Shown: one piece after another, positions 1 through 64,000 of the stretch
Layout of the letters: every line of letters starts with the position of its first letter
How positions within the stretch are numbered: position 1 is the stretch's first letter
Assembly: GCA_015499995.1 (NCBI GenBank)
Contig: JADNRV010000188.1
Coordinates: 30,916 to 94,915, forward strand
Reading direction: 5' to 3'
Length of the DNA stretch: 64,000 nucleotides
DNA from: Flammula alnicola
Taxonomy: Eukaryota > Basidiomycota > Agaricomycetes > Agaricales > Strophariaceae
Position numbers and translations under genes: made by a program
The notes under the pieces: model-generated
Told to the model about the DNA's origin: nothing
The model's input: the letters and a program-made list of their open reading frames with translations, nothing else
The model's database searches: none

Positions 1-1903
1 CCTGTAGGAAATATACCAGTAGCTCTATTGCGACTGTTTCAAGCCAACATATATCTCTGCCGAAAATCTTCCAGGATGGATGAAGACGGAAGGCCGCCCA
101 CTCATCGCCCATCACAATGCCGATGCCCCAGGATGTCGAAGCATCGACGAACAGATGTAAGTCCCTGGTAAGGCCGCGAGGACGCAACGTCCTCGAGACG
201 CCGATGACAGAGAGCGTATTGAGCCACCACTTGAGATCGGAGATGACCGATTTCGGTGGGAACAGTATGGCGTATTCTCTATCTGCTGGGAATTTTGACG
301 CGAAGTTCGAGAGGGAAGCTAGATGTGAGCGGCCCTCCCTGTAGACGAAGGAGATGTGACATAGGGACCCATGGATTTTCTGGACATCCAGTAGTTGGCA
401 AGGATGCCCAGAAAACCTATCGAGGAATTGTCGAACGCGGCCGAAGAACTTGAGGCGTTTTTCTTCGGGTAGGCTGACGAGTTTGTTTGGAATGTCCCAG
501 AGGAACCCAATGAACGTGGTGATGAATTTGAATGTGTCGTCTCCTTTTTCTTCGTGCCACGGAATGCCCAGGGGTGCGATGCGGCGAAGCATCTCGGCCT
601 TGTCGTAATCGTACGAGAAATCACCGTCGACGTAAATTCCGGTGGGTGAAGGGAATCGGAAGACATTTAGATCATCTTCGTACTTTGGTACAGGTGCGAC
701 ACCTTCTCCATCCCAAATGTCGACCGACGCATTCGACGCCATGCTAGAATTGCTGCTCGCGCAGGCGGCGCCGAATGGGTGTGCATGATCGATGAAAAAT
801 TGGCCCGGAAGCCCTTGGACAACCAACCAGGGCTTGTGCGATGGATGGACTGGGCATGTGCGATGGAATTTCGCGATGTCGAGGGTACAAACTTGTGTAC
901 CAGGGGGGGCGTGTGCGATCTGGTGAATGAATCGTGAGCTGTCTACTCGATGTGAGAGGCAGATGGTATGAAATAAATCATGAATCGTGATAGGAATAGA
1001 GCGCGGATGAGTCGCGAGATGTGGCATGAGCTGAATGGTATATCACCCAGAGGCGAGTAGATAGGGATGGAAATGTATATCGGTTTGTGAATATATCACG
1101 AAATAGCATGTATGTTGGCATGAGCCGGATGGAATGAACTCTCAAATGATCGAGTTCAAAGGTAACGCACGGATGCAAATACCCGAGCAATGTATAGATA
1201 ATGAATGAGAAACCAGACTCTCGCACTAAACGCAAAGAGTCGGTGCAATAGGGTGGATAGAAAGGGTAGATTCATAACGTTAAATAATGCTTACAATGTC
1301 AGCAACCTTTGACGTGGTGTCAAATCTTGTAGGGAAGTCTTCTTTGGCGATATGTGAATTGACGGAATTGTGTTCTTTGGTGCTCTTCGAGAGGTGTCGG
1401 CAGATTTGTACTTTGTCTGGAGCGCCACCTGGTTGGGGTTGAACAACTGCGATGATGGGAGATGCATGAAATGGGCCGCGGAGAGTGCGTTCGACTTCTT
1501 CGCGGGTGTATGGGCCTGACATGCGGCCGGATGTGACCTCTTTGCGAAGATAATCCTGGATGGTGTCAATATGTTCTAAAAAGGATGGATTATGTGGAAG
1601 GATGACTGTCTCTCGAATGTCGGGCATGCGCCCTAAAGGAAAACCGTGCAAAAGATTGTCTACGAGGAGAGGATAAAAGGAAGTAAGGCTATGTTTGTCT
1701 AAAAAGGATTCGAAAGCGGCTGCGTTATATGGGTGGATTATTCTAGAGAAAACGTCTTCGTGAAGGTGAATAGAAGGATCAAATTTCGGTCTATGGAAAA
1801 TAGAAGAGGAAAAGTCGGTATAAGTAAGGCGAGGTGGTTGCGAGGTGGCTAAGAATTCTTCAAACGTCGGAAGGGGGTGGGCAGCAGGTCCATGAGAATG
1901 CAT
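1..1903 (-). CDS. DIRS-like reverse transcriptase-RNase H, left-truncated by window, with a 375-nt intron
   Basis: Copies element RNA into DNA. The first exon (1903-1295, 203 codons) starts with a Met just inside the end of gag and carries the conserved upstream RT region (HASPIIAVVQPQ, CRHLSKSTKEHNSVNSH, FPTRFDTTSKVADI). A donor GTAAGC at 1294-1289 and an acceptor CACCAG ending at 920 define an intron of 375 nt. The second exon (919-1, still open at the edge) continues in phase with IAHAPPGTQVCTLDIAKFHR, HPFGAACASSNSS, the catalytic KYEDDLNVF, KIHGSLCHISF and an RNase H start LFVDASTSWGIGIVMGDEW. The join makes one uninterrupted frame, so the gap reads better as an intron than as damage. No frameshift or stop is visible otherwise. 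Confidence 0.8.
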
Positions 1904-2664
1904 GGTGGCCTTTTCCGCAGTAAGAACAGATGTGGGCGCGCTCGTCTTTGGGATGGGAGCATTCTGATCGATCGCCCTTGAGATTGAAACGGATGCAAAT
2001 TTCTTTGCTGTCGGGCGCTCGGAGAATTCGGTTGGAGTATTTCGCCCAGGTAGGTTTTCCGTCACTGGATTTTGCGGGCGTTGTGTCGTTAGAGTGGGAT
2101 AGGATGGTGTGGCCCCTCCGGGCGCATAAGATGCAGCAAGCGGGGAGGGGAGACTTCGAGCTGCCAGATGGAAAGGGAGAGGAGTTGGTGGATGAAGAGT
2201 AAGAGTTGCCTGGACGTGAGAACCGTCCGTTGCTGCCACCGCTACGAGGTGGGAAATTCTGCGATTTTCCCAGACCCTGCAAAACCTCGAGGGTGCGAGC
2301 CCATGTCTTGGCCTCGGATTTTGCGAGGGCATAAAGGTCGGCATAATGCGCGGCGTTGTATTCTTTCTTCTCACTCCGGAATTCTTGACGAAGTTCAAGC
2401 TCTAGAGACTTCCAGGCCTCGTATGTATCGTCTTTGTCAATCTGTGAATTAAAGAAATTAAAATGATCAGAGAACCACCCAGCAAAGCTGCCGGATGGTC
2501 CCTCCTTGTCTCGCTCTTGTTGAAATCTGTACATTTGCCAGCCGGCCTCTGACCACTGGCTGCATGTTAAAGATAGCTCAGCGCCGAGCTTGTTGGACAG
2601 CTTCGCGATGTCCAGAATTTTTAACCCTTTGGACATGCCGTCCAACGGGTTCGCTTTAACTGTA

Positions 2665-2704
2665 TCCAGCATTGAGTTAGTAGTCCCCTGTTATAACTCG
2701 ATCA
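2665..2704. repeat. Left target duplication and terminal inverted repeat
   Basis: The duplication tccagcattg occupies 2665-2674. The element then starts with agttagt, and from 2682 to 2704 follows the 23-bp core that matches the complement of 8188-8210 without mismatch. The outer seven bases match only partly (agtnann). Confidence 0.9.
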
Positions 2705-2881
2705 GATCTCGGGCAATCGGAAAGGTAAAAAAGCGGCGAAGTTAACGAGTTGGCTCAACTTGCGGCATTCTCCGACGCAGTGTTCTGAGTGACGTTTGAA
2801 CCGCCCTGCTCCCTGCGATACAGCTGAGGGGTTATCAATTTCTATGACACCTAACTACGCATGAATAGGATGAATATATTG

Positions 2882-5800
2882 CTATTTCCAATGATAAGTA
2901 GAATAGGACTGATCAATATGATAAAAAGAACTCGGGGAGCTGGATGTACTATGTTGTGGATCAGCATGGTAAATATCCTGAGCCGACAAGGAGCTGGGTG
3001 CATCCTGCTCTAACTCATAAGGGATGGTAGACTGATGTATTCTGGGATAAGGTGAGAAACGGTAGTTGGGTTCTATGTTGCGAATGACACCGGAGCTGTG
3101 AATGGTATTGGAAGTCAAGTTGGGTGGTGAACAAGAGGCTGACTGTCGGAATATGGTCTCTGAATCAGCCAGTTCAGAGTAATGATCATTCGGAAAAGAC
3201 AATGGATAATGTCGTAGGTGCCGAGGTTGTTGAACAAGAGGTATGTGTTGAACATCGGCAAGGCGTGCAATGTTTGAGGTGTTCCGTGACTGACTGGATG
3301 CCAACTGAAGATACGGAATTGATTCCGTTAGGAAAGGTGGTCGATGAGATGATTCCGGGTCCAGAGATTGACGACGAACTTGAGCTCTGCTGCTTGCAGG
3401 CGCACGAGATTGGTTTGGAGGGGCCGTTTTTGCCTTTTGCTTTGATTTTGAAGTGCGCTGCTGAGAAGAGGCTGGCCGAGTTTGTCAGTTCATATTTTGG
3501 GCATGACAAGTTCAGAAGGAATACTGTACCTTGTCGGCTAATGGAATAATGAGCTCGTCGATATTCAGTAGATTGTTGATCGCGAGAATGTATCCCGAAT
3601 GTTTGCTGAAGTAAAAGGCCGACCATAATTCGGAAATCATGCTGCAAGCCCCGCATAATCCCTCCAAGCAATGTCAAACCAATTCCATCTCGCATGATGT
3701 TTCGGTGCCCTTGCTCATTGCCATTGGTAGTCGGAGGCGACGCTAGCCATACTTCAAGTGGGATGAGGCTTCTTGGCTGGTAAATTGCTGGAAGGACAAA
3801 TTTCGCATCCAGTTTGTCTTTCAACCAAGCTAATGTTGGCATTGGTAAGTAAAATATTGATGATCATGAGGGGTAATTTGACCTCGAGCCTTTGGTCCTC
3901 CGGCATTGATGATTTCAAAGGCCTTTTCAATATCATGCATTTGCGACGAAGAAAGGCTGTACATTGCAGCAGCAACTTCGGGTGAGATGAACTTCCGAAT
4001 TTCGTGGATATTCCTCTTGAAATGGATGGTGCAAAGCCATAGAAAGCGTCGCAGGTGATCATAGGGTGTAAGATCCCGCAGCGGCCGCCTCACAGATTCC
4101 AATGAGCAAAATCCGTCGAGAGCTTCGCAAAGCTTTTGACAAAATCTACCAGCACCTGGTATAGAAGAGAGCGTGAAAGTTAGTCACATAGGAAACCATA
4201 AACTGTATTCATACCGAGAGCTTGTCCTTTATGTGCATCAGCAATCCATGTTCGAAATCTGTGTCCATGAATGTGATAAAACTGAACAGGGAGGCCAGTA
4301 TCCGCTTGCGCAATGTCAAATATGCGAGTGAAGAGAACGAGGTGGGCAGCAGCTGATTGTGAGGTTGTGAAAGCACGAGCACTAATGACCGCTTAATTAA
4401 AATGTCAGTAAACCACCCTGTATGCAAAAAAGAGGCCGAAGCTCATTACATTTTTTATAATGCACATCCCAGCTCTCCATTTCAAATTCCTGCCACTTGC
4501 CGTAAACACGCTTGAAAGAAGTATCAATTGACAAGTGCGCCGTCATAAGGAGATGCTTCGACATATCGTGCGACATGCAAATGATGAGTTCAAATTTTTT
4601 TCCGTCTTCGATATTGTGTATCTCCGCACATCTTACATATTGAGCAGCTGCAGGGAGAGCTTTGTGTTGCTCAGCGAGCAGCTGAGCACCTACAACATTG
4701 TAGAGTGAATGAAATTGATTGCCAGTATGGAAAAGAAGGCGAAATCGAATACCTTCAAAGCCAGTCCCTTTCGGAAAGTAGAGCTTCCGAAGTTGAAGGA
4801 TATGTCGACGAACGCGGTCTGCATTCCCAAGTGAGGGGTGTAAATCTGACAGTGATGGGTCAGATATTTCCGTCCATCGAAGATGCCTCCGCAAGCCAAT
4901 AATAAAGCCTGAATCAAGCAAAATTTTATGGGGCGTTGCATCAGCGAGTTTCCAGTCCAATTCAAGTAACAAACTGTCGAGAAGTTCAACAACTGGAGGA
5001 GGAGTTTTTACGGGAAAAGGATCAGGATGGGAATGAGGGCCTTGCGAGAGAATAACAATACGAGGACAGATTGATATGTCGTTTGGCGTGTAGATTGTAA
5101 ACTTGGTCTTGCAATTACTGGAACGATTTAACAAACCACGAGCCAGAGTTCCATCAGCATAGCGATGCCAGTTTGCTGCAAACTTATCAATGAAATGATC
5201 TATTAACATAAGCCTTTACTTACGACAAAGCTGCTTCTGTTCCGATGCTGATGCATGAAAAGAGCAGGGTGCAAGTGGTCCATAGCCATGTTCAAGGGCG
5301 CATCGCTCGAGGTTACTAGTGGTCAACACGTCATTTTGAAGAAGCGCGGTAAGATATTTCATGTCAAATTCTTGCAAGTTGCGCAGAATGAGATGTGAGG
5401 TGGAATCACTGCTACGAAATTCACATCTTTGAATAGTGTCAGCATGTTCAAAGCTATCATATTTTTGACAAAGAAAACTTACTGGAGATGTGGATGATTA
5501 TACTGGTCATAAGTTAGAATAAGTTTACCGCCACAATTTTCGGAACGGTGGTTATCTGCTTCGTTGTCATTACTATCCCTACCAAAATCAAGTTCCAATT
5601 CTTCGGCATGTCCAAAAGAGCATCGGGTTTCATTCACTGCACAATAAAAGGCGAGAGTCTTTAAAAAGACAGTCTCTTCTGGCATAACAGCACGAGATGC
5701 ATTCAACGTTGAAGAGCGACCATATTCACATGTTTTGACACCTTGACCTGGATTAAGATATGTGTAAGTTGCGAAGAAAGAACAAAGTAAAAAGTAAACT

Positions 5801-6290
5801 AACATGACGTCTGCAGCTTGTTGCACGATACCGGGTTTCCTTCGGAATCACATAGGAGGGTGCCACAAAACATATCAGTTACCCCACTATGTGAGCCGCC
5901 CAGAGAATATTGGATGCTGGTCTTCGGATGCTCAAAGTTGGCTGGATCAACAGCAAAACGGTGAGCAATGGTCATCTCGGAAGAAGTCCCTGACTCCGGA
6001 TATTCGACAATGGCACCTATCGGGTGGTCGATAATTGCACAAGCCCGCCGTTGTCTGTTGATGGTATTCATACCAGCTAAAATTTCGGATGAAGAAAATG
6101 GACGGGCAGGCAGGGCATGATATGGATACCTCCATGCACAAGATGGAGAAGTTGCTGGAGAAGGAAGGGGAGGCGGCACTGGCGTCGTAGGCACTGAAAT
6201 CACAGGGGTAAGTCCAGCATTTCTCAAGAGCTCGTTAGCTTGAGCCAGTGCTTGCTGCTGGACCACCGTTAGGGCCTCAGGACTAGACAT
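2882..6290 (-). CDS. Mutator-like DDE transposase, 8 exons, 1,006 aa
   Basis: Predicted exons (minus): 6290-5804, 5747-5483, 5426-5224, 5175-4450, 4391-4215, 4155-3883, 3829-3530, 3471-2882. They total 3,021 nt with GT-AG introns of 48-59 nt. The core is the segment HLSIDTSFKRVYGKWQEF, then FYHIHGHRFRTWIADAHKGQ, then LTPYDHLRRF, then SPPTTNGNEQGHRN. I read D about 536, D about 612 and E about 749 as the likely catalytic triad, the last inside a TNGNEQ motif resembling the E motif of Mutator-like transposases. The N-terminus is Pro/Ala-rich with no sure domain; the C-terminal about 200 residues are Ser/Pro/Gln-rich and look disordered. The family recurs in agaricomycetes as unannotated proteins. 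The role as transposase follows from the element ends and this triad; it is inference, not a database match. Confidence 0.8.
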
Positions 6291-6709
6291 AGGTCAGGAG
6301 CAGGTCAGGGCTTGAACGAGATCATATCCTGACGAAAAAAAGACGGTATCAAATCCTCAGGATGTTCGTCCCAATGTTCGACGATGTTCGACACAGTTGT
6401 AGTGCCCGAAGAAGCCTCAATTGAAGGCGCATCCAGCTTGTTGCCATAGATTTAACATTGTGAATGGGATCCTCATATTCGTTGAATTGACATAGTAGGC
6501 TTCTACGTATGCCGGGATACACTTATCAAAGTATAATAATTTGATCGAACTGCAAAAAAAAAAAAACAATTCAGTGAAGCAAAGAACCGAGGGATTCGCA
6601 GCACTGACCATCTATATCAATCATATGGAAAGATCGAGAAAAACTTTGGAACACATATAAGACACTCATTGAAACAGCAGAACAGTCAATTCACGCACCA
6701 AGTTCTAAC

Positions 6710-7793
6710 ATGTCTACTAAGAGGGACCTCGGCCTCTTCGATGAGCTCTCTATCCTCCAAAGGTCCACCGATGAACTTGCAGTTTGGTCCAACCTTGCAT
6801 TGGGAATGGTCATTGTAGCTTAGTAACTAACTACCTCCATTTTTTTTGGCATAATACTCACCGCTTTGAATGTTTAGCCCGATGTCGAGAGGCAAACGCA
6901 TTCAGCCAGATGGTCTTCTTGGCTGGATGGAACGTCGCGCTCTCATCTGGCTTTGCATCTGTGCTGCTGCTGCACAAACTGGCGAGGCACGATCCTGCCG
7001 TATCGTTGAAGCTCGGAATGGGAGGGTTTACGCATTTTGCTGCGAATATCCAACCAAGTGCAACTTTTTCGGTCAGTTGTCAAAGAATTTTTCATTTGTT
7101 TAATTACTCACGCCGACGTAGTCGATATTACCAGGGCACATGAGAAGGCCGAGTATGTATCTGAATACATATCGATGCCTACAAGCAGTCAGTAAATGTT
7201 TGGCAATTTATCGTTGTGGCCTTACTCACGATTTCATAGTTTCAAGCACCGTTCCCGACATGGAGGGTCTCCGCGAACGATTCCTCAATCGCGTTGCCCC
7301 TGTTGAGGTGCTTCCCTATTTCGAAGGCTATTTCGGTGAACATGAATCGATGTACCCTGGCTTAAAGCAATTGAGTGGTGGTTTCCTTGCTCTCGGCGCT
7401 GGTCCTGGACGTGGTAAGTTAGGAATGTTGATGAAAGTGACGCTGGAGCTTACCTGCAAGCCCATAGACAAAGGCAAGGGCGTCCTCCGCGTCCCGCGCT
7501 CGATTTCTGATGTCGCTGTCCGTTATTCGCCAACTCAAAAGACTCAGAAACAACGCACGGTATCAGTGTCCATTGAAGCCGGCCCTTCTCATCCTCGCGA
7601 AGACAGGAACAAAGAGCCCACTATCCTGTCCACCCGTGAATACAACCTGCTTGCTGATCTTGCCCGCGGTGATGGTATCGAGTACTCAGAGCGCGATGAC
7701 CTTTTTGAGGCTTGTGATCGTTGCGGATTGGTGTTCATGAGAAGCGCTATTAGGGCTCATATCCGGCTTTGTGTCGCAAAAAGGAGATTTTGA
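6710..7793 (+). CDS. Accessory zinc-finger-type protein of the Mutator-like element, 276 aa
   Basis: Predicted exons 6710-6808, 6906-7071, 7122-7187, 7240-7413, 7468-7793 (831 nt, in frame). Residues about 34-90 contain WLCIC, then a Cys, then NGRVYAFCCEYPTKCNFF, which resembles a GRF-type zinc finger (Cys, aromatic, Cys-x-FF). The C-terminus has CDRCGLVFMRSAIRAHIRLC, a C-x2-C-x12-H-x3-C zinc-knuckle-like pattern. The middle is basic and Ser/Arg-rich. The first intron is the least certain: its donor is GTCATT, and an alternative start is the Met at 6892. The gene lies inside the transposon, divergent from the transposase, so it could help target-site or end recognition or be captured cargo. 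Function unknown. Confidence 0.65.
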
Positions 7794-8187
7794 AGGGTGG
7801 TATATTCAAGTAGATTATGCGTACATAGACAAAAGAGTAGGTACCTGAAGGAGTGGAGTAGTTGAGTACCGAGTTACAGCATTTAATCCCAGAGAAGTGT
7901 TGATTGGACATACCTATGATAGAAAGAGAGCTACGCTCAACAGCTTCTGCACGAAAGAAATGTAGAATGTAAGTACATGCCGCACAGTGAAGGAGAACAC
8001 CATCGAGTGCTGCGTTCAACGTTGGGCCTGGCGGTTGGATTTCCACGACAACAGTCTCACGTGTCACAATTCATCACGCACAGACCTTGGGCAAGTGAAC
8101 TGATGAACTGGAAATGAACCGTCAAAGATGTCCGAGCTGAGCAGGATACTTGATTAGGGAATTGGCAGATCAAGATCTAAATCTGGG

Positions 8188-8228
8188 TGATCGAGTTATA
8201 ACAGGGGACTCATCACTGTCCAGCATTG
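8188..8228. repeat. Right terminal inverted repeat and target duplication
   Basis: The inverted copy of the 23-bp core is at 8188-8210, followed by a less conserved outer piece (8211-8218) and the second tccagcattg at 8219-8228. Reading frame continuity of the flanking gag across the two duplicates independently fixes these borders. Confidence 0.9.
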
Positions 8229-9079
8229 CCGCGCTGTCAATTATGTAACGCAGATTCTTGTTTAGAAAGAAAGGAAGAGGTATTGCGACGCAATCCTCTG
8301 TGTCGAACATAATTTGAGGGAAAATAATCGTAGCAGGTACACCTACAACTCGGGGTACAATATCTGCCCCGTTCATGCAGCGTCTCTTTGCCAATCTCGC
8401 CTCGAGCGATTTTTCGACAACGTCTGAAGAAGCAAGCAGTCTCTTCAATGATTGGCTCTCACCTTTGGTCTTCTGAATTCCCGCGAGCCATTTCGTCACG
8501 GAGATAGTCATGACATCTTTGTAATGCTCTCGGATGTTGTCATCCAGTAGATCGGATAGATCGTCTTCATCGATCGTGATCAGGGAGGCTATATCGGAGC
8601 CCTTGTTAGGATAATTGGCTGGATCGAGGGCGTTGTTCGCAGTTTTTGACATCCTGGAGATGTTAGCAAGTTCGATTTTTTTGTTTGTCTCGAGCTTGTT
8701 ATACAGAGATAATCCCTTGAGAATAATAGCTACCTCTGGGCTGATATGAGTACGAGATACTCTAGCAGCCGGCGGATCCGCTTGGGCAGCTTGCTCGTTG
8801 CCAGCTTGGTTGTTGTTGGCCTGAGTGGCATCAAGGGGAGCAGTCACTTCAGTCATGGATGAAAAGATGAGATTTTGAGAATATAAGTTAAGGGAGATGA
8901 GGAGTATCAGAAAAAGGAATCAAAAGAAATGCTATGGATGTCAAATAACTTGGGATGAGATTTTTTTCGCGTCGGAACAAATCTCAGAAGACGAAGAAGA
9001 GTTATTCTTCTTCGAAGACGAAATATTCTGATTAGATAATATACTGATTAGATCACGGTTGGTTCCGACGCTTTTCTTT

Positions 9080-9998
9080 ATCTTATCCTAAGATGAGCCC
9101 TATGGGCTCATCGCGGAAAGACCTAACCCTAGCATAGGTGTAACAAGCCATTGTCCCACGAACACTGAGAGCGCTCAGTGCTAGCTTCCGTCTGTCTTTT
9201 TGAGCACAAATATCATCCCAACCCAAGGTTCGTGCTGAATTGAGGAGATGGTCACTAAACCACAATTTACCAATGCCTACTGAAGTTTAAGGATTCGAAA
9301 ACTCTCCAGCAGTTCGAATCCCTGCTGCACCATCTGCTGCCGTGGAAAATACAATACTCGAACTATTCTCCTTCAAGAAAGTCATTCGCAGTCCTACCTC
9401 CTGCTCTTGCAGAAGACTACCAACCATCCGCAAGGTCCGTTGGTGAGTCACGTTAACCCCCCGCTTGCCTCGCTGACTCCCCTCTTGCTTCGTTTAGCCC
9501 CTGCGAGCCTTGTTTCGCCTCCTCGAGGCTCGTTGAACCCACGTTGACGCCCCTGGCAAGACTGCCAAATACGAGCAGAGATCAGACGTGGAGGCCGAGG
9601 CATGTGTAGCAATGTGAATTCGTGCACCATTCGCAACAGTGCACGTTGAGGTGACTGGAGAAAGAAACCAATTTTGACTTGGGGGTTCGTTCTACTGATA
9701 TAAATAACACGTGTACGGGCATTAGCAATGTCTCAATATTTTTGGAAATCTCGACAGTGCTACATTACACTCGAGAGAATCCAAGTTATTCTGGGCTACA
9801 TATCTGCTCGCCTTATTTGAGAGACAGAAGCCCCTTTAAAAATAAAGCACAGGGTATTACCGATCAACCTATAGCTTATGCTTGATCTCCTTGGTCGCTA
9901 TTCTAGCGAACTGCTGGTAGGGAATACCACTAGCAAAGCGTTCCGCTTGAGCTAAAAACACTTTTAGCAATTACAGATCCAAGATAGGTATCAAATTT
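9080..9998. other. Intergenic, repeat-derived; no gene seen
   Basis: No convincing coding frame. Around 9455-9560 there are about five degenerate, 19-21-bp, C/T-rich tandem units ending in cccct or similar. The stretch 9660-9960 has no coding signal and may be old mobile-element sequence, but I could not find paired termini. Confidence 0.4.
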
Positions 9999-11291
9999 TC
10001 ACTCGCCATAACTCTCGCGCAGATTTACGGCGTCAGGGTCATTCTTCTCGTGCAAACCCCGCCGAATGAGACTCCTCATGACCAAGAGTGCCGTCGGGTC
10101 CAAGCCAGCTAATTCAGCCTGAAGTTCAGAACGCACAGTAGAATGGAAGGATTCTACGCTTTGCGCAGGATATATTTTGCTATTAAGAGAAGTAACGCTT
10201 GAGTGGCCATCGAGATATTCATTTAGTATCCTGGAACGTACTTGTAGAATCCGCAGGCAAGTAGTTCCTCTGCGGTCTTCTTTTTCCCCCAGATGAGTAC
10301 CTCGTTGGCGAAGCCAACACCCACTAATATGTCACGAATTGGTTTTATTAGTTTTATTATGCGAGCGTTAAAGGAAACGCGTAAGCGGGACTTACTGCGA
10401 TTCACAAAGCTCACACTAGAGCCTCCCTCGGCAACAAGGCCTATTCCACGGTGAGAATTTGAGTAATAATTCAGGAGGCGTAAAATGTGGACAGACCAAG
10501 GAAGGTGAATGGAACGGCAAGCCATGCACTTGGCAAGGCATAAATGAAGTCGAAATAACCAAGGAAAGCTGGCAATACAAAGGAGCTGAATATCTCCCCT
10601 CAGGAATGCAACATTGGGAAATTATACCTGCGGTGATGCCTGAATTGAGGTTTGGTTATGAGAACCTGGTGACAGTGATAATGCAATTTATTACTTACCC
10701 ATCACAGGACCATTGAGAGCCGCGACAAGGATCTTGCTGTGCGAGTAGAGCTTACGATCACGCCAATGTTGGTCAAAGTGTCGTTCAAACAGGTTGAAAA
10801 ATGGCTCTCACCGCCTTGCCACAGTCCGTAGTGGTGCTCACTACGTTATTCTTAAGAGCATTACGGACGTTGCCAACAGATTTCGTAGCATTGGACATGT
10901 TTGTGGTGCGCTTGACATTTGTGCCGCTGGCTTATGTGTAAATAGGCAGTCGCGTCTCAACATCGGTGGCAGGCTAACGTACGCGCAGAACCACTGCCCG
11001 GTGGCTAAGATAATATCAGGTTAGAAGAATAGAGATTGGCGTTAATGGTTAATGGTAGCACCCACCTTGCCACACAGTAACCAAAACTTCTTCATTTTTG
11101 TCAATCTCCCTCAATGCGTTGGCAAAAGCATCATAATCTGGGCATAAGGCAAAAACGATATGAATCGTTAAATAACCAGAAAAAGAATGGCATTGCGAAC
11201 CTTCTGCAGTAATGGCATTCAGGGTTTGTGGTCGGTTGAGGGTAATGGTAGCAATGCCGTCCGAGATGTCGATTGTTACAGTGGTACCCAT
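9999..11291 (-). CDS. Delta3,Delta2-enoyl-CoA isomerase / enoyl-CoA hydratase family, 9 exons, 250 aa
   Basis: Crotonase-fold enzyme of unsaturated fatty-acid beta-oxidation: shifts the double bond of 3-enoyl-CoA to the 2-trans position. Exons (minus) 11291-11201, 11137-11066, 11004-10983, 10930-10812, 10750-10699, 10585-10497, 10440-10396, 10323-10242, 10179-9999 total 753 nt. Visible motifs are the start VTIDISDGIATITLNRP, the oxyanion-hole segment ATGQWFCASGT, the second segment KILVAALNGPVMG, AEGGSSVSFVNRMG (position of the isomerase catalytic acid) and WGKKKTAEELLACGF. The third exon is only 22 nt. No C-terminal SKL-type peroxisome signal is present (ends SYGE). The family assignment is secure; isomerase versus hydratase is inferred from the AEGGSS region. 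Confidence 0.88.
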
Positions 11292-12466
11292 ATTTGCCGA
11301 CAGTGGTTCTCAGGATAAGCAGCTTGCACAAGGTAATAAAAGAAAGAAAGGAGAATGCATGTAAGGGGAGAGCTTAAGCGAGATTTAACCCCTGAGGATG
11401 GTGGGAGAGAACAGGAAAATATTCATCATGATGTTGTGTGGGGTCCGGCTCGGCATCTTTCCTGATCCGAAGCAGGTCAGGCGCCCACGTCGCGCGACGA
11501 TTAGCCGAGGACGCCGCACCATGATATTTCATCTTTATGGGCTCCAAGGACAGAAATAATTATCAAGCTGCGCATTTTCTATCAATATCAACTCGATAGT
11601 TGATCACGATATGATTTAAATGATACTTGCCAATATTTCACCCCCCTGAATGAGGGTTTGAGCTAAGGCAGTTCGCAAGTGCGAACCCGAATTGCCTGCT
11701 ATTAGTGGGCCACCTATTGGGAATCTGGGAGAAGTAATTAACTAGCGCTTCGGAATCGTTTTTGCAGAGTCTGAAACAGAAAGCGACTCGAGAACACACA
11801 CTGAGTGCTGCCGATAGTATTCGGTGATTTGTACGTTGGGTTACTCGTCTCCGTCATCAGCCAACATTTCAAGCGTTCGACAGTTAAAGGATGATTTATA
11901 CCAAGGAGAAAGTCGGCTACAACACAAGTCAAGTTAAATTGGCTACATGATGCATTGAACAACGCGACTCGTCTCACTGTGTAATATCAGTCCGTCATTC
12001 ACAATCACATCGGAACAACAGAATAGAAGTTCTGACGGCGTCGCCTGAGATAAGAAAAGAGCATCCAACTCCATAGATAACTGCTACTGCTACCATAGTC
12101 TCAACCTCGATCAGGATCTGATCAAAGGATCAGGTCCACTATAGGTACTCGTACAAAAAGTGGGAACATCAGTGCGTTTATTAGGGGGGAGCACATAATG
12201 TTCTGCAAGTCTTTTCTGCTCGAGATAAGTCTATTTTGACTCACTCCATACTGTATTAAATAATAGACAAGATGAATCCTCCAATAAAATGGTACACTTT
12301 GTACATGCAACTTGATCCATCTCACGGGAGACCCTTCGCGAGTTACAAAATCAGTCAAATTTAATGAAATAGGAACGTTCTAAATATTATACAGGTTAAA
12401 CGACATTAAGACTTCGACATAGATGTAAATAGCATATGCATGTGTAAGATAAATGCAGCAAAGAAC
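11292..12466. other. Intergenic; no gene seen
   Basis: Spacer between the isomerase promoter and the 3' end of the A-T-R enzyme gene. Short open frames on the minus strand (11738-11977, 12122-12358) have no recognisable motif or splice partner and are not called. Confidence 0.4.
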
Positions 12467-15400
12467 TCAGTTGAACAGGCCGGCAGACTTCCAGTACTTG
12501 ACCCACAAGTGCGCCTGAGCATCTCCGATAGAAGGCAACTCCTTCATCGTCTTGCTTATGCCTTGCGCCTTAGTGGTCGAGAATTCGGCCATACCACCGC
12601 TCTCGTTGCCTTTCCTTTGGCCTGAGCGAAGAGCTGCATCAGCGTTGGAGGTGGCCTGGAAGAACTGCAAGAGTTTGATGGCGGGCTGATGGAAAGCGTC
12701 AGTGACAGGGATAAAGAAGGGTAATGGTATAATGGTATCGCTTACAATTTGCTTGATGTCCTCGTCTTTGGCACCAGTGGCGCGCGACTCGAGAAGCGAG
12801 AACCATTCCTGGACAGGGACGATGGGGAGCTTGCTTGAGACGACTCCCTCGGAAACGAGCCCGTCGTTGATGGCGGAGGCGAGGCTGTTGAAAGCAACGG
12901 GCCTAGGGTGGACGATGTTAAGAGCAGCTGGGGACTCGGAGCTTAAGGCGACGTCGATGATGCTCTGGGCGACACCGTCCATGGGGACCCATGAAGAGGT
13001 CTAGGGAAATGTGATCAGCAAACAGGACAAAGAATTCAAGAAAAAGTATCCTTACTCCGACCAAGGATGGAAGGGCATTCAGGGCAATACTGGACTTGAC
13101 GAGGATTGGCACCCAGTCAGTGATAGCCCATGCACCGTTGGGTTTACCTCCCGCAATCTGGCCGACCCTGAACGAAGTGGCCTTGATTCCGCTCTGTGAC
13201 AGAATCTGTAGCAGATAATCATTGTTAGAACAGGTAAAGTCAACCTAAAAATGATAATACAGACCCTTTCTGTGACATATTTGGACTCTCCGTAACCAGT
13301 ACCGACGGAGTACTGAGCATCCAAGAGGACTTCCTCGGGGTATGGTCCTCGGCTCCTGTCCCATGAAATACCGGAAGCGACGGAAGAGGTGAACATGAAC
13401 TTCACGGAGGATCCGTAGGAGCTTGCGCGCGCAAGGTCAACAAGGTTGCGAGTACCACGAACATTGGGTTCGAAGGAGGCAAGCGACAAGTTGAAGTCCA
13501 ACCTCCAGGCGGTGTGGATGATGACGGTGATGTTGTTGAGCAGCTATAAAATCATGTTATTGAAGTTACTGGATTCAAAGAAGAGAAAAAAAGACTAACC
13601 TCTTGGTAGACCTCCTTGGAAAGTCCCAAATTCTTCTGGGTGATATCACCTTCCAAGAACACCAACTTCTCGGACGACAGAAGCCCGGTGTCGAAACCTT
13701 TATCAGTGAAGCGCTCGGTATGCTTCGAGAGAGGGTTTCCTGAGACACGGTTGAGGGCGTAGATCTTGGTGACCGAAGGGTCGCGCAATAGAGTCTCCGT
13801 AATCTGAGATCCCAGGTTTCCGGTGGAACCGGTGATAAGCACCTGGGTTCCGTTTGCAGCAACTCCAGCGGAGATGGGCGCCGAGAGACCAGTGTTGTAT
13901 TTGGCAATCATTTCCTCGACGACATCTGACCTGTTGGCTGACGCTTTGACACTGTCTGGGTCGATAACGGTTGCGACGAGGAACTCCGAGAGACTCTCGA
14001 TGGTGGGGTGCTGGTAAATCGTGTTCTGAGAAACAAACTCGGCTGCCTTGGCGGTGTCTTCGTCGGATTGCAAAGCGCCCACAATGCGGCGGCGGAGAAT
14101 GGTTGCGCCCAAACTAGAGAAAAACTAGGTGAATATCGGCATTACGGGACAGCTAGCTGCTAATTACCTGTCCATCCCTTGTTCGAACAAGTCTCCCGTG
14201 ATGCTGAAAGTGATATCAGGGAGGACGTCTTCGATTTGCTCCTTCAACCATTTGTCGGTTTCTTCCTTCGTCCAGGCCGGGGGAGGAGGGACAGCTTCAG
14301 CACCAGCCGCAGATTCAATCGTGGCATAGCTACAAGGGAAATTCAGCGGGGGAGTTTGAGTAGTAACGCAGGAGACCTACAGAGCCTCGATATCGTCATT
14401 GTACACGGTCAATGCAGCCTTCCTCATGACTGTGCCCTTTCCAGCGCGGGGAAGAGGCCTGTTGGGGTCGGTAATGAGGATCAATTCCTTGAAGACCTTG
14501 CTGAAGGCTGGTGCAACACGGTTGGCCTCTTCGACGATCGGCCTGCTTCGAATGAGTATAATAAACAACCGAGTTGGGAAGAAATATACTCACCAGACCA
14601 AGTTTCGTGCCTTGATCACCTCAGCCTCGTTCGAGACATCGACAGCGTACGGTGGCTTAAGTTCAATGAGGACTCCAGGTTGGTCGTGCTCGCGTCCAAA
14701 CATGATGACGCCCATGACGCTGTAGAGACTGTCAGCACAGAGTGAATCAATAGTGAAGAAGTAAACGCACTATGGGCTGTTCGAGATGATGTTCTCCATT
14801 GGCGCCGGGACAGTCTTCTCTCCGGAAGTGTGGATGATCACATCGTCCTTCCTTCCAACGCTATGATATGCGTCAATAATCGAACGCAGAAGATAGAGAA
14901 ATGAGGAACGTACATCCTCCAGAACCCTGGCACAGTCGGGTGCGGGATGAACAAGTCGGAAGTGGCGTACCCCTTCTCGTCACCCATGTTCTCAACGGAG
15001 ACCTGGTGGAACTCGTTCGTCTGAATGGGAGTATTAGGGATTAAGACACAAGGAATTCAAGGATCTACGTACCAAGAACTGGCACTCAAAGCTACCATCG
15101 CCTTGGGGTTCCCAACGAACATTAAGGCGCTCGTCAAGAGCAAACCACTCCCAGTCATTCTCGCCTCCAGGTCTGCGCGCCATGTAGGTCGGGCCACCGA
15201 ATTCTGTTCCGCCGTAGATAGGAGCAAGCGTGACTCCTGCACTGGTCATAAAGTTTCCGAGCTTGGTAGGAACGGATCCTCCGGAGTAGCCCTAAGGAAG
15301 GAAGGACTGAGACACACGGAGCTGGAAAAAAATCGATACGAACATACCACCATCTTCAAAGTAGCAAGGAAATCGACAGATTCTTTATCTTGAGCCCAAA

Positions 15401-16417
15401 TTGCCAAAAGAGTAGGGATAGTGATGAGGGACATGGCCTTGGTCCTTCGGAGATGGTCGATGATGTTGTCTGGGGTAGGCATGATGGGGAGCATCGAAGG
15501 AGATGTAGCTACGGGAGGGTACAGGATGACAGGGCTCAAAGCATATGTCGCGTGGATGATACTTGCGATGACACCCAAAGTGTGGAATGGCGGAAGGTGC
15601 ATGCAACCAATGCTCCAGCCAGACATTTCAGGCATCGGCGCTAAATTTAACAGATGAATATAAACCCCCAACTCTGACAGAAGTATGGACTCACGGAAAG
15701 AAGCCCAGTGACATATAATCCTGAAAGTCTCCTTGATAGACTTCGGAAAACCAGTACTCCCAGAAGAGTGCAAGTAGAGCAAGGCGTCATCCAGGGCAGG
15801 ACGAACTGCGACCTTCGGATATTCCTCGAAAGGATCCTCTGGCTTCTCGTGTCCAAGCTTGGGGAAGATCTTGGACAGAGGTGGCATCTCGAGAACCTCT
15901 AATGCGAATTCAGGAGAGTCCTTAGCGAGGTCGGCCTTGATTTCAGACACGAGTGTCTTGAGTGTCTCTTGCGTGGTGAGCAGCTTGTGGCAGTTGACTT
16001 CCTTGAGCATCTTGATGATGGCAGGTGCTATGTTACGAGGAGACATGAGGAATGGCTGCAGGGGGAGGCCTTGTTAGACGAATTCATAGAGAACACGATT
16101 GTTACTTACAACTACACCTCCCCTCATTAAGCCCAAAGAGACGGCATGATACAAGAGACTGTCTGAGAGGGCAACGACTGCGATGATCTCTCCTTCCGGG
16201 CCCTGGCGTCCTGGGCGGAAATAGTGGGCTACTCGATCGGCCGCACGACGGAATTCGAAGTAAGATATATTGGTGATATCCGATGCTCCGTCTTCATGGA
16301 ACGAGTAGAGTGGGTATTGGGGTTGTGCTTGGCGTGGAAGTCGAAGACTTCTGGCAAGGTGACCGAGCCGTCCGTAGGAGGAATAACACCGTCTGCAGCG
16401 AAAGTTAACTTCGACAT
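12467..16417 (-). CDS. NRPS-like adenylation-thiolation-reductase enzyme (carboxylic acid reductase type), one apparent frameshift
   Basis: About 15 exons. Order: adenylation domain (LPEVFDFHAKHNP at the start, ATP loop YLHSSGSTGFPKSI, YGGTEFGGP, GRKDDVIIHTSGEKTVP), carrier domain with the phosphopantetheine serine in DLFEQGMDSLGAT, then a Rossmann thioester reductase (ITGSTGNLGSQI, KFMFTSSVASG, catalytic YGESKYVTER). Such enzymes activate a carboxylic acid, load it on the carrier arm and release it reductively as an aldehyde. No condensation domain. All splice joints downstream of the first exon keep frame, but at 16318-16321 a run of four G on the plus strand must have been five for HAKHNP to join QYPLYSFHED. 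Either an assembly error or an inactivating change. Substrate not predictable from the sequence. Confidence 0.85.
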
Positions 16418-19400
16418 TGTAGTTGAAGTTTCAAGTGAGTGGATGGTTTTTTGAAGCTTCCAAGGTCGTCCTTATATGGGGAACCATAACTGCCTTGATG
16501 TGTGTGAGATCAATGTAAAGATGTTCTTGTCATCGGGAATCTGTTAGCCTGTTTCGCAGATGTTCAGCCATTCCTGTATTTTTAGTGACGGGGTAAGCCG
16601 TGAATATGATGTTACTTGCGGGGCGACAGAATCACCCTTCATCAAGGGTTCGGCCAGGAAACCGACGGTGGCACACCGGGTGCCAGCACAAATGCGATTC
16701 CGAGTCCGCTAAAAAAAACTCCGTGTGCACATGACCATACACCAAAAGAGGAAGGAAGTTCTATTTCGGGAACACGTTCATTTATCCATCAGGTCACCAG
16801 CGTACTTTGAGCGCACTGTTCAAAATCTCCCAGAACAAAGGTTGTGTTACAGTTTCTCAGAGATTTCCTTCGTGGATTGGTACAGTAAAGAAACCAGGCC
16901 GGGCTCGGGATCGGGTTTGGTGTTCCAAGAGCGCCCCGTTGTAGCCGCCATCTAATACAAAACTCCCTGAAAAGACGGAATATGGGGATAATGGTAACTC
17001 AGTGTTTCTGGACATCACAAGTTGCCCGAGCGCAATCATCTGTGACCGATACAGCATGCGATACTTGACGTGATGCGTTGAACATGGGGTATAGTTTCTT
17101 CTTGCCGCTCGTCAATATACAGACTGACCCTTGAGTGGGTCCGGGTTTGTGAATGCAGATTTATGCGTCATTGATCACCGCTACTCTGCAACAATTGACT
17201 ATCGTACTTACGACATATATTCTCGAAGGATTTCATTGGTTATGTAGATGGCCGCTGTCTCCAGTATCCATCAAACTGTAACATGAGCATGTATGCCATT
17301 TGGCAGTGTTGTGTTGTGAATATCTCGATCTAACTCGGGTTTTTGAAGCGTTTCTGATTACGGGTCGATGGAACATCTACTGTCAATAGGCGCAGCGTGT
17401 CGACATCACGGAACGCTGGAAGAGGAAAGTCCATGTAGGGCGGCATGCTTTACACTTGCTTTACACTCCAAGAAGACAGTGTCAATATACATATTCACAG
17501 GCCGTGGCAAGCTCGCTTAACTGCTATCGACGTCGTCGTATGGTGCTTCTTCTTGTGGGCTCAACCGAATTAAATATATCATGGTATAGAGTAGTCTCGG
17601 ATGGCGTTTGACATGGCTTATTTTGGCTGTAGCTTCCTGGACCCTATTTTAAGTCAGAGGAAGAGCAGTCTCGGTACGAATGAGCCATTCGGTTTCTTGA
17701 GCGAATGAATGTGACAAGTGCTGCAGGCAGCAAGATGTATTGCATCTCACAGCTCAATCACCTAATTGTTGATGTTAAGAACTGTAGCATCATATGATGA
17801 TCACCATGAAATGTTCGTTATTAACCCCAAGAAGCATCAAGAAGTGGAGATTCGCGTCCATGTCAGGGACGAGAGTTTGACTCGGCAAAGTCGAACGGTC
17901 CTGTCAACCAAGACAATCTCAGTCGAAATATCCGAGACACTTGAGATAGAGCCAATCAGGAGTCAATGCGAACTGCGCTTTATTGTTGAAGTGATGTTCT
18001 CATGTTCTCATACAGTTTCCAAGCTAAAGGATAACGTTTGCCATATAAGCTTCCCGCAATGGGAGAAGTGGATATTGAAATGCACAGAACAAAGGTGCGT
18101 ATCTTGATATTTTACGCTTATCGTCATGCTATGCCACAGAGGATCCCGAGCGACGACATTTTGGACTGGGGTATATCACGGGGACTCGGGCTCGGCTACT
18201 ATTTTTAGGCGCCTGTCATTAGAACCGCTGTCACGAATAGTACATACCAGATCGTAGCCATTAGCTATTCGACAGTATACAATAGCGATCGTCGAGTCAT
18301 TTAGTTCTATTTAGACTCGGGGTACATTACGACGAGCGGATATCGTAGAATTATTTCGTTTAAAGACGGATCATGCTTTCTAGATCTGTCTGTACCTTTA
18401 TGTCGCCGAGGTTGAATGTAACCACGAACGATGAGAATTTACTATCGTCAATTTATCTAGCGTGGGTAAGGCGCCTATAGCTGCATGCGATACTCCTGAT
18501 TTCATGGAGCGTACAGCACTGAATTGCAATGGCGAACAACGGTCTCTGTGGAGACCCTTTCATTCGTGGGTAGGACATTTTCATTTGGGGTATCAGAGAA
18601 GAGAGTTGGCAGATCTGTAGCCATTCCATCAAATAAACGAGAAGTTTGTCAAGAAGATGAACAATTGCATCAAGGAGACGGGTAAGAAGACTGATGCAAC
18701 ATCATACATACGCAGGAAGTTTCCCCGTGCAATTGCAGTTTTCCGTGCTCGACGGTAGATATCACACGGCACTTATCTTGGAGATTGAGTTTAATAGTAT
18801 AAAATTATTTCCCAGTGGCTATTATGGCATGACTTCGGCGACGATTCATGTTCACTGGCGCGCAACGCCCAGGAAGTCAACTTTCTGAATGTCTTTGGCC
18901 TTCTAATAGCAACCATATTTAGCGGACTTCTCTGATATCAGTCGCTCTTTTCCCATCTTCTACTGAAAATCTCATGAGTTATTATTATATATTTGGGGAT
19001 TTATTTCGCTCAAAGCTCACACTCAAATGCGAAGTGGTTTCAGGCAGGAAACGTATCAAGTTTTGATATTAAGTAATTTCAGCCATCTCTTGCTGGTCTT
19101 GTCTGCTAGACTTCCATTCTTTAATTTAAGCAATACGCGTCGACGCGTCTACCCCAGACCCTAATTTTGAATGCAATAAGCACCGACGCGACGCGTTTAA
19201 TTAGCCACGTGATTTCGGCGCTGGGTCATCGAGGCCGATCACCGAAGCCCACTGCGCCGCATTTGCCAATTCTCGACATTGTTTATTCAGTCAACTACCT
19301 GACGCAACGGCGATCGCTTAACCGCCCTCAATTAGCCTGACATAATGTGACAATGGAGAAACATTGAAGTTATTATAAGTCCAGAGAAGACTTCACTGAG

Positions 19401-20098
19401 TCGGCTAGTATGTTAGATGAGAAATCGATTTAGCCAGGGGCATATTGGGGGTAACTCATACGGCCATGAGATCGGCTATGAGGCCGAGATATCAGGGACA
19501 CTTTCAATTAAGGACATACTGTGCCTATATGAAATACCAAATGCGTCTTAGTCTTGGAACCGACGGTGTAAGCAGGAATTCGGGACGTCATATTCTTCAA
19601 GATTCCATCTCCTCGACATGATTCCTAAAGAACTAATCTACAGCCTGACACACCGTTTTTATCCTGGCGAAATAATTCCACGTGATGTGGCCTTGGTTGA
19701 AGGGCCTTAAAGGGCTTACCGTGTAGTCTGCGCAAGCATTATTTCACCTCGATGAAGTGTTCAAGAAGAAAAAAACGCGATGTCTTACCGAAGTCATGTA
19801 TGACGTCGGCGACGGTGTGGCATTGAGTTGATCATCCCCTTACAGTCGATTGTCTGGAATAATGCACTACATATACGTATGGAGATCAGGTATCACACAG
19901 GGACTACTGTCAGAGGGCATTGCACCGACTCGGCTTCGGGGATATGAGAAAGCGCGGCCAGAGGTATGTACGTACGTGCAGTATACTCATATGACAACAT
20001 CACCAGACTGCAGTGCCAAAAAACAAGAGATTTGCATTAACGTCATCCTGTGTCTATATACAACGCGGAACCCATGATATTATCTCAACAGAGGCGCT
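16418..20098. other. Long intergenic stretch; no gene seen
   Basis: About 3.7 kb without a supported gene. Short frames at 16616-16955, 17766-18107 and 18694-18888 have no family motif, no splice partner and ordinary composition. Around 19125-19200 several acgcgt-type palindromes cluster. No terminal repeats of a mobile element were found by eye. Confidence 0.4.
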
Positions 20099-22168
20099 TC
20101 AAGAAGTTTTGCCAACCTCCCCTAGACGGTCTTGCTCTTCGGGGTTCCATCCTTTCGATTTGATGTCCTGAAGGACGGAGTCCGCAAGCTGGCGCACAGC
20201 AACACCTTCCTTGTTCTTGTAGAAGATGATGTCTCCCTCGTCCTCGATGAATTGGCACTCAGTGAAGGAGCGGTAAAGGGCGTAGAAAGTGGGCTAGAGA
20301 ATAGGTTTATGAGTTAGAAAGTATTCAGGCGAAATGTGGATTTCTCCGTACCGTCGAATCGTAATTGTAGTCTTCTTTCAGGACCGATCTAACGGCCTTG
20401 GTGATCTCAGGGCCGTTGTCTATGATTCCGGAAGGAAGCATCAGCGATGTTCCTTAACTCTCCCGGGGATTGTCTTACAGAATGGAGCCCTCAAGAAGAA
20501 ATCTGGTGAACGAGTTGTCAGAAAAAACGAAGTCACTGATACATGAATCAAAACTTACGGTGAGCGACGTGGTCGTGGCTGATGTTGTGGAAGAAGAACC
20601 TTCCCATCCATCCAAGAAGAGGCCTGTCAACGGTAGCAGCAGCACCGCGGAGGAACGACCACTCTCCCTTCCTGTAGTGAGGGATGGTGGGATCGGAGTG
20701 GTGCAAGAAAGTGAACATGACGATCCTATTTTGCAGAAGGTTTGGTCAGGACTTCGATTTTTCGGGACACATCCTAACTTACCAGTGGTTTACAAGCTAG
20801 CGGAACTTAGTCAACTAAAAAACATCCAGTGTTGTTTGAGAGATTCTCACCAAGTAAGGAACCAAGTAGTGCCACAAGAAGAACTCTCTGCCCATGTAGT
20901 AGAGGAACGACACCATGGCGGTAAGGCCGACGTTAGACAAGAAGATAGAGAAGCCTGTGCAGTAAAATTAAACAGTTAGGGTCGATATCAGAGTTATGAG
21001 ACAGAGTTTCGCCTACGTTGCTCTGGCTTGAACAAAGGAGAGTTCGGGTTGAAGTGGTTAGTTCCTGAAGGGTACATCGGGGAGCCCATGGTGTTTTGTC
21101 TGCCATTTCCTCAAGATCAGTACAGTAAAACAATCCAAATCCTCGGGGGAACATACGCAAGATACACCCACCAGCCGCTGTTTAATTTCTGCGTTAGACA
21201 CTGGCCTTATGGTGTCGGGAATAAGGGGAAAGACTCACAAGCCTTGCATAATGAACATCCTGTAGAGCGAGTAAAGAGGGGTTTCTTCGAAGATCTCCGC
21301 GTAGTCGGCCTTTGTCGCAGTCTTCTCGTCTGGGAGTTTGAACTGGCTACGGGTATATGGAACGTAGTTCTCGTCGCGCTCCATCGAGGCAGTCGCTTTC
21401 TGATAATAGGAGAGGTGGATAAGTAGGAAGCACAAGCTAAATGATGGTAGTACGCGAGAGGCTTACATGGTGGGCGTGATGGGTCGAGCGCCAAGCATAG
21501 TAAGGAATGAGCAACCACTAAGACAGATATTTATGTCAGTATTCTGAGTCCAGTCGAGTAAGTCCTCAGACAGAATTCTCACATTATGAAGTATGAAACC
21601 GACAGTGTTGTTGACCCTGTTGTCCTCAAACAAAGAGGTGTGTCCACAATCGTGGCCTTTAGTACATCTTCAGTCGTGTGTTTTGAGTCAAATAAGAGAG
21701 GACAACCACGCACCGAGACAGAAGAGCCCGGCGTTTACAAGACCCTGGACCCACCAGTAGAGGAGCCACAACGAGCCCTTCACAGCCGCCTTCTGTAATC
21801 CGCCAGTGACAAGACCCCCAAAGTCGCCCGCTGCCCAGGGTGTGATGGAGGTCGAGAACTTGTACAAAAACAGAGTGAAGACAATGTCACGAACGACATA
21901 TAGCGCTGCCCTCGTCTCGTTCTCTGCGATGATGAGGATTATCAATGAGCCTTTTCCGCAAGACATTGAAGAGTAGATGAGACATACTCTTGAGGAGGTG
22001 CTTGGGGACCGCATCATGAATTTCCTTCAAGGTAACAGTAGGAGGCGCGAAGGGTTTATTGAGCCTTTGGTAAAAGCATCACAGTGAGCGGTGCATTGAA
22101 GGGGAGGTCATCAGCGTGAGAAGACGCTCTTACCTTGCCTCGTATTCAGGCCCGTTTCGAAAATACAT
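20099..22168 (-). CDS. Delta-12 fatty acid desaturase, 14 exons, 427 aa
   Basis: Membrane di-iron enzyme of the endoplasmic reticulum converting oleate to linoleate. Exons (minus) 22168-22134, 22064-21988, 21923-21714, 21656-21583, 21517-21467, 21399-21239, 21177-21157, 21099-21017, 20954-20851, 20796-20783, 20725-20559, 20502-20479, 20419-20352, 20293-20099 sum to 1,284 nt. The three histidine boxes are complete: GHDCGH, the HHAHH of WRSTHHAHHKATASM, and the HVAHH of FHNISHDHVAHHFF. Other matches are NYVPYTRSQFKLP and HHSDPTIPHYRKGEW. Four hydrophobic stretches flank the boxes. Three exons are very short (14, 21 and 24 nt). The start MYFRNGPEYEARLNKPFAPP fits the family N-terminus. Fungal orthologues are often named FAD2 or OLE2. 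Confidence 0.93.
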
Positions 22169-24003
22169 CGCAACGAGAATGAGGGAGGACGAATAGCAAA
22201 AATCACCAGTGGAGAATATCTACTGGGATAAGAGGGGGTAAAGTCAGACTGGACGAGATCCGTCGACCCTATAAACCTTGCTTCCGGCACTTCTGAACTG
22301 ATGGATCAAAATAAGTGGCAATCAAAATGGTTCGAGGTAACATATTCTCCAGGCGGAAGGGAGACTCTCACTGGCACAGAGTGAACATGTTGCTTATAAC
22401 TTGGCTTCTCCGTGAGAAATACGCCGTGAACTTCGTACCCTGTCTCCCAAATATCCTGAGTAGTTCGAATACTCCTAGAGATTTCGAGCTTGTGTCCAGA
22501 TGCATAAAACCTTTCCATTTTGGCTATTAGCTGTATTAACTGTTTTATCCAGCGGTTTTATTTCTCGAAACGAAGAAAGCGGAGTATGATAAATACCATG
22601 AAAGTTCCGACTGGCCATTTCCTCATCCCCAAATATTCTCCAGGCCCGGCATGGCGGCATTCTTGAAAGCACGAACTGGCTCGCATGATAGGACCGGTTT
22701 TCTGCGACAACCCGGAAACTTTGAGGTAGGAAATCACGAGTTAGTAACTATAACCGCTGGTTCGATGGTTGGTTCGACGTCAAAAGAACTCGGATCCGCC
22801 AGGAACGGGTAATAGTAGCTCGGTATTTGCACTTGCTTGCCCACATTTGATCCTCACTGAAATAGTGACGTCCAGTGGAGAGCGGCGAGAAAGCATCACG
22901 GACAACTTTAATTAGCAACTCAATCACTCAGAATCACTCCCAGGGTTGAATATCACCTGAAAGAACAGTCAGTTCGCGACTCCAGCCAGCCGAAGTGGAC
23001 TCGGGGTCACCAAAGGAAAACGGGTAACGATACTGAATCGAAAGTCCTCCAACGAACCAGCCGCAGTCCTCATCGCGCTCAAGTTCAGTACTTGAATCCC
23101 TCTTATCTGGGTGCTAGTATCATCATTCATTTCAAATCATACAGTAATGTCAAGCTAAGTATTTACACCTTCAAAGATTGATCAAGCCCTAGCAGCATGA
23201 ATTCTAATAATAGCTGCGCACGTCACCGTACCATCCCCGAACTTTGAGCCCAAAAGAACGACACTCGGTAGGACGCAGAGTTAACATACGAGGGCAGAGA
23301 AATCATATGCATCGCAGCGAACCATACTTAGTAGTGAAGTAGTGACCTACGCAGCTCTGTGCTAAATTTCTTTATATGCCGGGGTCGACGTTACTGAACG
23401 TCGATCATCATGGTCAATTGGTCATCTGTCCATCTTAGCCACATTCAAAATTCAAACTTCAAAATATATCAGACAAGTCCAAATCGACGCCAGTTTAAAA
23501 GTAGCCAATGAAGAGATGGCGCAGGGGATGGTCACGGCCCACCAATAGAAACACGCTCAAACTCATGCACCAAGCAAACAATCGCGATTCGCAGAAACGA
23601 TCCCCAACTCACCACCCACCAAACTTCAAAGCAAGAGGAAAAAGGATATATAAAAGATTATAAAACAAAAAAAAAACAGAGAGATAAAGAAGGCGATGTC
23701 AGGTTCCTCATAAAAGGCCGGATAGAGGGAGAATTCAGAAACAAGCAAACACCTCCGCTTCCCTCCCCAAAAGAGGATGAGAAGCATCAACGCGCCAGAT
23801 CTAAAACATCCAAGTCTACGTACCCCAACGGGGAGAATTCCTTATCCCGAAAAGACCGCGTCTCGATATCATACACCATGATCACACCGTTCCTCATCTT
23901 CGAGGCCTCCTAAAACCACATTCAATTCCGAGCATGTTCGTGTCGTTCGTCCGAAAGGCGTGGGGGATGCCGACAGCTTTCTGAACTTCCTCAAACACAC
24001 TTT
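22169..24003. other. Intergenic; no gene seen
   Basis: Promoter side of the desaturase and 3' side of the aconitase gene. Small frames at 22306-22672 overlap on both strands without motifs. An A-rich stretch lies at about 23640-23690. Confidence 0.4.
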
Positions 24004-26799
24004 TTAAGCGCTAGCCTTAGCCTTAGCGTGGGCAGCCATCTAGACGCGGAAAGTGCAGTCAGAAAAAGCCCAACAAGCCAAACGAAGAGAACACACCAAG
24101 TTGAGCGCAGAGCCAGCCTTGAACCATTCGATTTGTCCCTCGTTGAACGAGTGGGCGAGAGGGAACTCCTACAAAGTCAAACAAACCGATCAGTAAACCG
24201 CACATCCTGTGTCCAAACAACCACGACTCACATCAACGCTGCCATCCTTATGCTTGACAGTGAGGGTCAGGTTCTTGCCAGGGGCGAACGTCTGGAGGCC
24301 CTTGATATCGACCTTGTCGGTACCCTTGACCTTGTCGTAGTCCTCGGGGTTGACAAAGGTGAGGGCAAGCATACCCTGCTTCTTCAAGTTGGTCTCGTGG
24401 ATACGGGCGAAGCTGCGGACGATGATGGCAAGACCGCCGAGGAAACGGGGCTCAAGGGCAGCGTGCTCGCGCGACGAACCCTCACCGTAGTTGTGGTCAC
24501 CAATGACGACCCACTTGATGCCAGCCTCGCGGTAACCGGCAGCGACCTGTGGGACACCACCCCATGAGCCATCGAGTTGGCTCTGGATCTTGTTGGCCTC
24601 GCCGTTCTCAGCGTTGATAGCACCGATAAGGCAATTCTCTGCGGAGAAATTCAGAAAAGGGCGACAACAGCGAAGGCGTATGCTTACGAGAGATGTTTTC
24701 GAGATGTCCACGGTACTTCAACCAGGGTCCACCAGCGGAGATGTGGTCAGTAGCTAGTAAATATCATCAACGACCATCGTCTATTTGTTAAAACGGCGAA
24801 CACTTACTGCACTTGCCCTTGACCTTGATCAGAACTGGGAGGTCCTTGGGGTCCTTACCATCCCAGGGAGCGAATGGCTTGAGGAGTTGCAGACGGTCGC
24901 TCTTGGGATCAACCTGGACCTGAACGGTGGCGCGGTCCTGAGGAGGGGGCTGGAAGGTATCCTGTCCTGGGTCATATCCACGAGGAGGAAGCTCGAAGCC
25001 GGAAGGATCAGAGAACTTGAAGGGAGTGCCAGAGGGGGTAGGGATAGAGTCAGTCAAGGGGTTGAACGACAGAGTTCCGGCGAAGGAGAGTGCAGTGACG
25101 ATATCGGGCGAGGCGACAAAGGCATGGGTAGCAGGGTTAGCATCGTTACGTCCAGTGAAGTTACGGTTGTACGAGGTAACGACTATGACAAGAGAGTAAG
25201 CGTCGTGTTTACTTGCTTGCAAATAACAGATACGCACTGGTGTTGGGTTCACCTTTCTTGACGTCTTTCCTGTCCCATTGTCCGATACAAGGTCCGCAAG
25301 CGTTGGCAAGGACGATTCCTCCAGCACCTTCGAAAAGGTCGATCTGTCCATCGCGAGCAATGGTGGCCCTAACTTGTTCGCTTCCGGGGGTGATGGTGAA
25401 CTTGGACTTGAGCTCAAGACCAGCGTCGGTGGCCTGTTTGACGAGCGAAGCAGAGCGCGACATGTCCTCGTAGGAAGAGTTGGTGCAAGAACCGATGAGG
25501 CCGACCTTGATCTCATCGGGCCATCCGTTCTTCTTGGCCTCAGCCGCAAGCTTGGAGATGGGGGTGGCGAGATCAGGAGTGAAGGGTCCGTTGATGTGGG
25601 GTTCGAGTTCCGAGAGGTTGATCTCAATGACTTGGTCGTATTCAGCGCCTTCGTCAGCCTTGAGGTTGTGAGCGAACTGCTGGGCGTATTTGGCGATCTC
25701 CGGGCGTTTAGTGGCATTCAAGTAGTCGGTCATGCGGTGGTTGAATGGGAAGAGAGAAGTCGTTGCACCAATCTCGGCACCCATGTTGCAAATAGTGGCC
25801 ATACCCGTGCAGCTGAGAGATTCGACACCAGGGCCCTTGTACTCGACAATGGCACCAGTTCCACCCTTGACGGTGAGAATGCCAGCAACCTTGAGAATAA
25901 CGTCCTTGGGAGTGGTCCAGCCGCCGATCTTGCCTGTGAGGTTAACACCGATAACCTTGGGGCACTTGAGTTCCCAAGGAATTCCAGCCATGACGTCGAC
26001 GGCGTCGGCACCACCGACACCGCAAGCGATCATACCGAGACCTCCAGCGTTGGGGGTGTGAGAGTCCGTGCCGATCATGAGACCACCGGGGAAAGCATAG
26101 TTTTCGAGGATGATTTGATGAATGATTCCAGAGCCGGGTTTCCAGAAGCCGAGACCGTATTTTGCGGTAGCAGTGCCAAGAAGTCGTAGACCTCCTTGTT
26201 GATAGAGATGGCGCGAGCGAGATCCTTGACGCCGCCAACTGGGCCTCGATCAAGTGGTCACAGTGGACGGTGGTGGGGACGGCGGCGGTGTCCATTCCAG
26301 CGGACATGAATTGGAGCAAGGCCATCTATAATTACGTCAGAGAAGATGAGATAAGGAGTGACGTCGAGACATACTTGGGCAGTAGCATCCTGGCACGCAA
26401 CACGCTGTAGAAAAGGGTTTAGCTAACAGTAATAACAGTGAGAGAAGCTGGAGAAGACTCGCATCAGGACGAAGTTTCAGGTAGCTAACACCCCGCACAA
26501 TGTCTTGGTTGGCAGGGTCGTCAAGATGACCATAGAGAATCTTCTCGGAGAGGGTCAGCGGGCGGTTAAGCCTAGACTGATCGTTAGCGATGCTTCGATG
26601 AGAGAAGGGTTGAGAATAACCTGTCGCGGACGATAACGAGGTTGTCCTCGATGCGCTGATAGTTGATGTATTTGTCCTTCTCAAGAAGAGACATGGCGAC
26701 TTTGGTGTCGCCAATGCGTGGGGCGGCTGTGGCCATGCCCTTAGCTAGGCGCTGAAGGGCAGCCACAGCGTTAGCTGTTCTGCTGGGGACGTTGAGCAT
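24004..26799 (-). CDS. ACO1: Mitochondrial aconitate hydratase, with two apparent frameshifts
   Basis: TCA-cycle enzyme interconverting citrate and isocitrate through a 4Fe-4S cluster. The N-terminus [18 protein letters not shown] looks like a mitochondrial presequence. Clear motifs: [30 protein letters not shown] and GPCIGQWDR (cluster cysteines), [24 protein letters not shown], and the end [16 protein letters not shown]; full family length otherwise. Two single-base losses break the frame: at 26235-26236 ([12 protein letters not shown]) and 26176-26177 ([13 protein letters not shown]), both where plus-strand GCCCA is expected and GCCA is read. Because the gene is normally essential, sequence error is likely. 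One intron (donor after LRPD near 26460) uses GC-AG. The symbol follows the yeast orthologue. Confidence 0.92.
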
Positions 26800-27245
26800 C
26801 GCGCCAACGACAACGAGGGAGCGAGCAGGATGAGGTTGCGGTGCAAGGAGCGAGCCGGAGCAAACAAATTTATGCAAACCCGCCACGTGAATTCCCGACA
26901 ACACACGTCCACACTGCCAATCACAACACAGAAATTACTTTGCCTTCGCCGCAAAGTTATTCCCGCATGCCGCCGCTTGCAATTATCCCCACACAATCCC
27001 CACACAGTCAGGAAGCGGGTTCTAACTTGGCGAGCAGTTGGACGACATTCTTACTAGAATCAAGGGTGTTTCATTACTAGCTTTATCCAAGAATTTTTTC
27101 GGAATTGCGATGCCGAAGAGGTTGTGGACGCACTCAGGCGCCTAAATATTCTGCTTTGCTTGTCATCCAATTGGCTCATCACAATAATATGTCATCGTAG
27201 CTTACATTTTTCTTACCATCGACTCGATAGGCGATTTACAAAATC
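26800..27245. other. Intergenic; no gene seen
   Basis: Aconitase promoter region and the 3' side of the next gene. No supported coding frame. Confidence 0.4.
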
Positions 27246-29721
27246 CTTACTTCAACTTCCTAACGTCGCCCAACAACTCCCTTATCTCGCTCGCGATCTC
27301 AAACCCATGTTCTGCCTTCTTGCTCTTCCTCTCCAACACCTCTCATTTTCTCACATCGATATCCACCCTGAACTGTAACCCTTCCTCCGAGCAATTCGCA
27401 CCTTGCGTTCCGTCCTCGCCAAGGCCGGGTTTCTTGCCTGTCAACCTCTCCGACGCAGCGACCATATTCAACAGATCTCGGACCTCGTCCCACACCGCCA
27501 CGCGGGTAGTACCTATAACCTCTCGGACCTCTTGCGCGAAGGACCCTTCTTTCCTCTTTCTCGAGTTGATATGTTCATGCGGAGGGTGTCTACGTAGCCC
27601 TCCACCCTTTACCCTCCTCTTCCAGCATCCCACTCAGACCAGCCGCTGTCTCCGACCTAAAGGTCGAAATCTATAATAAATTTTAGTAACGCCTTCATAT
27701 CTCGTCTCCACCATGACCCAGCTCACCAAATCGATATATCCTTCACATAACCACCCCAGCGCCACGGCCCTATTTACCTTCTCCTGCACCTGGCGCTGCT
27801 TTCCCCGTTAACACGGTGCATCTCGTCCAATTTTACCTCGTCCACAACCTCCTCTTCGCCATTCTTCATATACAAAAGATTACTTCGCCGTGTCTCCGCC
27901 CGTCGATGCGCAACAGCGACAAGCATGCGCCTAAAGAACCAGAAAAAAAGACTCGTTTAATAAATATCAGTAGCAAGGACAGTTGTGCCAACTCACTTCA
28001 TCTTCTCCAGCCCACCCCCATCCCTTACCCAAGGAGCCTTAGCACGTCCTCCAACCTCCGTTCCACTATGTCACGTTCCCACCCCTCAGCCGCGGCTGCC
28101 GTGGGGTCCGAACTGCACCCTTTGCCACCACCCCTTCCACTGCGTAAACATCGAACGTGATACGCGTGCAGGTTCTGTGAATACGAATGACAACACGCGA
28201 CGCGTGCGTTAGAACTTTGAATGATCACACGGCCTCTTATCAGATTTCCGATGGTCGCACAAACGGCGACGGCGACGGCGTCCCTCGATTCGGGTTGGCC
28301 CGGCACGCATTGCAGCCAGACCCCCCACAATTGACAGGAAAGAACTGATCACGAATAGAAAGACTCACTGCGAGTGCCTCTGTGGTGTGCTTATATTTAT
28401 AAAGGTCGCCTGTGTTCAATTTCCTCCGTGTCGTCCGCGTTGGTATTGGCGTTTGTGTTATTGATGTCTAAAAAAACAAATAAAATTGAATAAATGACAC
28501 CCTATGAAAGAACAATGACCTCAATCCCGATGCCAATCTAGAGCAGAACGCACCTTTGAATTAGCAGCGTCCCCACGATACTTTCGAATTCCCGAATTGC
28601 GATAGCCGATTCCTTCCTGTATGCGTTTAGAATAAGTATTCAGTCTAAAAGCCGCCAATATGAAAACGTACGTACCTCAAATCGCGCACCAATGCTCCAA
28701 TCCCCCTTCCCTCGCCGTCTGAATTGGATCCTAATCTCTTCAACCTGACAGTTCCCGCCTCTCAAGCACGCGTAACAGAAATTCAACGCGTCGTTTCTCC
28801 TCTACCTCCGTTCTCAGTTCTTGCTTTTGCTTATCTGAAATTGGAATCCATTTATCGTTTAGCAATCAGCCTCATAGAAGCGCACTACTAAAAAAAAACT
28901 GAACCAAAGCCAACGCACCCAACACGCGCATCCTGGTACTCTCAGCATCATATTCCTTCCTCACACTCTCAAGCCCGCGATAGGCCATCTCCCGCCGCTT
29001 GGCCGCAGCAGCCTTCTGGTCGTCCAGGATATCCTCCGTCTTCCCGCTACCAGTGTGAGTGTGGATTGATGATGACGGGGCTTTGATCCTCGATGTCGGA
29101 CGCGCGCCTTTCGCGCAGGAGTTCTCCTCCCTCGCCCTGATTGGGCAATTATAATAGTATAAGTCATCAGTATCACCCAACACACAACTCAACTCAAGTA
29201 CAAGGACGGACGGACCTGGAAATAGTCCCCCTCGCTTTCCTTGCCTCTTCCCTCCCTACGAGATGGGTGCTTAGAAAGTTCAACGCCTCTTTCAGGTTGT
29301 TGTTGTTGGGACTCTTGCCTGTCAATGTGCCACCACGCGTCACAGAGCCAGAGCCAGAGCCAGAAAAGGTCGTCGACGTAGACTGAGAAGGAGAATGGTC
29401 CATGAGACGCGTAAATACCTCTAGAGTGATCTCAGAGGGCATGCCCAGCCTTTGAAGGCGGTCGTACGTCTCCTTCACCGAGTCCAATGCAGATCCAGAT
29501 CCAGAGCTGGCCTGAGGGTGGGTGGAACTCGAATCGCAAGGAGCACCGGTTGCAGGTTTCATCCCCGCCGCTTTCAGTCTCACAGTGGAAGAAGATGCTG
29601 TGGGTTTCGAGCCACTTGACGCGTTGTTTCTCGGCCTCGTCGAGCTGGAAGACACGTGGGCGTTGCCTGAACTTGAAGTACTAGACCCGAAACGCGAGTG
29701 CTTGCTCGTGCTCGCACTCAT
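27246..29721 (-). pseudogene. Coiled-coil protein gene with several frame disruptions
   Basis: I do not recognise the family. The first exon (29721 to about 29215) starts MSASTSKHSRFGSS, is Ser-rich, then has ETYDRLQRLGMPSEITLEVF and ALNFLSTHLVGREEARKARG. Later exons encode long charged helices (DILDDQKAAAAKRREMAYRG, DKQKQELRTEVEEKRRVEF, RDIVERRLEDVLRLL, VWDEVRDLLNMVAASERL). The frame is lost at about 28744, 28571-28574, 27803-27806, 27605-27607 and 27544-27546, each fitting one missing base in a short G/C run, and a TGA at 27343-27345 interrupts coding-like sequence that stays open to a stop at 27246. The start resembles an augmin (HAUS)-type subunit only vaguely; I would not name it. Either a damaged gene or a stretch of poor consensus. 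Confidence 0.6.
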
Positions 29722-29846
29722 AGTGGTGGATTTGGATTTTGGAAGAACGTCGATAGTCTATGTGCGACGAACTGTAGAAATGAGGAAGAGCTCAACGAAG
29801 CGGCAAGCCCCGCGCCGTTGGCTGGTGTAAACTTGTATTACGTAAT

Positions 29847-30227
29847 TCAACAGAGTGCGAGGAGGGCCGCGTGAATTGCCGTGAACCCTTTTTTAAGTTC
29901 AACCGCGACTTTCGACTTGTAGATCTCCCGCAGAATTTGAGGCAGGAGCATGGAAGTTGTGGTAGGAGATGGGCTGGGGTTATGCGCTGGGTGGTTATGT
30001 AAGTGCTGACTGTTTCGAATGGAGCGCAGATTTCTGTATCGACCATAAGACAGGAAAAGATTTAATTTCAAGCCTTTCTTCTGCACGACATCAACAAGGA
30101 ACCCCCAAATCGCAACAACCCCCTGGAAGCACAAATGAGTTACGGAAGATATTTATTGTCTGGTCACGGTGAGTTCAAGGTGAGTTCAAGGACGTACACT
30201 GGCCCTGTGCATAATCGACAATGGCAT
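29847..30227 (-). CDS. Small hypothetical protein, 101 aa
   Basis: Two exons, 30227-30198 and 30122-29847, joined by a GTACGT...TTCCAG intron, 306 nt in frame. The start has a hydrophobic stretch SGVVAIWGFLVDVV; the end is ILREIYKSKVAVELKKGFTA. A second Met (MLLPQ) could mark a shorter product. No known family. It lies 125 bp upstream of the coiled-coil gene on the same strand. Confidence 0.4.
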
Positions 30228-30794
30228 ATCAGATCTCGAGTTCGATTCGGATGATGAGCGCTTTCTTGAAACTCCACTGCGGGAAGCACGAGGATTTGGA
30301 AACAATTGAGAGCATGTCGCGTCGCGTCTTGAAATTAGTGGTTCCTTGTCTGTGCCAGAAAACTTTCTAACAAATCACTAATTCTTGTTTTGCATAGGAA
30401 ATTACTTAGCTCATCTCCCAGAATGTCGGGGTTTGTTCACCTCAGGATAGCATGAAGATCTTCCGCTGCTTTACCACCATTACGCAATCTTCACCACGTA
30501 GATCTTTGTAAGTTCGATGACCAAAATTATGAAGCGCCCATCTCACGCCAGCAACGCGTCGGTCGGCGCGTTCTTACAATTGTAACATCGAAGATTTGCC
30601 ATGGAGAATGCCGTGACCGATTTTACAGCCAGCAATGGGTATATGGGGTTGGACTGAAACTTGAAATATATTTCTCGGATTTGTGTGAAATGTGGGAGAG
30701 TCAATAGGAACATGTTTTGATGTCCGCAAAGAAATCCAAGGAGAGAAACCACGAAAGGGCGTAATCATATCGCAGATTCCGCAAAGCTCGACCT
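30228..30794. other. Intergenic; no gene seen
   Basis: No supported gene. Two near-identical 11-bp copies of ggtgagttcaa sit side by side at 30170-30190. Confidence 0.4.
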
Positions 30795-32371
30795 TCACGG
30801 GAATGCGACCTTGCCCTCTTTCGCCGCAATCTTTGCCACAAATATTCCCGTCTCAGCCATGATCACGAGGCGTCCATCCCCCGCAAAGACCATATTGGCC
30901 GACGTCGTTCCTATGAAGAATTTGCCAAGAAGTGTACCAGACGGTGACCAGACATGTACACCATCACCACAGCCAGCGTAGACGTTCCCGGTTGCATCGA
31001 TCTGCACACCATCTGGGATCCCTGTGTCGGTGTAGGCAAACACGCGCCTGTTCAAGAAAACTTGCGTTGTAGGGTCGACGTCGAACGCGTAGCTATTGTA
31101 TACGGAGCGAGTTGATGAGAATAAAGCGAGATTCTAAAAACCGCACTAACATTGTGGCAGGCTCTGTTTGGTTATTCCCCAAGAATCCTGAATTGGCGCC
31201 TGTATCTGTTCTATTGGAGGATTAGCACTATCATTCCCAAAATAAACGACAAAATAAACGACATACACATAAGCTATCTTTCCGTCTGGCGTAAATGCGA
31301 TGCCGTTGCACTTATCAAAATCCGTGGCAACGACGCGGACACTGCCCACAGCAGGATCGAACCGATAGACTTGATTCGGCATGAGAGGCGGAGAGCGGAA
31401 GTGGTTCAGGAAACCGTATCTTTGTGTCACATAATAAGTCATAAAACCCAGAAACTTCCGGAAGGCAGTAGGCATACGTAACGTCCGTAAAGAACAACGC
31501 GCCCGTCGTTGGATGGATTTTGATGTCATTCAGTGAGTTGAACTGTCTCCCGAAGAAATTGTCCAGGAGAACTGTCGTATTGTGAGGCGCCTTGGGATTG
31601 ACGAGCGCGATAGAGGGTGGCAGCGGGCCGCGGCCGGATGTGATGAGAACCAGGGAAGACTTGAACGGCCCCGTGCCTCCGTTCGTCATTTGAATCGTGT
31701 CCGGGAGCACAAGCTGACATGAGAGAAATGGATGGTGGTGAGAACGAGAAGTTTTTCACAACTAATGTGGAGTTAGGAAGCCTAGCGAGCCGAAGAGCTG
31801 CACTCAGGTCTGGTACGATACTCACCTCAGTCACTGGGACCTGCAAGGCAGTTCCATTATCCCCAGGCTTCAGAGTCTGCAGCGCGGCCTCCACTGCTTT
31901 CATGCTAATTTTCCCCACTTGGTTGTTGTGGTTCAGATCGCTGTTGCCTAGCGCGCCACCATCGTTGCTGGCAAAGAATACTTCGTCCGTCTCGGGAACG
32001 TATATAGGGGCTTCGTGGGCGAAGGCAAAGGTCGCATTGGAGGCAACTTCATGGAAAGATGGGTTGGGCCCCAGGATAGCGAGGAAAGCAGGGTCGAATA
32101 TTTGGAAAAAAGGTACAGCTGTCAATGTGGGATTGAAAAATTGCGTGAAGGCGGAGTCGCGGAAAGAGCCATTAGGGCCTAGTACCGCGAAAGATAGTGG
32201 GTCGACAAACTGTAAATGACGTTGAATGAAGAAATGCAAATTTTAAATATTTGTACGTACTACGGACTGAGGCGGCAATTTTCCAGGGAGCAAAGCTTCG
32301 GTGTTCTGACCAGAGGCAATTGCACAATGGTACAGAGCAAGCACCACGACTTTTGAGGGGGATAATTTCAT
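30795..32371 (-). CDS. Secreted SMP-30/gluconolactonase-like lactonohydrolase
   Basis: Predicted six-bladed beta-propeller, metal-dependent lactone hydrolase. The start MKLSPSKVVVLALYHCAIAS is a signal peptide followed by a first intron (donor GTACGT after LPPQSV). Then come FAHEAPIYVPETDEVFFASN, LNHNNQVGKISM, LVLPDTIQMTNGG, NDIKIHPTTGALFFTD, PNQVYRFDPAVGSVRVVA, DFDKCNGIAFTPDGKIAYV, and in the last exon GIPDGVQIDATGNVYAGCGD and LVIMAETGIFV. The NDIK, CNGIAFTPD and DGVQID segments correspond to metal-site loops in this fold. About five introns. Several N-x-S/T sites fit secretion. Substrate unknown. Confidence 0.82.
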
Positions 32372-33879
32372 TTTCGACTTGGGATACAGGATGAATTCTT
32401 CGCCCCCATATATATATGGCCCATAGCGAACTTCCTAAAAGTTCTAGTTCAAATATAATTCCAAGTCAACACCAAGAAGCATTCAACTTCGAGGATGAGG
32501 CATAAAAATACACGAACGCGTTCTTCCAACCAGTCATGAGGACACGAGATTCCCATGCAATGGTTCGAAAGGAGGCAGATGAAAAGCCTTCAGTCTTTTT
32601 CAGAGTTCCATGTGCGAACTTTATATTGCCTTCAGAACACTCCAAGAAAAGAGTTATATACTAGACGTGGGTGAGGTTTAGCTAAAAATTGAAAGAAAAA
32701 AAAATGCTGTCATACCTGGTACCGTATACGCGTAATTCTTCTGTTTCCTCCTCTAGCGTGATCCAGTATCGTTTTCTTTTAGTTCCTCTAGTCACGTCTG
32801 TTCATTCCTTGTGATAATCTGTATCATCATCTGGATGTTTAAACGTTTAAGGTCAAGGACGGTCGAACGACAAGAGGGAACGATGAAGAACAGAGCTATA
32901 GGCTCAATGTAACCCCTTTCAGATTCGGCAAGTTGCTGTACCTTTTCATTCTGACGCTCATCTTGGCAGCCCGCAGGAGCCTGCAGCGGGCATCATACAA
33001 ATCTGCGCACTCTACCTCTGCTTATTAGCCTCTTCTGCAGATTGCGGGGTTCCATGACATCCGATTTCCGATTGAAGATGTTACCAATACGAAGGGGTTC
33101 TTGTCAGCTTTACGGCGGTGTCACGGCGGCGGATTGCACGATGCATGGGGCTCATGTCGCCGCTAAACAGAGTTTCAACTTTCTGGCCTCCCCTTTGATG
33201 GAAGTAGTTGAATAGTGGGAACAAGCAAGACCTCGAGGTCGGGTTGCAGATGGTCATGGAAAACAAAGCCTATGTGAGGGCATTGGTCTGGATGACGGCT
33301 AATACAAGGCGAGTGCCCCATAAACTTCCTCATGGAAGATTATTGTAGGTTCTGGAAGCAAAGTAACTTGCCTCTACAGAGAGTCTACCTGGAAGAGCTT
33401 GAATGTCAACTGCGAGAGCCCCCGATCCCACTTTATCTTCAATTTTGTCATCTGTCCGGAACGTGGCTTTGTTGGGATCAGACACAGCTATCACAGGACA
33501 TCATATTGATACCGCTGCCTCGTGCATGACGTTTTCGCTCAGGACTTGCAAAACTACCTGCGATAAAGGTTCTCATCAAGAAAAGCACGACATATTGTGA
33601 ATCACAGGATCCTGTATCCGACATGTCCGATAATCCGGATGCTTCAAAGTATCTTCTTTCTCCCCGTGAAAGAGGGCATCACTTTTCTATAAACAGAAAC
33701 AAGGGTGAATGGGAACTCAGCGATCCTGGAGAGAATCTGAGTCCCAATCGATTCTAATTTCGAACTTAAAGAGGGAGCGACAGCATTTCCGTGGGATTCG
33801 ACGCCAAGATTCTGTCCTTCCTCTTGTTCACACTTTGTTTCGTGCGATCGTACACGGCATTTCGTCTACTGCACCGGCC
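32372..33879. other. Intergenic between divergent lactonohydrolase and Delta-9 desaturase genes
   Basis: Shared upstream region of two divergently transcribed genes. A TATATATATGG stretch at about 32409-32420, some 40 bp upstream of the lactonohydrolase start, may be its TATA box. No coding frame supported. Confidence 0.45.
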
Positions 33880-35385
33880 ATGTCATCCAGACTCACCAAG
33901 AAATTTCCAGCGACGAAGGGAATCAGGTGGTTCAATCTTGCAATCCTAGTCTTCACGCCACTTGTTGCTTGTTATGGGCTTTGGAGGGTCCAAGTCCGAT
34001 GGGACACAGGGCTATTTGCAGGGGCTTACTACATTTTCTCAATGTTAGGTGAGAAGCGTACATTTTCATTTATTTCGTGGATATTGACAGGTATGACGCG
34101 CGTGTATCAGGAATCACGGCAGGTCGGTTCCTTCAAGGATACACATTCGACGTTCGTTTTTAAGCCGGATTTAGGGTATCATCGACTGTGGTCGCATCGC
34201 TCATACAATGCGTCCTTGCTTCTACAACTTTTCCTGCTTGCTGGGGGAACGAGCGCGGTTCAAGGTTCTTGCTATTGGTGGGCGCGAGCTCATCGATCTC
34301 ATCACCGGCACACTGACACTGACTTGGATCCATACAATGCAAATCGTGGCCTGCTGTGGACCCACGTTGGGTGGATGATTTTTAAGTCGGGACTTCGTTC
34401 CGGTCCTTCTGACATCTCCGACTTACGGCAGGACCCCCTCCTCCAGTGGCAGCACCGCCATTACTTCCTTTTGCTCGTTATTTTTGGTTTTCTTTTACCG
34501 ACGGCTATACCAGGCATCTTTTTTGATGACTGGCTCGGCGGCCTTTGCTTCTCCGGAGCACTGCGTTTGACTATCGCACACCACGTTAGTCGAGACGGTA
34601 ATTTCTCATACATTCGTCACGCTAAGGATTCAACAGAGCACATTTTGTATCAACTCTATCGCGCACTGGCTTGGGTCAGCCCCCTACGATGATGCTCAGA
34701 CACCCCGAGACCACGTACTATCAGCAATATTGACAATGGGAGAAGGTTATCATAATTTCCACCACCAATTCCCAATGGATTACCGAAACGCATTTCTCTG
34801 GTATCAATACGATCCTACAAAGTGGTTCATCGCGCTCTGCGGCAAAATTGGACTCGCCAACCATTTACGTGTATTTCCAAGCAACGAAATCGCGAAGGGG
34901 CAATTAGCTATGAAGTTAAAGGAGCTAAAGCAAGTGCAAGATTCGTTGCAATGGCCGACACCTTTGGAAAAGCTACCTGTAGTTTCTTGGGCTACATGTT
35001 CGTTTGCGTGCGCATTTGCTCCTTCGATACGTAATATTAACGGAATATCTTTAGTCCAGGAAGAGGCGAAATCAAGACCACTAGTCCTTATATCTGGTTT
35101 TATTCACGATGTTTCGACCTTCGCTGACCAGCACCCAGGAGGTAAACATAACCTTCTTGGAAATACAGGGAAAGAGGTGACATCCTCGTTCTTCGGTGGC
35201 GTCTACACGCACTCGAATGCAGCACACAATGTAAGTTACATTCTTCTCCATGTGGGATTTAACCTAATCAACGACATCAGCTTTTATCTATGATGCGCGT
35301 CGGAATCTTGGATGGAGGCGTCGAAATGCAATCAGACACCAAACGCCCAGTTCAGAAACTACGGATCCTCGAGGAAAACTTGTAA
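33880..35385 (+). CDS. Stearoyl-CoA Delta-9 desaturase with C-terminal cytochrome b5 domain, 410 aa
   Basis: ER membrane di-iron enzyme making palmitoleoyl- and oleoyl-CoA. Exons 33880-34048, 34111-34122, 34175-34584, 34637-34997, 35055-35230, 35281-35385 sum to 1,233 nt. The second exon is only 12 nt and supplies the ITA of MLGITAGYHRLWSH, the first histidine box. The second box is ARAHRSHHRHTD, the third EGYHNFHHQFP. The cytochrome b5 part has the heme motif DQHPGG and YTHSNAAHN. Four hydrophobic segments are seen (ILVFTPLVACYGLW, QLFLLAGG, FLLLVIFGFLLP, and near LGSA). An upstream Met at 33709 is in frame but lacks family similarity. Orthologues are called OLE1. It desaturates upstream of the Delta-12 enzyme at 20-22 kb. 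Confidence 0.92.
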
Positions 35386-35525
35386 TTAGATGCGCCACAC
35401 TGATTTCCATCTCGTAGATTAGATCCATAGACGCCTGCGGGTTACGTACGTTATGTGCTTTTCGCTAGGCAGCGACAGGTGATCCCCATAAACCCTTTGA
35501 CATTAAAACAAGAAAATACACAAAG

Positions 35526-38214
35526 TCACAGTATCTGAACACCATACATGAGCCCTATCCGCCTTCGCTTGGCAGACATCTTGGCGGCAAGCATAGTCCT
35601 TGATAGATATGCAAGAGCCGTAACACCCATGAACAAAACCTGCAACAAGTCAAAATCAGATCAACGAATAACGCACAAGAAACCGACGAAACGGCAACTT
35701 ACGCCAGCGATGGCAGATGGAATAGCCCATACTTTGGGAGTAAGCACACCATCTTGCAACAGGAAAGAGAAGAGAACGCCTATACTGCTGACAGACAGGA
35801 CAAGGCCGACTCGGGTCCTAGAAGTCATTCTTCAGCTATAAGTTTAAGGATGGAAAAAAGGTAGACTCACCCAGTCTCGCTCGCTCGGGATGCAAGAGTC
35901 GAGAGAGCTGTAACCATAAGAGACAACCCTACGCCGAGGATCAGCACGAAAGACTAGAAGGATATAATTCGAAAGTGACGTACAGGCACCGGCGAAGATC
36001 CCATAGAATATAGAGAACACGACAAGCGACTTGATACCTTTTCTAAATTTCAAATGATCAGATGACAGAAGAACCACGGAGAGAGGTAACGCACATAGTA
36101 CACATGGTGAACAACATGAGGACCAATCCACCAGAAACGGGTATCAAGAGATTCCAAGGGCCGACGATGTCGGAGGCAAAGCCAAAGCCTACACGACCTA
36201 TGATCCCTGTCAAGCTCAAGATGATGACCTACAGATCCAAAGTCAGTGAAACGGAGATTGTGGTACGTTTAGACTTACTGTGTTGAAGGCGCTCTTGGCG
36301 TCGACGCCTTTTTCTCGTCCGAGGAGGTCCAGGTACATGACTGTTTACAAAGATGTAATTACTTCCGCGTGACCTGACGATTGTTCGAGAGAAACCTACC
36401 GGGATAGTAAATGAACAACATCGTGAGGAACGAACTGCATGAAAGCAAAGGCAACTTAGAAGTTGAGACAGGCGTGATATTATGGAGCTTACCCTCCAGC
36501 AGCAAAAAGATACTCCATTTCCTTCGAATATTTCGCTAGGTCAAGACGCGGGACGGGATAAAGAGATTTCTCTGGCTTCGGCGGACTCTTTACGATGAGG
36601 AGAACGTTTGCTATGACCAAGAATCCCGTAATGATGGCGGCCGTGACACGGACAGCGCTGCTCATTCCATGTTGTTGGATCAGCACTCTGTCAGGTTTAT
36701 GAGAAATTGAGATAGATAGATAGATAGATAGAGGGATCAATTTACCGAAGAACTAGAGAGGAGAATGAACACAAAATTGCATTGGGGAAAGTGAAGATAC
36801 GTACCGGGTGGGAAGATCATGCCACCAAATGAGCCCCCGCTCATGACTATTCCGATTGCGAGGCCACGCTGGCGTTTGAAGTAATGCAAAGGAACGATCG
36901 CTGTTGGCACAAAGACGAGACCTATTCCGATGCCCATACCAAGAGCCTGGCACACGAACACCTTTTTGCAAGGACAGTCAATTTCACACGTAAATAACAT
37001 ATGATAGAACGATATACTCACTCCGCCGAATACCTCTTCTGGAATTATTGACAATAAGAAGAGGCTGCAGCCACATTAGCGGCAAAGAAGTGCTACGATG
37101 TTGAAGCCACGTACCTAACTGCGAAAAGGCCAGATCCCGCGATGACAGAGTATCGGAAGTAGCCAGAATCTGCGAGCTTCCCAGCTACAAGAGAGAGCAA
37201 GAAGGCCAAAAACCACTGAACGCTTCCAATAAATCTATCCTCAGAAATCAGACCCATTCTAGCCAACTTAGACGCTGGATGTTTGACGCACCGGACAGCA
37301 ATTGGGTTCTGATCTGTCAAGAAAACATGGTGGTAATGATCTAAAGATCTAAGTGAGCAAATGTCAGCTCGGGAAGGTCGAAGTGACGACTTGCCTTCGA
37401 AGACATTCCAAGTAAAGAGGTAGCTTTACAAGACTGTCAGAATAAAAATGGAAGGTAGACGGAAGACATTTACCCAATGGTGGCAAATTGTATCAGGAAT
37501 CTAGGTACAGACAGCGTGAATGATGTTACAAGAAAAAATGGAGCACCAAACGTACGCTGCGGCCACAGTCATCCAGCCAACAAGGCCTCCTTCAGGTGGA
37601 TCCTTCGTGTATAGAGGGGGCGGATCTCGCCTGTATTCCGATACATCGTCCGATTTGACGCTTTCGAGGTCATCGAGATATTTGTCTTGTTTGGGGGTCT
37701 GATATCCAAATTCGTTCACAAATTCATCCGACATTGGTCGTGCTGGAGGTATAGTTGGCGTCGTTGGATCTGGAGGAGACCAAGGTAGTCGAAACTGGGC
37801 CAGCCAACTATCACGATTCGGAGCCTTAGCATGGGCCAAGAATGTTGTAAGTATCTGAAGAGCTCACGTTTTGCCATTCTCAATCAACCCATGTCCAAAA
37901 CGCTTCTTGGGCGGTTTAACGACACTCCTAGGAAGTTCGCGAGGAGGCAGGCCCGGAAGCGAAAGAATAGGCGCAGGTCGTTCAGGTATATGTGCAGGTA
38001 GAGGCTTGTTTAGTAAAAATGTGGGGCTCCTGGGTTCATAAATGTGTGCAACGCGATGCTCCCGTTTCGAGTCTCTGGGGGATTTAGGAACAAGTAGGGG
38101 GGATCTAGGAGCAACTAGAGGGGATCGCGGTTTAACAGGAAATGTTGCGAACATGAGAGAAAATCGCCACCAGGGCGGAATTCGAGATAGAGGCCTGCTC
38201 TGGAGAACGTACAA
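35526..38214 (-). CDS. MFS transporter, monocarboxylate-transporter type
   Basis: Many short introns. The core has PPEGGLVGWMTVAAAY (the family's first-helix motif), FLIQFATIG, SFGVFEDHY-type continuation, IGSVQWFLAFLLSLVAGKLADSGY, ALGMGIGIGLVFVPTA, HYFKRQRGLAIGIVMSGGSF, then IIGRVGFGFASDIVGPWN and a last helix ending at ALAYLSRTMLAAKM. This is the layout of fungal MCT-like permeases; the substrate is unknown. The Met at 37839 (MAHAKAPNRDSW) could be the start, but a 60-nt intron with GTGAGC donor, GCTAAG branch site and GATAG acceptor (37867-37808) joins an upstream exon (38214-37868) in frame, giving a long basic N-terminal tail with RSPL/KSPR repeats. I favour the longer form weakly. Confidence 0.8.
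36711..36731 (+). repeat. GATA microsatellite
   Basis: About five tandem gata/taga units inside an intron of the transporter gene. Confidence 0.85.
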
Positions 38215-39001
38215 CGTTGGCGGCGCTCGGCTCTCGTTCGCGCCTCTTATTGCTTCATCATCGAAACTCCGAAAAGCTGTACAGCCTCATTTGGGCCAAT
38301 AACGTAGATCCGCACATATCACCAAGGCAACAGATCTGTTAAGACCTATATAAGTGGACCCAAGGTCGATGAACAGCTCTCACATCGTCCTTAGAATTTG
38401 TACAACCACTCGACTCACTCGGATTTTCTTGCAAAATTACTGAGCAACCCCAAACGCAGAGGATAACTGAGGCTCCGACGCGCATGGTGAATGCTCCTCC
38501 TTGCATCAATGTTTCATATTTGAACCCTCTGTGGGCTGTGTGCACTGTAACTTGCATCTACTGTGTGTCTAGAAGCTCGGAAGCCAGAACATGAGGACCA
38601 CACACTCAAAGGGAACATAAAACTTTCAAAGAACAACTGCCAGTGGCGCCTTCGCGAGCAAGAATTCGAACTGTGCCAGTGTTCACTTAGTGTTCACTCA
38701 TCAGCAGCTCTCGCAGTGACCCGAATATTAATGTTACCAGATGTTACCTTGTAGCTCCCCAATCAGGGTTGACCATAATTCGGAGACGCTTTGTTTCCTC
38801 GGCGAATTTAGCTTGTATCAGTCGTCCCAGGTCCGTAAATGAAATTGATTTATGCGAATGCATGAAAATTGATGAAAAGTCTTTGCATCTGGGATTCGAG
38901 AAGAATCTTGCAATTACAGTGACGATTCGCAGCGTATAACGACAGTAAGATCATACCAACGAGTCTATTCTTCTCCTATCATTCTACTCACACTTATCCT
39001 A
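38215..39001. other. Intergenic; no gene seen
   Basis: No supported gene; the frames at 38339-38557 and 38563-38754 lack motifs and splice partners. Confidence 0.4.
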
Positions 39002-40014
39002 TCAAGGATTCTGATACGTAATCTCCACTGTTCCATTAGTCGACGAATTCGAAATGACTGTCATGAGGATTTTATCAGTCGCATCGCTAAACGCTGTCCA
39101 GAGCACTGGCGGGTTGTGATTATCCTGCGTGCGAATGTTGATGTTCGTCATGATCGTCGTGCCCGTAGGCAAATCCGCTGCGGCAGGCGTATTATAGATC
39201 TCCAACGCTTCTATAGCCTTGTCGAGTGGGTTCATGGTGGTGATGGACAGAGCGGAGCCAGGGATACCCAAAAAGGTCGAGTTCCAATTGTATGTCGTGT
39301 TAGATCCGGAGGTAGAGGTGCTGATGAGGTCTATGACACCGGTGAGGTTTTGGCCGGGTTGTACCTGGGTAGCGTTGTTGTGGTAGGCTACTCCGTTGAT
39401 GAGGTACCACGATGCAACGGACCAGTAGGCGCCTCCTCCGGTTGCAGATTTGCCGAATTGTAACACGGGTTGTAGTATCGAGGTGATTCCCGGGCAACAG
39501 CTGGGGGTGGGGACTAGGGCATTGAAGTAGTACAGGAGCTGGCCGTCCTTTTTCTCGGGTGGGGGCGGGACGACCCAGGAAGTCGAGAAGGAAGAGAGAT
39601 GGCTTGAGCCTTTGTAGATCCAGTTGGTGTAAGCGACGTATCCGGATTTGAGGGCACGGGGAGCAATCGTGTGTGGGTTACGAGAGACTTTAGGTTGGCC
39701 GGAAACAGTTTTGAAACCTGTCAATGGGGCAGAGTGAAGGATTGTACCATCTGCGTTGATCAGCTGGACCTCTTTTGCGGTCTGGTGTACCCGTCCACCT
39801 TCTGGAACGACGTGGACCTTTGATTTTGGCACGAGCCCGCTAGGAGTCCTTACGAGTTCCTCTGCGGCACTCTATGGATAAAATTCAGCAGTTAGTACGA
39901 TTAAAAGGGGTACGGTAATGGATGGCATTGGCATACAGTATCTGTGGGTTTTGCAAGCCCGCCAAGGAATTGAAGCGCAAGGAGCGCGCACATTGCCAGA
40001 GTTTTGAATGACAT
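39002..40014 (-). CDS. Secreted beta-rich protein of an expanded fungal family, 315 aa
   Basis: Two exons (40014-39937 and 39871-39002, 948 nt). Start MSFKTLAMCALLALQFLGGL is a signal peptide, then a pro-like region with the family hallmark QLINADGTILHSAP. The body has SGYVAYTNWIYKGSSHLSSF, SWVVPPPP, YYFNALVP, SILQPVLQFGKSATGGGAYW, SVASWYLINGVAYHN and LTGVIDL, all strand-like, with several N-glycosylation sites. I know this pattern from secreted, mostly uncharacterised proteins expanded in mushrooms, possibly of a concanavalin/G1-peptidase-like sandwich fold; no catalytic residues can be assigned. Likely extracellular. Confidence 0.72.
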
Positions 40015-41514
40015 CGGTATCCTATCTCCCTAGTTAGCATCCGAACTCGTAAGTAATAATGTTGACTTACTTTCGAGACACGATATCCAGTTGAGAGCTC
40101 GAAAGGGAGGTGGAATATCCTCGTCATTCGAAACTGCTGCCTTAAATACACGAAGACAGATAAAATCTCTGAGGCAATATGGCAAAGAATTGCGGCGCTC
40201 TATATTGTCCTATGCCACAGAAATCTAAGTAGGAAGATGGCGTCAGTTCTCGAAGTACGAGCGTTGCATATCAGCCTTAGTACCTCGATGTTCAGCGAAT
40301 CCGATGGTGATGCGAGAACGTCCAAACACTTTATAGCATATGGCATATGCATCTTGGACCAGTAGAACACGCGCAGCGTCAGGGAGGGTCATAAGGCTGA
40401 CACATCCACGTAAATGTATACTGCGTCAAAAAAAATTAGACATCCGTTCGCATGGAGAGGCGCTGACCAGTGTGCGGCCTTTGAATTTCCATCAGAAATT
40501 TGGCCCGTGAGTTGGGAAAGCGGAATTCAAGCGGAATTGATGTACGCCTTGCTCTGTTAGAGGGAGATCACAGTTACGTTTGAGGTAGGGCCCGGGGAGC
40601 TGGAAAATTTAATAAATAGAAAGGAAGACGACGAAAAAGATGAGAGTAGGGCGGGCGCACCTGATGACAGCTCCACTAAATTCAACGTTCATATTCTGGT
40701 TGAGACCGTGGAAGAAGATAAAAGATGGAGTAAAGGCAAGAGCTTAGATTTATTGCTCGAAAGTACTTCCACAAATCGCTAGTCATGTCGGCGGCTAGGA
40801 GTACCTTTCGTGGCAGATGAGTTGCAAGGCCCACACTGGCAACGAAGGCATTATGCGGTGGAGCAGTCCGATATGGCTTGACTCCAGGAAGCCGATGCTC
40901 GGAGATGCGTCGAGTAGGCCGTCGCAGGCAAAGAGTGGACTGCAAGAGAGTCCTATGAACATGCACTGCCACTGATGTGATCTAATCTATCTAATCTAAG
41001 GGACTGCCACAGTGGCTGCAATCCCAGAGGACAAGCGCAACCTTCCCCAAGACCACAAAACATTCCCTTATTGCACCTCAGCATTTCAACGAGTGCAGCC
41101 AAGTACTATAGTGTCCAAGCACCACGAAATTATAGACGTGTATTGTACAAAAAAGTACCAACAAGACAAATGTCGACAAGAATACAATAATACGGATAAA
41201 ACAGGGCTACAAAAGTCCTTTTCAAGTCCAATAACGAAAAAGAGAGAAATGAATCAACGTCCCGCGAAATATTTAATCGTTCGAGCGTCCAGTCGCAGAG
41301 CCACACGTGGCCAAGTATAACGTGTACAAGTAGAGAAAAGAACAAATGGAATCGCGGCGCAAGAGAGAGGAAAAAGAGAACGAAAAAAAAGATACATAAA
41401 CACCACAAACACTGCTAGAGTCCAAGTAAACAATCAACACCACACCAAAAACCCACACCACAAAAACACTCACGAGAGCACACTCAACAAGCCAAAACCA
41501 CCTCATAACCCAGC
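40015..41514. other. Intergenic; no gene seen
   Basis: Promoter of the secreted protein gene and the 3' flank of the repeat protein gene. The minus-strand frame at 40682-40972 has no support. 41130-41480 is A-rich on the plus strand and is probably the 3' UTR of the next gene. Confidence 0.4.
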
Positions 41515-44500
41515 CTACGACTCGTGCGCAGGCAAGATAAAGCGTCTCCTCGCGCCATTGGGCCCAATACCCAGACCATTGAGCAGAGAATTAACAGTGT
41601 GGTCGAGGCCATTACCAAGAAGACCATCGACAACCACGTCGGTCTTGATACCAAGCCCAAGGCCATTCAAAAGCTTCGTAAGGCCAACGACGAGAGGCTC
41701 GTCACCCGCGCTTGTGCCGCTGCTGCTGGGAGTTGGTGGAGCTGGTGATCTGAAAGGAGCCGAAGGAGAAGATCCAGACGACGATCCCAAATGCCCATGA
41801 CACCAATCCTGCAACCCCAAAGACGCATCCACAATCTTGACCAAATAATCATACACCGAGTCCAAACCCAAATCCTGCATACACCCACACCCTTCCACCG
41901 TCGTCAACGCTAGGATGCTCGCAGATACTAGAGCGTCCGTCTCAGCAACCAACTCGTCCATGGTCGCCGAGGAAAGAAGAGCCGTGGTCGCATTGACGAT
42001 GCTGTCAACGAGGCTCGAGTCCACGCTGGGCGTCAAGCCAGAAGAGACAGGCTTCGACCCAGACAACGTCGAAAGAGGGACTACAGACACATGCACCGTC
42101 GTAGCATGCGTTGGCACTATCGTCGCAGGCGTCGGCAGAGACGTAGCAGCATCGTTCAATCCAAGAACGAGATCAACGAGCGCGTCGATCAGGCCCAACA
42201 AATCCGAATCGACAGTTGCATTCGCATTGGCGACGATTTGTCGTTTCGCCCTCTCCGTCATCAAGTTCTGTCGCTTCATCACAGCGCGTCGACGACGGAC
42301 ATCATCAGGTCCAATGTCCAACCCGTTCAACAACCCATCCGTAGTCGTGTCTAGACCATTCCCAAGGCCATCAACACTGGCGACTGTCTTGATCCCACCC
42401 AATCCAAGACCAGCAAGAAGGTGATCAAGATCAATGACAATAGGAACATCTCCAGAGTCGGAAGACGAGGAGGGAGAAGGGAGATGAACGACGGTAGACG
42501 ACACTGGAGGAAGTGTAGAATGTGGTACAACCGGAGGCGTCGTGACATGTGTCGATGCCGAAACAGAATGCAACGTCGAAGTCGGCGCAATGCCCACCGA
42601 AAACACTGTCCTGATACTCGTGGAGCTTGGACCAGCGCCTCTCGCAGCCGACGGCGAAACGACAATCGGATTCGACGCACACCAACTCTTCAATCCAAGC
42701 GCAGCCTCCGTGACCTTGTCAAGGTACTTGACAGCTTGCTCCAATCCAAGAGCTTTAAGGCACCCACACCCGGCAAAAGCGTCCTGCATAACCTTATCGG
42801 CGTCAACAAGCGCGTCGATGTTGGACAAAAGGCCTGAAACAGTGGTCGATTGGATGATTTCTCCCGTATCTTGAACGACCTTTGTCACCAAGCTAGGATC
42901 AAGCGAACCGTGCGACGCAGGAGAGCCAGCTGCAGGAAGCGAGCTCATCGACCCTTGAAATCCCAAGACCAAATCGACGAGCCCCTCTATCCGTGCCAAC
43001 AACTCGGAATTAACAGTCGCACTTGCAGAGAGAGGCGACCCATCACGACGCTTGACATCCTGAGGTCCAAGGCTCAGTTCGTTCAGCAAATCATTGACAG
43101 TGCCGCTCAGCCCAGACCCCAGACCATCGACGGTGGCGCCAGCTTTGACTGGTCCCAACAGGCCAAGGCCTGTAAGGAGGTTCGACAATCCAACGACAAT
43201 AGGGACATCGTCAGTGTTTGCAATGGTCGAGGGCACAGGACTGGCAGGAGGCTTGCCAACTGGCGTATCGGTTACCGGAGAGGGGGATGAGGGAGCAGGC
43301 ATCGCAACCGAATGACCGTGGCACCAGCTTTGCATGTCCAGAGCCGCAATGGCAACTTTATCGAGGTTTGCAACAAATGGTCCCAACCCAAGGGCATCTA
43401 CGCAACCGCATTGACCCAACAAACCGCTGACGACTCCGGTAGTGCTGACGAGAGAGTCGATAGCAGAGACGAGCGACGATACTGTCGGGGCGTTCACGAT
43501 GTTCGCGGTCGCCTCGGCAATGGAATCAAAGAGATCGGTGTTGATAGAGGGCATGACGTTGGAAGGATGAGCTGAATGGGCGGCCGTGGAGGATGCTGGC
43601 GGAGGTGGAAGGGCTGTTGCATCGCCTCCAAGACCAACGACAAGGTTGACCAGAGCAACAATCTTCGCCAACAAATCCGAATTTATCATCGCATTGGCTT
43701 TGATGTCTGCGAGGTCGTCACGTCTGTAGTTGTTGGGTCCAAGACTCAATCCACTGAGCACATTGTTGACGGTGCCGTCAAGCTCATCGTCAATACCGCT
43801 GACAGCGACTCCAGACTTTCCGTTCAAGCCAAGGCTGGACAGCAAGTCAGAGAGACCAACAACGATGGCTTGATCAGGGAAATTGGGCAATGGTGGGACC
43901 TTGTCCGTTTGGCCACTGCCGTAGGTAGAGCCGGTACTGCTGGAACTTGAGACGATAGGGTTGTGCGCACACCAATCCTTCAAATTGATGGTAGCCGCAA
44001 TAATGTTATCCAAATCACGGCTAACGCCTGCAAGGCCAAGGCCTTGGTCGTTCAACATCGAGCTGAGCAAAGAGCTGGTGTCGAGGAGAGCGTTAGTGTT
44101 GGACAAGAGCCCAGCAATGGTGGAGGAACTGAGTAGAGTCCCGGTAGCGACATTGACGTCTTGGAGAAGTGCAGATATCGTAGTGGATGTGGAAGGTGAG
44201 GCTGAAGAGTTCGGAACAGCTGGAGAAGACGAGGGCGTATGAGAGGTCAGATCAAGAACCATCTTAACAATGGCAACGAGTTGAGATACGAGGTCCGAGT
44301 TGATGTTTGCGTCGGCGGTAACGTTGGTGGCAAGCGGGTTCGAACGTTTGTTGACTCTGCGCATTCTTGACGCAAAGCCTCCGGCTGGAACACACTCATC
44401 GTTTGTCGGGCTCGGCAACCAGCCATCGTTGCATGAATGGACGACGCAACCACCATTAGAGCAGCTCGAGCTTTTGACATTGGTGATACTGCTACAGTCC

Positions 44501-45570
44501 TTGCCGGAAGATTGGCGAACAGGCTCTGCCTCGAAGAACGAATGAGGGACCATGCAGCCACCGCCTAGAGAGTAAAGTCATTTTAGAAAACGAAGATCTG
44601 GTGCAAGAGACGACGCACAGCTATCTTTGGTGGTCTTAGTGTCAATGCACTCGAAAGCAAATGTGTTCTCTCGGCCGGGAATGCCGCAAACAGCTGCATC
44701 GTGCGGGCATATGGCTTTTGCTTGACCGATGGTGACGATAGACTCTGTTCGCTTTTTCATCGAATTAGGCACTGCCGATCCACAACCCTAAATAAAATGT
44801 CAGTGTTATGTTTGAATAGACGAGAGTGAAGTGAGAAACACGAAATCCAATGATAAAAAGTAGATATATGCGTGAAAGAAATGGCTAACCTGAGGGAAAC
44901 TACCGCAGACGCCATTGCATGACATGTTAGGGGGAGCACAGACACATGTATCGCCTTGAAGAACATAGTTAGCATCACACTCGAAGTGGCAAGGGTCGGC
45001 ATTGTCGCAGGTGTGATGCGCATTCGACGGGAACGTGCATTGCTGAGCTTCAGGCGAGGTGTTGATCTATAAAACAGTTGATGAAAATACTGAGCATGTT
45101 TTGAATACCAGGATTAAAAACGTAGGACACTTACGAGCGCGGTGATTAAGGCCGATACCGCGTTCTTTCCAAGCAGTCCAACAAGAGCTTGGATATCGAC
45201 GTTGGTGTCGAGGTATAGATCAAGGTCCTAAAATTACATGAGTCTATGCACACTACACGAAGGGGAAAAAACTGGCCTTTAAGCACAAGCACAGCTGAAT
45301 CTTAGAGCCGAGGTCGAGAGGGCCGAGCAAACCACCGAGCCCAAGCAGCTGGGAGGCATCAGCAAGGAGATCTACGTTGACGTTGATGCATACATCTAAC
45401 AGATCACGCGCGACGCGGTGTTGACGCGAAGTCAGGACGTTCGACGGAGGTGGAGAGCGCTTGTAGTCGCGGCGGGTGAGCGCATGGGGGTGGATGGAAG
45501 ACACGAGGACGGGGAAGAGAGAGAAAAGAGAGATCGCGGAGAGAAAGAGTGTGTAGAACGGACGACGCAT
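41515..45570 (-). CDS. Secreted CPL1-like cysteine-rich protein with four dibasic-bounded repeats, 1,260 aa
   Basis: Exons (minus) 45570-45277, 45227-45135, 45066-44890, 44787-44619, 44564-41515 sum to 3,783 nt. A signal peptide (FLSAISLFSLFPVLVSS) is followed by a cysteine-rich region; DSCGGGCMVPHSFF to GGCVVHSCNDGWLPSPTNDE matches the CPL1-like domain of basidiomycete secreted proteins. Then four repeats of about 190-250 residues: a helix (INSDLLAKIVALVNLVVGLG), a Ser/Pro/Thr linker, a helix with LLSNxDALVD, CGC (repeats 2-4), a WC motif, another linker, and VPIVVGLSNLLTGLGL to SLGP. Each ends in basic residues: NYRRDD, DVKRRDG, DVRRRRAVMKR, GARRR, fitting Kex2 sites. The first intron has donor GC, needed to keep frame. 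Function unknown; surface or secreted is likely. Confidence 0.82.
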
Positions 45571-45812
45571 TGGTCTGGCCGCGAAGGGGCGAACGTGGTA
45601 GGCGGGCGAAAGAACGAGTTGTGGAGGTGGTTTGGGACTAAGATGGGGGGTTGGAGAGAGGGACAGAGGGCGTCTTATATATGTTTCTTTTGCAGTATCC
45701 GAGGCGGAGTTTGGATGAGGAGGGCGGTGACGGATTTGTGCATCGACTTGCCATAAAAGGGTAGATAAAGCGGGGATTTCGGGACAGGCGCGTCAATGGT
45801 ACTATGTGGACA

Positions 45813-46814
45813 TCACGCATCATCCGGAATGGACATGGACCCAAACAGATCTCCGTCTCCTACTGGTGGAGAGGTTGTGTCTCCATTAAACAGCGCACCC
45901 TCTACATTGAACTCATCCTCGTCGCTGCTGCCCACATTATTCTCTGCCTCTTTTCCTTCTCCCTCTTCGTCACTTTCGCTGCTCGCCGATCCCATCCCGA
46001 CATCCTCATCTTCCATCAGCCCCTCGACAGCGGCGCCCTCTTCTCCTTCACCCCCCATCGCCGTCTGCACAAGCCGTCCCAGGCGCGGATCCCAATCCAG
46101 CTCCTCCGGCTCCTCCACCTCCACCTCCACCCGCTGCTTCCAGTCAAACTTCTCCCGCAGCATCGTCACCGCCCGCACCGCCCTCTCCACCCTTCGATCA
46201 TGCGCATCCCGGATCTCAGCGCACTCCTTCAGCACATCCTCGTACTCGGGCTTCCTTGGCACCCCCACTCCGAAGCCCATGCCCATGCCCAGACCACCAC
46301 CAGGCGGCGCAGGCGGCGGCGCGAGACCCAGCACGTCAACCGAGCCCCGCGTGGCCATGTGTTCGCCGAGCCGCCGCACAGTATCGTTCTCCGTCCTTAA
46401 CACGTCCGTCGTCTGCTGGTTCCTCAGGAGCGGCACCACCTCCCCGTCCAGCTGCGCGTCGCCCATCGCCAAGCCCGGGTGCAGTGCGATCCGCTCATAG
46501 ATGTTCTGCGCAGTTGCTCGGCTTGTCGATATCGACCCACCAAGAGCACTGGGCGTCGGGAACGGATGCACCAGCGCAGTGGAGAAATTGTGCGTCTGCG
46601 AGAGCAGCATGTTGTATTTCGAGAGTATATCCGGCCAGGACGGCATCGCGCCTGCGTACCCCGCCATCTCGATCGTCCGTTGGAGGGAGTAGATCGAGTC
46701 GATGATCTGGTTCGCCTTGAACTTGAGGGACTCGAGTTGCGACGTCGGCAGCGTGGGCTTGGGGAGGACTGTTAGCCCTGGGGGAGGGCCGAGGGGCTGA
46801 GAGCCGCTTGCCAT
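45813..46814 (-). CDS. MED8: Mediator of RNA polymerase II transcription subunit 8, 333 aa
   Basis: Single exon. Mediator head-module subunit that bridges activators and RNA polymerase II. The N-terminal LESLKFKANQIIDSIYSLQR and SWPDILSKYNMLLSQTHNFS match the MED8 helical core; then LHPGLAMGDAQLD and VVPLLRNQQTTDVL. The region about 160-190 is a Pro/Gly linker, followed by a charged helix (EDVLKECAEIRDAHDRRVER) and an acidic Glu/Asp/Ser tail. The start Met at 46814 gives the expected N-terminus. Nuclear. Confidence 0.85.
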   Translation of the reverse strand: MASGSQPLGPPPGLTVLPKPTLPTSQLESLKFKANQIIDSIYSLQRTIEMAGYAGAMPSWPDILSKYNMLLSQTHNFSTALVHPFPTPSALGGSISTSRATAQNIYERIALHPGLAMGDAQLDGEVVPLLRNQQTTDVLRTENDTVRRLGEHMATRGSVDVLGLAPPPAPPGGGLGMGMGFGVGVPRKPEYEDVLKECAEIRDAHDRRVERAVRAVTMLREKFDWKQRVEVEVEEPEELDWDPRLGRLVQTAMGGEGEEGAAVEGLMEDEDVGMGSASSESDEEGEGKEAENNVGSSDEDEFNVEGALFNGDTTSPPVGDGDLFGSMSIPDDA

Positions 46815-47831
46815 TGTCGAACGTGTGGAGTGGTGTAGAAAAAAGTCAAGCAGGAAGTAGGCTTGTCAACGACGCGTCTTCGCGTATGAAAATGATGTCA
46901 CAGAAGGTATTAGAACCTGCAAGTATTGTCAAAGTCAACGTCAAAAGGAAATCAGAGCGTGCTTGAGTCGATTAAAATGTCGACGTTGAATGCAGGGGGC
47001 GTGTACAGAAAAGCGCGTATAAGCGGAGGACCCCGGATATGCTGACCAATCCGGACATGAATAGCCAAATATGGAAAGCAGCTTGCTAAATTGTCCGATA
47101 CCAATATTTGAGAGACATCAAGACTCCAAGCTGCATTGTCCCTGGGATTGGCCTTTGAGCTTTGGGTCCAAATTCAAGAAACCTGGCTGAGGGATCGGGT
47201 TTCAGGAAGAAACAAAACTCCCACCACTCGTCCAAGAATATGACTATCTTTCCATTATCGTATTTACCACTGCAAGATATTTTTCAAGCTGGTTCCTCTT
47301 CTGTCAATCTGTTCGTTGAACATGTGCACCAGACGTTGATTATCTTCTCAAGTGGGACATGGCCCACTGTGGGTCGTCAAACTGAACGTAAAAGGCAGAC
47401 AAGTAGGGCAAAAGCTTTCTTCCTTGTTCATTCTCCAGAATTATGCAGAACAACGCTAGGCCATCTACATATGTATAAATAAGTCATTGGGATGTGGAGA
47501 AATTTTCAGCGAGGTAGGGGGCTGCCCATTTTATGACAACTGATAGATTGCGTAGAGCATTTGAGGGGCAGGAGAACATCCCCAGCTAGGTTAAATTATT
47601 ATAACTATTATCTCCTGGCGATTGTCACCGTTGCGGCCAAAAATATATATCTGCATATCTAAGTTATCTAGGTCATGTGAAAGGCGCCAGGTTCTCTGGC
47701 CAAACTTAAGAGTCCTTCTCATGGAGAAAGATATAGCTATAAGCCCGCGATGTGCAGTCTTGGCGCGTTGATCGAGATCCAGTAGGGAAGAAGAAAACAG
47801 TTGAAATTCGGGAAAATTCAGTCAACCCCCA
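46815..47831. other. Intergenic; no gene seen
   Basis: MED8 promoter and sequence up to the LINE target site. No supported gene. Confidence 0.4.
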
Positions 47832-47835
47832 TTCA

Positions 47836-47839
<4 letters not shown>

Positions 47840-47883
<44 letters not shown>
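47840..47883. repeat. 44-nt poly(T), the LINE poly(A) tail
   Basis: Uninterrupted run of T, directly after the ttcaagag target copy. Its length may be inexact in the assembly. Confidence 0.9.
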
Positions 47884-48450
47884 CCATTTAAAGTCCATTG
47901 AGGCGTTGCCTTATGCTGGACGACCCCTGTACGTATCTGTCTACTGGAAGTGTACTGACTACTCGACGGCGCAGCTACTCGACTCTATCGGCCTCCTGAG
48001 GGGGCTCGCGCACACAAGGTGCCGGTTTATGTTGAACTGTAAGTAGTAAACTATGTGTAAGAAGTGTAATGTAATGTAATGCAATCCGATGCGTATGGTA
48101 CAAATGTGATAAACGGAGTGAGGTGAATTATGATGCATGAGAATGAGAAGCTATGTTGCATGTGGTGATAAGATGAGACTAGGATGGCGTGTGAGGTGTA
48201 TTAGACAACGTGAGATTGATGAAAATTAGGAGAGAGATTGATAAGAGAATAAAAAGAAATGAAACTACTTCTCTTCGTGGACCGTCTTCTTGCTGTCACT
48301 GCCGTCTTCTGGGTTGTCACCTCGAATGTTCGTTGGTTAGCCCCAGGCCTCTCCTTCTCCTTCCTCCCCTTCGTCTGCTTGTTCTACTGTTGCAAGATCT
48401 CCGTGACTTTCTTCGAAGCGCCTTGTGTCTGCTAGATAGGTGAATAAGGC

Positions 48451-49922
48451 TCAGCAATGTTGTTTCGCACCCAGTATCTCTACGTCTATTCCTGAGTCTG
48501 GGCCCAAGTTCTGCTTCAACAGCCGTCTTTGGGCCTCGAAAGCTTGGCAGTACTTGAGGTAGTGAATTACGGTTTCTGGTTCATCATTGCAATTGGGACA
48601 TAATGGGGACTCGACGAGGTGGAAGCGGTGAAGGTACGATTGGAGGGGGACGTGTCCTGTTCGAAGCTGAATTAGGATGCTCGCTTGTCAGCGAGATAAG
48701 GACGCGCTGAGTTTGCGGAAGCGATTTGATGGGATGGAAGGATCTATCTTCGCTGCTCTCTCGTACCGTGGCGATGATTTGAACTTCTTCCGGTAACATT
48801 CTTTTACTTTGCTGCGCAGTGCTTGCTTCCACGCTGACTTGCTGACCGGAAGGGGCTTTTTTAGGATTCCGAAGTTACTGCCTTTGTTTTTTGCGGCCCC
48901 TTTCGTCGCTGCCACTTTCGCCTCTTTGTCGACGAGATCGCTTCCTCGGATTCCTGTGTGGCTGGGGATCCAACGTAGGGTTATCTTGGTTCTCGGGTAT
49001 CTGGCTTTGATTTCTTGGAAGATGTGATGCGCCTCGTGGACTAGGTATGCCCCGGCTCCTGGTTTCCTGTCTGAGTGACGTCTTATTGACGGCTGGTTGT
49101 CGATTGCCATAGTGATGGAGTTGTTGCTTAGGTCAAGCCCGGAAGTCTGTAGGAGTCGCAATCCTAGGACCTGACCGACGTTTTCGCCCTCGAAGACTGT
49201 GTGCTCTTCCTCTGAGCCAAGGTGATGTCTCGCCACTCTTGGGGGTTGGTGGCCGTACAGGAGGACTGCTGCTGCCCCTATCATCCCCTCCTGACCTGAG
49301 CCGTCTGTGTATATCCTGATATCGCTATCGTCCTCTTTCTCCAGATGTTCGGCGGCTTCCTTCGACGGCGAGATGACAGCTTTGAAGGGTGGGTTCCACG
49401 TCGGTGCTCTACAAAGTGTATCTATCAGTTCGATGTTCTTGAATTTTATCTTACTAAGTCTGAATATTTGTTCCAGTGGAGACTCGTGAAGTGTCCCCTT
49501 GCTCACTTGCGCTTTCTTTGCTATCTTGTACAGAGGGTGTTCCGGGGGTAACGTGCTGATTCGTAGGGCCGCTGCCTGGCATTTGAGCTCTAATAGTTCC
49601 TGCATCGGGATCATGTCAGCGTGCGCGAAGAGGAGATCTGTCGGAGTCGTTCTGAGTGCTCCTGTCACTTGCAATGCGACCTTTCGTTGTACCCCTTCCA
49701 ATTTCCTTATTGCTGCTGTTGTTCCTTCCTTCTCCTCGCCCGTCCTCCCCTTCCTCCTTCCTGGTGGGACGCACCACACGTCTGCTGCGTAAAGCATGCT
49801 TGCCGCCGTGACACTGTAGAACATCCTTCTTGCAAAGGCACCCTGCATCCCTTTTGAGTTCTTCGACAGTCTTTTTATCTGATTCGCGCATTTCGCTTCT
49901 TTCCCGATTGCGTAGGCGGCGT
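48451..49922 (-). pseudogene. LINE C-terminal part with RNase H domain
   Basis: Encodes AAYAIGKEAKCANQI, FARRMFYSVTAASMLYAADVW (end of the RT module) and an RNase H domain: RIYTDGSGQEGMIGAAAVL, then E in FEGENVGQVLGLRLL, AIDNQPSIR, and WIPSHTGIRGSDLVDKEAK, which contains the catalytic D/E/D/D positions. The C-terminus has GHVPLQSYLHRF and CPNCNDEPETVIHYLKYC, the usual post-RNase H zinc-knuckle. A TGA at about 48688 (CGA to TGA type change) interrupts the frame just before this last part. Confidence 0.85.
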
Positions 49923-51357
49923 TGAGAGACCCGCTACGCGCTCAGCGACCTAAACAACACACACAACTGCGGAGCGAGATCCTAACTAGGTCGAGCGACG
50001 CTCTACTAGCTTCAGAAATATGTAGTGTGCTGTACTCCACAGTGTTTGTTTTATTTAGCTAGCTGACTTGTAGACAGCGCCTCGCGGTTCGTTTAAAGTG
50101 GGTATGAGGGATTATTCAAATACACGTTTTATCTTCGTTTCAAGCTTCGTTTTATCACAAGGATGAACGGTTTTATTGATTTTAAGGTTTTATGTTTTTA
50201 GAAAAGCTCTCTAAGACGCTACTAGCTCGACTTTCGAAGCACTAGCTGCTCTGGAGGCTCGGAACTCGTCTGAAACTAAGGCCGCACTGTGCGCTACCTT
50301 CTGAACGATCTGCTAGCCCACTTGGACTCTGTTTCTGACTTTCTCTAGGCACTCTTCCGGCCTCTAAGCACTCTTCTGGCTTCTAAATTCTTGGACCTTG
50401 TCCTCAAGAACTTCCCTTTAACACTAAGCCTTCTTCTGGCTTTCAAACGAACTCTATTGAAGTCAAACTGATCCTTTATTCGTCCTCTTTCTTACTAGAC
50501 ACTGCGTCTTAGCTTGAAATAAAACTGGGAAGAGATTGCTTAAGGTAACTAGCTACATAGGTACATCTTTTATACTACAGCTATGTGTGGTTCTAGTATG
50601 CGAATAAAATAGTGTAAAACATTCTTATCTCGTGTAAATAATGCCTGCAGGCAATGGGTATAGGGTTGGGTATTCCAGGTGACCAGATAGAGGTCAAGGG
50701 ATTTGGAAATTCATCCCATTTTAGCGCGCTAGGACGCTCCTGACTTCCGTGTACCATGCGCATCATGCGTGCGTCTCGGCTAGCGGTGCCGCTTTATTCC
50801 GGACCTGCGGCCATCATTGATGCCGGTTCCTTCTTTCCTTTCTCGTCCTATTACCACTTTTGGTAGCCCCCCCGGGTAGAGGGTAGAGCGTGCGTCTAAC
50901 TAACGCGTCCGCGTCCCGTTCGTCTCGTAGTAAGTCACAAGATACGCGCGCTAGTAGTCGTGCGTTTTGACCGCATGCTAACTAGCTGCGTCTTGTACTC
51001 CTAGCTGTAGTATTTTATAGCTAGCTTTTCAGCAATACTCTGATTGTACTGAATTCGCCGCGCACTAATTCCAAAGTATCCAGAAGTCTTTTAAATTATT
51101 CCCCATGGTGCGTTTATGCCTCGCTAGTCGTTTATGACTTATGCGTTCTGTGTTTTACTGCCTGATAACTTTTAACTGTCTCCCGGCTTATCATACGGAC
51201 TCAGCTAGCTCTGAACCGCGTCTGATTACCATTGTCACAGGTTATATGACAACTAGTAGTCGCATAGCTAGGCCTTAGACTACTAACTTGGGTAGGTTAT
51301 AGTCTCTCTGTCTCGGTTATATTCTATAGGTAAAAGATGATATATTCGCGAAATTCA
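49923..51357. mobile_element. Solo-LTR-like insertion inside the LINE
   Basis: 1,435 bp that begin with TGAGAGACCC and end with AAATTCA on the plus strand, the TG...CA termini of retroelement LTRs. Flanks are ggcgt (49918-49922) and cgcgt (51358-51362), a 5-bp duplication with one mismatch. The LINE reading resumes on both sides (HADRAAN before, AAYAIGKEAK after). No coding frame inside; several ctagc and ctctaagcactcttc-like internal repeats. Unusually long for a solo LTR, so a non-autonomous element is possible. Confidence 0.65.
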
Positions 51358-53617
51358 CGCGTGGCCTATTTGCGGCCCTATCAGCGTGATTCTTGAAGCG
51401 AAGTTCGTCATCCACTATGACTCCTAGAAACTTGTGAGTGCTGGTCGTTGTTACTTCGTGTTCATTGTCAAGTTTGATTTTTACTGGCGGTCTCTTGATT
51501 CGTTTCCTTGGATTTGTCGGGTCTTCTATCTGCCGTCTCGAAATGCCCATTGCGCCGAACTTGTGAAATTCGTATGACGAGTCGTGCGACTTGGCCCAAT
51601 CTCCTGGTCCTCCAGGTCTCCTGAACATCCGCATCATCGCTACTGCTGCTTCTTCCATCGTCCGTGCTGAAGTTGCCAGGATCGTGTCATCCGAGTAGTT
51701 TGAGGCGAATTCGTCTGCCTTTCCGTACGACTTTTCTATCTGCTTTCCATTGTAAGTTTGTAACACCTGTAGCTGAATGGAGCGAGGTTACATCCCTGGT
51801 CGAGGCCCTTCGCTACCGGGAAAGGGTTGGATTTGTAGTCGTCGAATGCTATGACCGTCTCCCTTCCATCCATCTTCTCTAGGATCCAATCTGTATATTC
51901 CTTTGGAATACCATATTCCCTCATGTCGTGTGCCAGAACCATCGGAACTACGTTAGGGAAGGCTCCTTTTACGTCCAGAAACATGACGACCACTTCCTTC
52001 TTTCGGCGCCATGCTCTTTTCGTGAAGTCGACTAGAGAGTGTAAAGAGTCGGTGGTGGTGCAACCTGGGCGGCCTCCGAATTGCATCTTGGGTAGCAATT
52101 GGAGCTTTTCCACGTGGTACTCCATGATGGATTTGACGCATGCCGAAAGGAGTTTTGCGCATACGTCAAGGAGGGCAATTGGTCTATACGCACCTGCTGT
52201 GGTGTAATCTGTCCTTCCCTGCTTTCTCAGGACCACCGTCGTGTATCTCTTCCACCTGTTCGGGTAGTGCTTTACCTTGAATGTTGCTCTGAAGATGGGG
52301 CCTAAGTATGGGACTAGTTGGGGAATACAATGTGTTAGTACTGAATTTGAAACTTCGTTTAGCCCCGGTGCTTTGTACGGGCTGAGTTGGAGTGCCATTC
52401 TTGTAATCAGTTTGTTTGAGACTTCTTCGAACTCGAACACTGGTTCTGGGTAGTGGTGGTTGGGGTCTATCCCGTCTTCCTCTGGTGCGTCGTAGAAGAA
52501 AGCCTTGTGGAGGAGCTTGCTTTTCTGCTCGTTATCCCTTACCTCTATGTCTTCACCAGTGGCGTTGGTCGTTCTGAGAACTGGTATGCGGGCCTTCCCT
52601 CCGTCGGATGCTGGTGCTTTCGTAAACTTGTGGGCATCCCACATTGTTTTGGCGTTGATGTTGTCGATCCAGTCCTGCCAGTGATCGCTCTTTGTCTTCT
52701 TGAGGAGGTTAGAGTAGTTGTTTCTCGCCTTCCTCGCCTTTTCATGGGATGAGTGTTCTGGAGCGCTCGCATACTGCCTGGCGTGTTGGTTGGCCTTTCG
52801 AGCTGCCTTTCTGGCCATGTCTAGTTCCTTCGTCCACCAGCGTTTTACATAAGGAGACGGCTTCTTTCTGGGGACCACTTTGTCGACTGTGGCCAGCATG
52901 GCCTGTTCTAGCTTGTCCAGCGCCCTCTCCAGGTCTTCCTTGGATGATATCCACCCTGGTTCGCCAACTTTTAGGAGTTCTTCGCCAAGTACTTTCTGAA
53001 AATTGACCCAGTCAGTAGCTCTGTAATTTTGAGGCAACATTACATTTGGTTTTGTTACTGGAAGGTCCAGCTCCGTTATGATGGGGTAGTGGTCCGCGGT
53101 CGGTGGGCGGCTGTCTGGCAGTACGTCACATTTGACGATCCACTCTGTTAGGTCCGTTGAACAAAAGACATTGTCCGGTCTTGTTTCATTCCCTGCTGAA
53201 TTCCTGATTGTTGGGATTCATTCAGGGAGTGCCATATCCATTCCATAATCTGCTAAAAGCTCTATTACTAGTAAGTCCGCCATGTCCGTGTTTTCTCTCG
53301 TGAATAGTCGAAGGTTGTTTGGGTCGTCCCACATTGGGTGGTGCCTGTTGAAGTCGCCTAGCCATATGTCGCCCTCTGTTCTGGTTTCGTCCGCCTCCCG
53401 TTCGTGGTCTCCTCTTTCTTCCAGATGTTTTCTTAGTGTTGTGATCGTATCCGAATGTTCGCAGGCATTGTAGATATTGTATATGTTGACGGTACCGGAC
53501 TCTCCTTCTAGCTTGACGGCCACCACGTCTCGTGAGTCGACTTCTATCTGTGTCCAACTGTTAGTTGATAACCTCTCGTGGATCAGCATTATTGCTCTCG
53601 GGGTTTCCTCCTCCTCC
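51358..53617 (-). pseudogene. LINE endonuclease remnant and reverse transcriptase
   Basis: Endonuclease C-terminal half: DIWLGDFNRHHPMWDDP, then RPDNVFCSTDLTEW and SRPPTADHYPIITEL. A TGA at about 53218 sits between PE and IPTIRN. Reverse transcriptase from about 53040: LSPYKAPGLNEVSNSVL, AYRPIALLDVCAKLL, QFGGRPGCTTTDSLHSL, VVMFLDVKGAFPNV, KGLDQGCNLAPFSYR, then after a one-base frame loss near 51770 the active site NYSDDTILA and HKFLGVIVDDELRFKNHADR. Domain order and motifs are those of fungal Tad-like LINEs with RNase H. Confidence 0.85.
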
Positions 53618-53625
53618 TTCAAGAG

Positions 53626-54193
53626 TTTCTACTTATCGCCAGGCCAATTTTACTTAAGAGATGGAGATGAATATCAGGAGATGTCGCCGGATGGGACCGT
53701 CGGGGAGAAGGTTCTGATTTTATTTTTGGGTCGTTTTAAGCGCCGGAGAACGCCGTGGGTACCTTACATAAGCATGCATGCCTTGCCAAGACTGTAAACA
53801 TGAGTTCATTTGAACATTTCTCTTGATGTGCTCTATTCGACATCGCATGCACTTTAAGGTACTCTCGAATCTCACCTCCCATGACACATATACGCCCCGC
53901 ATACAACCTAGCCTCTGGTCAGAAGCTCTCCGAGTCGGTCAAGATCATGTTCGGATGTTCTAAACTTTCTCAAACTCAGTGCATATCGACCCTGTCAATG
54001 GCCAAGTCAAATAAAGGGAGGCGCCGCCCAGACACCGCCCGTCTGTCAACCTCTTTTTTTCCTTGTTTCTTCTTCACTGTCATCACAGTCCTCACAGTCC
54101 TTTTCGAAAACTTGTCACTCTTTTTATTCTAGTCTGAAGACCTGAAGCAGTCTTGTAATATATCCTCGGTACCTACGCTGGCATTCTGCTAGA
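53626..54193. other. Intergenic; promoter of the next gene
   Basis: Upstream region of the membrane protein gene. A strong pyrimidine tract lies at about 54045-54125, a common promoter feature in fungi. No gene seen. Confidence 0.45.
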
Positions 54194-55900
54194 ATGACTT
54201 ACTACGCCTCCTCGATCGACGATAACGATCCAAGCGTTATTTATTCCAGCGGCTGGGAGCTCATCACTTCTGATGGATCGTGGACGGGGATGATGCATTC
54301 GACCTCAGTGCCAGGCTCTTATGCCAGATTGCGCTTCACGGGTATGTGCGGATTCTCCTTATGTTTTGTTATTTATACTGCTGGGTGGGTCCAGTGGGAT
54401 CACCGCTCGCGCTTCCCCAATTGTTTATGCACTAATGCACTGAGCGCTTGCTCCCTTCGTTCTATTTTTGCTTCTTTTGCTTCTTTTTTAACAAAAGAAA
54501 TTGTGTGCTCAATATTCTTAAACCCACAGGCAGCCGCATCGCCGTTATATGTACGATCCCCACCGGTGACGGCCTCGAGTCCAGCATAGCAAGCTTCAGC
54601 GTCGACAACGGCCCCGCCGTGACCGCGTCGCACAAAACGACGCCGCCCGTCCAATGGAACACGGTGCTCTGGGACTCTGGGCCTTTGCCTCTGGCAAACC
54701 ATTTGTTGATTGTCACGAACACCGGGAACCAAATGTATCTTCGCATAGATAGGTTCGATTATGACCCGACGGATGGGAATGCACCTCCCAGTTCGAATGT
54801 TAATTCAGGCGCAGTGTATGCCATTTCATTTGAATTTTTGCAATTGGGTTTTTGGCTAAAGATGGTGCTGACAGGACAACTATCAGTAGTACCACTATCG
54901 AGGCTTCGCCCGCTACTGTCACCGTTGTCACCAATGGACCATCACCAAGTTCTATTTCGTCCCCTCCCTCCACTACGTCCTCTGCCTCCCCAAGCCTACT
55001 TTCAAACCAAACTGCATCTTGTGAGTCTTCTTCTCGCGCATCTCTAAATGATCATCTTTTCTTACTTTGAGAGTCAACAAAGCAACATCCCAATCCACGT
55101 CAGCACTAGCCATAGTCACCTCGCTGTCGCCCGCTTCCGCCGGTATACCTACCTCCACACATGATGCGAGTGGTGCAAACGACTCTGCAGCCTCCACTAC
55201 TGCTTCGCCAAAGTCAGTTAACAGCAGCACCAAGCTCATAGGAGGCGTGCTCAGCGGGTTGTTATTACTTGTCATGTTAGCCGTTGCAGTTGCAGTGCTG
55301 TGTCTCGTCCGTCGCCGTCGTAGACGAGCACAGAGAGATATAGACCCTAGTTCAGGAATTCCGCCAACACCAGGTACGTCTATCAAAGCAGTCGCCTACC
55401 CTCCTTTGAGAAGTATTGCATCATTATAAACTAAAATCTTAGTTCTAGCCCGAAGCAACCAAACCCGAAGCACCATTCCGACGCCTTTTGACCTAAACGG
55501 GCCAACAGCGCTGGAGATGTCTGCTTCCAACATGAATTTACTCATGTCGGACGCCTACGGCCACAGCCCTCAGGACTCTGAGTCCACAGGAACAAGCATG
55601 TACACCGCCGCCGGAGCTCAGACACCGTCAACCCCAGCGATGAGCCGTACCCCTTCCGTGCATGATTCCTGGGCCAGTCCACAATCAACATATCCTCTCG
55701 ACTCGCTGCCAGGTGCTCCTTTCTCAGCCAAGCATGTGGAATATCTGACGCAGCTAGGCAGTCAGCAAGCACCAATGAATCCCCGCTTTGTAGCAGCTGG
55801 CCACTCAAGCTCCCAGCAAGATTTCCATGGCGGTCTAGCTGGCGCCCAGCACCCATTCCAAGGCAACGACGCTCCTCCTGCTTATCAAGGTCCAGATTAG
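54194..55900 (+). CDS. Single-pass plasma-membrane protein with extracellular beta-sandwich, 442 aa
   Basis: Exons 54194-54341, 54530-54815, 54875-55020, 55083-55373, 55443-55900 total 1,329 nt. N-terminal ectodomain starts IDDNDPSVIYSSGWELITSD and has GSRIAVICTIPTGDG, SFSVDNGPAVTA and LLIVTNTGNQMYLRIDRF; this jelly-roll-like pattern recurs in many agaricomycete membrane proteins. Then a Ser/Thr-rich stalk (residues about 145-240), one transmembrane helix (GGVLSGLLLLVMLAVAVAVL), a basic stop-transfer RRRRRR, and a Ser/Pro-rich cytosolic tail ending PPAYQGPD, where PPAY is a possible WW/ubiquitin-ligase (PPxY) motif. No clear N-terminal signal peptide, so the start may be incomplete or insertion uses the helix. 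Role unknown; sensor-like architecture. Confidence 0.8.
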
Positions 55901-56033
55901 GTTTACTTTTCAGCTTCAAGTTTACTCTTCGTTTGTTGTCCATGGCGTCTATGTGCCGAACAACTACATTGCTGTACTACGCTTTCTGAGCCCTTTTACG
56001 GGCGCTAAATATTTCTCTTATCCCTCGGGTTTA

Positions 56034-56968
56034 TGACTGACCAAATGCACATTTATTCACACGTGGCCCGCACGCGCGCGAGTTGTGTCTGCGCGCGCCC
56101 GAAATGGCCTCAACCCATGTAAAACTATAATTTGGTCTGGTTACCAGCTCAAATGTTCCAAGTGGACCTCCCTCCATGTATTTGTTAGTTGTAAATAGCT
56201 CACATCACCGTCCGTTAACCAAAATGAAGTGAACAGAACCATGGCCAAACACTTTCCCACGGATCCTATAGTCTCTAGACTCTCTACCGAGAATGCATTT
56301 GGGAGTTCGGTGGAGAAATTTGAAGGCAACAATCCTTTTGTAGCAATAATCTAAATTTCTTACAGTTTGAGCTTAGTTATACTTTGAAGACCTTGTGCAC
56401 GTCATTTAAAAGACAATCGTTAAGACCTGCTTAAGGGTCAATGGATATTAACATTAACTAAAAAATAGATGTGGAAAGGTCTATTAGACGGGCTCAGTTT
56501 ATTATTGAGGGTATTGCAGGTTGATTGAAGGTTCAGAGATTTTGTATTTGAGTCAGCCTGGAGGCATGCATACACAAAGTCTGAAGGTAATAATTAATCC
56601 AGTATTAATGTGCTTGAGGTCTTTAATATAGAACTGGTAAGAAATTTAAATTATTGCTATAACAGATTTGACAAAAGGATTGTCACCTTCAAATTTCTCC
56701 ACCGAACTCCGAAATGCATTCTCGGTAGAGACTGTAGCATCCGTGGGAAAGTGTTTGGCCATGGTTCTATTCACTTCATTTTGGTTAATGGACGGTGATA
56801 TGAGCTATTTACAACTAACAAATACATAGAGGGAGGTTCACTTGGAACATTTGAGCTGGTAACCAGACCAAATTATAGTTTTACATGGGTTGAGGCCATT
56901 TCGGGGGCGCGCAGACACAACTCGCGCGCACGCGGGCATGTGTGAATAAATGTGCATTTGGTCAGTCA
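56034..56968. mobile_element. Foldback/MITE-like element 1, with long inverted arms
   Basis: 935 bp. The arms at about 56034-56364 and 56636-56968 are near-complete inverted copies of each other, starting TGACTGACCAAATGCAC and ending with its complement. TA dinucleotides flank both ends (56032-56033, 56969-56970), as for Tc1/mariner-type target sites. The arms differ by a few substitutions and a 13-bp indel (right arm near 56660). Reading frames in the arms are without motif. Confidence 0.8.
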
Positions 56969-57126
56969 TACGGGTTGCTATGGTAGTACTTGTGTGTATT
57001 GTACTTCTCTTGGCGATTTTTTTTTTTGAACACTTCTCTGTAGTAACGCAGAACTCTGCACATTAATTTCTTGGCTGCGTTGGTGTAATTAAGTCCACTA
57101 GAACGAGATACCACAACAACTGAGTG

Positions 57127-57962
57127 GTACCTACCATTTATATGATAAATCTTAAACAAATGCCAGCACAGTCATCTGTATCCTCCCAAGTGTAGTTATG
57201 AAATGAAATGCCTAGACAAATGAAATGAAATATGTTTCATTTCTTACCAGAGAATATATCATAACTGGTATGGAGATATTTCATAACTGTCTAGCTACTT
57301 ATTTTATATCTATGTGGTGACTTTTTCATAACTTTTTCTTGCAATATTTCATAACTTCCTGGCTATTTCATTTCATATCTATAGGACAACTTTTTCATAA
57401 TTCCCTATCAGTCTATTTTATTTATCATAGATAATTAAATACTTTATAGATCATGTGAGTGGATTATGTAATTGATGGAAAAACTTAGAAATTGCCTTTT
57501 TCTTGCTCCTCCACCCATACTCTTATTAGATTATGGCCTCAAATTGAAAGTTATTTAAAAATCAGTCCAGCACCCCCTGCAGACAAGTGCAGACAATATT
57601 GCATTAATTTAGCCATTAAAACATGCTTATTTTACTTAATTAATCATGTAATCAGTTGTCTGGAAATAATAAAATAGACATAGGGAATTATGAAAAAGTT
57701 GTCCTATAGATATGAAATGAAATAGCCAGGAAGTTATGAAATATTGCAAGAAAAAGTTATGAAAAAGTTGCCACATAGATATAAAATAAGTAGCTAGACA
57801 GTTATGAAATATCTCCATACCAGTTATGATATATTCTCTGGTAAGAAATGAAACATATTTCATTTCATTTGTCTAGGCATTTCATTTCATAACTACACTT
57901 GGGAGGATACAGATGACTGTGCTGGCATTTGTTTAAGGTATATCATAAAGGGTGGTAGGTAC
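57127..57962. mobile_element. Foldback/MITE-like element 2, with long inverted arms
   Basis: About 836 bp with inverted arms of roughly 300 bp (57127-57430 and 57665-57962). Outer ends share gtacctacca; further in both arms carry cttaaacaaatgccagcac, then many atttcat/atgaaat words. The flanks agtg (57122-57126 region) and agtg (57963-57967 region) may be a short target duplication. Only 158 bp separate it from element 1. No coding frame. Confidence 0.75.
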
Positions 57963-59097
57963 TAGTGAACAACTTCGGTATATAATTAAAATTCAGTGGA
58001 TCACAGTCGGATGAAACGTTCGGTGCAGAATATCGACCCAAACACACAGTATACCATACGCTGAGCACAGTACAGATTCGGAGACGTTTTAACACGAGGT
58101 TTTTGAGCGCCGAGAAATGATGCATCATCCACTGCTTTCAAATCGTCGAGAGCGTTCTCGGACCGAGAGAAATAGACATAGAGCTATATGTCTATTTCCT
58201 CGAGCCGATCCGTGGAGTGTAGATTTCTTAGCTTGACAGCCTGTCAACAGTACAGGAGTTTCGCCTCTAGCTTAACCTGATAAACCAGAACGCGAATAGA
58301 TTTGTTGTCCTGGACTGCGTAAATTTGTTACTAAAGCTGTATAGTTATACCGAAGAAAATCCGTCTTCAGCAGGGTTCTAGGAGAGCATGGCAAGTAGAT
58401 GATAGCGCTATGAGGGCCTCTTTGGATTCGCCGTAGAGATATCCGTCTTCGAAGAACCTATTATTGCAAAGATGTCAATGTCAAGTGGAAATCATGGCCC
58501 AGTTGGAGGAGGTTGTGGCATCGCAGTGGCTTAAATTTCAGGTAGGCATGTTACATTGTACCGTATAATATGGTACAGCGAACGTGTACAGTGTGCCGAG
58601 TGATATGGGTTCAGCGAATTCGCTGAACCAGTGAATAATGTACTGTCTATAATAGGTAGTACAGTGTACCGTATAATGTGATCCAGCGAGTTCGCTGGAA
58701 CCCTATATATTTACATATACGTCTGATGGGCCCGATACACGTACATCGGCAATGCCGATGTCTGCTCAACGTTTGGTCAGCAATGCCGACACACTCAAAA
58801 TGAGATCGGCAGTCAAAATGACCACTAAATGTGGTCGATACAGTTCAGGATGCTTGGAATTAGATCGGTATTGCAATGTAGTTGCGTTGGATTGGCATTG
58901 CTGAATGTTGGCTGTTTCCTCAGCCTTGCCGATACTGGCTAAAATGGCAGCACCCGATGAGCGCTAAATCTCAGTCAGCAATGCCGATGCGAGCTCAATG
59001 GTATCATCAGAGCTTCTAGCCTTATTGAAGGAGCTTAGGTGCACAAATGGAAGCATAAAACATCTTTGTACTATGGAGACAATGTACAAAACAATGA
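57963..59097. other. Intergenic with palindromes; no gene seen
   Basis: Two related segments, 58550-58630 and 58660-58700, share gtaccgtataat and end in inverted sequences; the first holds a perfect 22-bp palindrome (58608-58629). From 58740 on, TCGGCA/TGCCGA words become frequent. No coding frame found. Confidence 0.5.
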
Positions 59098-59848
59098 CTA
59101 CTCAGCATCGGCATCGGCATCGGGAACGACACCAGCATCAGGCTCCGTGTTTGCTTTGGGATCTCCGAAACGTGCCTCGAGGGTTTTGAGAGAGGTCTCG
59201 ATGCGACTGTCAAGGTTCTTGAAGGCCTTATATGTTTGATCGGCAACCTTGAGCTTCTCGAGCTCTGCAATATACAGCCTATGCGAGGCATCTTTGTAGG
59301 AAATCCCTAATTTTTCTTGCAGCGCGAGGACCTCTGCGTGTAGGGTAAGGCGGTCATGGTCACTTAATTGCTGTTGGGGAATCAGCTGATACGCGCAGTC
59401 AAAGCAGTGATGGCCGGTCTTACTGGGTCTGGTGGAAACATGAGCTTCCCTTCAGCTAGAACATCAAAAGGCCGATTTTGCGCCTGTTGTGACTAAAATG
59501 AATGGTAAGAAACTGTGCGAAAGGATAAAAACATTGCCTGATCGGCACATAGATCCATGTGCCGATCGGTCGGACTGCCGATCACACTGTCGATTGCTGA
59601 TCGGCACTTTGGTTGGTCCATGGGCGATCGACAGAGTAACCACAAAATTGATCACTTACCCCCCCGGGTGCATTCGAAACCCCCAAATCTGCTTTACTTT
59701 GGTACGATGCAAAGGCGTGGTCCAACGCCGGCACCATGTATTGCGGTACGAGGTATTGTTGGCCATCGGGCCCAGTGCTGATTGTAAAGCCATCGGGAAT
59801 ATTGCTGATTGTTGTTGCCAATTCCCGCTGATTGCTCTGGTTCCGCAT
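59098..59848 (-). CDS. Hypothetical coiled-coil protein, 173 aa
   Basis: Three exons (minus) 59848-59660, 59483-59424, 59370-59098, total 522 nt; introns of 176 and 53 nt, the second ending CAACAG. The N-terminal exon is Gln/Pro-rich with FTISTGPDGQQYLVPQYMVP. The second encodes AQNRPFDVLAEGKLMFPPDP. The last is helical and charged (LTLHAEVLALQEKLGISYKD, LEKLKVADQTYKAFKNLDSR) and ends DADADAE, encoded by gatgcc repeats of the local hexamer. Family not recognised. The neighbour at 62745 shares a DADADAE tract. Confidence 0.65.
59540..59567. other. Perfect 11-bp stem-loop in an intron
   Basis: Arms gatcggcacat and atgtgccgatc with the six-base loop agatcc, inside intron 1 of the 59098-59848 gene. 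Each arm contains the local hexamer. Confidence 0.75.
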
Positions 59849-60075
59849 AGTGGTAGTGGTAGTCGTACTGAGAAAAGGGTAAGATCTACGATATCTCTAT
59901 TATCTCATCAGTACATTGACAAAAATGGATGTTTGGGACTGTGTACAAAGTCACGTGATTGTTGATTTTCATCGTTGATCGATACGCATCTTCTTCCTCC
60001 CTACTACACCTGCCGACGCCGATCTCTCTCTACAACCAGTTGCACCCAACGCACCGCACCTTTGACACCATCAAA

Positions 60076-62586
60076 ATGCCTTTCGACAACCTGGAATCAC
60101 TCCGCGATGCCCTCAACGCCGCCGATGCTGCCATTCGGCAGTCCATTGAGGATGACAACATCCAGCAAGTGATGCACGGACTCGAGGATGACATAGTGAG
60201 TGTGCTAGTACATGGAATATGCATGCTAACAAACAAAAAAAAAGAGTACCATTTTCAAAACACTGAAGGCGGGCCAGTTCAAGGCCGAGTTCGACCTCCC
60301 ACGGTTCTTTTACCAATTTGTGGGTCAGTACATGACGGCCAGAGATGTGCAAGGGGTGGATGAAAAATTCCGGGCAAAGCAACTGGCGGCACTCGCAGCG
60401 TATGACCAGGCGGCGACAGAGACGGCGGCATCGGGGGCGGCATCGGGGTCTGCCACGGCCAAGAAAGTGCCGATTGCAGCATCGGCTGTTCGATCGGCTC
60501 GGAAGAACGACGTGCCGATCGCACCATCGGCCGTTCGATCGGCCTCCAGGAACGAAGTGCCGATTGCACCATCGGCCGCTCGATCGGCTGCGAGGAACGC
60601 GGTGCCGTCTGGAAGTCGGGTGCGAGTGCCAATGGAGGAGATGGCAAAGATGACTGTTAGCCGTCACCAACAGCCCGCCATGGCTCCTCGACCCACACGG
60701 CATCTTGGCTCTTTGGAGGACATGGATGTCGATGACGATCGATCGGCACCGGCACCCGTACCTGCACCGGCACCCAAGCCAGGACCCACTCGGCAGACGT
60801 GGGTGATCAAGGCTCAACTGCCATCGCGGGTCATGCGGCCGGAAGTGCCCAAGCACAAACGGGAGGAGAGTGAGGATGAGTATCAGGAGGATGAGGGGGA
60901 GCCGGAGGATGAGGAGGATGAGGAGGAGGCAGGAGGTTCGAATGAGGGAGTCACGAAGGACGTGGTGAGTGGAGGGAAGAAGAGAGCGAAGCCAGCCAGC
61001 ACTGGCACCTACCACCTCCCACGCTGCGACCGCTGCACGTGTCTGGACAAGGTATGCAAGAAGCAGGTGCGAGGTATCACCTCGTGCCGGAACTGCGGGT
61101 GGGACAAGGTAAAGTGTGCGTGGGGTGGAGAGGTGAAGAAGCCGGCACCTACGTCGAAGTCGGCAGGGCCATCAAAGTCGGCAGTGACCTCCACGTCGGC
61201 AGGGCCGTTGAAGAAGAAACCGCGCACGACGAAGCGGGCAAAAGAACCGAAGAGCAAGGAGGTAGTCACCGACACCGACGAAGAGGGCGGCCGACCAGGT
61301 GCAGTCAGTGCACCCACGCAATCGGCAGCACCGGCGGCACCAGCAGCCAAGGCGACGATCGGCAGTCGGCTGAAACCAACTGCCCCACACAAGGATAAGG
61401 GTAAAAACAAAGGTGAGTCTTTTTCTATCAATAGTGGATATTAACAAACCTCTACATGATAGCAACGGAGGCCGACTATGCAGGTTGGAAGGCCGATGCC
61501 ACACGCGAGGCTCGAGAGCCGATGCCGATGCCAACGTGCGCCATGGAGGAAAGGATGCAGGAAATCGAGGTGAGGTTGGCGAGGATGGAGAAGGCGCTCG
61601 GAAGGATGAAGAACCAGGCTTCCAAGACAACCATGCAATACGAGGAGACCAATGCCCGGCAGCGGAAGATGCAGTCGGGATTGGTGTACCTCGACGACAA
61701 GGTCGAGACAGTGGAGGACATGTGGCAAGAGCTGCAAGATGAGCTCGAGCAGAAGCGCCTGAGCCTGGAGGATCGGGTGATTGGCTTGGAGGACTACTTC
61801 GGCATGCCGAGGGGAATCCAGCAGAGTGTCGTCCTGTACGCAGGACAACGACTGGATCGCGTGTACGATGTGAGGCCAGGTGGCCTCCAGGCATTTGTGG
61901 CAGCCGTTGACGCTGAGGAGGAAGAGGTCGAGGCAGAAGCAGAGGAGTTGGCAGCGCGCGAGTTGGCAGAGCGCGAGTCGGCAGCGGGTCAGTCAGCAGT
62001 AGGTCAGTCGGCAGAGGGCGAGTCAGCAGTATGTCAGTCGGCAGCGCCCAAGTCGGCATCCCACGAGTCGGCATGGAGTGGGGCGGCATCGGCATCGGCC
62101 CTCTCCCACGGAATGAGGCTGCTCGCAACATCACCGGTGAAACCTACTGCACGACCATCCACGCGCCCGGCCCCACCACAGGTGAAGGTTATTCCACCGA
62201 CACCGCAGTCATCGCAGACGGAAGTTGGTCGACCGGCTGGTCCCTCTTCACCCTTGCCACCCCCACCTCCTGGTGCTGCCCCATCTCCACCGCCTCCACC
62301 TCCTGGTCCTTCCCCCTCGCCACCACCACCTCCAGGGCCTGCACCAATACAACCACCCTCAGCCGGTCCGCCGTCTCCCGCTGCTGCCGCACCATCGGCC
62401 CCATCACCCCCAGCAAATATGCACCTCGCGGTCACCGACACTCGTGTGTCACGATCGCCATCTCCTCGTGCTGGTCGGCAGCGTGTCCCGTCTCTAGGTC
62501 CACCCCGCCGGTCACCTCGACTCTTGCCTGCACCGCGATCGGCACCTCCTGCCGATTCGGGCTTGGACATGGTCACGGATGAATAG
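60076..62586 (+). CDS. Protein with central Zn(II)2Cys6-type cluster and coiled coil, 795 aa
   Basis: Exons 60076-60195, 60269-61412, 61463-62586 total 2,388 nt. The N-terminus (MPFDNLESLRDALNAADAAI ... FKAEFDLPRFFYQFV) is helical. Residues about 100-145 hold three repeats of VPIAPSAVRSA. An acidic/basic stretch follows, then at about 293-325 the cluster C-x2-C-x6-C-x9-C-x2-C-x6-C (RCDRCTCLDKVC ... SCRNCGWDKVKC), exactly the spacing of fungal Zn2Cys6 DNA-binding domains. After a Ser/Ala/Lys-rich linker comes a long coiled coil (about 445-545, EERMQEIEVRLARMEKAL, YLDDKVETVEDMWQELQDEL), then SA-repeats encoded by tcggca, polyproline and an Arg/Pro/Ser tail. A DNA-binding role is inference; such proteins are widespread and uncharacterised in agaricomycetes. 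Confidence 0.72.
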
Positions 62587-62744
62587 CGTGTTTTTTTGGA
62601 CTTAATTTGTTAAAAATAATGTTTGGCTGTATATAGATCCTAGTTTATCTGTATATACAAAAATTGATATGGACATTTTGGCAAACTCGGGTGCACTCCT
62701 TAAGTAGAATCAGCATCGGCATCGGCATACGCAAGTGGGACTAA

Positions 62745-64000
62745 CTATTCTCGTGTTCGGCGGACTCGTTCTCTTTTTCCTGTGACCGCGTATTTACTCG
62801 CTTCAATGCGAGCAAGCTCATCAGCAGTATTGACCGGTTTTCTCAGTGTAGCTTTCATTTGTGATTGTTGGGGACCCGGAGTGGTCACTGACACAGCCGA
62901 CTGAGCAGCAGTGTTTTGGGCCGCAATTGCCAATGCCAATGCTGTGCGCAGCATGGGATCAATTAGTTCATCTGGGATTTCATTGCGAGCTATATGCATA
63001 TGATTTGGATTATGGTCTTCCAGTGGCCGATTCATCGGCATTTGTGGTACATTGGCGCTCACTATCGGCACCTGCAACATTTCGCATTCGGCATGCTGAG
63101 TCAATTATACTATGAATTACATACACAGTAAGGTGACTGACATCGTGTTCCAATACACCCGCATTATTGGAGTTGACCATATTTGATTTCTTTTTCGGTT
63201 TCGGCTTCGGTCGTGGACGGGGTACCGTGTCCGCATCGGCAGTAGCTGCTTCCTCGGCACCCTGTGAGGCAGTGTTATCAGCTGCTGGGTCCATGTCTGT
63301 TGTGATTTTGCTCTTCATCCTCGGCTTCGGCTTCGGTCGCGGTCGAATTTGTGGTAAGTCAGCATCAGTGCGGTGTAAGTCGGCATCGGCAGTGGCTGGC
63401 TCATCGGCTCGCTGCTCATCGGCACCCTGTGATATGCCTTTCTTTTTCTTCTTCGGCTTTCGCTTTGGTCGCTGGGGTTCACTGTCAGCATTGGCTGCAG
63501 GGTCCTCATTCTGTGGGGCACTGGAGTCGATGGGATCATCCGCTGGTGCAGCCTTCTTTGCTTTCCTCTTGCGCTTTGCGCGTGGAGGGGTGGGTTCGGC
63601 ATCGGCATCGGCATCGACCCTACGTACTACCTGATTCCCTTTCCGTCCACTATTAACACTGTGAAAAGCAAAGACTTCGCTGATATTATAAGTCAGCTCT
63701 CTGGATGCGATGTGTTCAAAAAATGCTATGATTTCTTTGCGCTTCATGTTGCGCGGCTCGAGTATCTTGCAGTTGTTCGGCAAGTACTCTGGCTTAATAT
63801 ACGTGTATAGATCGCTGGCCAGCGATTTGTACGGCACATGCCGACTTCGGCCGTTGGTTGCGATATCTAATGCAGCAATCGGCAATCGGCACCCGGCACA
63901 TCGGAAATGAACACGCACGATAGTATTGTGACAGATAATTTCTGAACAACTCCTCCAGTTGTGTTTTAGAGTATGAGTCACCTTTGAATGGTGCTGGCAG
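62745..64000 (-). CDS. Hypothetical basic/acidic low-complexity protein, N-terminus beyond the window
   Basis: Last exon 63095-62745, intron with donor GTCAGT and acceptor ACTCAG (63141-63096), and a long exon from 63142 rightward past the edge. The visible N-terminal part has CAGCRLPIAALDIATNGRSR and a conserved-looking block (SLASDLYTYIKPEYLPNN, MKRKEIIAFFEHIASREL). Then alternating acidic and very basic tracts: DADADAEP, RAKRKRKAKKA, QRPKRKPKKKKKG, RPRPKPKPRMKSK, PRPRPKPKPKKKSN, with AD-rich pieces encoded by the hexamer. The C-terminus is helical (PDELIDPMLRTALALAIAAQ) and ends basic. Probably nuclear from the basic tracts; no family recognised. Confidence 0.6.

Follow-up and report, generated by a model that had tools for sequence, protein, structure and literature searches.

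The window, a 64,000-nucleotide stretch of Flammula alnicola DNA, contains a complete DNA transposon of 5,545 bp (positions 2674-8218) within the gag gene of a host retrotransposon. From its sequence, we consider it likely that this two-gene element moves by a cut-and-paste route, using a predicted DDE transposase, of Mutator/hAT type, that it encodes itself. The element is real and well defined, and represents a known kind of transposon in a new variation, with a transposase type that is missed by the Pfam profile PF10551.

Borders of the element and its copies in the genome

The features that delimit the element are the following.

2665-2673, no strand: left copy of the 9-bp target-site duplication, TCCAGCATT (9-bp rule in 5 of 5 complete copies)
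2674-8218, no strand: complete transposon, 5,545 bp, 5'-GAGTTAGTAGTC...GACTCATCACTG-3' (ends, delimited copies, and empty gag sites)
2674-2704, plus strand: transposase-side terminal inverted repeat, perfect core 2682-2704 (end alignment, genome search)
8188-8218, minus strand: accessory-gene-side terminal inverted repeat, perfect core 8188-8210, outer 12 bases CAGTGATGAGTC (end alignment, genome search)
8219-8227, no strand: right copy of the 9-bp target-site duplication, TCCAGCATT (direct-repeat comparison, C19 copy)

An earlier note on this DNA described a 10-bp direct repeat and borders defined to the base. The 10-base repeat TCCAGCATTG is present (2665-2674 and 8219-8228), but the true duplication is 9 bp. 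In the copy C19, the repeats are GTCATTTAC followed by G on one side and GTCATTTAC followed by A on the other; since the tenth base differs between the sides, the G is part of the element, and the tenth-base match in the window is a coincidence. A 10-bp duplication was therefore rejected, and the left border lies one base further out than had been claimed, at 2674, a shift that leaves both the empty-site product and the gag frame the same. The duplications of C457 (CCTTGTGTT), C8 (CTGCCAGCA), and C1 (AGAGAGAAA) are also 9 bp long, as in all five complete copies delimited in the genome: the window element, two short copies of ∼0.7 kb, and two relatives of ∼6.3 kb. Left out of this set were C323, which is interrupted, four one-ended sites (C557, C161, C712, and C71), and fragments at C135, C384, C690, and C238. 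A genome search with the 10-mer repeat itself gave 257 places and was uninformative.

The inverted ends (2675-2704 and 8188-8217) are 90% complementary across 30 nt, and the perfect 23-bp core that had been noted in them was located at 2682-2704 and 8188-8210. When the 74.4-Mb genome was searched with this core, allowing up to 3 mismatches, 9 matches were found, two of them the window's own, and the reversed core, used as a control pattern, gave 0 matches. The outer ends are unlike in all five complete copies (GAGT..GTAGTC versus CAGTGATGAGTC). Terminal inverted repeats are common to autonomous and short copies, measuring ∼31 bp in the window element and 94-111 bp in the C8 and C1 relatives. 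Both short copies carry the same tips, each with its own duplication, and the longest frame in one of them is 74 codons. The ends thus recur, as the same kind of tips with their own duplications, at four other places.

Aligned over 6,366 bp, C8 and C1 show 98.5% identity, yet they differ in their sites and in their 9-bp duplications, so more than one transposition has taken place in this family. The genome search gave no second full-length copy of the window element, which ruled out dating by copy comparison, and we infer the movement of this very element from its sequence.

Insertion site in the host gag gene

The element splits gag, and a further host frame lies at the start of the window.

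2-1042, minus strand: host reverse transcriptase/RNase H frame, running beyond the window start, with the motif PKYEDDLN recognized by eye (no Pfam match)
1860-2664, minus strand: host gag gene, 3' part (joined-flank reading, gag copies)
8219-8856, minus strand: host gag gene, 5' part (joined-flank reading, gag copies)

Once the insert and a single repeat are removed, gag reads continuously as 480 residues plus a stop (481 codons), as had been proposed. The earlier note also called for a comparison with insert-free gag copies. All five close copies (C479, C771, C224, C271, and C667) have an uninterrupted site with a single TCCAGCATTG and no insert. Their identity to the joined flanks is 94.6-95.2% by blastn and 91.9-92.5% in a multiple alignment that includes distant copies. 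The insertion of a complete element in gag is supported.

The host had been called a DIRS element. A Dam-type methyltransferase in pol is a DIRS criterion, and its absence points to Ngaro (PMC3783388). Pfam Dam had no match in six of the 25 frames listed for copy L068, a weak negative, as Pfam also missed the reverse transcriptase, which was recognized by its motif only. Ngaro elements have gag, reverse transcriptase, RNase H, and a tyrosine recombinase but no methyltransferase, along with A-B-A-B split repeats. Gene order and a tyrosine recombinase fit Ngaro, the PF00589 matches (E values of 9e-4 and 2e-3) being below the cut-off. With the host ends set by shared sequence, the split repeats of Ngaro were not found, and the sole sign of the inverted terminal repeats of DIRS was a 10-bp inverted match close to the tips (E = 0.95). 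The lack of a methyltransferase match makes the DIRS assignment doubtful, and a tyrosine-recombinase retrotransposon nearer to Ngaro than to DIRS fits better, without settling the choice.

The host gag also bears on the age of the insertion. Its private branch comprises 16 of 1440 sites, and 11 of these 16 changes are silent, compared with 28% expected if neutral (p = 0.0009; a small test, of 16 changes). The pooled other gag copies have 36 silent and 18 replacing changes, although in one of them, L047, replacing changes (8) outnumber silent ones (2). Since the silent share in the host gag is like that of the pooled copies, a good part of its changes probably arose while it was under selection. 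An exact calculation (5% limits) allows up to ∼8 neutral changes among the 16 when the remainder resemble the other copies, and up to ∼11 when the remainder are silent without exception. This pattern supports a recent landing of the insertion. Recent movement had previously been argued from open genes; the gag changes back it by a different test, and the genes are indeed open, as two multi-exon frames without a stop in gene models set by hand.

The predicted transposase

The larger gene was modeled by hand and has relatives in C8, C1, C323, and L067.

2882-6290, minus strand: predicted transposase gene, 1006 aa, 8 exons
6290-5804, 5747-5483, 5426-5224, and 5175-4450, minus strand: exons 1-4 (hand-chosen introns)
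4391-4215, 4155-3883, 3829-3530, and 3471-2882, minus strand: exons 5-8 (hand-chosen introns)
4523-4525, minus strand: first predicted catalytic Asp, D536 (core alignment)
4237-4239, minus strand: second predicted catalytic Asp, D612 (core alignment)
4022-4033, minus strand: CxxH motif, C661/H664 (core alignment)
3747-3749, minus strand: conserved Trp, W738 (core alignment)
3714-3716, minus strand: predicted catalytic Glu, E749 (core alignment)

The introns (48-59 nt) were picked by hand as GT-AG, without transcripts. The D-D-CxxH-W-E residues are invariant in all three cores aligned, two of which have 60 and 38% identity to the core from the window. This signature is reported for Mutator/hAT enzymes (PMC5225508); the presence of CxxH and W between the second D and E is shared with hAT and so is unspecific. 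A structure-sequence search matched no relevant solved structure; doublecortin matches in it (E about 1) were attributed to chance, and a Pfam hint of Lin-15B (E = 0.02-0.04, below the cut-off) was not used.

The predicted accessory gene

A second gene, divergent from the transposase gene, was modeled by hand on a match to the C323 relative.

6710-7793, plus strand: predicted accessory gene, 290 aa, 5 exons
6710-6822, 6878-7071, 7122-7187, 7240-7413, and 7468-7793, plus strand: its exons
6954-7070, plus strand: C-x-C-x25-C-x6-C followed by FF (alignment with relatives)
7713-7793, plus strand: C-terminal C-x2-C...H-x3-C, a putative zinc finger (sequence and relatives)

An initial frame at 6775-7143 was dropped because the C323 relative matches another frame (PMSRGKRI...); with this reading, the entire gene could be fitted with introns (50-55 nt, GT-AG, hand-picked without transcripts). 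The predicted protein is 50% identical to that of the C323 relative over 208 aa and scores 95 against C8 by Smith-Waterman, compared with a maximum of 56 in 1000 shuffles. The four Cys of the first cluster align in 3 of 3 relatives, with a different spacing in C8; this cluster had no Pfam match, and we take it, by eye, to be GRF-like. The two-gene layout is conserved in the relatives, and the accessory gene is kept where the transposases are ∼50% identical.

Classification and alternative explanations

The assignment to Mutator-like elements held in part. The duplication length, the ends, and the catalytic signature fit it, the 9-bp duplication falling within the 8-11 bp given for MULEs in PMC6446971, but a Pfam search of the predicted transposase gave no MULE (PF10551), KDZ, or hAT match, and the family is absent from the 15 PF10551 matches in its own genome. 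An hhalign comparison with four own-genome MULE proteins gave E values of 0.5-0.6, with shallow profiles (3 of 4 rows used) and a weak control in which two MULE groups match at only 3e-4. For KDZ elements, 7- or 8-bp duplications are described, and for hAT elements usually 8 bp, within 5 to 8 bp (PMC12730594). KDZ was excluded by sequence, as none of the 119 PF18758 matches in this genome falls on the element or on C8, C1, or C323, and by its duplication length; hAT was rejected on the 9-bp duplications of all five copies and also lacked a Pfam match.

These results could mean that the element belongs to a DDE transposon lineage separate from MULEs, with common traits derived from a wider MULE/hAT-like group. 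The missing Pfam matches and the empty profile comparisons with MULEs and KDZ favor this, as do pattern scans in which 56 viral-contig and 42 prokaryote-contig matches yielded 0 confirmed relatives. We nonetheless regard it as rather unlikely, since the profiles were shallow and their positive control weak, the KDZ rows were longest frames with only one clearly holding the core, and 9-bp duplications with this signature are typical of MULEs (PMC6446971 and PMC5225508).

That the insertion is instead old and inactive, its genes open by chance or one of them serving the host, would agree with the single full-length copy and with there being only two long relatives, near-identical to each other. 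Two stop-free multi-exon frames, intact tips, and an exact 9-bp duplication speak against it, the GT-AG intron form having been a selection criterion and so no independent evidence of gene integrity; the still selected pattern on a short gag branch makes it improbable. That chance or an assembly join produced the repeat, the inverted ends, and the continuous gag has almost no probability: a single assembly was used, but the probability of 9 bp matching by accident at a fixed place is 4e-6, five gag sites are empty, and the tips recur with their own duplications at four other places, a recurrence that already refutes this reading.

Proposed mechanism

In cut-and-paste movement of this element, the transposase would bind the core common to both inverted repeats, cut both tips, and join them to target strands staggered by 9 bases, and repair of this stagger would generate the duplication. 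The 290-residue partner may bind DNA and help in recognizing the ends or in assembling the proteins, and through the unlike outer 12 bases the machinery could distinguish the two ends. The short copies, with no long frame, would have moved in trans.

Relation to known systems

Our literature search found no description of this family (Repbase and a 2017 survey of fungal cut-and-paste transposons were outside its scope). Mutyl of Yarrowia lipolytica (MULE group 35; PMC6446971) is likewise fungal, with 9-10 bp duplications, 22 bp inverted repeats, and two genes, the second of which, mutB, is described as DNA-binding. Compared by description only, Mutyl is a MULE by transposase phylogeny, whereas the present transposase has no Pfam MULE match; mutB is in the same orientation in the text of that paper and antisense in its table, and the second gene here is divergent. 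MuDR of maize also has two genes, for a transposase and a second protein without assigned function (PMC6446971); unlike MuDR, again by description, the second gene here is conserved in relatives and has two Cys clusters.

Muta1 of Aedes aegypti (D214, D283, H307, W401, and E419; PMC5225508) has the same D-D-CxxH-W-E order, 8-9 bp duplications, and short non-autonomous copies with only the ends in common. The distance from the second D to E is 137 in the element and 136 in Muta1; other spacings are 76 and 69 (D to D), 52 and 24 (second D to H), and 11 and 18 (W to E), respectively. At 3.2 kb, Muta1 is smaller than the 5.5-kb element; its repeats are longer (145 bp, against ends of ∼31 bp), and it has one gene, of 504 aa, where the element has two, with a transposase of 1006 aa. 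KDZ elements (Kyakuja, Dileera, and Zisupton) are also DNA transposons of mushrooms (PMC12730594), differing in duplication length and PF18758 content as given above.

The Marasmius oreades genome paper reports widespread short MULE-like insertions and used PF10551 to seek their sources (PMC8290104). This profile, used to seek autonomous MULEs in mushrooms, does not match the present element. It is possible, though doubtful, that the element represents its own fungal DDE lineage outside the recognized MULE and KDZ families. Such a lineage would combine a 9-bp duplication with a large transposase encoded in several exons and a divergent, obligate partner with two Cys clusters; its inner tip core would evolve in step at both ends, and its outer 12 bases would remain different and end-specific. 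In that case, short MULE-like copies in mushrooms would have a hidden autonomous source, untraceable by PF10551. As a resource, the element offers a base-exact comparison of filled and empty sites, short copies that carry its tips, and a second gene kept in relatives, so that a possible two-protein, end-specific system can be tested directly.

Borders, copies and ends of the element

Three features described in the earlier note can all be read in the sequence: direct repeat, inverted ends and gag frame. That note placed the element at 2665-8228 with a 10-bp duplication; the duplication is in fact 9 bp long (TCCAGCATT), and the borders of the window element are 2674-8218 (5,545 bp). In a short copy on contig C19, both flanking repeats read GTCATTTAC, but the next base is G in one flank and A in the second; because these flanks differ at the tenth base, the G belongs to the element, and the tenth matching base beside the window duplication is a coincidence. 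A single rule (start GAGT, end CACTG, 9-bp duplication) describes all five complete copies, and their duplications (CCTTGTGTT on C457, CTGCCAGCA on C8 and AGAGAGAAA on C1 being the others) have no evident consensus.

Genes of the window element and short copies of the family
Within 2674-8218, minus strand: predicted transposase, 1006 residues, eight exons (hand-made model; seven introns of 48-59 nt picked as GT-AG)
Within 2674-8218, plus strand: predicted second gene, 290 residues, five exons (spliced model)
C19: short element, 706 bp, sharing only tips with the window element
C457: short element, 737 bp, sharing only tips with the window element

The recurrence of the insert elsewhere in the genome was borne out for its tips but not for its full length, since a genome search in which all eight candidates were scored returned only the insert itself as a full-length match. 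The two short elements are 93% identical; the longer relatives on C8 and C1 align over 6,366 bp with 98.5% identity, yet their sites differ. A relative on C323 (L039, C323:343300-353200) has both genes, with its transposase pieces ∼6 kb apart and a 583-codon frame in the stretch between them. No description of this transposon family was found in the literature searched.

With up to three mismatches, the 23-bp core of the window ends occurs at nine places in the 74.4-Mb genome, two of them in the window element, and its reversed control at none. The transposase-side tip is GAGTTAGTAGTC in the window, C19 and C457 copies and GAGTATGTAGTC in those on C8 and C1, and the opposite tip is CAGTGATGAGTC in all five. 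Directly inside these tips, the two window ends share the core CCCTGTTATAACTCGAT, from which C19 and C457 each depart by one base at one of their ends; in C8 and C1 the two ends share GATTGGTATAAGTCGAT instead. Because the cores match between ends within each group while the outer bases differ, the core has changed in step and the outer bases have remained end-specific. A general form of the core turned up at 11 places, each belonging to this family or to remnants of it, and its control gave no match.

Lone ends were also observed. On C712 (L037:4899-4951), a GAGTTAGTAGTC tip with an intermediate core directly abuts its own inverted copy, forming an imperfect 44-bp palindrome. One-ended, altered tips (GATTCGGAGTC and GATTCAGAGTC) lie at L035:4942-5120 (C557) and L036:4905-4952 (C161), at corresponding positions in two ∼10-kb loci that are 95-98% identical; these are likely old remnants or a tip-bearing repeat.

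Predicted proteins and classification

The predicted transposases of C8 and C1 are 34% identical to that of the window in the N-terminal part and 50-54% in the remainder; further relatives are the interrupted one on C323 and L067 on C8 (38% in the core). Five residues, D, D, CxxH, W and E in this order, are unchanged across all three cores compared. According to PMC5225508, the key residues of Muta1, an experimentally tested Mutator-like element (MULE) of Aedes aegypti, are D214, D283, H307, W401 and E419, alanine at each of which abolished or nearly abolished transposition, and CxxH and W are common to MULE and hAT. The predicted window transposase resembles Muta1 in this order of residues.

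The name Mutator-like, given in the earlier note, fits in duplication length, tips and catalytic residues, but neither Pfam MULE nor MULE profiles from the same genome matched. Neither the whole transposase nor its core matched Pfam MULE; the genome has at least 15 PF10551 matches (13 above cut-off), and none of those listed lies in this family. A profile comparison with four of these proteins was empty, its positive control being itself weak. Membership in KDZ was excluded by sequence, none of at least 119 PF18758 matches (several with the same score) falling on the window element or its relatives; a KDZ profile test against the transposase, a weak one, also gave no match. Because duplication, tips and residues fit and a MULE sequence match is lacking, likeness in function is put forward more firmly than descent: we have good confidence that the element would work like a Mutator-like element, and less that it is one by descent.

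The reading frame of the second gene was fixed by its match to the C323 relative. In an alignment of the window protein with those of C8 and C323 (the latter two hand-cut), four cysteines followed by FF are common to all. The window protein spaces them as C-x-C-x25-C-x6-C, and the gaps are wider in C8. This layout resembles that of GRF zinc fingers, but a Pfam search gave no match. The window and C8 copies also have a C-terminal C-x2-C..H-x3-C, part of which is missing from C323. A protein search with a 223-residue frame found, beyond the window, only C323 and C71; it missed the C8/C1 gene, which was recovered by direct comparison (score 95 for C8, against at most 56 in 1000 shuffles).

We infer that the transposase would pair both ends through the shared core, cut at the tips and join these to the target with a stagger of 9 bases. 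Its partner protein may help recognition or assembly, and the short copies may have moved in trans.

The host retrotransposon and the age of the insertion

The insertion disrupts gag in one retrotransposon copy, likely a harmless landing place. Five gag copies are 96-97% identical to it over the upstream part (C479, C771, C224, C271 and C667). As anticipated for copies lacking the insert, each of the five contains a single TCCAGCATTG and continues uninterrupted through the site; three further copies (69-70%) are diverged there and uninformative. In the five, and in the window copy once its flanks are joined, the gag frame extends over 480 codons with no stop.

Compared with four other copies (L045 was excluded, being 99.97% identical to L044), the host gag has 16 private changes, 11 silent and 5 replacing, where neutral drift would give a silent share of 28% (p = 0.0009). 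The four copies pooled have 36 silent and 18 replacing changes, unevenly distributed (L047 alone, 2 and 8). At the 5% limit, at most ∼8 of the 16 could be neutral if the selected part is modelled on the pooled copies, and ∼11 if it is all silent; by these limits, a good part of the change predates the break. The private branch (16/1440, 1.1%) bounds the insertion age, on a small sample and by a test independent of the open frames on which the earlier note had relied.

That note had also called the host DIRS. On the minus strand, its genes run in the order gag, RT/RNase H, tyrosine recombinase, and the frames tested gave no methyltransferase match. The recombinase matches PF00589 below cut-off, and the RT is recognised by motif only; the Pfam search of the host frames missed it, as it did in the frames where no methyltransferase was matched. 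With the ends placed by shared sequence, a search for split repeats and long inverted ends yielded just a 10-bp inverted match. According to PMC3783388, DIRS has a methyltransferase and inverted terminal repeats, fungal Ngaro is almost restricted to Basidiomycota, and most RepBase elements named DIRS ought to be Ngaro. The KDZ content of the present genome points to a basidiomycete. Ngaro is probably the better label.

This host copy has another insert beyond the window (L051:4842-5747, G000 C99:26841-27746). It measures 906 bp, is bounded by perfect inverted ends of 178 bp and is flanked by an 8-bp duplication, TTTGTGCC; its empty site is seen in copy L068. Elsewhere in the window, minus-strand frames at 12467-16073 resemble an adenylation enzyme and a short-chain reductase, with the motifs HSSGSTGFPKS and TGSTGNLGS recognised by eye.
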